A stretch of 39,081 nt of DNA from Prochlorococcus sp. AG-418-C09. GTDB lineage: Bacteria > Cyanobacteriota > Cyanobacteriia > PCC-6307 > Cyanobiaceae. Location: the NCBI GenBank assembly GCA_003214355.1, contig QCLS01000011.1:1-39081 (forward strand). Reading direction: 5' to 3'. The translations under genes were made by a program, and so were the position numbers. Shown here piece by piece: positions 1 through 39,081 of this stretch (position 1 is the first letter of the stretch; each line of letters starts with the position of its first letter). The notes below the pieces were generated by a model that had not been told where the DNA came from, made no database searches, and worked only from the letters and a program-made list of their open reading frames with translations.

Positions 1-275
1 CTCAAACCTTTAATTAGAAATGATAGTAATCCTTTTGTAATTAATGCGTCAGAATAACCTTGCCAAGTAACCTTGCCTTTTTCCAAATATCCTTTTATAA
101 AAACTTCAGAAACACAACCTTTGACTTTATTAACAGGGGTAAGGATCTCTTTATCGGGCAGTTGTAATTTATTCCCGAGCCACAAAATGTATTCATATTT
201 TCTCTTTGGGTCATTTGTAGACTTTAACTTCTCAACTAATTCTGATAATTTTTGATAGGTTCTTTTATTTTCCAT
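1..275 (-). CDS. sufE: SufE-like sulfur acceptor, 3' end cut by window edge
   Basis: The reading frame opens at an ATG (275-273) and runs off the left edge after 91 codons, so only the N-terminal two thirds is visible. The translation includes YEYILWLGNKL and then VKGCVSEVF, which matches the SufE signature in which the conserved Cys accepts persulfide sulfur from the cysteine desulfurase SufS. The following stretch (KGKVTWQGYSDALITKGL) also fits the SufE fold. In the family the protein passes sulfur to the SufBCD scaffold for iron-sulfur cluster assembly in the cytoplasm. An ATG at 279 is out of frame and stops at once. It lies 39 nt downstream of the folate gene on the same strand, so co-transcription is possible. 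Confidence 0.85.
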   Translation of the reverse strand, partial: MENKRTYQKLSELVEKLKSTNDPKRKYEYILWLGNKLQLPDKEILTPVNKVKGCVSEVFIKGYLEKGKVTWQGYSDALITKGLLSFLIKGL

Positions 276-314
276 TCATGAATAAATAATTAATTTAATA
301 GTGATAAGAAAGCA

Positions 315-872
315 TTATACATAGATTCCTTTCTCGGTTATGTAGCCATTTAATTCAATGTCCCATTTTGCTTTAGGCAGTAAATTTTCACTAATGCAAT
401 TCGAGGTGAGAACTCCAATTATTTTAATTGACCTCCAATGCTTATTTGATCTTAATTTGTCGTAGTAACCCCCTCCATATCCTAACCTTAAAAGAGTTTT
501 ATCCATAGCAAGGCAAGGTACTAAAATCAATGAAATCTCATTAAATGACAATGCCTTGTGATTGGCCGGTGAAGGTATACCTTCGTAGTCATTTTCCAAA
601 GGGGAATCATCCCATACATAAAATCCCAGATCTTTATTTTGTTTGCATTTTGGTAAAGCTAATGGATACTTTATTTTTAAGCTTCTAATATCTATTTCAT
701 TATTAAGAGGCCAATAAATTGAAATGTATCTTTCTTTAAATGTAGTTTTATAAAAGGATTCAACAAATAATTCTACATTCGTTTTTACTTTTTCTCTCTC
801 TAATTGGGAAGCCTTTTCCCTAATTAATTTATATTTCTTTCTTTCTTGCGCTTTAATTGTTTTAATTTCCAT
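315..872 (-). CDS. 5-formyltetrahydrofolate cyclo-ligase family protein
   Basis: A 185-residue protein, normal for the family that converts 5-formyl-THF to 5,10-methenyl-THF with ATP. An N-terminal basic helix carries the family's start pattern (KKYKLIREKASQL). The C-terminal block reads LVPCLAMDKTLLRLGYGGGYYDKL, of which RLGYGGGYYD is the diagnostic nucleotide/folate-binding signature. It starts with ATG five bases after the ruvC stop, so it probably belongs to a chlI-ruvC-cyclo-ligase transcript. With folD elsewhere in the window it contributes to one-carbon folate interconversion. Family identification is firm. The substrate is inferred from the family. Confidence 0.88.
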   Translation of the reverse strand: MEIKTIKAQERKKYKLIREKASQLEREKVKTNVELFVESFYKTTFKERYISIYWPLNNEIDIRSLKIKYPLALPKCKQNKDLGFYVWDDSPLENDYEGIPSPANHKALSFNEISLILVPCLAMDKTLLRLGYGGGYYDKLRSNKHWRSIKIIGVLTSNCISENLLPKAKWDIELNGYITEKGIYV

Positions 873-877
873 TCTTG

Positions 878-1348
878 TTATAGATCCTCCTCATTCAATC
901 TTGTTAGTGCTATTGCTAAAGCATCTGCAGAATCATCAGGCCTGGGAGGAAAATTTAGATCTAAATTTAGCATTACTGCATCTAAAACTTCTCGCTTAGA
1001 TGCCTTCCCTGAACCTGTAATAGTAAGTTTTATTTGAGCGGGAGCATATTCACTTATGGGGATTCTTTTAGAGCCAAGTGCCATTAGAATGACTCCCCTA
1101 GCTTGAACAACATTTATAGTATTACTTGACTTATAAAAAAAGAACTTCTCAACGGCTGCAATATCAGGTTCCCACTTATCAATCAATTCGTTTAAGTCGG
1201 TATATATCTCAATTAACCTATCTACTTCTTTTTTATCTTTGCTTGTTTCAATAATCCCACAATCTAGTAGTTTTTTTTGTCCGTCAATAAGTTCTATTAG
1301 CCCATATCCTACTCTTGCTAATCCAGGATCAATTCCAATAATTATCAA
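878..1348 (-). CDS. ruvC: Holliday junction resolvase RuvC
   Basis: A 156-residue RuvC endonuclease that cuts four-way DNA junctions during recombinational repair as a dimer with RuvAB. The first acidic catalytic residue is in [12 protein letters not shown] near the N-terminus. A second lies in AAVEKFFFY. The C-terminal acidic pair is in [13 protein letters not shown]. The start codon is TTG (1348-1346), sharing the four bases TTGA with the TGA stop of chlI. No upstream ATG is available, and the protein begins exactly where RuvC proteins usually begin, which supports this start and suggests translational coupling. Confidence 0.95.
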
Positions 1349-2445
1349 TATATTTTTTCCTCGTTTACTACTAACTGGAATTTTGAAATGTTTTCATCCT
1401 CATCAATCTCAAATATTTTACAGAAAGCCTTAATAACTTTATCTCCAGAGTCAACTTGTTCCAATGGATCTTTTCTTAATCGATGCCTGAGAGAACAAGT
1501 AATAACTCTAGCTATGTCATCTTCAGATACATCATCTCTTCCCTCAAAAGCAGCAATTGCCTTGGCTGAGCGATTAGTTACTATATCTCCTCTTAAACCA
1601 TCAACATCAAGCTCACCGCAAATAGCAGAAATGTTTAATCTCAATTCCTCATCTATATTTACACTTTTAAGTTTTTCTTGAGCAGCCACAACTCTTTCTT
1701 GTAACTGAATTTGTTTGTCTTCTACACTCCGTGAAAATTCCTCAGGGTTGTTATCAAAGGATGTTCTCTGATCAACTACTCTCACTCTTAAATCAGCTTC
1801 TCTAACAGTCTTTACCTCAACGCTCATTCCAAATCTATCCAAGAGCTGGGGTCTTAACTCTCCCTCTTCCGGGTTACCAGATCCAATTAGCACAAATCTT
1901 GCTGGATGACGAACTGAAACACCCTCCCTTTCAACGGTATTCCATCCAGAAGCCGCTGAATCTAAGAGAACATCTACAAGATGATCGTCTAACAGGTTCA
2001 CTTCATCAACGTAAAGTAGACCTCGATTAGCTTTGGCAAGTAATCCTGGTTCAAAGGCTTTAACACCCTCACTTAGTGCTTTCTCAATATCAATTGTTCC
2101 GCATAATCTATCTTCAGTTGCGCCTAATGGTAAATCAATCATTGGCACTTGTTGTTTATATATTTCTAGTTCTTTCCCAATTTCTATTTTCTCTAATACT
2201 TCCTGGCTTTGTAAATCTGGATCAATAGGGGAACTATTGTAGGGATCACCTTTGACTACATCAATTGCAGGGAGTAAATCTGCTAAAGCTCTAATTGTGG
2301 TTGATTTCCCAGTTCCTCTATCGCCCATAATCATTACACCACCAATTCTAGGATCAATTACATTTAATAGAAGAGCTAATTTCATTTCTTCTTGCCCTAT
2401 TACGGCAGTAAATGGGAAAACCCTTCTTTTCTTAGATAAATTCAC
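1345..2445 (-). CDS. chlI: Magnesium chelatase ATPase subunit I
   Basis: A 366-residue AAA+ ATPase, close to the usual length for ChlI/BchI. It works with ChlD and ChlH to insert Mg2+ into protoporphyrin IX, the first committed step of chlorophyll synthesis. The Walker A motif GDRGTGKST is at residues 41-49. A Walker B-like [10 protein letters not shown] follows near residue 143. The ChlI-specific sequences [23 protein letters not shown] and [13 protein letters not shown]-like C-terminal residues are present. The start codon is GTG. The stop overlaps the TTG start of ruvC. An upstream gap of about 190 bp separates it from the methyltransferase gene, so it probably has its own promoter. Confidence 0.96.
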
Positions 2446-2575
2446 TTTCTAACTACTCTAAAAATCAAATCACCAGTTGATGTTACTTCAGATATTGATA
2501 TTAGTAAATATGATTTAAATTAAAGTTTTTTATTTAAATTAATTATTTTTTTTGAGGAGTAATATTTAATTATAT

Positions 2576-2629
2576 AAAAAAGATCCATAAAGCTCCTTTA
2601 TAATTGAATTATTAATTTCATAAAGCTTT
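2576..2629 (-). terminator. Possible weak terminator behind the RNA methyltransferase gene
   Basis: On the minus strand, arms at 2620-2629 and 2589-2601 can form a 10-bp stem with a three-base bulge. A run of six T follows at 2581-2576, seven bases past the stem. It starts four bases after the methyltransferase stop. The distance to the T run is larger than in a classic rho-independent terminator, so it may be leaky or only a chance AT-rich hairpin. Confidence 0.3.
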
Positions 2630-2632
2630 TAA

Positions 2633-3391
2633 TTAGTTCTTATTTAAATTATTAAGGGCCCAATTAATTTGATGAATAATGCCTCTTATCATATTTAATT
2701 CATTCTTTGAAGTCTTAGCTCGAATGATATATTTCTTGAATTTACTTATTCTTGCAGCTGAAGTATGACTTAAGAGATAGCCAATTTTTCTTAGCATTCT
2801 TTCCATCTCTGAAAAACATATTTCTATCTCGGCGGTCGAGCTAAGATCGCATTCAACTAAATTCTTAGTATTTTTGTTATTTGATAATCTACTTAATTCA
2901 TAAAGAACTATTGAAACCGCATGGGATAAGTTTAAAGATGGATAGTTTTTATTAGTACCTATTTTGAAAGTTTTATGTGAGAGAAGCATTTCTTGATTTG
3001 TTAAACCTCTATCTTCTCTTCCAAATACAAATGCTAATTTGTTTATTGTTTGAAAATTGCAAATCCATCTGGTTGCGCTCTCAAGTGATTCTTGAATCGG
3101 TTCATTTGATGCATTATTACTTTCTAATTTACCCGAGCCAGCCAAAACTAGATCACAATCTCCAACAGCATCAAATAATGTTTCATAAACATTGCAATTA
3201 TTAATGTATTGCATACCTTTTAATGCCATCTTTTGGGCTTCTAATGAGTGAATATCGCACCTGGGTGAGACAATTCTTAATTCATCTACCATAAAGTTTG
3301 CACATAATCTTGCAACGCTACCAATATTAATAGGCCCTTGAGGCTCAACTAAAATTATTATCAGATTTAGAAATCTTTTTTCTAATTTCAA
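2633..3391 (-). CDS. SPOUT-class RNA 2'-O-methyltransferase, TrmH/TrmJ type
   Basis: A 252-residue protein with the TrmH (SpoU) N-terminal motif VEPQGPINIGSVARLCANF, the middle motif FVFGREDRGLTNQE, and the C-terminal SAM-binding motif PSLNLSHAVSIVLYEL. Together these make the trefoil-knot methyltransferase fold. Length and order match TrmJ, which methylates the ribose at tRNA position 32, but the exact target is not visible in the sequence. The start is TTG (3391-3389), overlapping the stop of the cytochrome gene by TTGA. This suggests that the two are made from one transcript. Confidence 0.88.
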   Translation of the reverse strand: MKLEKRFLNLIIILVEPQGPINIGSVARLCANFMVDELRIVSPRCDIHSLEAQKMALKGMQYINNCNVYETLFDAVGDCDLVLAGSGKLESNNASNEPIQESLESATRWICNFQTINKLAFVFGREDRGLTNQEMLLSHKTFKIGTNKNYPSLNLSHAVSIVLYELSRLSNNKNTKNLVECDLSSTAEIEICFSEMERMLRKIGYLLSHTSAARISKFKKYIIRAKTSKNELNMIRGIIHQINWALNNLNKN

Positions 3392-3774
3392 TTTAGTGTA
3401 TGTAGATAAGTTAATAAATCCGACATATTCTGAGGCTCAATTTCAAAACTTGGCATTGGAGGAGTAAGACCTTTGGTTACTTGTTTAATAATTTGAGAAT
3501 CACTTAACCTTTCCGTTACAGCATGTAAGTCAGGACCAACTAGACCCCTTGCCGTTATGCCATGACATCCTACACAGTTCATTTTGAATAATCCAACTCC
3601 AGTTGAAAGAGACCCTTCTAACTTAAGAGTTTTTCTAGTGTATTCACTATCTCTATAATTATAAAGAAATAAGAATACTGATGAAATTAATATTATGGCT
3701 ATTAACAAAATACCCTTTGTTAAATATTCTTTTGAGTTATTCTTTTCTACTGCAGAAGATGAAGATGATGTCAC
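3388..3774 (-). CDS. cytM: Membrane-anchored monohaem cytochrome c, cytochrome cM-like
   Basis: A 128-residue protein with a cytoplasmic Ser-rich start, one membrane segment (about residues 20-42, GILLIAIILISSVFLFLYNY) and a small haem domain. The haem site is MNCVGCHG (CxxCH) near residue 71. The likely sixth ligand is the Met of TPPMPSF near residue 107. The layout and the sequence around the haem resemble cyanobacterial cytochrome cM, a low-abundance c-type cytochrome linked to respiration and stress. The start codon is GTG at 3774. It is divergent from petG with only 55 bp between them and shares TTGA with the methyltransferase gene downstream. Confidence 0.8.
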   Translation of the reverse strand: MTSSSSSAVEKNNSKEYLTKGILLIAIILISSVFLFLYNYRDSEYTRKTLKLEGSLSTGVGLFKMNCVGCHGITARGLVGPDLHAVTERLSDSQIIKQVTKGLTPPMPSFEIEPQNMSDLLTYLHTLN

Positions 3775-3802
3775 AACAATTAATAGCTATGTAATAATTG
3801 TG

Positions 3803-3808
3803 TATAAG
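3803..3808 (+). promoter_or_regulatory. Candidate -10 element for petG
   Basis: TATAAG at 3803-3808 lies 21 bases before the petG ATG, and TATAAA follows at 3812. It would place a start site near 3815 with a leader of about 15 nt. The -35 region is not recognisable, as is common in AT-rich picocyanobacteria. Confidence 0.35.
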
Positions 3809-3809
3809 A

Positions 3810-3815
3810 ATTATA
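3810..3815 (-). promoter_or_regulatory. Candidate -10 element for the cytochrome cM-like gene
   Basis: A perfect TATAAT reads on the minus strand at 3815-3810. It would start transcription near 3803, about 29 nt before the GTG start. It sits directly against the opposing petG element. Confidence 0.4.
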
Positions 3816-3829
3816 AAAAAAGCTATTAA

Positions 3830-3949
3830 ATGATTGAACCGTTACTTTGTGGAATAGTTTTAGGATTAGTGCCTATTACTTTACTAGGACTATTTGTTAG
3901 TGCTTGGAATCAATATAGAAGGGGATCAGGATTGTTAGACCTTGACTAA
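3830..3949 (+). CDS. petG: Cytochrome b6f complex small subunit PetG
   Basis: A 39-codon gene. The protein begins [20 protein letters not shown] and ends [10 protein letters not shown]. This is the single-helix PetG (subunit 5) of the cytochrome b6f complex, which sits in the thylakoid membrane and stabilises the complex. One membrane segment fills residues 4-26, followed by a basic stromal tail (YRR). Length and sequence agree with the family, where 37-39 residues is usual. Its stop codon lies inside the end of rsmD on the other strand (15-bp convergent overlap). Confidence 0.95.
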
Positions 3950-4522
3950 GAATTTAAGTTTTGTTTGCCCATATACTCTCTCATCATTTAACTTCAAGTA
4001 ATTACCTATTTTAAAATCTGAATATTTTGAATGCTCACAAATTATTGTTGTTGTTTGTCCTATAAATTTATTATCCCTAAGAAGATCAAGAATTGCTTCA
4101 TAATAATTACTTTTATAAGGGGGATCAATATAAACAAAATCAAATTCAAATCCTTCATTGGAAGTAACATTTGATTCCTTCGTATTGTTTTTCGACTTAA
4201 GCCAGCTAAAAGCATCTTCTCTTAAAACAGTTATACCATCTCGCATGCTTGTTGCTTGAGCTACAGAAAAAATATTTTTAAAGCAAATCTCAGAATTTAT
4301 TCTGCTTTTTTCAATGGCAATTATTTTTTTTGCACCATGATTAATAGCTTCGCATGATATTGCGCCTGTGCCGCTGAATAAATCAAGCCAATTTGAGTTC
4401 AAGACATTTCCTCTCAATATATTAAACAAGGCTTCTCTAACCATCAAAGTGGTTGGCCTAGTAATATCTTCTTTTGGACTTATTATTTTCTTTCCACCAA
4501 TTAATTTTAAAGTTGTCTTCAT
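3935..4522 (-). CDS. rsmD: 16S rRNA guanine-N2 methyltransferase RsmD
   Basis: A 195-residue class I SAM methyltransferase. The N-terminus carries the RsmD pattern [17 protein letters not shown] followed by VREALFNIL. The SAM-binding motif is [15 protein letters not shown], and the catalytic motif is [14 protein letters not shown] (DPPY). In the family the enzyme methylates G966 of 16S rRNA in the assembled 30S particle. The ATG start is 15 bases after the hisH stop, so the two are probably co-transcribed. Its 3' end overlaps petG on the opposite strand. Confidence 0.93.
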
Positions 4523-4537
4523 AGATATTTTATTTAG

Positions 4538-5155
4538 TTATATACTTTGAAGCCATTTTCGAAGAATTAACTCACCAGCTTTCCCCGATTTCTCAGGGTG
4601 AAATTGGCAGGCAACTAAGTTTTCATGTTCGATTATTGCAGCTAATTTAACTGAGCCGTATTCGACATTTGCTGAAACTAATTTTCTATCAAGTGGATTA
4701 ACATAAAATGAGTGATCGAAATAAACCCAATTTGCATTCCTTGAATCAACATCTATAAGATTACTTGCTTTTGTAGGAATTAAATTGCACCAACCAATGT
4801 GTGGGATCCTTTGATTTACAATCTTGGGAATTTTATTTACGTTTCCAGAAATAATACTCAAACCTTTTTTAGAACCTTCATCACTTTGATCAAAAAGAAG
4901 TTGCAATCCAAGGCAAATTCCCAGGAAAGAGTTACCATGAGAGATCCAGTCTTTGATTGCATCAATAAGACCTGTTTTTGTTAGATTCTCAACAGCAGGA
5001 TCAAAAGCACCTTGGCCAGGTATTATTAGTGCTTTGCAGTGATTAATTTGGACTTTCTGATTAATTAATAAAACTTCTTCACCAAGATTCTCAATAGCTC
5101 TTTTCACGGAATGAATATTGCCCATCCCATAATCTATTAGTCCAATCTTTTTCAC
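4538..5155 (-). CDS. hisH: Imidazole glycerol phosphate synthase, glutaminase subunit HisH
   Basis: A 205-residue class I glutamine amidotransferase. It starts KKIGLIDYGMGNIHSVKRA, the standard HisH opening. The nucleophile Cys lies in FLGICLGLQLLFD near residue 80, and the His-Glu pair is in ACQFHPEKSG near the C-terminus. It releases ammonia from glutamine for HisF in histidine and AICAR formation. The start codon is GTG at 5155, seven bases downstream of the trxA stop, so a trxA-hisH-rsmD transcript is likely. Confidence 0.95.
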   Translation of the reverse strand: MKKIGLIDYGMGNIHSVKRAIENLGEEVLLINQKVQINHCKALIIPGQGAFDPAVENLTKTGLIDAIKDWISHGNSFLGICLGLQLLFDQSDEGSKKGLSIISGNVNKIPKIVNQRIPHIGWCNLIPTKASNLIDVDSRNANWVYFDHSFYVNPLDRKLVSANVEYGSVKLAAIIEHENLVACQFHPEKSGKAGELILRKWLQSI

Positions 5156-5162
5156 TAGCTAT

Positions 5163-5486
5163 TTATAAGTGCTTAGAAAGTGTGCTTGAAAGTGTTCCTT
5201 TAGGTACTGCACCAACAACAGTATCAACTTTTTGACCTCCTTTAAAGATCATTAATGTTGGGATACTTCTGATGCCATACTGACTGGCAACATTTGGGTT
5301 TTCATCTGTATTTAATTTAAATACTTTAATTTTCCCTTCAAAATCCTTTGAAATTTCTTCTACTATTGGTGCGACCATTCTGCATGGACCACACCAAGGT
5401 GCCCAGAAATCAACTAAAACGGGTAAATCACTTTGTAAGACATCTTTATCAAATGAAGAGTCAGTAACTGCAGGCGCTGATGACAT
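5163..5486 (-). CDS. trxA: Thioredoxin
   Basis: A 107-residue single-domain thioredoxin with the redox-active motif [10 protein letters not shown] near residue 31, the buried Asp in [10 protein letters not shown] and the cis-proline in [10 protein letters not shown]. It reduces protein disulfides in the cytoplasm and connects photosynthetic electron flow to enzyme activity. It follows Yfr1 on the same strand after a 92-bp gap, which matches the guaB-Yfr1-trxA arrangement known in picocyanobacteria. AT-rich candidate -10 sequences (TATACA, TATATT) lie between Yfr1 and the ATG. Confidence 0.95.
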
Positions 5487-5578
5487 AATTTATATATTCC
5501 TTTAAAAAATTTAGCAGGCAATTTTTCTTAGTGCTGATTTAATTACAAATATAAAATGTATAAGTTACAAATTGTATT

Positions 5579-5638
5579 AAAAAAAGCCCGAAAATAAATC
5601 GGGCCATTTGTGTGTGAGGAGTATGGGGTTTCCCCCAT
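5579..5638 (-). ncRNA. yfr1: Small regulatory RNA Yfr1
   Basis: On the minus strand there is a short 5' hairpin (GGGGAAACCCC type, arms 5638-5633 and 5628-5623), then the single-stranded motif ACTCCTCACACACAAA (5622-5607). A terminator hairpin follows (GCCCGA and TCGGGC, 5604-5599 and 5591-5586), ending in seven T (5585-5579). Two stem-loops flanking an invariant ACUCCUCACAC core, about 55-60 nt in total, is exactly Yfr1. Location between guaB and trxA is the known position in marine cyanobacteria. The RNA pairs with mRNAs, including those for outer-membrane porins. Its terminator probably also ends guaB read-through. Confidence 0.92.
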
Positions 5639-5644
5639 TGTTTA

Positions 5645-5650
5645 ATAATA
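5645..5650 (-). promoter_or_regulatory. -10 element of Yfr1
   Basis: TATTAT on the minus strand at 5650-5645 lies seven bases before the expected 5' end of Yfr1 near 5638-5637. The -35 region is not conserved. Spacing to the RNA start supports the assignment. Confidence 0.55.
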
Positions 5651-5693
5651 GCTTCTTATTAGACCTTTTTCTCTTTCTCTAAAAGCTAATATA

Positions 5694-6860
5694 TTATTTA
5701 CCCATTCCTAATTGTTGAGCTTTTTGATAAACCTTACCCTCAGTAAGAAGTGAAGGGGCAATAACTATTTCAACATTTTGCATTTCCTTTATATTCTTTG
5801 CTCCTAATGTACTCATTGATGTCCTTATGGCTCCTAGTAGGTTATGTGTTCCATCGTCCAAAACTGCTGGCCCTCTTATTATCCTTTCTAAGCTTCCAGT
5901 CGAACCGACTTCAATTCTTGTACCTCTTGGTAAAATTGGACTTGGTGTTGCCATTCCCCAATGAAAGCCATTACCAGGTGCACTTGAGGCCCTTGCTATT
6001 GGTGAACCGATCATAACCGCATCAGCTCCACAAGCTATACATTTGCATATATCACCGCCAGTAACTATTCCTCCATCACCAATAATAGGAATATATTTAC
6101 CAGTCTCATTATAATAATCATCTCTTGCGTAACTACAATCGGATATTGCTGTGGCTTGAGGGATTCCAATACCTAGGACTCCGCGCGAAGTACAAGCGGC
6201 ACCAGGACCAATGCCAACCATTAATCCTGAAACCCCCGCTTCCATTAATAGTTTTGCGACTTCATATGTCACGCAGTTTCCTGCTATGACTGGAATATTA
6301 AGTGAATTACATAGTTCTTTTATGTTTAATGATTCTTGTCCATTTGTACCCAGATGTTTTGTGGAGACTACAGTCCCCTGTAAAAAAAACAAATCAGGCT
6401 TTGAGTCTGTTAAAGCCTCTTTAAATTTTATTGCAGCTTGTGGCGTCCCACTCAATGCAGCGATACCTCCCTTGCTTTTGATTTCATTGACTCTTTTATG
6501 AATAAGCTCTGTTTTGATTGGTTCTTTATATATTTTTTGCATCAGAGTAACAAATTCTTCTTTGCCCACAGAAGATATTTGACTCAATACTGTTTTAGGA
6601 TCCTCATATCTTGTCTGGATTCCTTCCATATTTAGAACCCCTAAAGACCCTAGATTTGATAGCTCTATTGCTGCATTAACATCAACTACACTATCCATTG
6701 CACTCGCTATGATGGGAACCTCTCTTTCAATCCCACCTATAGTCCAGGACGGGTTAGTTAATTCGTAATCTAAAGTCCTTTCTCCTGGCACAAGGGCTAT
6801 TTCGTCGATACCATAAGCCCTTCTGACTTTTTTGTTTAAACCGATTTGAATATTCAACAT
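5694..6860 (-). CDS. guaB: IMP dehydrogenase, GuaB3 type without CBS domains
   Basis: A 388-residue (beta/alpha)8-barrel enzyme of the IMPDH/GMP reductase family. IMPDH oxidises IMP to XMP, the first committed step of GMP synthesis. The active-site loop has its Cys in VGIGPGAACTSRGVLG, and phosphate-binding residues are in IIGDGGIVTGGDICKCI. It lacks the two CBS domains found in classical ~490-residue GuaB and matches the short cyanobacterial GuaB3 form. I chose the ATG at 6860 (MLNIQIGLNKK...) because the family begins there. An in-frame ATG 27 codons upstream gives an AT-rich, unconserved extension. It is divergent from gyrA and followed by Yfr1. Confidence 0.9.
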   Translation of the reverse strand: MLNIQIGLNKKVRRAYGIDEIALVPGERTLDYELTNPSWTIGGIEREVPIIASAMDSVVDVNAAIELSNLGSLGVLNMEGIQTRYEDPKTVLSQISSVGKEEFVTLMQKIYKEPIKTELIHKRVNEIKSKGGIAALSGTPQAAIKFKEALTDSKPDLFFLQGTVVSTKHLGTNGQESLNIKELCNSLNIPVIAGNCVTYEVAKLLMEAGVSGLMVGIGPGAACTSRGVLGIGIPQATAISDCSYARDDYYNETGKYIPIIGDGGIVTGGDICKCIACGADAVMIGSPIARASSAPGNGFHWGMATPSPILPRGTRIEVGSTGSLERIIRGPAVLDDGTHNLLGAIRTSMSTLGAKNIKEMQNVEIVIAPSLLTEGKVYQKAQQLGMGK

Positions 6861-7011
6861 ACGAGAATCCATTTTGATTAACTTAACAACTAAAGGGGTA
6901 TAACGCCAATAATTATTTGATAAAAAAAGATTTTTAATCATTTTAATTTATATTGTGAGTGTTTGAAAATCTTTTTTTTTATTATTTTTATTCAAACTGG
7001 CAATAACCCAT

Positions 7012-7017
7012 TATTAT
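7012..7017 (+). promoter_or_regulatory. Candidate -10 element for gyrA
   Basis: TATTAT at 7012-7017 lies 18 bases before the gyrA ATG and would give a leader of about 12 nt. No good -35 element is visible in the T-rich stretch upstream. Confidence 0.3.
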
Positions 7018-7035
7018 TAGAAAAAGTATTTTTAT

Positions 7036-9621
7036 ATGGCTGATAATTTAGACACTGGTAAAAACAACTTTGGGGATGATGATAATCGAATCATACAGAC
7101 TGATTTGAGAAACGAGATGTCACGCTCTTATCTCGAATATGCGATGAGTGTGATTGTTGGGCGAGCCTTGCCAGACGCAAGGGATGGATTGAAACCTGTT
7201 CATCGAAGGATACTCTACGCAATGTACGAATTAGGCCTTACTAGTAGTAGACCATATAGGAAATGTGCAAGAGTCGTTGGAGAGGTATTAGGTAAATATC
7301 ATCCTCATGGCGATACAGCAGTATATGACGCCTTGGTTAGGATGGCCCAAGACTTTTCTATGAGAATGCCTTTAATTGACGGCCATGGAAATTTTGGTTC
7401 GGTAGATAATGACCCACCTGCGGCGATGAGATACACGGAATCTCGTCTTCAGTCACTAACTGATGAAAGTTTACTAGAGGATATAGAATCCGAAACTGTT
7501 GATTTTTCCGATAATTTTGATGGTTCTCAACAGGAACCAACGGTTTTGCCTGCAAGAATACCTCAACTTCTCTTAAATGGTTCTTCTGGCATAGCTGTAG
7601 GTATGGCAACAAATATACCTCCTCATAATTTAGGAGAGTTGATTGAGGGCCTAAAAGGATTAATAAATAACCCTGAAATGGAAGATAAAGAACTTTTTGA
7701 ATTAATAAAAGGACCAGATTTTCCAACTGGAGGACAGATATTAGGTTACGAAGGGATAAAAGAAACTTATAAATACGGGAAAGGATCTATAACCATGAGG
7801 GGTGTTGCAGATATTCAACAAATAAAATCACCAGGCAGGCCTGAAAAAGATGCTGTTATTATAACTGAGCTTCCTTTTCAAACTAATAAAGCTGCCCTAA
7901 TTGAGAGAATAGCTGATTTGGTGAATGAAAAGAGGTTAGAAGGTATTTCAGATATTAGAGATGAAAGCGATAGAGATGGTATGAGAATTGTTATAGAACT
8001 AAAGAGAGATGCTTATCCTCAAGTTGTTTTGAATAATTTATTCAAATTAACGCCTCTTCAAAATAATTTTAGTGCAAATATTTTAGCACTTGTTAATGGA
8101 GAACCTACAACACTTTCTTTAAGAAGGATGTTGGATGTATTCCTTGATTTCAGAATCGAAACCATCAGAAGAAGAACAAGTTTTTTACTTCGGAAGGCAG
8201 AAGAAAGAGATCATTTACTTCAGGGGCTTTTACTCGCATTAACAAGCTTAGATGAAATAATAAGTTTAATTAGATCAGCAAAGGATACATCTTCTGCAAA
8301 AGATCAGTTGCAAAGTAAACATGAATTGTCTTCAGTACAAGCTGATGCTATTTTGCAGATGCAATTAAGGCGATTAACTGCTCTTGAGGCTGATAAAATA
8401 AAAGATGAGCATGAACAACTCATAATTAGAATTCAAGAATTAAAAGAAATCCTTAATAATAAAAATAAAATCCTGGATATTATTCTTGATGAGTTAAATA
8501 CTATTGATAAAAGATTCTCCTCTCCTAGAAAAACCGAGATTCTGAATTTAGGGGGAGGTTTAGATGATATTGACCTCATAGCTAATGAACGTTCAGTAGT
8601 TTTAGTTACGGAAACTGGTTACCTTAAGAGAATGCCCGTTAGTGAATTTGAATCCACAAGTAGGGGTTCTAGAGGTAAAGCAGGAACTAAAACACAAGGG
8701 GATGATGAAGTTCGATTATTTATAAGTTGTAATGATCATGATACCTTATTAATCTTTAGTGATAGGGGAGTTGCTTATGCTCTTCCAGCTTATAGAGTTC
8801 CTATGAGTAGTAGAACAGCTAAAGGAACGCCATCTGTTCAATTACTGCCAATTCCAAGAGAAGAAAAAATCACATCTTTATTGTCTGTTGAATCTTTCGA
8901 TAATGACAACTTTTTATTAATGCTTACCAAAGGAGGTTTTATTAAAAGGTCTCCACTCTCAGCTTTTTCTAAAATAAGATCAAATGGATTAATAGCAATA
9001 AGTCTTGAAGAAGGAGACGCATTAACATGGGTAAGATTATCTAGTGAGGGAGATAGTGTTTTAATTGGGTCAAGTAAAGGAATGACAATTCATTTTAGAT
9101 TAAATCAAGATGAGTTAAGACCATTAGGCAGAACTGCCAGAGGAGTAAAGTCTATGAATCTTAGAGAGGGGGATGCACTTGTTTCCATGGATGTTCTCAC
9201 TTCTGAACTTGTTGAAAAATTATCAAGTTCTGAAAATGAGGATGAAGATATTTTAGAAGTACAGGAGACTCCCTTAACAGATGGCCCTTGGGTATTAGTA
9301 GCTAGTTCCTGCGGATTAGGCAAAAGAGTCCCTGTTACACAATTTAGACTTCAAAAAAGGGCAGGTATGGGTTTAAGAGCAATCAAGTTTAGGATTAAAG
9401 ATGATCTTATGGTTGGGTTGAAAGTTCTAGGAAGTGGTGAAGAGATAATCTTAGTAACTGAAAAAGGTGTTATTGTTAGAACCAACGCAGATAAGATTTC
9501 TCAACAATCAAGAGCGGCTACTGGAGTAAGATTGCAAAGGCTTGATGAAGGGGACCATCTTGCTGAAGTGGTACTTGTACCTCATGATCAAAATGAAGAA
9601 GAACTTGATGCCGATGATTAA
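7036..9621 (+). CDS. gyrA: DNA gyrase/topoisomerase IV subunit A
   Basis: An 861-residue type IIA topoisomerase A subunit. The catalytic Tyr is Y133 in [10 protein letters not shown]. The quinolone-determining region reads [16 protein letters not shown], with Thr where E. coli GyrA has Ser83 and Asp retained at the 87-equivalent. The winged-helix/tower region runs to about residue 500. The six-bladed C-terminal beta-pinwheel follows, with repeated blade sequences and an acidic tail ([11 protein letters not shown]). The GyrA box, normally QRRGGRG, is replaced by [10 protein letters not shown] near residue 541, so supercoiling ability is less certain from sequence. Length and the full C-terminal domain favour GyrA over ParC. 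The next gene follows after 25 bp. Confidence 0.92.
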
Positions 9622-9646
9622 TCATATATAGGCAAACAAATTAATT

Positions 9647-10867
9647 ATGAATAAGAGGGAAATACTTGATATTTTAATTTTAGGCTCAGGACCTGCGGCT
9701 CTTTGCTTGGCGTCTGAATTGGCTTCTCAAAAACTGAATATAAGTTGTATTTCTAATAAATCACCACACACAAAATGGAGTAATACTTATGGTATATGGG
9801 CATCTGAGCTTGAAGATTTAGGTCTCGATTCACTCTTATCTCATCGATGGTCTAATACGATTAGCTTTTTTGGTAGTGGGTCGAATTCAAAGGGTAATAT
9901 TCCTACCGAACATTCTTATGATTATGGATTAATTAATCGAGAAGCTTTTCAAAATAAGTTGTTAAACAAGTGCAATGGTATTAAATGGTTTAACGAAACA
10001 GCTATAGAAATAATTTTTGAAAATAATATTTCTCAGGTTAAGTGCAAATCGGGCCTTAAATTAAAATCGCGATTGGTTATTGATGCCAGCGGCCATAAAA
10101 GTAAATTTATAAAAAGACCTAAATCTAAACAAGTAGCACAACAAGCAGCTTATGGGGTAGTTGGTAAATTTTCCTCCCCGCCTGTTAAGAAAGATCAATT
10201 TGTTTTAATGGATTATCGTTCTGATCACTTAAATAAAGCTGAGCTTCTTCAGCCTCCTTCATTTCTTTATGCTATGGATCTTGGTAATAATATCTTTTTC
10301 GTTGAGGAAACCTCCTTAGCAAGTTATCCTCCATTATCCAAAGATCACTTAAAAGAAAGATTGATCAGCAGATTAAATCGAAAAGGTATTTTTATCGAAG
10401 AGATTATGCATGAAGAGGATTGCCTTTTCCCAATGAATCTTCCATTACCTTATAAAAACCAAGCAATATTAGCTTTTGGAGGTGCTGCAAGTATGGTCCA
10501 TCCCGCATCAGGTTATATGGTTGGATCACTATTGAGAAGGGGACCAGAATTAGCTAAGAAATTAAAAATATTTTTAACTGATCCTAATCTAAGTTCAATA
10601 GAACTAGCCCAGAAGGGATGGGATGTTTTATGGCCATTTGAATTAGTACAAAGACACAAGCTTTATCAATATGGATTGAATAGGTTAATGAGTTTTGATG
10701 AGAAGATGTTAAGAAGTTTCTTTCTTAATTTCTTTCAATTATCGACAAAGGAATGGGCTGGATTTCTTACTAATACGCTTCCTCTCCCTAAATTGGTTTT
10801 TGTTATGAGTAAAATGTTTTTTAAATCGCCTCTAGAAATAAAACTTGGAATGTTAAAAATTAATTAG
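9647..10867 (+). CDS. crtL: Lycopene cyclase, CrtL family (probably beta-cyclase)
   Basis: A 406-residue FAD enzyme. The N-terminal dinucleotide motif is LILGSGPAALCLASELA. The lycopene-cyclase signatures are WSNTYGIWASELEDLG, FVLMDYRSDHL, FFVEETSLAS (the catalytic FxEET region) and GGAASMVHPASGYMVG. It cyclises lycopene ends to make beta- or epsilon-carotene rings for photosynthetic carotenoids. The overall sequence resembles the single beta-cyclase of freshwater Synechococcus more than anything else I recall, but Prochlorococcus has two CrtL paralogs (b and e), and ring specificity cannot be fixed here. Its 3' end overlaps the GH57 gene by four bases, tail to tail. Confidence 0.88.
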   Translation: MNKREILDILILGSGPAALCLASELASQKLNISCISNKSPHTKWSNTYGIWASELEDLGLDSLLSHRWSNTISFFGSGSNSKGNIPTEHSYDYGLINREAFQNKLLNKCNGIKWFNETAIEIIFENNISQVKCKSGLKLKSRLVIDASGHKSKFIKRPKSKQVAQQAAYGVVGKFSSPPVKKDQFVLMDYRSDHLNKAELLQPPSFLYAMDLGNNIFFVEETSLASYPPLSKDHLKERLISRLNRKGIFIEEIMHEEDCLFPMNLPLPYKNQAILAFGGAASMVHPASGYMVGSLLRRGPELAKKLKIFLTDPNLSSIELAQKGWDVLWPFELVQRHKLYQYGLNRLMSFDEKMLRSFFLNFFQLSTKEWAGFLTNTLPLPKLVFVMSKMFFKSPLEIKLGMLKIN

Positions 10868-12456
10868 TGCGATACCTTTTTCCAGTCCTCGATTCTTAGA
10901 TCAGGAAAGATCTTATCCTCTTCTTCTATTAGTTCAAGATACTTTGTGAATTTCTTGTCTTGGGCATTGAGGTTGTTTATTAATTTCCAGAATCTTGATA
11001 GGTGCCTATCTATTCGCTCTTTAGCAAGTTCGGAAGTAGTACCAGCTCTAAGAATGAAGCTCCAGTCTGAGGACTCAGCGAGAAGTAGTTCTCTTGCTGC
11101 TTGTTTAATTATCCTTTGAACAAATTGATTTGTATGATTTCTTGAAGATATTTCTATAAATCTTGCTCCTGCTCTGGTTATTTCTGGAACAATCCAAGCG
11201 TTTTTATCATTAAGCCAATAGTTATGAAACCCCCCTTGTCCCCAACTAGAGGGCGATGGATCACAAATCTGGATACTGGGATTTTGGGATAAAATATTCT
11301 TTAGATGTGTAAGTTTTATAGAATAATTTGCGACTTTCTTTATTATATTCTCTAAAAACCTTGGCCCTTCGTACCACCAATGTCCAAATAATTCAGCATC
11401 AAATGGTGCAACTAAAATAGGTTTGAATGAACTTGATAAGTTTATCTTCTTAAGTTGGTCCGCTCTTTGAGCCAGGAAATGATCTGCATGTTCTGCGGCT
11501 TTGTTTTCTGCTTGATCTTCAATGTAAAATTCTTTTTCTCCAAGAGAAGAAGAGTTTTTGGTAATTCTATGATATTTCAGACCCAGAGGTCTGGAACTTG
11601 AAATGTCTTTTTCTTTGAGCTTTTCAAGAGGTAATTCCCATCCTAAATCCTTATGAAACTCTCTGTAGACTGAATCTCCAGGGAACCCATCTCTAGCCGA
11701 CCAAACTGGTAAGGTTGACTGACTATCTCTCCCGAAGAAAGCTATTCCTTTTTTTGTACAAATTGGAGCATATACTCCATACCTTGGTCTGGGTTTAGAA
11801 TTTAAGATTCCATGACCATCTAAAACCGCATATCTTATTCCGCAGTCTGCCAAGATTTTGTCTAAATTTTCATAATATGCACATTCTGGAAGCCAAATAC
11901 CCAATGGATCAAATCCAAAAAAGTTTTTGTGACTTCTGATAGCAGTTTTAATTTGTGCAATAACGGTTTCAGGATTCTCTCTTAAGATTGGTAAATATCC
12001 ATGTGTAGCAGCACATGTAAGTATGTCAAGATGGCCTGATAAAGATAATTTTCTAAATTTTTCTATTAGATTCCCTGAGCAATCTTTCCAATATGTTAGT
12101 TGATTATTAATGTTTTTTAAAAGAAAATCCGATGCTGTCTTTTCTTTATCAGAAAGCTCATTAAGAAATTCGATTCGTGTATTAATCCATTCTGGAAATT
12201 TCTTCTGAAGATTTGAACTACTCAATAATGTTAAAAGAGTAGGAGAAAGACTCATAGTCAACTTTGTATTATCTGGCACTGATTTTGAGGTTGTTTCCAT
12301 TACTTGAAGTAGTGGTAAATAGCATTCAAGTATGGCCTGAAAGAACCAGTCTTCTTCTAAGGAGTTTTTCTCGTTTTTACGAACATAAGGAAGATGAGCG
12401 TGAAGAACAATTGCTAATTGACCAAGGTATTCATTATTGCTAAATCGACTATTCAT
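10864..12456 (-). CDS. GH57 1,4-alpha-glucan branching enzyme-like protein
   Basis: A 530-residue glycoside hydrolase family 57 protein. Motif 1 is VLHAHLPYVR near the N-terminus. The catalytic nucleophile Glu is in IWLPECAYYENLDKI, and the acid/base Asp is in PFDAELFGHWWYEGP. The C-terminal DUF1957-type helical domain, with GGFHNYWLNDKNAW and a conserved WSFILRAGTT segment, is characteristic of the GH57 branching subfamily. It would form alpha-1,6 branches in glycogen in the cytoplasm. Together with malQ, zwf and opcA in this window it belongs to storage-carbon metabolism. The ATG start faces leuA across 212 bp of AT-rich sequence holding both promoters. Confidence 0.88.
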   Translation of the reverse strand: MNSRFSNNEYLGQLAIVLHAHLPYVRKNEKNSLEEDWFFQAILECYLPLLQVMETTSKSVPDNTKLTMSLSPTLLTLLSSSNLQKKFPEWINTRIEFLNELSDKEKTASDFLLKNINNQLTYWKDCSGNLIEKFRKLSLSGHLDILTCAATHGYLPILRENPETVIAQIKTAIRSHKNFFGFDPLGIWLPECAYYENLDKILADCGIRYAVLDGHGILNSKPRPRYGVYAPICTKKGIAFFGRDSQSTLPVWSARDGFPGDSVYREFHKDLGWELPLEKLKEKDISSSRPLGLKYHRITKNSSSLGEKEFYIEDQAENKAAEHADHFLAQRADQLKKINLSSSFKPILVAPFDAELFGHWWYEGPRFLENIIKKVANYSIKLTHLKNILSQNPSIQICDPSPSSWGQGGFHNYWLNDKNAWIVPEITRAGARFIEISSRNHTNQFVQRIIKQAARELLLAESSDWSFILRAGTTSELAKERIDRHLSRFWKLINNLNAQDKKFTKYLELIEEEDKIFPDLRIEDWKKVSH

Positions 12457-12668
12457 GAATATTTTATAAATTTAGAAATTGTATAAATCTCTAATATGAT
12501 TTTTAAAAGACTACAATAATAAAGATAAAAAATGGTTTTTCATTAAAGATAATTTAACTAATATTAGCTAACTAAAGTTTCTTAGATTATGTCTTAGTTC
12601 TATATTTCCTTGCTTGTCTAGTAATTTCCTCTGAATTCAATTATCATTAAATTAAATAAAGTAACCTA

Positions 12669-14306
12669 ATGTCAAAAGATCCTGGAAGAGTATTGATATT
12701 TGATACTACTTTAAGAGATGGCGAACAATCCCCAGGGGCAAGTTTAAATCTTGAAGAAAAGCTTGCGATTGCTCATCAACTTGCGAGGTTAGGGGTTGAT
12801 GTAATAGAGGCAGGATTCCCTTTCGCAAGTCCTGGAGATTTTAAAGCCGTGAATAGAATTGCCGAGGTAGTTGGTGGTGAAAATGGACCAATAATTTGTG
12901 GATTAGCCAGGGCGTCAAAAAATGACATTAAAACTTGTTATGAATCATTATGCCCAGCCCCTAGAAAAAGAATACATACCTTTATTGCGACAAGTGATAT
13001 TCATCTCAAGCATAAATTAAAAAAAACGAGGAAAGATGTCCTTTCTATTGTTCCAGAAATGGTTAATTATGCAAAATCTTTTCTTGACGATGTAGAATTT
13101 TCTTGTGAGGATGCCTCGAGAAGTGATCCTGATTTTCTTTATGAAATAATTGAATTAGCTATTTCAGCGGGAGCTACAACCATAAACATTCCTGATACTG
13201 TAGGCTTTTCTACTCCAAACGAGTTTGGTGAATTAATAGATAATATCAATAAGAATGTATCAAATATAGATGAAGCAGTTTTGTCTGTGCATGGTCATAA
13301 CGATTTAGGATTAGCAGTAGCTAATTTCCTAGAATCGGTTAAATACGGCGCTAGGCAGTTGGAATGCACCATAAACGGTATAGGAGAAAGAGCCGGGAAT
13401 GCCTCCTTGGAAGAATTAGTTATGGCATTGCATGTGAGAAGGGGCTTCTTTAATAAGTTTTTTGGAAGGAATCAAGACTCACCAACTCCCCTTACTGCTA
13501 TAAGAACAGAAGAAATAACAAAGACCTCAAGGTTAGTCTCAAATCTCACGGGGATGAATGTTCAACCAAATAAGGCAATTGTAGGTGCTAATGCTTTTGC
13601 GCATGAGTCTGGTATTCATCAGGATGGTGTTCTTAAAAATAGATTAACTTATGAAATAATAGATGCTAAAACAATAGGGCTTAGTGATAATAAGATTTCA
13701 CTAGGAAAGTTGAGTGGAAGAAGCGCAGTAAGAGCAAGGCTAGAAGAAATGGGATATGACTTAAGTAGAGAAGATCTAAATGAGGCTTTTGCTAGATTTA
13801 AGGAGTTGGCAGATAGAAAAAGAGAAATTACAGATAGAGATCTTGAAGCGATTGTTAGTGAACAAGTCCAGTTACCTGAATCAAAATTTCAGCTTAAACT
13901 TGTACAAGTAAGCTGCGGAAATAACTCTAAGCCAACAGCAACGGTTACATTACTTGATACTGAAGAACTTACTGAAGAAACAGCGGTTTCTCTAGGCACA
14001 GGTCCAGTTGATGCAGTCTGCGAGGCTCTTAATTCGCTTGCAAATGTTCCAAATGAATTGATAGAGTTTTCTGTTAAATCAGTAACAGAGGGCATTGATG
14101 CCCTTGGAGAAGTGACAATTCGAATAAGAAACAAAGGTAAGATTTATTCAGGCCACTCTGCTGATACTGATGTTGTGGTTGCAGCAGCAAATGCTTATGT
14201 AAATGCTTTAAATAGATTGGTTTTCTCTGAAAAAAAGAACTCATTACATCCTCAGTTTGACGGAATAAACAAGTCAATAAGAAGATCATCTAAATCAAAC
14301 AAATAA
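12669..14306 (+). CDS. leuA: 2-isopropylmalate synthase
   Basis: A 545-residue enzyme condensing acetyl-CoA with 2-oxoisovalerate in the first step of leucine synthesis. The N-terminal catalytic barrel carries [17 protein letters not shown], the HMGL-like signature, and the metal-binding [15 protein letters not shown] linker with [12 protein letters not shown] follows. The C-terminal allosteric domain starts around residue 400 and includes the usual Leu-binding region, so feedback inhibition by leucine is expected. Length is typical for the long-form LeuA. No leader peptide rich in Leu codons is seen upstream. Confidence 0.96.
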
Positions 14307-14381
14307 TACTCTTTAGAATATTAAGCAAGGTTTGAATTTGACCTGAGTTAGTGTAGATTTAAAGAAATATCTTGATATTAG

Positions 14382-14774
14382 ATGAGAGAAAGGATAACAG
14401 GTTATTGGGTGCTTTCATGGATCGGTTTAATTTCAAACATTATTGCTCTTCCATTAATAACCTTAGTTGTTATCTATGGGCCTCCATTAAAGGTTGCTAA
14501 TATGACGCTGGCAATTAGCCTTGGCTGGCCTGCAGCAATCGTTGGGATCATCTCTTCTGCAGCCTTGCTAGCAGAGAGGAAATGGGGGGTGACACTTACT
14601 CTTATTTCTTTGTCTATGGTTATTGCAGGTGCATTACCATACTCAATTTTTAGATTAATAAATATTAGAGACTTTATAGGCTTGGGTGGTATCACATTAG
14701 TAATATCAATATTAAGTGTATTGGCTCTTATATATTGGTGCTTACCAAACCACAAAAAAAGAATAAGATTTTAG
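14382..14774 (+). CDS. Four-helix membrane protein, unknown function
   Basis: A 130-residue protein I do not recognise. Four hydrophobic helices span roughly residues 8-28, 37-60, 73-92 and 105-124, with short loops and a strongly basic C-terminus (PNHKKRIRF). There is no signal-peptide cleavage site and there are no catalytic motifs. It starts at an ATG 75 bp after leuA on the same strand and ends 12 bp before the tail of the HD-domain gene. Clean hydrophobic periodicity and the lack of a competing gene make it a credible real gene, probably a picocyanobacterial integral membrane protein. Confidence 0.72.
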   Translation: MRERITGYWVLSWIGLISNIIALPLITLVVIYGPPLKVANMTLAISLGWPAAIVGIISSAALLAERKWGVTLTLISLSMVIAGALPYSIFRLINIRDFIGLGGITLVISILSVLALIYWCLPNHKKRIRF

Positions 14775-14786
14775 TATTGAGTTGAT

Positions 14787-16247
14787 CTAGGAAAATGTAT
14801 TGCTTTTAGTTGTTGGGTACTGAATCCTTCGATGTCTAATTCTTTTCCATACGCTTAAGAAGGATCTCTTTATTAGAAAAATCTCTCCTTTTGAAAGATT
14901 ACTCTGAGATAATTGACCATCCTTTAGTCTTGATGTAATTATCCCTGAGATAGTTTGAAAGGCTTCATTATCAGTTGCATTTATATTCATTGCTCTAAGG
15001 GCAGCTTCACATCCATCAGCCAACATAAGTATTGCTGTCTCTTTAGATTGAGGAATTGGCCCTTTATACCTAAAGTCATTTTCAGAAATATTCATTTTCT
15101 TTTCTTTGGCTTTAGAGAGAAAATACCCCATTTTAAGAGTTCCTTGATGTTCTGGAATGAAATTTTTTATGAGATTAGGAAGCCTATGATCTCTTGCAAT
15201 TTTTAAACCTTCATCTACATGATTCTGAAGTACCTCACAACTCTTTATAGGATCATCCAATTCTTCATGAGGATTTTTCTCCCCAGTTTGATTTTCAATA
15301 AACCAATTGGGAGCATGTAGTTTCCCAATATCATGGTAAAGACCTCCAGTTTTGATTAGATCAACATCTCCTCCTATCATTCTTGTAGCTTCCTCGGCTA
15401 ATCCACATATTAATAACGTGTGTTCAAATGTTCCTGGAGCTTCAATAGATAATCTTCTTAGCAGTGGTTTTTCTTGATCAGCAAGTTCCAAAAGCCTTGC
15501 CTTAGTTAGTAAACCAAAAACTGTTTCAAAAATTGGTATTAATAAAATGGTTATCAATAGTAATATCCCAAGTAAGAGTGAATTAGAATAAATTTCTCCA
15601 ATTGATAAGGTTTCTTCATTTCCAAGGAAAATACTTTCATTTCCAACTAAAACCCATTCTCCAATAAACGATCCAAGTGGAACAAAGATTGCTAATTGAA
15701 GTAATTGAGACCTATTTCTTAGCCTCCCCCCAAGCATTGCAACAATAAATGAACTCAAAATAGTTATTAGGAATAAATGATTGTTTAAACCGCTAATCTT
15801 ATCTGGCCAATTAATGGTTGCCACGGCAACCCAAGTCAGGGCAGTCATAGTTCCTAACCCCTGAGAGATAATTAGGGATGGAGGTACTATTATTGCAAGA
15901 GGAGTAATATGAAAAATAATTTTTATTGTTTGTACAAATAATAGAAAACCTAAAATCAGCATGATTTGTCTTATATCAATCATTGGATTTTCTCTTTTAG
16001 AGACAAGTATTAAAACTGCGCAGCATACAAGAATCTCACAAAAAGTTGTTACCCAATTTAAAAGTATACTTAGACTTATTTCAGGATTTACTAAAGTTTG
16101 ATAAGAAGAAACGATAGCTATTAAAATACAGACTATAAAAATAATCAGTCTTTCTAGAGGTGAAAACTTATTTGGTCTCCTTTGCGGTGATTGGCTTCTA
16201 AACCATTTGGTTTTAAATTTTTTAAAAAGTCTTGTAAGGTTTTTCAC
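14787..16247 (-). CDS. Seven-helix membrane HD phosphohydrolase, PgpH-like
   Basis: A 486-residue protein. A basic cytoplasmic N-terminus is followed by about seven membrane helices (residues 33-245), then a cytoplasmic HD domain. That domain has the PgpH-type sequence EAPGTFEHTLLICGLAEEA, the metal motif GLYHDIGKLHAPNWFIENQ, HEELDD and FIPEHQGT. PgpH enzymes hydrolyse cyclic di-AMP, so that activity is the best guess. The extracytoplasmic 7TMR-HDED domain that makes classical PgpH over 700 residues is missing. The start codon is GTG. It is divergent from folD across 75 bp and convergent with the small membrane protein. Confidence 0.82.
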   Translation of the reverse strand: MKNLTRLFKKFKTKWFRSQSPQRRPNKFSPLERLIIFIVCILIAIVSSYQTLVNPEISLSILLNWVTTFCEILVCCAVLILVSKRENPMIDIRQIMLILGFLLFVQTIKIIFHITPLAIIVPPSLIISQGLGTMTALTWVAVATINWPDKISGLNNHLFLITILSSFIVAMLGGRLRNRSQLLQLAIFVPLGSFIGEWVLVGNESIFLGNEETLSIGEIYSNSLLLGILLLITILLIPIFETVFGLLTKARLLELADQEKPLLRRLSIEAPGTFEHTLLICGLAEEATRMIGGDVDLIKTGGLYHDIGKLHAPNWFIENQTGEKNPHEELDDPIKSCEVLQNHVDEGLKIARDHRLPNLIKNFIPEHQGTLKMGYFLSKAKEKKMNISENDFRYKGPIPQSKETAILMLADGCEAALRAMNINATDNEAFQTISGIITSRLKDGQLSQSNLSKGEIFLIKRSFLSVWKRIRHRRIQYPTTKSNTFS

Positions 16248-16322
16248 AGAATATTATTAAATCTATTTCATTAACTTAAAATTATAGGCATCCTAAGAAT
16301 AAATATGGAGAATTATTTCTAA

Positions 16323-17219
16323 ATGACATTAAAATTAGATGGCAAAAATCTATCTTTAACTATTGAGGATAGGTTAAAAAAAGATATACTTTCTCTATCT
16401 TCTAAATCTAATAGGATGCCAAGCCTGGCTGTAATTAGAGTGGGAGATGATCCTGCAAGTGGAGTTTATGTAAGAAATAAAGAAAAGGCTTGTTCAAGAA
16501 TTGGAATCAAGAGTTTACTTTTTCACCTTGATGAGAATTCCTCAAACAAGGATGTTCTTGATTTAATTAATAATCTTAACGATGATCAAAGTGTAGATGG
16601 GATACTATTACAACTGCCATTGCCATGTCAATTAGATTCAGTGAAATTAATTAGTAAAATTAATCCAGAGAAAGATGTTGATGGCTTGCATGAACAAAAT
16701 ATTGGCTTCTTGGTTAAGAATCAATTATCACTTAGATCATGTACACCTGCCGGTATTATTAATCTGTTGAGATCTCAAGAAATAGATATAGCTGGTAAGA
16801 GGATTGTTGTTGTAGGAAGAAGCCTTTTGGTTGGAAAACCTTTGTCTATTATGTTGCTGAATCTAAATGCTACGGTCACTGTAGCTCATTCTAAAACTAG
16901 AAATTTAAAGGAAATTTGCCAAGAGGCCGAAATCTTGATTATTGCGGTAGGAAAGCCAAACTTTATTGATTCAAGTTATGTTAAAAGTGGATCAGTAGTT
17001 ATTGATGTTGGGATACATAGATTAAAAAGTTCAACTAATAATGTTTCTCAATTATGTGGAGATGTACTATTGGAAGATGTAATTCCTAAAGTATTTGCCT
17101 ACACACCAGTTCCTGGAGGTGTTGGACCAATGACAGTAACTATGTTGTTGGTAAATACTACTTTTAGTTGGCAAAAACGATGTGGATTAATTTCTACAGT
17201 AGATGATCTATTATCATGA
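16323..17219 (+). CDS. folD: Methylenetetrahydrofolate dehydrogenase/cyclohydrolase FolD
   Basis: A 298-residue bifunctional enzyme interconverting 5,10-methylene-, 5,10-methenyl- and 10-formyl-THF with NADP. The substrate-binding Tyr and Lys are in [17 protein letters not shown]. The NADP-binding motif is [18 protein letters not shown], and the C-terminal signature [15 protein letters not shown] is intact. It starts with ATG and is followed after 48 bp by crtE on the same strand, so the two may share a transcript, as they commonly do in marine picocyanobacteria. Confidence 0.96.
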
Positions 17220-17267
17220 AATTGAAGATCAGATTAAACTTTTTATTTGATTTTACTAATTAACCAC

Positions 17268-18161
17268 GTGACTAATTCAAACTCTGATTTTGAAAAATAT
17301 TTACGAGAGACAAAAACAATTGTTGAAGAGGCGCTTGATTTCTCGTTGGGACCTGAGAAGCCAGATATTTTAAGAGAATCCATGAGGTATTCTTTATTGG
17401 CTGGTGGTAAAAGGATAAGACCTATCTTGTGCCTAGCATCATGTAGTCTTGCTGGAGGTGATCCGAAATTAGCTATCCCAACTGCTGTAGCCATTGAGAT
17501 GATACATACAATGTCACTAATTCATGATGATCTGCCCGCAATGGATAATGATGACTTAAGACGAGGTCGTCCTACTAACCATAAAGTGTATGGAGATGCC
17601 CTTGCTATTCTTTCAGGTGATGCTCTATTAACCAGAGCTTTTGAAATGGTTTCCTTAAGAAGTCCTGGCGTCCAGCCAGAGAGACTTATTAAAGTAGTCG
17701 GCGAACTATCATTGGTTGCTGGAGCGCCTGGTTTAGTTGGAGGTCAGGTGGTGGATCTTGAGTGTGAAGGCAAACAAGTTGATTTGGAGACTTTAGAGTA
17801 TATTCATTTACATAAAACTGGAGCATTACTAAAAGCTTGTGTGAGAACTGGGGCTATGATAGCTGGAGCTGAAGAAAATCTTTTAGATTCTTTAACTACC
17901 TATGCAGAAGGAATTGGTTTAGCATTTCAAATTATTGATGATATTCTTGATCTGACTTCCAGTAGTGAAACATTAGGTAAGACAGCAGGTAAGGATCTCT
18001 TAGCTGATAAAACCACATATCCAAAATTATTAGGCATGGAAGAATCTAAGAATAGAGCTTTAAAACTTGTTGAGAATGCAAAGCAAGCTATCAGACCATG
18101 GGGTAAAGATGCAAATCATTTACTTTCGCTTGCTGACTTTATAACTAATAGAGATAGATAG
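17268..18161 (+). CDS. crtE: Geranylgeranyl diphosphate synthase
   Basis: A trans-prenyltransferase of about 297 residues. The first Asp-rich motif is [17 protein letters not shown], and the second is [11 protein letters not shown]. It makes GGPP, the precursor for carotenoids, the chlorophyll phytyl tail and quinone side chains. Start choice: the frame opens with TTG at 17247, but GTG at 17268 gives a protein beginning [12 protein letters not shown], closer to known CrtE N-termini, so I use GTG. The residue after the first motif and overall length fit long-chain synthases. The DUF212 gene follows after 15 bp. Confidence 0.93.
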
Positions 18162-18176
18162 GATTGAAAAAATAAT

Positions 18177-18662
18177 ATGCAAGAATTTACAGATTTACTA
18201 AATAACCAATTGCTTTTCTGGAGCCTGACTGCATGCATATTAGCCCAACTTCTTAAGATAGTTTTTAATTTCTTTTCAAGTGGAGAAATTAGATGGGCTG
18301 TAATCTTTGAAACTGGTGGAATGCCTTCTAGCCATTCTTCTTTAATAACGGGTATTACTTCTGGATTGGGCCTTGAGCTAGGATTTGATCATCCTGTATT
18401 TGCTCTTGGAGTAGGAATTTCTTTAGTGATTATGTACGATGCAAGTGGAGTTAGAAGATCTGCAGGTTTGCATGCTGTTCAAATTAATAAAATTGCAAAT
18501 CAATTAAATCAAGCAGATAAATTAAATCTAAAAGAAACTCTTGGCCATTCCAAGTTAGAAGTTATTGTAGGAAGTATATTAGGACCATTGATAACACTAT
18601 CGGGTTTGAAATTCTTTGGTTCTCCTTTAGATATAATTCATTCTATTAGCAGGTTCTTTTAA
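18177..18662 (+). CDS. Divergent PAP2-like membrane protein (DUF212)
   Basis: A 161-residue membrane protein of the DUF212 family, distantly related to PAP2 acid phosphatases and vanadium haloperoxidases. It contains the family motifs GGMPSSHSSLITGITSGLG and YDASGVRRSAGLHAVQIN, which carry the conserved Ser-His and Arg residues. Four or so hydrophobic helices surround them. It lies 15 bp behind crtE, so folD-crtE-DUF212 looks like one unit. A role in dephosphorylating a lipid diphosphate would fit this position but is only inference. The last four bases overlap the 3' end of cobB. Confidence 0.87.
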   Translation: MQEFTDLLNNQLLFWSLTACILAQLLKIVFNFFSSGEIRWAVIFETGGMPSSHSSLITGITSGLGLELGFDHPVFALGVGISLVIMYDASGVRRSAGLHAVQINKIANQLNQADKLNLKETLGHSKLEVIVGSILGPLITLSGLKFFGSPLDIIHSISRFF

Positions 18663-20038
18663 TTTATGTTTTGTAAACTCTTTATAAAGTTTTCTGAAAC
18701 CTTATCATTGCTAGGTAAATGAATATGAACCCAGCTTGCATGGATGTTTTTTGTGGACCACCCCTCATTTTGATATTTTTCTCCCCAGAATTTGGTTTTC
18801 CAAGGGTTATTTAATTGGTTAATTAATCCAGTTTCCGTATTATTCAGTTCGTTTGCTGAAGTTTCAATTTGCCAATAGTGAAATTCATGCCCTCTTGCTT
18901 TTTGATTTTTCTTTATTATCAGTGAATCTTTTAATCCTTTTATATATCTATAGCCAACTGTTAACTTCCCCTTTCTAAATTTGTATGGGAGTATCCCTGC
19001 CATCTTATGAAGATGACCTCCTTCGTCTTTTATTGAGTTCCCTAAAATCATCATGCCACCACACTCAGCATAAATTAATCCAGTCTTTTGGAATTCCCTA
19101 AGAGAGTTTAGACTCTTCTTAGAAGAACTTATATGGCTAGAATACCTTTCCGGAAAGCCTCCTGGAATAATTATGGCTCTTGCTTCTTTGGGTATTTCAC
19201 TATCATTAAAGATATCCCATGAAAGAGTAGGGATTCCGATTTCATTTAGAAACTCCCTAGTCTCTGGATATTGAAAGTGGAATATTTTGTCATCTGCAAT
19301 TGCAATTGGTTTGTTTTTATTTATTTTGAAGTTTAATTTCTTGGTTTTTATATTAATATCTTTTTTCTTAGCCTTTAGTAAACTTAATAAAAATGAAGTA
19401 TCAAGATTTCTATTCGCAATTTCTGCAAAATAATTTACATCTCTTTTTTCGCAGATCTCTTTAGGAGAAATTAAACCTAAATTACCCTTTTTTAACGAAA
19501 TTCTTATATCAGAGGGTAGGAACCCTATTATTTTAATATCTTCATACTTAAATACTTCTTTTATTAGAGACCTGTGCCTTAAAGAATTCACATTGTTGAA
19601 GACAACCCCTTTAAGATTTAAATCTTTATCTAATTCCTTGAATCCTTTTATCAGAGCCAAAAGTGAAGCTACTTGACCTTTTGCGTCAACAATAAAAATA
19701 ATTGGTAAATTTAATACTTTTGCTACGTTTGCGGTACTAGCACGTTGTGTTGAACCTAAACCATCAAAAAGACCCATTGCGCCCTCTACTAAGGCTAGAT
19801 CACTTTTTACTGAATATCTATTAAATGTATTCTTAACCCAATCTGTACCGCTTAAAAAAATATCAAGATTTCTACATGCGGGATGACCTACAGAGCTTAG
19901 TTGTTGTTGATCAAGATAATCTGGACCAACTTTAAAAGTCTGTAATTGTAATCCTTTTGAGAAAGCCCAGCATGATATTAATAGAGATAGAGTAGTTTTA
20001 CCATTATCTGTAGCTGGTGCAGAAATAATGCAAGACAT
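18659..20038 (-). CDS. cobB: Cobyrinic acid a,c-diamide synthase
   Basis: A 459-residue glutamine-dependent amidase of cobalamin (pseudocobalamin) synthesis, called CbiA in the anaerobic pathway. The N-terminal P-loop-like motif is ISAPATDNGKTTLSL, followed by FKVGPDYLDQQQLS. The C-terminal triad-type glutaminase has IIPGGFPERYSSHI and the Cys in YAECGGMMILG. It amidates side chains a and c of the corrin ring using ATP. The ATG start is six bases after the opcA stop on the same strand, so zwf-opcA-cobB may be one transcript. Confidence 0.94.
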   Translation of the reverse strand: MSCIISAPATDNGKTTLSLLISCWAFSKGLQLQTFKVGPDYLDQQQLSSVGHPACRNLDIFLSGTDWVKNTFNRYSVKSDLALVEGAMGLFDGLGSTQRASTANVAKVLNLPIIFIVDAKGQVASLLALIKGFKELDKDLNLKGVVFNNVNSLRHRSLIKEVFKYEDIKIIGFLPSDIRISLKKGNLGLISPKEICEKRDVNYFAEIANRNLDTSFLLSLLKAKKKDINIKTKKLNFKINKNKPIAIADDKIFHFQYPETREFLNEIGIPTLSWDIFNDSEIPKEARAIIIPGGFPERYSSHISSSKKSLNSLREFQKTGLIYAECGGMMILGNSIKDEGGHLHKMAGILPYKFRKGKLTVGYRYIKGLKDSLIIKKNQKARGHEFHYWQIETSANELNNTETGLINQLNNPWKTKFWGEKYQNEGWSTKNIHASWVHIHLPSNDKVSENFIKSLQNIN

Positions 20039-20044
20039 CTGCAG

Positions 20045-21346
20045 CTACCCATAAATTGCATCAAATATTTCAGATGAAATATTTATTGTATTTTCAAATA
20101 ATGGACTTGTATTACCTCTACTGCTTGCCAATAATTTACTTACATCTGAATCTGATGAGAAATAATGATTTGGTACTACAGCTTCTATAAGCTGCATATC
20201 TGCCATTCCCCCAGCTTCTAATCTCATACATTCTGCAGATTCAGCACCAAGGATAATGCAAGTGTTTCTTTTTGGGTCGTCACTGACTTTAGAAATTAAC
20301 CTTAATCCAATTACTTGCCCTGGATAAATACTAGGATTGCCTAATGGTATTGAGTTGATATTAGTTATAACTTTTTCACCATTTTCTCTTGAAAACTCTA
20401 TTTCTATAAAATCTGATTTTTTAGTGGCATATGTTATTTGCCAATTCAGCTTATCACTAATCCAGGCAATTAAAAACAGGGCTTGAATAATATGTTCTCC
20501 TTCAATGTCTACATCAACTTCACTTATATGATTAAGAATTTCCCTTTTTTTTGGAGGGTCAAAAATCATTGCTAGTGACTCTCTCCAACTTTTAAGTCTT
20601 ATCCAATTAAGGTCATTCACGGCTTTTTTGGAATTTATAATTTTTCTAAGTACATTTATACATCTCTCTTCATTGCCGTTGGCTGTGTCAATTATTAATC
20701 TTCTTCCGTTTCTCGAGAAATTGTCAAAAACATTCGGAGAGTCATCTAGGCTACTATTCCACCATAACCATGTGGGGAGATCATTTATAGATAAATTCTC
20801 TATTATTTCTGGACCCTTTTCAGCTATTAACTCTGATTTTCCTCTTATGACAACAAGATCTCCGCAGATTGGTTGGTTTTTTGAATAATCACTTAACGGA
20901 CAATAGGCTGAAACAAAAGTTTTTAGCTTAGTTCCTTTATCATTAGTCGGAGCTAGCGTTATGAGTCTTCTTGGATTAAGGGTACTTATAGAAGATTCGA
21001 AAAATTGCCCTCTAAGATCTTCTGCATCGCAATCTTGGTTGTTTTTATTTAACAAATCTATTAGCTCATTGCTATAAAGTGATGAAGATAGTGGAAGCCG
21101 ATTTTCTAGGATTAGTTTTTTTGCAGTTTCTATGATCTCTGGACTTAGAGTTCCTGTAATAGGCCCATTTATTAATTCGTTTTTGACTAATGATTGTTCA
21201 AGCCATGCTGGTTGCCAGACAATTAGAGAGAAAGTATTAGCACCAAAGTTATATTCATTTTCAGAAATCCATAGCTGTTTTAAATACTTTGAAATTTCCT
21301 CAGGAGGAAGTTCTAGTGGGGTTTGAAGAGTTAATTGCGGTTTCAT
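20045..21346 (-). CDS. opcA: Glucose-6-phosphate dehydrogenase assembly protein OpcA
   Basis: A 433-residue OpcA, the redox-sensitive cyanobacterial activator needed for full glucose-6-phosphate dehydrogenase activity. Family features include IDTANGNEERC, the WWNSSLDD region and the C-terminal ILGAESAECMRLEAGGMAD. In cyanobacteria thioredoxin control acts through OpcA, and several Cys are present (for example AECMRL). The frame can extend to a TTG at 21373, but ATG at 21346 gives the expected beginning MKPQLTLQTPLELP and leaves an 11-nt gap after zwf. Adjacency to zwf confirms the assignment. Confidence 0.93.
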   Translation of the reverse strand: MKPQLTLQTPLELPPEEISKYLKQLWISENEYNFGANTFSLIVWQPAWLEQSLVKNELINGPITGTLSPEIIETAKKLILENRLPLSSSLYSNELIDLLNKNNQDCDAEDLRGQFFESSISTLNPRRLITLAPTNDKGTKLKTFVSAYCPLSDYSKNQPICGDLVVIRGKSELIAEKGPEIIENLSINDLPTWLWWNSSLDDSPNVFDNFSRNGRRLIIDTANGNEERCINVLRKIINSKKAVNDLNWIRLKSWRESLAMIFDPPKKREILNHISEVDVDIEGEHIIQALFLIAWISDKLNWQITYATKKSDFIEIEFSRENGEKVITNINSIPLGNPSIYPGQVIGLRLISKVSDDPKRNTCIILGAESAECMRLEAGGMADMQLIEAVVPNHYFSSDSDVSKLLASSRGNTSPLFENTINISSEIFDAIYG

Positions 21347-21357
21347 TATTAAAAGAT

Positions 21358-22881
21358 TTAGGGTCTGCGCCAAAAAATATTATCTTTTGCTAGAAGTTGA
21401 TCAGCCTCAGGCGGCCCCCATGTTTTGGATTCATATTTATGAGTAGGCAGTTTCCAAGGTGAGTTCTCCATTAATTCTATTAGAGGAGTATATAGTTTCC
21501 ATGCAGCTTCAACTTCATCACTCCTTGTGAACAAGGTTGGATCGCCAAGCATAGAGTCTGCTAGTAATCTAACGTAACCTTCATCTGAAGGCTCTCCAAA
21601 AGACTCATCATATGAAAAATCCATTTGTACTGGCCTTGATCTCATTCCAGATCCTGGAGACTTGACTTCAAATTTGAAGGTAGCGCCTTCATTCGGTTGG
21701 ATTCTTAGAATAAGTTGATTTGGGGAGGGGTCAATTATAGTGGATTCAAATAGATGCACAGGAACATCTTTAAATGTTAATACAATTTCACCAAGTCTTT
21801 TTGGGAGTCTCTTTCCTGTTCTTAAATAGAACGGAACCCCCTGCCATCTCCAATTATCAATAAATACTTTAGCTGCTATGTATGTCTCTGTGGTGCTATT
21901 GGGATTTACCCCCTTTTCCTCTCTATACCCATTTAATGGACTTGAAATGTTACCACCTTTACCATATTGACCTCTAACACAACATTCCCATGGCTTTATT
22001 TCATTGGCCAGTTTGGAGGCTTGAAGTACTTTAGCTTTTTCGTTTCTTATGGCTTCTGGGTCAAATTTTCCAGGAGGTTCCATCGCAGTAACAGCAAGCA
22101 TCTGTGTTAGATGATTCTGAAGCATATCTCTTAATGCTCCTGAGCTTTCGTAATAACCCGCTCTATCCTCAACACCAACTGTTTCAGAGGAAGTTATTTG
22201 TATATTGGAAATATAGTTTCGGTTCCAGATCGGCTCAAAAATTGTGTTGGCAAACCTCAATACGAGTATGTTTTGGACTGTTTCTTTCCCTAAATAATGA
22301 TCAATTCTAAAGATCTGACTTTCATCTGCACAACTTTGAACTATTTTGTTTAATCTCCTTGCGCTTGAGTAATCTCTTCCAAACGGCTTTTCAATAACGA
22401 TTCTACTTTTTTTGGGATCTTCTATTAAGCCTGATTCTTTCAATGCTTTGCATCCGCCTGCATAGAAATTGGGTGAAACAGATAAATAGAATGTTTTATT
22501 TCCATGTGTTGCTTGCTTTTTATCTATCTGTGAAAGTCTACTGGCAAGATCTTTTACCTGTTCTAAATTTTGAAGGTCAACGGGCTGATAGAACAAATAG
22601 TTAGAAAATATTCTCCACTCATCTTTATTATCAGATATCTTTTCAAATAATTTTGAGCTAATTTTCTCTTTGAATTCATTGTCTGACCAGGGCCTTCTTG
22701 CGCATCCAACAATTGCAAATTCACTTGGAAGCCTTCTCTGTAAATATAGATCGAATAAAGCAGGGATTAATTTCCTGTGGGTAAGATCACCACTCGCACC
22801 AAAAATTATTAGACATTGGGGAGGTATAACGCGCTCTTGTCTTAGGCCGATTCTTAAAGGATTGCTCAAAGATGGTTGCAT
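21358..22881 (-). CDS. zwf: Glucose-6-phosphate dehydrogenase
   Basis: A 507-residue enzyme for the first step of the oxidative pentose phosphate pathway, the main night-time NADPH source in cyanobacteria. The NADP-binding motif is IIFGASGDLTHRKLIPAL. The catalytic signature RIDHYLGKETVQNIL holds the active-site His. A substrate-binding Lys is in RIVIEKPFGRD. Length is standard. It starts with ATG, and opcA and cobB follow closely. The 150-bp region upstream toward petH should carry its promoter, with an AT-rich TATTTATAGATA stretch as a possible -10 area. Confidence 0.97.
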   Translation of the reverse strand: MQPSLSNPLRIGLRQERVIPPQCLIIFGASGDLTHRKLIPALFDLYLQRRLPSEFAIVGCARRPWSDNEFKEKISSKLFEKISDNKDEWRIFSNYLFYQPVDLQNLEQVKDLASRLSQIDKKQATHGNKTFYLSVSPNFYAGGCKALKESGLIEDPKKSRIVIEKPFGRDYSSARRLNKIVQSCADESQIFRIDHYLGKETVQNILVLRFANTIFEPIWNRNYISNIQITSSETVGVEDRAGYYESSGALRDMLQNHLTQMLAVTAMEPPGKFDPEAIRNEKAKVLQASKLANEIKPWECCVRGQYGKGGNISSPLNGYREEKGVNPNSTTETYIAAKVFIDNWRWQGVPFYLRTGKRLPKRLGEIVLTFKDVPVHLFESTIIDPSPNQLILRIQPNEGATFKFEVKSPGSGMRSRPVQMDFSYDESFGEPSDEGYVRLLADSMLGDPTLFTRSDEVEAAWKLYTPLIELMENSPWKLPTHKYESKTWGPPEADQLLAKDNIFWRRP

Positions 22882-22977
22882 ACTTTCATAGGATGCTATC
22901 TATAAATAGAGTCAGCATATATTTGCTAATAAGCTACCGTATGTGTCTAAACCAAGAAGTATAAAATTTGTAAACTT

Positions 22978-24179
<1,202 letters not shown>

Positions 24180-24354
24180 TCAAATTGTTTTATACGAGGC
24201 TATCAACTTGTATCTCAAATTGGATGGATTTTAAAAAAATGGTTACGTTTTGAGATCGGAATAAATTAACATAATAAATTTTTTGTCTAAAATTAGGATA
24301 TTTTATGATTATAGTTACGCAGTATCAATTTCAAATTTAGATAAAAAGTTTTCT

Positions 24355-24888
24355 ATGAACTCTTCAAAAGGATCAGAAAAGTTATTTCAGGGTGATGCTT
24401 ACAAAACAATTGAGCAAACTATGGAGAAGCTTTCTGATGGTGCAAGAAGATTAGCTGCTCAATTAACAACAACAGCAAGTTTTGATTCTCTTTGGAAGGT
24501 ATTAACTGACTACGATCGTTTAAATGTTTATATCCCTAACCTTTTGACTAGCAAAAAACTTTATAGAAATAATAATAATATCCATTTAAAGCAGATTGGC
24601 GCGCAAGATTTCTTAGGGATGAAATTCTCCGCAGAAGTGATTCTAGATCTTTACGAAGAGAAAGAACTTGGTTTAATTTCTTTCAAGTTAATGAAGGGAG
24701 ATTTTAGAAGATTTGAAGGTAGCTGGAAGATAGAAAGAATTAGTGGTTCAGATAAAAACTCCCTTATATATGACCTCACAGTTAAAGGTTGTCAATGGAT
24801 GCCAATTGGAATGATTGAAAAAAGATTAAAAAACGACTTGTCTGAAAACCTTATAGCGGTTGAAAAACAAGCTAAATTAAATTCTTAG
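24355..24888 (+). CDS. SRPBCC (polyketide cyclase/START-like) family protein
   Basis: A protein of about 177 residues with a helix-grip fold pattern. It has an N-terminal helix, a segment ASFDSLWKVLTDYDRLNVYIPN that is typical of coenzyme Q-binding/cyclase-dehydrase members, IGAQDFLGMKFSAEVIL, and a long C-terminal helix. Such proteins bind hydrophobic ligands, but the ligand cannot be read from the sequence. The frame extends upstream to a TTG at 24283. I prefer ATG at 24355 because the extension is AT-rich and unlike the family. It ends eight bases before the tRNA-Glu tail on the other strand and is divergent from petH. Confidence 0.78.
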   Translation: MNSSKGSEKLFQGDAYKTIEQTMEKLSDGARRLAAQLTTTASFDSLWKVLTDYDRLNVYIPNLLTSKKLYRNNNNIHLKQIGAQDFLGMKFSAEVILDLYEEKELGLISFKLMKGDFRRFEGSWKIERISGSDKNSLIYDLTVKGCQWMPIGMIEKRLKNDLSENLIAVEKQAKLNS

Positions 24889-24896
24889 TAAAAAAA

Positions 24897-24969
24897 TAGC
24901 CCCAAGGGGATTCGAACCCCTGTCGCCTCCGTGAAAGGGAGGTGTCCTAGGCCTCTAGACGATGGGGCC
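24897..24969 (-). tRNA. trnE: tRNA-Glu (anticodon TTC)
   Basis: A 73-nt cloverleaf on the minus strand. The acceptor begins GGCCCCA and pairs with TGGGGCT, including a closing G-U pair. The D arm has GTCTAGAGGCCTAGGAC. The anticodon arm CCTCCCTTTCACGGAGG gives anticodon TTC. The T arm is AGGGGTTCGAATCCCCT. CCA is not encoded. Seven T follow its 3' end at 24896-24890. In cyanobacteria this tRNA also starts tetrapyrrole synthesis by the C5 pathway. Confidence 0.95.
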
Positions 24970-25012
24970 AAGGATAATATGCATCATAGCTAATAAGAAA
25001 TTAAGAGTAAAG

Positions 25013-26137
25013 CTAACCTTTCGTCAAGTCCTGTTCATTTTTATCTTGACCTTGCCATACTGGCACTGTGAAATGGAAGCAAGAACCCTCATTAATTTCA
25101 GATACTACCCATATTCTTCCTCCATGAACTTCAACAATTCTCCTACAAACTGATAAACCAATACCAAAACCTGAAGTGCCCTCAGATGTTTGAGGAAGTC
25201 TTACCCTATCAAGAAAAATTCTCTTTTGTTCAGCTTCAGGAATACCTGGACCTTTGTCACAAATTGTGACCTCAACCCATTGATTGGTTTTATGAAGCAT
25301 GGTTATTTTGATATATCCAGAGTCTTCGGAGAATTTCAAGGCATTTTCTATAATATTTAGGAAAACTTGTCTCATTCTTCTTTGGTCTGCATATACACTT
25401 GGCAAATCGGATGGAATGTCGGTATCTATTACTATGTTTCTCAACCTCCAGAATTTCTCTAACTCTAGAATTGCTTCAGCAGTAATATTTCCTAATTCTA
25501 TTTTCTGAGGATTAAACAAAGCTTCCCATTTTGTGGTTCCAACCTCTAGAAGATCTTGAGATAGAAGTTCAATCTCCTCAAGTCTTCTTTTGATAACATC
25601 TTGTAACTTCTTTAAATTAATTTGACCAAGTTTTTGACTCTGCACAGCTAGCGTCGCAGCTGTAAGGGGTGTCCTAAGCTCATGAGCCACCATTCTTAAT
25701 AATCTTTCCTGAGATTCAATTCTTTTTGTGAGGGTTTCGTTTTCTTGACTAAGAACCAATATTTCATCTTCTAAGAGTATTTCTTTCTGTGTCCTAGTAC
25801 TATCAATCTTGGATGGTGGCAGATTAATTCCAAGTGTTTTAACTAGTCCTTCTTGCTTCCATCTTGGTAACCATGTTTTGAGCTGGTTGAAAATATTACT
25901 GCCAGCAAACACTTGTTTTGGTGAAGGTGAGATTTTTATAAGTGCTGGTATTGCGACTAATCTATGAAGTTCAAGTAATTCAGGCTGTTCGCTAGGGTCA
26001 GAAATTTGTAAAAATATATCAAATTCTCTATTATCTGAATTGAGATAATCAACTAACGATTTCAAGTCACCTCTAGAAAGATGATGTCTCGCGGCAACTA
26101 GAATTAATTTTAGCTCTTTTTTTTCACTTAAATTCAT
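25013..26137 (-). CDS. sasA: Circadian clock output histidine kinase SasA
   Basis: A protein of about 374 residues. Residues 1-90 form a thioredoxin-like KaiB-type domain ([20 protein letters not shown] and [19 protein letters not shown]) that recognises the KaiC clock protein. The kinase core has the phospho-acceptor His in [17 protein letters not shown]. The ATPase boxes follow: N box [10 protein letters not shown]1 [10 protein letters not shown] and G2 [18 protein letters not shown]. SasA phosphorylates the response regulator RpaA to drive time-of-day transcription. The frame also allows a TTG start at 26164. ATG at 26137 ([10 protein letters not shown]) matches known lengths better. Confidence 0.94.
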
Positions 26138-26237
26138 TTCACTGAAGTGTTGAAAAGCTGTCAATGCTTATAAACACATTAAGATATTTAAACTATTTTT
26201 ACAGATAAGCTATGAAATAGATAGAGGTAATATGTAA

Positions 26238-26780
26238 ATGGTTGTTATTAATCAAAATAAAAAAGTAAAAAATGGAGATTTAAATTCTCCAGAAATTTGC
26301 TTAGATAGTAACTTAAGGAGGTGGTTCTCAAGAAATGTGGGACTTTGGAAATCTCACAGGTCTTATTTTCTTAAAGAAAAAAGTAAAGTTTATAACATTT
26401 GCATGTTTCTTAAAATTGAGGCAATGAGCAACAAAGATCCTTGGCAGGCTCACTATAAATTCAGTTGGTATCCAGAAAAGAAATATTCATTCTTTGAGGA
26501 TAATCCTAGATATAAAGAGAAAGGCACAATGAAAGCTTATATTCAAGGACATCAGTTGATTAGAGAGAAATTTTATTTAAGTGAAAAAAAAGGTATGTCA
26601 AATATTAAGCAAATTGATGAACATGAAATGATATTTGAATCAAGTTACGACCACTGGCACATACTGGAGCATACAAGATTAGTTGATATGGATAACTTTA
26701 GATTCAGGGTTATTTATTCTTGGAGAGGTAATAATATTGAAATAGTGGAAAATCACCATGAAGTACGTTTATCGACTTAA
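26238..26780 (+). CDS. Possible CpcS/CpeS-like bilin lyase superfamily protein
   Basis: A 180-residue soluble protein. RRWFSRNVGLWKSHRSYFL near the start resembles the F...S.G.W.S.R pattern that opens CpcS/CpeS-type phycobiliprotein lyases. The late motif FRFRVIYSWRGNNIEIVENH followed by HEVRL resembles the family's NLRFR and terminal EIR strands. Such proteins form a ten-stranded barrel that binds bilins. A lyase acts on phycobiliproteins, few of which remain in Prochlorococcus, so another bilin- or lipid-binding role is possible. It starts with ATG 100 bases from the sasA ATG on the opposite strand. The identification rests on pattern similarity only. Confidence 0.5.
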   Translation: MVVINQNKKVKNGDLNSPEICLDSNLRRWFSRNVGLWKSHRSYFLKEKSKVYNICMFLKIEAMSNKDPWQAHYKFSWYPEKKYSFFEDNPRYKEKGTMKAYIQGHQLIREKFYLSEKKGMSNIKQIDEHEMIFESSYDHWHILEHTRLVDMDNFRFRVIYSWRGNNIEIVENHHEVRLST

Positions 26781-26817
26781 GATGCTTAATAATTTTAGTT
26801 GAAGGAAAAAATGTTAT

Positions 26818-26834
26818 CTTAAATATTATTTAAG
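26818..26834. repeat. Perfect 7-bp inverted repeat before the secreted-protein gene
   Basis: CTTAAAT-ATT-ATTTAAG at 26818-26834 is a perfect palindrome with a 3-base loop, ending five bases before the ATG at 26840. It overlaps the ribosome-binding region of that gene. It could be an operator or simple AT-rich chance. Confidence 0.4.
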
Positions 26835-26839
26835 AAAAT

Positions 26840-27337
26840 ATGATCAACTCAAAGTCAGTTAAATCAAAATTAGTCTCAATTATCACAACCCCTCTAATTT
26901 TATCTTCTTTGTTTATTGGTATCGGATCATCTAGCAGAAAGCTTTTAGCTGAGACTACTCTCTCTCCAGCAACATATGAAGAGTTAGCTCGTTACGAATG
27001 GATGGGGATTAATTATGTTTGTATCGCAAGAGAAATGCAATTCACAAGGTTTCTATGGTTTAAACAAAGATTCCCATTTGAAAAAGCATTAAGCGTTGCG
27101 ACCTCTACATTTGTTAATACTGTACTAGCTCATCATGGAGGATTCATTGAAGATAAAGAAGAAGCAATTGCAATAGATCCTAACCGCTTATATGAAAATG
27201 GTTCTTTCATGATACTCGGAGGCGCTATTCAATACTGTCCTGATCTTGTTCCAAAGAAGTCAAAGACTCAATTTGAAGAAATAAATGCAATATTCCAACA
27301 ACAACTAGAGGCTATAGAAAGTCAAATTACAGAATAG
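26840..27337 (+). CDS. Secreted or lumenal conserved protein, unknown function
   Basis: A 165-residue protein with an N-terminal signal peptide: basic start (SVKSKLVS), hydrophobic core IITTPLILSSLFIGIG, and a probable cleavage around LLAET near residue 38. The mature part is mostly helical and holds two Cys, one in NYVCIAREM near residue 58 and one in AIQYCPDLV near residue 134, which could form a disulfide. I recognise it as a type of picocyanobacterial conserved hypothetical but know no function. It is on the same strand as the bilin-lyase-like gene (59-bp gap) and ends 5 bp before the prs tail. Confidence 0.75.
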   Translation: MINSKSVKSKLVSIITTPLILSSLFIGIGSSSRKLLAETTLSPATYEELARYEWMGINYVCIAREMQFTRFLWFKQRFPFEKALSVATSTFVNTVLAHHGGFIEDKEEAIAIDPNRLYENGSFMILGGAIQYCPDLVPKKSKTQFEEINAIFQQQLEAIESQITE

Positions 27338-27342
27338 ATAAT

Positions 27343-28338
27343 CTACCTAAACATTGAACTTACTGAACTTTCTTCATGTATTCGCCAAATAGCTTCTCCT
27401 AGCATATTTGCAACTGATAGAACCTTTAATTGTGGGAAACTATCTTTATCAGCTACAGGAATACTGTTGGTTACTATAACTTGCTCAAATAAATTTTCAG
27501 TGCTCAGTCTTTCAATTGATGGGGGTGAAAAAACTGCATGAGAAGCACATGCAAATATCTTTTTGGCACCTTCTTCTTTCAAAAGGTTAGCCCCTGAAAA
27601 GATTGTGCCACCAGTATCAATCATGTCATCAATTAATATTGCAGTTTTACCTTTTACTTCTCCAATAACTGTGAGACTTTCAGAAATGTTGTGGGAAGCT
27701 CTCCTTTTATCAATTATTGCTAAAGGGGCATCTTTCATTTTTTTTGCAAATGCTCTTGCTCTTGCTACACCTCCCACATCTGGAGATACAACAACAATTT
27801 CATTTAAGTTTAGAGTTTCTAAATAATCAATTAAAACAGGAGAACCATATATATGGTCACATGGAATATCAAAATAACCTTGAGTTTGTGCAGAATGAAG
27901 ATCCATAGCAAGAACTCTATCGACGCCTGATTTTTCAAGGAGATTAGCTGTCAGCTTTGCTGTTATAGATTCTCTACCAGAGGTTTTCCGATCTGCTCTC
28001 GCATAACCAAAATATGGGATTACGGCTGTTATTTGCCTGGCTGAAGCTCTTTTGCAGGCATCTACCATAATCATTAGCTCCATAAGGCTGTCGTTTACTG
28101 GAGCACAAGTGGGTTGAATAAGAAAAACATCACAACCTCTTATGGATTGCTGTATTTGAATATAAAGCTCTCCATCTGCAAAACTTTTGGATACCAAAGG
28201 TACATTTTGTATGCCTAAATATGATGCTATTTCATTCGCTAAAATTGGATTTGAAGTTCCACTTACTAACCTAAGCCTACTATTACTTAGATTAAAATCT
28301 GGTTGTTCGTTTTGGACTGCAGTAATCAAACTAGTCAC
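27343..28338 (-). CDS. prs: Ribose-phosphate pyrophosphokinase
   Basis: A 331-residue PRPP synthetase. It transfers diphosphate from ATP to ribose 5-phosphate to feed purine, pyrimidine, histidine and NAD synthesis. The flexible-loop and ATP-binding region has YFGYARADRKTSGRE. The metal/ATP site is AMDLHSAQTQGYFDIPCDH. The PRPP signature is TAILIDDMIDTGGTI. The start is GTG at 28338, giving a Prs N-terminal length common in cyanobacteria (MTSLITAVQNEQ before the conserved LRLVSGTSNP). The 303-bp upstream gap should contain its promoter. Confidence 0.96.
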   Translation of the reverse strand: MTSLITAVQNEQPDFNLSNSRLRLVSGTSNPILANEIASYLGIQNVPLVSKSFADGELYIQIQQSIRGCDVFLIQPTCAPVNDSLMELMIMVDACKRASARQITAVIPYFGYARADRKTSGRESITAKLTANLLEKSGVDRVLAMDLHSAQTQGYFDIPCDHIYGSPVLIDYLETLNLNEIVVVSPDVGGVARARAFAKKMKDAPLAIIDKRRASHNISESLTVIGEVKGKTAILIDDMIDTGGTIFSGANLLKEEGAKKIFACASHAVFSPPSIERLSTENLFEQVIVTNSIPVADKDSFPQLKVLSVANMLGEAIWRIHEESSVSSMFR

Positions 28339-28641
28339 GAAATTTGCAATCTTTAATGTTTCTTTATATCCTAATGGTATTTCTTAACTTGTCACAAATA
28401 ATTTACTTCTGTTATTAATACCAACACAAAAAATTAATAAACTTTTTCAATATCTAGAAAACCTATTTTGACATTGAAGGGATTGAATTAAAGGGAAAGA
28501 ATTTATTGTGTGCTTTGTGTAAGTATTTAGTTATATAATTGTAAATAAATAAATAAATTTAAGTGAATTAAAATAATCTCTTAATTTAGTTTATGAACCT
28601 AGATCTAATAATTTCTTGTTAACCAAACATTAAGATAAAAA
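28339..28641. promoter_or_regulatory. 303-bp prs/malQ divergent intergenic region
   Basis: No gene is visible here. The region is very AT-rich and lies between two divergent starts. On the plus strand a perfect TATAAT lies at 28534-28539, giving a malQ leader of about 95 nt. A TTGACA at 28468 is too far upstream to pair with it. A short AAAT-type microsatellite runs at about 28543-28558. On the minus strand TATTAA-like sequences could serve prs. No tRNA, riboswitch or NtcA-type GTA-N8-TAC site was found. Confidence 0.6.
28534..28539 (+). promoter_or_regulatory. Candidate -10 element for malQ
   Basis: A perfect TATAAT, preceded by TTA and lying 102 bases before the malQ ATG. A weak -35 (TGCTTT region near 28511) is possible. 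Support is by motif only. Confidence 0.45.
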
Positions 28642-30156
28642 ATGGAAATAAGTTATGAATCAGTAAAGTCACTTGGTATTTTAGTGCATCCCTCAAGCCT
28701 CCCAGGAGGGACATATTGTGGGACCTTTGGTAAATGTCTTGAAGACTGGATTGATACACTATCTAGGCACAGAATAACAACCTGGCAATTTTTGCCATTA
28801 TCCCCAACTGATTCAACAGGCTCTCCTTATAGTTCTCCTTCTAGTTTTGCTCTTAACCCATGGTTAATAGATGTTGATGAACTACAGCAAAATAAATACA
28901 TATCTAAACAAGAGTCCTTTGAGGAGATAAGAAAGGGGAGTGAGGTTTTAAATTATTTTGATTTTAAAATTGCAGATAATTTGTCTAGCAAGATTGGAGA
29001 CGTTCTTTTAGATGCATGGAGGTATCAATCAGATCATAATAAGGTTTTATTCTCGAAATGGATTAGTAAAAATAATTGGGTAGAGGATTACGCAATATTT
29101 ATGAGTTTAAAAGATGAATTTTGTAATATGGCTTGGTGGGAGTGGCCTGAAGAATTTAGTTCAAGAAATGAGAAACATATTAAATTATGGGTTTTAAACA
29201 ATAAAAAGAAGTTATTAAAAACGAAATTAATTCAATGGCATTTGGATAGACAGTGGCAGAAAATAAAAAAGAGAGCAAAAACTAATGGGATAAAGCTGGT
29301 TGGAGATTTACCTTTTTATGTTTCAAGAGATAGCGTTGATGTCTGGAGTAATAGATCTCTTTTCTCTGTTTCATCTAATGGGGATTTAATTTTCCAAAGT
29401 GGGGTACCTCCAGATTATTTCTCAGATTCTGGTCAGCTATGGGGGACCCCCGTTTATTATTGGGCTAAACATCAAAGAACAAAATTTGATTGGTGGAAAA
29501 AACGATTTACAAGGCAATTTGAATTAGTTGATCTCTTAAGACTTGATCATTTTCGAGCAATGGCAGGTTATTGGAGGGTAGATGGGAAAGCTAAAAATGC
29601 TATTGATGGGCAATGGATTAGATCTCCTGGTAAGACTTTATTAAAAAGCCTTATGACTGCTTTAAGAGTAGATAGCTTACCCATCATTGCAGAGGATCTT
29701 GGAGTGATTACAGATGATGTTAATATTTTAAGGGATGAATTTGACTTGGCAGGCATGAAGATATTGCAATTTGCTTTTGATGGGAATAAAGATAATCCTT
29801 ACCTTCCAGAGAATTATGAAGGGGATAATTGGGTCGTCTATACAGGTACGCATGATAATTCAACTACTACTTCTTGGTGGAATAATCTAGACGAAAATTT
29901 AAAAAGAAACTTAAATGAAAAATATAATTTCTCAGATCAACCTTCTTGGGATTTAATGGAATTAGGCATAAGGACTAATGCAAAACTATTTATTGCTCCA
30001 ATACAAGATATTCTATCTCTGGATGATTCTTGTAGATTAAATAAACCTGGTACAACAAAAGGAAATTGGAAATGGAAATTAAATAAAGAATTAATTGAAA
30101 TTAATTCTTTTTTGGAAAGATATTCAGAAATGGGGAAAAAGTATTCTAGAAATTGA
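28642..30156 (+). CDS. malQ: 4-alpha-glucanotransferase (amylomaltase)
   Basis: A 504-residue GH77 enzyme that transfers maltosyl segments between alpha-1,4-glucans, handling short chains during glycogen breakdown. The start region is GILVHPSSLPGGTYCGTFG. The nucleophile Asp is in LLRLDHFRAMAGYW, the acid/base Glu in IIAEDLGVI, and the stabilising Asp in YTGTHDNSTTTSWW. Length matches bacterial and plastid DPE1-type enzymes. It has a long AT-rich leader with a candidate promoter and ends 8 bp from the tail of the RodZ-like gene on the other strand. Confidence 0.95.
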   Translation: MEISYESVKSLGILVHPSSLPGGTYCGTFGKCLEDWIDTLSRHRITTWQFLPLSPTDSTGSPYSSPSSFALNPWLIDVDELQQNKYISKQESFEEIRKGSEVLNYFDFKIADNLSSKIGDVLLDAWRYQSDHNKVLFSKWISKNNWVEDYAIFMSLKDEFCNMAWWEWPEEFSSRNEKHIKLWVLNNKKKLLKTKLIQWHLDRQWQKIKKRAKTNGIKLVGDLPFYVSRDSVDVWSNRSLFSVSSNGDLIFQSGVPPDYFSDSGQLWGTPVYYWAKHQRTKFDWWKKRFTRQFELVDLLRLDHFRAMAGYWRVDGKAKNAIDGQWIRSPGKTLLKSLMTALRVDSLPIIAEDLGVITDDVNILRDEFDLAGMKILQFAFDGNKDNPYLPENYEGDNWVVYTGTHDNSTTTSWWNNLDENLKRNLNEKYNFSDQPSWDLMELGIRTNAKLFIAPIQDILSLDDSCRLNKPGTTKGNWKWKLNKELIEINSFLERYSEMGKKYSRN

Positions 30157-30163
30157 AAAATAA

Positions 30164-30667
30164 CTAAATAGGCAGCTCCTCTGAGTTGTTTATATTTTTT
30201 TCAATAAATTCAAATTCAATAATTCTGGTTCTCATATAGTAGTTATTTAAAATAAAAATAGAGATTATTAATATCAACAAATATATTACATTTCCATGCC
30301 AAGAACTTAAGAAATCAAATTTATTAACAACGAAACTCTTTCCCACCTTTTTTTTTGTCTCACCTATTTCTTTCTCAGCTATATTAGTTAGTTGATATTT
30401 CTTTAGAAATAAACATTCTTCGAGTTTTAATAGGATTGACCTTATGAATGGATATCTTGGCCTTATTTCTTTAATGTTATTCTCAATAGCATTAATTGTA
30501 GATAGGGGTATCTTCGAAATGTCTGATAGTTGTTTAATAGATATATTCTGCTCTATTCTCGATCTTTTTATAAGATTACCTATCTCTTTATATGGATCAT
30601 CTATTAAAATTTGATCCTCTTGTTTTGTCTCAACTTTTTTTGGAAAGATTAGCTGAAATATTTTCAT
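30164..30667 (-). CDS. Short RodZ-like helix-turn-helix membrane protein
   Basis: A 167-residue protein with a cytoplasmic XRE/RodZ-type helix-turn-helix (about residues 29-90, IGNLIKRSRIEQNISIKQLS and IPLSTINAIENN). A basic stretch follows, then one membrane helix (about 122-147, VIYLLILIISIFILNNYY). Only some 20 residues follow the helix. Canonical RodZ, which couples MreB to the envelope, has a larger periplasmic domain. The gene is unusually AT-rich. It overlaps the RsuA-like gene by ATGA (30664-30667), so the two are translationally coupled. RodZ-like describes architecture. The function is not shown. Confidence 0.75.
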   Translation of the reverse strand: MKIFQLIFPKKVETKQEDQILIDDPYKEIGNLIKRSRIEQNISIKQLSDISKIPLSTINAIENNIKEIRPRYPFIRSILLKLEECLFLKKYQLTNIAEKEIGETKKKVGKSFVVNKFDFLSSWHGNVIYLLILIISIFILNNYYMRTRIIEFEFIEKNINNSEELPI

Positions 30668-31011
30668 TTATTTTTTCTCAATTGATAACTTTCTATTTTT
30701 ATCAACTCCCCTTCCCTTAATATACCTAGTGATATATTACCAACTTTAATAGGATGTAATTCTATCTCGCTTAAACCTAAGAAACTAATAATTCTTCTTA
30801 TTTGCTTACTTATTCTTTCCGTAATAACTATTTTGTAAAAACTATTATTAAGCTCTTTCTTTAAGATATTTTTGCAGGGATTTATTTTCATTCCAATGTC
30901 GATAATTAGTCCATTTACTAGGGTCTTTTTATTCCTAATTAGTATTTCTGCTTTCCTTCTTGTGCAAATACCTAAATCTGATATCGTTTTGTTAATTACT
31001 TTGTGACTCAA
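30664..31011 (-). CDS. RsuA/RluB-like protein lacking the catalytic core
   Basis: A 115-residue protein. Residues 4-45 form an S4 RNA-binding domain of the pseudouridine-synthase type (DLGICTRRKAEILIRNKK, TLVNGLIIDIG). Directly after it comes the family's C-terminal segment (YKIVITERISKQIRRIISFLG, then LHPIKVGNISLGILREGEL), matching the RNRQIRRM region that ends RsuA/RluB enzymes. About 120 residues in between, including the GRLD motif with the catalytic Asp, are absent with no frame break. It cannot be an active pseudouridine synthase as seen. The start codon is TTG at 31011, since the ATG at 31018 is out of frame. Confidence 0.72.
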   Translation of the reverse strand: MSHKVINKTISDLGICTRRKAEILIRNKKTLVNGLIIDIGMKINPCKNILKKELNNSFYKIVITERISKQIRRIISFLGLSEIELHPIKVGNISLGILREGELIKIESYQLRKNK

Positions 31012-31079
31012 CTTTCATTAAGTATTTTCTTAATTTTAATGTATATTGAAAAATCTGTAAGTATTTTTTGCTGATAAAT

Positions 31080-32741
31080 TTAATATACCGGAGTTATTAT
31101 ATCTTTTAAGGCGCTTTTTGCTATTTTTAGCGGACTGAAAGTATCTCTAAGTAAATTAAATAATTTCTCAGCATCTCTAAACTCTAATCTGTCATCATGA
31201 ATAAGACTCATTAAAAGATTCTTTCGAAATTCATATCCTTTCTTACTTATGATTAGTTTTAAACTAGCATTAGCTACAGGAATTAAGTCTTTATTTATGT
31301 TTAAAGAGTCTTTGAATAAGATATTTAATAAACTTTCTAATTTATCAAGTTGTAATCTTCCATTTTTATCGAAGATAACATCAATTAGAATGTTAACAAT
31401 TTCATCAGAGTCATCTGTCAGGAGTTTTTTGGCAATATATGGGTAAGCAATCCTAATAATCTTAAAATTTGGATCTAGTCTAAGTGCTAAACCTTCTTGG
31501 CTTACAACGGCCCTAATTATTAAGGCGAACCTACTCGGTACTCTAAAAGGATAGGAGTACATAAGTTTTGAAAACTTATCGGTTATCTTCTTAAAGTTGA
31601 ATTCACCTACTTCTTCTCCTAGTGAACCTCCTAAAACTTCTTTTAATGGATCTACAAGTATATTTAGATTTTGTTTATCACTTAGAAAACCTAATGTCTG
31701 AAAGTCTTTAGCTAATAATAAATATTCATTGTTAATTAAATGAACAATCGCTTTAATTAATGTAATTCGATCAGAGTTACTTATTGAATCCATCATCCCA
31801 AAATCCACATAAGCTATATGTCCATTTTTTGAGTCCCCTCCTTTTAAAGCAAACATATTGCCAGGATGAGGGTCGGCGTGAAAATAACCATATTCAAAAA
31901 GTTGTTGAAGTCCACTTATTACCCCAGTTCTTATGAATGATGAAGGTACAAGGTCACTTCTTTCTATTTCTTCTCGGTCTTTAAGCTTTACCCCATCTAC
32001 CCAGGATGTTGTAATTACTCTTCTAGATGTGAGGGATGTTTCTACTTTGGGGATATGGATATCATCATTATCTTTAAATAGATTTGCAAATTTTTGTGCA
32101 TTTTTAGATTCTTGTTCATAATTGATTTCTTCAAATAAAGCTTTTCCAAATTCATCAATTATTGCGCCTATCCCAACTCCAATATTTAGAGGTAGAAAAG
32201 GAGAAAATATTTTTGCTAATATTTTTAGAATTACAACATCTCTTTTAATTATAAAGGTTAAGTTAGGTCTTTGAACCTTTACTGCTACATAATAGTTAGC
32301 CTTCAGTTTTGCTTTGTAAACTTGTCCAAGACTCGCTGAGGCTATGGGTTCAGTTGGAAAATCTTCAAAAAGAGTACTCACATCTGATCCAAGTTCTTCT
32401 TCTATAGTTTTTAATGCTATTTTGTGATCAAAAGCTGGGAGATTATCTTGAAGATTAGATAATTCATTTAACCAATCTTGCCTTACTAGGTCAGGCCTGG
32501 TTGATAAAGCTTGACCAAGTTTTATGTAGCAAGGACCAAGGTCTGTTATTACATTAAACAAATACTTAGATAGGTTCTTTTGAACAACCTTATTTTTACT
32601 CCCACCTTGAAATAATAATCTAATTAAGAAAAATGTTAATGTTAGCAATATGTATAAAATTCTAGGAAATAATATCCAAGGCCTTAATAGAAGCCAGATA
32701 AGATCCCCTTTCGCTGAATACTTAGTTTCCAAATTATTCAT
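31080..32741 (-). CDS. ABC1/UbiB family atypical kinase
   Basis: A 553-residue ADCK/UbiB-type protein. The family's KxGQ motif is in YIKLGQALSTRPDLV. The Ala-rich nucleotide loop is ASASLGQVYKAKL, the Lys is in VAVKVQRPN, the catalytic loop is FHADPHPGNMFAL, and the metal-binding Asp is in AYVDFGMMDSI. A membrane-associating hydrophobic segment sits near residues 20-45. Members act in quinone or other lipid homeostasis, and cyanobacteria carry several copies, so the exact role is unknown. It starts with ATG and is divergent from the PLP decarboxylase gene across 68 bp. Confidence 0.93.
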   Translation of the reverse strand: MNNLETKYSAKGDLIWLLLRPWILFPRILYILLTLTFFLIRLLFQGGSKNKVVQKNLSKYLFNVITDLGPCYIKLGQALSTRPDLVRQDWLNELSNLQDNLPAFDHKIALKTIEEELGSDVSTLFEDFPTEPIASASLGQVYKAKLKANYYVAVKVQRPNLTFIIKRDVVILKILAKIFSPFLPLNIGVGIGAIIDEFGKALFEEINYEQESKNAQKFANLFKDNDDIHIPKVETSLTSRRVITTSWVDGVKLKDREEIERSDLVPSSFIRTGVISGLQQLFEYGYFHADPHPGNMFALKGGDSKNGHIAYVDFGMMDSISNSDRITLIKAIVHLINNEYLLLAKDFQTLGFLSDKQNLNILVDPLKEVLGGSLGEEVGEFNFKKITDKFSKLMYSYPFRVPSRFALIIRAVVSQEGLALRLDPNFKIIRIAYPYIAKKLLTDDSDEIVNILIDVIFDKNGRLQLDKLESLLNILFKDSLNINKDLIPVANASLKLIISKKGYEFRKNLLMSLIHDDRLEFRDAEKLFNLLRDTFSPLKIAKSALKDIITPVY

Positions 32742-32809
32742 TTGAGCTCAAAAAATGATAATAAAGCAAATTACCTTTACATCGATTCTATAAGAGTCAA
32801 TATTACTTT

Positions 32810-34213
32810 ATGAGTATTTCAAGTTTTCTAAAAAGAAAGTTTTCTAAAGAACTATTTTTCCCTTCTCATAATAGAGGCAGGGCATTGCCAAAAGAACTAA
32901 TTAATTTACTAAATGAAGACCCTGGATCATGGGATTTACCGGAATTGCCGGAAATAGGAACTGTACTATCAGAATCAGGATTAATATCAGATGCGCAAAA
33001 CCTTTTCGCTCAGAAATTTCAGGCTAATAAATGCTGGTTTGGAGTTAATGGCGCTTCTGGTCTTATTCAATCAGCAATATTGTCAATGGCTAAACCTGGA
33101 GAGTCTATTTTAATTCCTAGAAATGCTCATATTAGTGTTATTAAGATATGTCTTCTGTGTGATATTGTTCCAATCTTTTATAATCTTGAGTTTTCTGTGG
33201 AGAAGGGATGCTACTTGCCTTTAAATCAATCACAGTTGAAAGAAATATTAAATCATGAGCTGCTATCTTCTAGTAAGATCTCTGGAATAATCATTGTTAA
33301 TCCTTTCTACCAGGGTTTTACAGCTGATATAAGTCCACTAGTAGATGCTTGTCATCAAAAAGGAATACCTGTTTTAGTTGATGAAGCACATGGTGCATAC
33401 TTTCTTTTTTGTGAAAACTTTGGATTACCTAGATCAGCTGTAAGGTCGAATGCAGATTTAGTAGTTCAATCTCTTCATAAATCTCTTACTGGTTTAACTC
33501 AGACTGCAATTCTGTGGTTTAAAGGTACTTTGGTTAAAGAGGAAAATATTATTAAAAGTATAAAGCTTTTGGAGACGACAAGTCCAAGTTCATTGTTACT
33601 TGCATCATGCGAAGAATCTGTTAGGGATTGGCTTGATGAAGATAATCTTAAGATTTATAAGGCAGTTATATCTTCGGCTAGGAATATTTTTGAAGAATTA
33701 GTTTCTAAAGGTGTTCCCTTAATTAAGACAGAAGATCCTTTAAAAATTATTTTGAATACAGGATTAGTGGGTATTGACGGATTTTTCGCGGATAAATTCT
33801 TTTACAAGCATGGACTTATTGCGGAACTCCCTGAAATGCTTACTTTGACCTTTTGTTTGGGGTTTTCAAAACATGATGACTTCGTCAAGGTTTTTTTCGA
33901 TTTGTGGATTAAATTAATTAATGATGTCAAACCCAACAAAAGATTAAAACCATATATACCCCCTTTCGATTTAGTGCAGATTCCTTCTGTTAATCCCTCT
34001 GCTGCCTGGAGTGGGAGAACAGAAAAGCTTCCTCTCAATAGTTCAATTGGTAGGATTTGCTCAGAATTAATTTATCCTTATCCACCAGGTATACCTCTCA
34101 TAGTGCCAGGAGAAAGGATTGATAAAGAAAGAATAGAATGGATTTCAGAACAGAGTCTATACTGTAAAGATCTGGTAAATTCTTACATAACAGTCTTAAC
34201 ATTGGAAAAATAA
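32810..34213 (+). CDS. Orn/Lys/Arg decarboxylase family PLP enzyme
   Basis: A 467-residue fold-type I PLP enzyme. The early substrate loop is CWFGVNGASGLIQSAIL. The Asp that contacts the pyridine nitrogen is in PVLVDEAHGAYF, and the Schiff-base Lys is in VQSLHKSLTGLTQTA. The C-terminal lobe has YPPGIPLIVPGERI, a family signature. It is the short form without the N-terminal receiver-like wing domain of inducible enterobacterial enzymes. Whether it uses arginine, lysine or ornithine cannot be read from the sequence. Polyamine synthesis is the usual role. cdsA starts three bases after its stop. Confidence 0.9.
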   Translation: MSISSFLKRKFSKELFFPSHNRGRALPKELINLLNEDPGSWDLPELPEIGTVLSESGLISDAQNLFAQKFQANKCWFGVNGASGLIQSAILSMAKPGESILIPRNAHISVIKICLLCDIVPIFYNLEFSVEKGCYLPLNQSQLKEILNHELLSSSKISGIIIVNPFYQGFTADISPLVDACHQKGIPVLVDEAHGAYFLFCENFGLPRSAVRSNADLVVQSLHKSLTGLTQTAILWFKGTLVKEENIIKSIKLLETTSPSSLLLASCEESVRDWLDEDNLKIYKAVISSARNIFEELVSKGVPLIKTEDPLKIILNTGLVGIDGFFADKFFYKHGLIAELPEMLTLTFCLGFSKHDDFVKVFFDLWIKLINDVKPNKRLKPYIPPFDLVQIPSVNPSAAWSGRTEKLPLNSSIGRICSELIYPYPPGIPLIVPGERIDKERIEWISEQSLYCKDLVNSYITVLTLEK

Positions 34214-34216
34214 TTT

Positions 34217-35080
34217 ATGAGATTCAGAAGTGGATTATATATAGGAGTATTTGGCTTAGTAGTTGTCCTACTAGGGGGTTGGTACTTTACCTTGGCAATA
34301 ACTTTTTTAACTTATGTCGCATTATTGGAGTTGTTTCGGATGGCAGAATTTACAGGTATTAAGCCTGCTACGAAGACAACTTTAATTTCATGTGCGATAT
34401 TAATTATTTCTACATATTTGGAAGTGCGTGGAATTCTAGATAGAGAAATATCAAGTTCTATTTTGCCGATATCCTCTATAGTGATTTGTACTTGGTTATT
34501 ATTCCAACCTAAACCCGGTAAAATAGCTGATATTGCAACATCTATATTTGGATTATTTTATTTGGGGTTTTTACCAAGTTACTGGGTTAGGCTAAGAGAA
34601 TTAGAAGTATTTTCCCATAGTTCTTCTTTTATAAATTGGTATTCTTTGAATATAGACTCTTTGTCAGGTTTGAGTATTACTTTAATGACCTGCCTTCTAA
34701 TAGTTTCTAGTGATATAGGTTCTTATTTTATTGGAAAAAAATATGGCAAAAATTCATTATCCGCAATTTCACCTGGAAAGACCATAGAAGGTCTTTTTGG
34801 GGGAGTGGCTTGTTCGATTCTTACAGGAATTCTTTTTGCTGTTGTTCTTGATTTTGGCTTCCCAGTTATTATTGGCTTCGTTTTTGGTACCCTTGTTTCT
34901 TTGATGGCCTTAGTTGGGGACCTAATTGAATCTATGATGAAAAGAGATGCTAAATTAAAGGACTCTGGTGACCTACTGCCAGGGCATGGAGGCATGTTAG
35001 ATAGGATTGACAGCTATATCTTTATTCCATCCATAATCTATTGTCTAATTATGATATCTAATTATTATAAATTAATTTAA
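34217..35080 (+). CDS. cdsA: Phosphatidate cytidylyltransferase
   Basis: A 287-residue integral membrane enzyme making CDP-diacylglycerol, the precursor of phosphatidylglycerol, from phosphatidate and CTP. About seven hydrophobic helices are visible. The diagnostic SAISPGKTIEGLFGG and the C-terminal catalytic signature DLIESMMKRDAKLKDSG, followed by LLPGHGGMLDRIDS, are both intact. The ATG lies 4 bp after the decarboxylase stop, so they are co-transcribed. The end overlaps the tail of the DUF2993 gene by four bases. Confidence 0.95.
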   Translation: MRFRSGLYIGVFGLVVVLLGGWYFTLAITFLTYVALLELFRMAEFTGIKPATKTTLISCAILIISTYLEVRGILDREISSSILPISSIVICTWLLFQPKPGKIADIATSIFGLFYLGFLPSYWVRLRELEVFSHSSSFINWYSLNIDSLSGLSITLMTCLLIVSSDIGSYFIGKKYGKNSLSAISPGKTIEGLFGGVACSILTGILFAVVLDFGFPVIIGFVFGTLVSLMALVGDLIESMMKRDAKLKDSGDLLPGHGGMLDRIDSYIFIPSIIYCLIMISNYYKLI

Positions 35081-35673
35081 TCATGTAGATTTATGTTTGT
35101 TGAAAAGTTAGCGCTAATACAATTATCCATAATATTCAAGCTTCTAAATCTTATTTTTTGATCAATTGGAATCTTGATAGATTCGCCTTTCATATTATTT
35201 CTCAGAACAATATTATTTTTATCCAATATTAGTGAAAAACCTAATTCAAAATCAGCTTTTTTATTATCAGAATAGAAATAAATCATATCTTTATTTATTC
35301 TTAAATATCTAATGGAATTTTTATGAGTAGTAAAAAATGCTAATTTACTTTTTAGTTCCGACCATTTCTTTCTTGAAAGGATATCATTTAAGTTAGTGGA
35401 TGTAAGTTTTAATTTAACTTCTATATTAAAATTATTTAAGCCTAGAAGATTCTTGAGATTTATTCTTCTTATATCTAAATCATTTATTAATATTTTTGTT
35501 TCTCTAAGATATATTTCTTGAAAAATTATATTTTCTGCCTTTATTATTATTTCATCAATTTTATTTATAAGTCTTTTATTTTCTTTTTTAATTCTAATTT
35601 CTTTAATATCAATTGTTTTACAAGATCTACTTAAGATTGTTTTTATTGCAAACCTTAATAAATTAATAATCAT
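35077..35673 (-). CDS. DUF2993 (LmeA-like) family protein
   Basis: A basic, strand-rich protein of about 198 residues resembling the DUF2993/LmeA family. It has the pattern IRIKKENKRLINKIDEIIIK, LRETKILINDLDIRR and the long alternating strands typical of an elongated lipid-binding tube. Actinobacterial LmeA binds phospholipids in the envelope, but no signal peptide is clear here. The frame opens at TTG (35700), but ATG at 35673 gives a shorter overlap (11 bases) with the hydrolase gene and is preferred. The gene is very AT-rich and ends the clpC-gldA-like-hydrolase operon. Confidence 0.65.
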   Translation of the reverse strand: MIINLLRFAIKTILSRSCKTIDIKEIRIKKENKRLINKIDEIIIKAENIIFQEIYLRETKILINDLDIRRINLKNLLGLNNFNIEVKLKLTSTNLNDILSRKKWSELKSKLAFFTTHKNSIRYLRINKDMIYFYSDNKKADFELGFSLILDKNNIVLRNNMKGESIKIPIDQKIRFRSLNIMDNCISANFSTNINLHD

Positions 35674-36568
35674 TGATCGATTTACTTTTGAAGAAATCAA
35701 TTAAGATTTTTCCTGTCATTTCAGGCAAATCTAAATGTGGTAAGTGCCCACAATTTTTTAAATTTAAATAATTTAATTGTTCCTTGTCCTTTAATTTTTG
35801 TAATTCTTTTAAACCTAGAATCCTATCATTTTCCCCACATATTGTTTTAGTTGGTATTTCACTCATATATTTAATGTTACCGCCAAAACCTCCACTTTTC
35901 GCAAATGAAGCCAAAGAATCTCTCCACCTTGGACAACCTATGTGAATAGATGCAATCTGTTCCTCTTTTAGCCCAACACTTTTATCTGGGAAAGCGAATG
36001 CTTGCCTGCATAGATTCTTTCTTACCATAGAGGAACCCAGAAATATTGCACCAATCTGATTGAGTGGAAAAAGAAGACTTTTAGGATTACCGAATAGTCC
36101 TGCAGGTGACAAAAGACTAATCTTTTCGATTTGATTTGGAATCTTATTTGAAAGTAATAATGCAACGGAACCCCCCATTGATGCTCCTACTAATTTAATA
36201 TTTTCTTTTAAATCTAATTCTTTTAATAAATCAACAAGATTTGAGATTATATTTTCTGGATTGTATTCATATCCTTTATTTCTGGGTGTAAAACCAAATC
36301 CAAATAAATCGGGAATTATTATTTTAAAATGTTTTTTTAGAATCGGATGTATTCTTCTAAATTCTAGAAAACAGCTATCAAATCCATGAAGTAATAAGAC
36401 AGGTTCTCCTTCCCCTGAGATTACTACTGGAAACTTTGCAGAACCCCAGCTCTTATTAAGTGTTAACCAATTAATCTCATCTGATATTTCCCTCCCCAAA
36501 GGATCAATTATAGAATCTTTGACTTTTCGAAAATAATTTAAATTAGGAAAATTTAAATTATTTGACAT
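35663..36568 (-). CDS. Alpha/beta hydrolase
   Basis: A 301-residue alpha/beta-hydrolase. The oxyanion-hole HG is in PVLLLHGFDSCFLEFR. The nucleophile Ser is in LVGASMGGSVALLL near residue 130. The acid Asp is in ICGENDRILGL, and the catalytic His is in NCGHLPHLDLP. The fold resembles haloalkane dehalogenase/esterase-type members common in cyanobacteria, but the substrate is unknown. It starts 11 bp after the dehydrogenase stop and overlaps the DUF2993 gene, so all belong to one transcript. Confidence 0.9.
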   Translation of the reverse strand: MSNNLNFPNLNYFRKVKDSIIDPLGREISDEINWLTLNKSWGSAKFPVVISGEGEPVLLLHGFDSCFLEFRRIHPILKKHFKIIIPDLFGFGFTPRNKGYEYNPENIISNLVDLLKELDLKENIKLVGASMGGSVALLLSNKIPNQIEKISLLSPAGLFGNPKSLLFPLNQIGAIFLGSSMVRKNLCRQAFAFPDKSVGLKEEQIASIHIGCPRWRDSLASFAKSGGFGGNIKYMSEIPTKTICGENDRILGLKELQKLKDKEQLNYLNLKNCGHLPHLDLPEMTGKILIDFFKSKSINDY

Positions 36569-36579
36569 CGTGTTTTTTT

Positions 36580-37683
36580 TTAATAGCCATTAGTAGTTGT
36601 TATCTTCTGGCTTTCAAATTTTGTTATTACCTCAACTATATCAGTTGGAACTACTGGAAATGGTAGAAAATGAATTTCTGATCCCTCTCTGCACGTAAAT
36701 TCTGCAATTATTTTTAGATTATCCTTTTCAAAAACATTAATACCAAGCTCAGAAATTGTTGTAGGTAAATTTATGTTCTTCATGAAAGGTACTAACTGCC
36801 TAATGGCTTGGCTAGCTAGTTTATTATTGCTTTTCATTTCTTCTAGTTTAAGTTGTATCAATATCCCTACACCAACTATCTCTCCATGCATTGGATTGTT
36901 TTTAGGTTGTAATTGTGTAATAGCATTATGAAGGGAATGGGCTGAAGCGGTTCTACATTTTTCACCTCCAATTCCTCCAATAAGACCTGCAGTTAGGCCA
37001 TTGCCTTCAATAACATTTAACCAAGATTGATTAGTCGCTTCGTAATTTGTATATGCATTTAGACCTTCAATAAATAATTGATCCCTAAGTACTCTTGATA
37101 TTTGTATCGCTTGTTGAACAATTCCATCACTACTTGAAGAACTTGTTAAAGATGATTCGTACCACTTAGCTAATGAATCAGCAATCCCACTGGAAAGGGT
37201 TCTTCTTGGAGCAGATACCAGGAAGGAATAGTCGAAGACTAAGATTCTTGGACAAGAAGTAAGACTTATATCCTTTATAAACTGTCCTTTTTTTGTATAT
37301 AGATTAGCTAAGGCTGTCCATCCAGCACATGTAGAAGCGCTTAGAGGAACAGTAATGCATGGAATTGAAAGATATTCAGCGAGTAATTTACCAGCATCTA
37401 GTACTTTTCCACCCCCAGCGGCGATAATAGAATCACATTTATTTTGATTGGCAAATTTATTTATTCGTTCTAGATCTTCAGGACAGCAATCAAATTCTAA
37501 ATTGGCATCAAAAACATTTACCTTTCGACTTTTTAAATCATTAAGAATTCTAGTTCGTATTGTTTTGGTGGAATCACTTCTACCAAGAACTAATGGCTTT
37601 TTGGAGAATTCTAATATATCTTTTATTGCTAAAGACCATGCTTTGCTACCTCTGATAACTTTTGAAGGAGAAATTAAATGCAT
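36580..37683 (-). CDS. GldA-like metal-dependent alcohol dehydrogenase
   Basis: A 367-residue group III (iron/zinc) dehydrogenase, most like glycerol dehydrogenase. The NAD-binding GGG is in IIAAGGGKVLDAGKLLA. The metal ligands are Asp in SSGIADSLAKWYE and two His in ASAHSLHNAITQL and NPMHGEIVGVG. PLSASTCAGWTALANLYT fits the GldA loop. Glycerol or a related polyol phosphate is the expected substrate, but glycerol-1-phosphate dehydrogenase relatives cannot be excluded. The ATG is 18 bp behind clpC on the same strand. Confidence 0.85.
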   Translation of the reverse strand: MHLISPSKVIRGSKAWSLAIKDILEFSKKPLVLGRSDSTKTIRTRILNDLKSRKVNVFDANLEFDCCPEDLERINKFANQNKCDSIIAAGGGKVLDAGKLLAEYLSIPCITVPLSASTCAGWTALANLYTKKGQFIKDISLTSCPRILVFDYSFLVSAPRRTLSSGIADSLAKWYESSLTSSSSSDGIVQQAIQISRVLRDQLFIEGLNAYTNYEATNQSWLNVIEGNGLTAGLIGGIGGEKCRTASAHSLHNAITQLQPKNNPMHGEIVGVGILIQLKLEEMKSNNKLASQAIRQLVPFMKNINLPTTISELGINVFEKDNLKIIAEFTCREGSEIHFLPFPVVPTDIVEVITKFESQKITTTNGY

Positions 37684-37701
37684 TTAGCAAGACCAGAACG
37701 A

Positions 37702-39081
37702 TTAGAAGTTGGCTCCGGCAAGCTCTTGAGGGGTTTCTTCCGATGAAATTTTTACGCTAACTTTTTTATTTTCGTCTATGTCTACAAGTGCTACATCTCC
37801 ACTTTTGATGCGACCTGATAGAAATTCCTCAGCAAGACTGTCTTCCAGAAGTCTCATTACTGCTCTTCTTAAGGGTCTTGCCCCATATGAAGGGTTATAT
37901 CCTTCTTCAACCAATCTTTCTTTAAAAGCATCAGTTACATTAAGTTTAATACCCTTCTCACTAATTCTAGAGAAAACCTCTCTTAACATTATTTCTGCGA
38001 TATCTTTGACTTCGTTTTTACTGAGTTGTCTAAATACAATTATCTCATCTAGCCTATTAAGAAATTCAGGTCTGAAATATTGTTTAAGCTCTTCATTAAC
38101 AAGAGATTTAATTCTATTGTATTGGCTGTCTTCAACTGAATCTCCAGAGAATTCGAAACCTAAGCCGCCGCCACCTTTCTCGATAACTTTAGATCCAATA
38201 TTAGAGGTCATTATAAGTAAAGTATTCTTAAAATCAACGGTTCTACCCTTTGAGTCTGTTAATCTTCCTTCCTCTAAAAGTTGTAGTAAGAGGTTAAAGA
38301 CGTCTGGATGAGCTTTTTCAACTTCATCAAAGAGAACAACCGTATATGGCCTTCTTCTTACTGCCTCAGTTAACTGACCACCTTCGTTAAATCCTACATA
38401 TCCAGGAGGAGACCCTATTAATTTGCTTACAGTATGTCTTTCCATGAATTCAGACATATCGAGTCTGATCATTGCTTCTTCACTTCCAAAGAAATATGAA
38501 GCCAATGCTTTAGTTAATTCCGTTTTGCCTACTCCGGTTGGTCCAGAGAAAATAAAACTAGCTATTGGTCTATTTGGATTCTTTAATCCTACCCGAGCTC
38601 TTCTAATGGCTCTTGAAACAGCTTTTACGGCCTCATCCTGACCAATAAGTCTTTTATGAAGAGTATCTTCCATGTTTAGTAATTTAACTGATTCTGTTTC
38701 AGTTAATTTTTGTACTGGCACGCCAGTCCAGGAAGCAACAATATGAGCTACATCTTCTTCACAAACGATAGGATTTTGGGAAATATTAGGCTTATCAGTA
38801 ACATTAATATCATCTTGGTTCTTGTCTTGGTTATCGTCTTTCTTGCTTTCAAGAAGTTTCTTTATTTGCGATGATAATTCAATCTCTTTTTCTCTTAATT
38901 GTCCTGCTTGGTCAAAATCCTGATCTCTTACTGATTCTTCTTTTTTCTTTTGCACCTCTCTTAATTCCTTATCAATTTGCTTAGCCTCAGGTGGTAATTT
39001 TGAATTAATTAATCTTACTCTGCTTCCAGCTTCATCAATAAGATCTATCGCTTTATCTGGAAGGAATCTGTCAGAAATATA
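37702..39081 (-). CDS. clpC: ATP-dependent Clp protease ATPase ClpC, 5' part beyond window
   Basis: The C-terminal 459 residues of the HSP100 chaperone that unfolds substrates for ClpP. The frame is open to the right edge. Visible parts are the end of the first AAA+ module ([19 protein letters not shown]), the UVR/middle region ([19 protein letters not shown]) that marks ClpC rather than ClpB, and the second AAA+ module. That module has Walker [14 protein letters not shown], Walker [13 protein letters not shown], a sensor region in [10 protein letters not shown] and the C-terminal domain ([14 protein letters not shown]). The protein ends ELAGANF. It heads the operon with the GldA-like, hydrolase and DUF2993 genes. 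Confidence 0.96.

Follow-up and report, generated by a model that had tools for sequence, protein, structure and literature searches.

Hsp15 and RqcP are stand-alone S4-domain proteins; both are short, and the S4 domain is their sole recognizable RNA-binding part. The same domain forms the N terminus of RsuA/RluB/RluE/RluF-type pseudouridine synthases (TIGR00093; PDB 3dh3 RluF, 4lab, 4lgt RluB), in which it is followed by a catalytic core with a GRLD motif and by a C-terminal segment with the letters QIRR. For E. coli RluB, an excerpt of PMC3919597 describes how the S4 domain (residues 1–60) pins the 23S stem-loop at its loop end, and places Asp110 and Arg194, of motifs II and III, in a catalytic domain (residues 66–251). 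Genome reduction in Prochlorococcus has removed many genes of small effect, as stated in an excerpt of PMC3940434; among the titles and abstract openings found by searching open-licence PubMed Central papers, none reports loss of the synthase gene in Prochlorococcus.

We analyzed a stretch of 39,081 nucleotides of Prochlorococcus sp. AG-418-C09 (the window, contig QCLS01000011.1) in which a gene of this family has likely been caught at an intermediate stage of a recent death. The source genome is a single draft (32 contigs, 95% complete), and the window's genus, judged by named relatives, is high-light-type Prochlorococcus. The locus has the following features:

28642 to 30156, forward strand: a gene that we take to be malQ-like, a convergent neighbor conserved in relatives
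30164 to 30667, reverse strand: rodZ-like gene with an HTH_25 match and a weak match to the RodZ model; its ATG overlaps the TGA of the remnant
30664 to 31011, reverse strand: remnant, by homology, of an RsuA/RluB/E/F-type pseudouridine synthase without the core; 115 codons from TTG (31011–31009) to TGA (30666–30664)
30679 to 30870, reverse strand: C-terminal synthase part of the remnant (residues 48–111), matching positions 167–230 of a profile of eight intact same-slot homologues with 29.5 bits
30868 to 30996, reverse strand: S4-domain part of the remnant (residues 6–48), matching positions 4–46 of the same profile with 28.0 bits and Pfam S4 with 19.1 bits
31012 to 31079, reverse strand: spacer from the ABC1 gene to the remnant; AATATACATTAA in this spacer and TTGAG at the start of the remnant are common to locus L032 of a relative
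31080 to 32741, reverse strand: ABC1 atypical-kinase gene (PF03109, 3.7e-69), the upstream neighbor and synteny anchor

By its slot and by the homology of both ends, and as far as sequence can tell, the 115-codon frame is a descendant of the RsuA/RluB/E/F family. The initial annotation had described an S4 domain joined directly to the C-terminal segment of a synthase, and this is what the two profile matches, which meet at residue 48, reproduce. Also as it had stated, the catalytic core is gone (profile positions 47–166, ~120 central residues with the GRLD motif included), the 115 codons are open with no premature stop or frameshift, and the frame overlaps the next gene as ATGA, formed by its TGA and the ATG of the rodZ-like gene. 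Two stops lie just upstream of the TTG, the first in-frame ATG is residue 41, within the S4 part, and the TTG occupies the ATG position of the intact genes of two other-genus loci (L127 and L132), four codons before an aligned Arg/Val.

Compared with the intact synthases, the remnant has 115 codons versus ~240 and is without the GRLD core; a Pfam scan of the short frame found no PF00849 match at E ≤ 1. The Pfam S4 score is under the gathering score (22.8), the TIGR00093 score is 25.6 bits versus a cut-off of 109.3, and NCBIfam gave weak matches to the RsuA/RluB/E/F family only, far below every cut-off of the families matched. The family motif EGRNRQIRR reads ERISKQIRR in the remnant (GRNRQIRR replaced by RISKQIRR), with both arginines of GRNR changed to Ile and Lys, and the S4 signature residues (GICTRRKAEILI...VNG) are retained. 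AlphaFold, run on the remnant with its two nearest remnants in a three-row alignment, gave a model of too low confidence to be informative (mean pLDDT 51). Without the GRLD catalytic region, any protein made from the frame cannot act as a pseudouridine synthase and could at most bind RNA through its S4 part. Hsp15 and RqcP, compared by description only, share with it the small size and an S4 domain as the sole recognizable RNA-binding part; they differ in that the S4 domain of the remnant would be derived in place from a synthase and lies below the Pfam cut-off.

Of 25 loci read in other genera (L127–L151), eight have an intact ORF with GRLD and 200 codons or more downstream of ABC1, namely L127, L130, L132, L133, L135, L136, L139 and L148; these ORFs have ~240 codons, and a rodZ-like frame comes directly after the ORF in L127, L132, L136 and L139. 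Among the other 17 loci, some contigs or stretches stop early (L140 has the frame start only) and some carry other genes; L129 and L131 have no part of the intact frame downstream of ABC1. Since the intact gene occupies the slot in several related genera, the ancestor most likely had it. The intact genes of L127 and L132 score 173.2 and 163.7 bits with TIGR00093 and, when scanned, neither reached the equivalog cut-off of RluB, RluE, RluF or RsuA; the designation ‘RsuA/RluB-type’ given earlier to the remnant therefore holds at the family level but not at the equivalog level.

A second, RluF-like enzyme sits elsewhere in genomes of the genus (317.9 bits in the one scanned, versus a cut-off of 318). 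Origin of the remnant from this paralogue was considered and rejected: the C-terminal part scores 20.9 bits with it versus 31.5 with the same-slot family, which the slot also fits. The S4 part alone slightly favors the paralogue (35.3 versus 30.3 bits). The window's draft genome (G000) yielded no RluF-like gene and no other member of the RsuA family, which at 95% completeness does not prove loss; the one PF00849 protein of this genome, in a 333-residue frame, is presumably RluD-like. In the same genome a search through one neighboring gene did not locate the paralogue's locus, an absence that may reflect loss or an assembly gap. No protein above the TIGR00093 cut-off was found in seven of 12 relatives tried (G405–G408, G410, G412 and G413; completeness not given). 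All 52 near-complete genomes of the genus, the window's presumably among them, match the short protein, and among the matches listed nearly all sit in frames of ~240–270 codons.

The ABC1 relatives used were the best 80 of 378. The interval between ABC1 and rodZ was measured in 94 loci, including four from other genera and one duplicate of the window; loci whose contig ended before rodZ or which had no rodZ match were left out, and 89 loci of the genus (the window included) were thus covered. Nine of these have no in-frame rodZ ATG; their interval was taken to the first matched rodZ residue and their frame ends were left unscored. As L113–L126 may duplicate named loci (L116 and L062, for example, have contigs of equal length), locus counts should not be read as numbers of independent genomes.

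No intact gene was found in the slot at any of the 89 genus loci, and the states of the slot form a graded series. The slots of L063 and L114 (~770–780 bp) contain stops, with the C-terminal part alone recognizable, and are gene-length pseudogenes; L114 (G022) lies in a single-contig genome. L106 (slot of 342 bp) has a core-less open frame of 88 codons (L106:6236-6499) that runs from the start of the S4 domain straight into the C-terminal part, and its stop overlaps the rodZ ATG. In L032 (slot of 274 bp) both the S4 domain and the core are gone and a 69-codon frame is kept. The window, L032 and L106 have all lost the middle of the gene, and both ends remain. Short 3′ remnants are present in L036, L050, L064 and L097, and in 73 of the 89 loci the slot is no longer than 125 bp. 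Similarity to the start of L106, the sign of a 5′-end scar of the gene, is above the 99% shuffle threshold at 23 of 88 loci (~0.9 expected); similarity to the window's start is so at eight of 88. Many loci of the genus have ATGAGAAGTAAAAGGATTATTTAG-like or TTGAGTAGT-like letters ~40 bases before rodZ; they are a scar of the first codons of the lost gene and possibly part of rodZ's leader.

Four of 266 genomes of the genus pass E ≤ 3e-7 in a search for the short form. Three of them match by the S4 part of a frame of 244–247 codons, and only the window's genome has the S4 and C-terminal parts in one short frame (1/266), at a threshold that could miss more diverged short forms such as L106. In the ABC1 tree L032 is the sister of the window (branch at 99). 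On this tree the label ‘remnant’ requires seven changes, and starred branches force six of these, an indication of repeated erosion. The tree was, however, made by a quick method and 50 of its 83 inner branches lack support; in it ‘lost’ means that the profile found no remnant, and L129, a locus from another genus, does not have the gene. A separate observation concerns L037:6212-7039 (HNLC1 scaffold), where the 3′ half of ABC1 is present a second time as a partial copy, probably an assembly artefact, beside an unreadable run (X in translation).

The remnants of the window and L032 were aligned over 68 codons, all C-terminal except four at the start, with 21, 29 and 30 differences at codon positions 1, 2 and 3, versus proportions of 0.27/0.15/0.45 in rodZ and 0.15/0.09/0.39 in ABC1. 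Over 59 C-terminal codons the proportions are 0.31/0.41/0.42. The differences between the remnants, unlike those in rodZ and ABC1, are without coding bias; decay in L032 alone may contribute to this. In comparison with intact homologues, the second-position difference is 0.455 for the C-terminal part (0.235 among homologues) and 0.38 for the S4 part (0.244 among homologues); the corresponding ABC1 values are 0.185 and 0.15. The ABC1-scaled excess is 0.165 for the C-terminal part (95% interval 0.07–0.27) and 0.08 for the S4 part (95% interval −0.03 to 0.20, not significantly above zero), while intact genes treated alike, unscaled, range from −0.05 to 0.08 and from −0.03 to 0.05, respectively. 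Judged by these substitutions, the C-terminal part is under relaxed selection. The initial annotation had named relaxed selection and a short form found only in this strain as signs against function. Relaxation is seen in the C-terminal part, with the S4 interval including zero; the short form is indeed restricted to one genome at E ≤ 3e-7, but L106, without a core and with its S4 domain truncated, is a related form.

Of the invariant residues, the remnant retains eight of 13 (S4) and nine of 18 (C-terminal), versus 13 of 13–15 and 18 of 18–20 in left-out intact genes. Each part of the remnant has a profile score of ~30 bits, versus 53–60 (S4) and 82–92 (C-terminal) in left-out intact genes. 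GC content of the S4 part is flat over codon positions 1/2/3 (0.30/0.30/0.28; 0.41–0.59/0.37–0.48/0.13–0.35 in 14 homologues), which is supporting and not decisive evidence because the values of the window's rodZ are low too (0.32/0.22/0.25). Ranked by codon usage among real gene fragments, the whole frame lies at the 17th percentile, the S4 part at the 6th and the C-terminal part at the 37th; the whole frame is within the real-gene range, and 6% of wrong-frame fragments score higher.

An open frame of 115 codons at 34% GC is unexpected in old neutral sequence. Under neutral substitution only, the probability that it stays open falls from 0.13 at 0.1 changes per site to 0.04 at 0.2 and to 0.012 at 0.25; the C-terminal excess, if wholly neutral, suggests at least 0.2 changes per site. 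That both 68-codon C-terminal frames, of the window and L032, should be open has a probability of ~0.03 for 0.3 changes per site in total and of 0.01 for 0.44. A single deletion keeps the frame with a chance of 1 in 3. Given this low neutral openness, the frame was either recently released from selection or is kept, for the S4 domain or for coupling to rodZ.

Coupling to rodZ would make the protein itself irrelevant: the frame would serve as an open leader, ribosomes arriving at the ATGA would reinitiate on rodZ (translational coupling), and only in-frame deletions would be tolerated. The TTG-started frame has 115 codons in the window, 69 in L032 and 88 in L106, with its end at +1, +1 and −2, respectively, from the rodZ ATG, and eight scar loci (L042, L045, L055, L060, L066, L090, L118 and L120) have a 13-codon TTG frame ending as ATGA; in all, a TTG frame ends on the rodZ start in 11 of the 80 loci scored. 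The overlap of the intact L127 gene with rodZ, as TAATG, fits such coupling, as do the C-terminal frames of the window and L032, both open despite neutral-looking divergence. We nevertheless find the explanation improbable, since the other 69 of the 80 loci either have no frame from the TTGA[AG]T start that was sought or have the stop elsewhere (e.g. 16–18 bases before rodZ), rodZ persists without an open upstream frame at the stop-containing slots of L063 and L114, and a recent death would equally leave an open frame.

We rate as just as doubtful a surviving RNA-binding mini-protein, whose S4 domain would bind the rRNA stem-loop or another RNA under selection and whose C-terminal tail would be baggage. 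The retained signature residues are in line with this, and the S4 part has diverged less than the C-terminal part at second positions, with an excess that is not significant. This excess (0.08) is nonetheless above the unscaled range of intact genes, five of the 13 invariant S4 residues are lost, the Pfam score is under its cut-off, and neither the flat GC nor the low codon-usage percentile of the S4 part favors a selected protein; moreover, the form was found in one genome only at E ≤ 3e-7, and the S4 domain is gone from the sister L032. There is accordingly only a slim chance of a selected S4-only protein in one high-light-type Prochlorococcus lineage whose draft genome yielded no other RsuA-family enzyme. 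That the core was dropped in assembly from a gene that is really intact is very unlikely: the genome is a single draft of 32 contigs, but damage to the C-terminal motif and relaxation of the sequence are unlike an intact gene, the 89 genus loci yielded no intact gene in the slot, and the sister L032 is core-less as well.

Recent gene death is thus the reading that we prefer, and the remnant is probably without a selected function. The graded states of the slot, the short form in one of 266 genomes, the relaxation of the C-terminal part and the damaged motif count for decay, as does the sister locus without S4 domain and core. The 115 open codons, the TTG-to-rodZ frames of the window, L032 and L106, the non-significant S4 excess and the whole-frame codon usage in the real-gene range count against it. 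In the simplest account, the gene inherited from the ancestor would already have been dispensable in the clade and eroded within the genus, probably repeatedly; in the window's genome the catalytic core would have gone by an in-frame internal deletion so recent that the open frame and the S4 part still survive, and the remnant would be heading for the scar seen in relatives. Between the two outcomes that the initial annotation had offered, a remnant with a new role and a gene in clean decay, the evidence favors decay and leaves a new RNA-binding role improbable.

The locus resembles the gene losses of streamlined Prochlorococcus, as presented in the same excerpt of PMC3940434, in that an ancestral gene has been lost in small-genome lineages; it differs from the losses presented there in that a putative in-frame internal deletion has left a long open frame and that the series of slot states is readable. 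A clade-level loss of an rRNA pseudouridine synthase is possible. If selection on the S4 domain were true, the enzyme would have been reduced to its own RNA-binding domain. The remnant is ordinary in kind; it is the graded series of gene death that is informative, for the slot presents readable stages in which one dispensable rRNA-modification gene vanishes from a streamlined ocean cyanobacterium, with the warning that a clean open frame with a recognizable domain can be a gene being lost.
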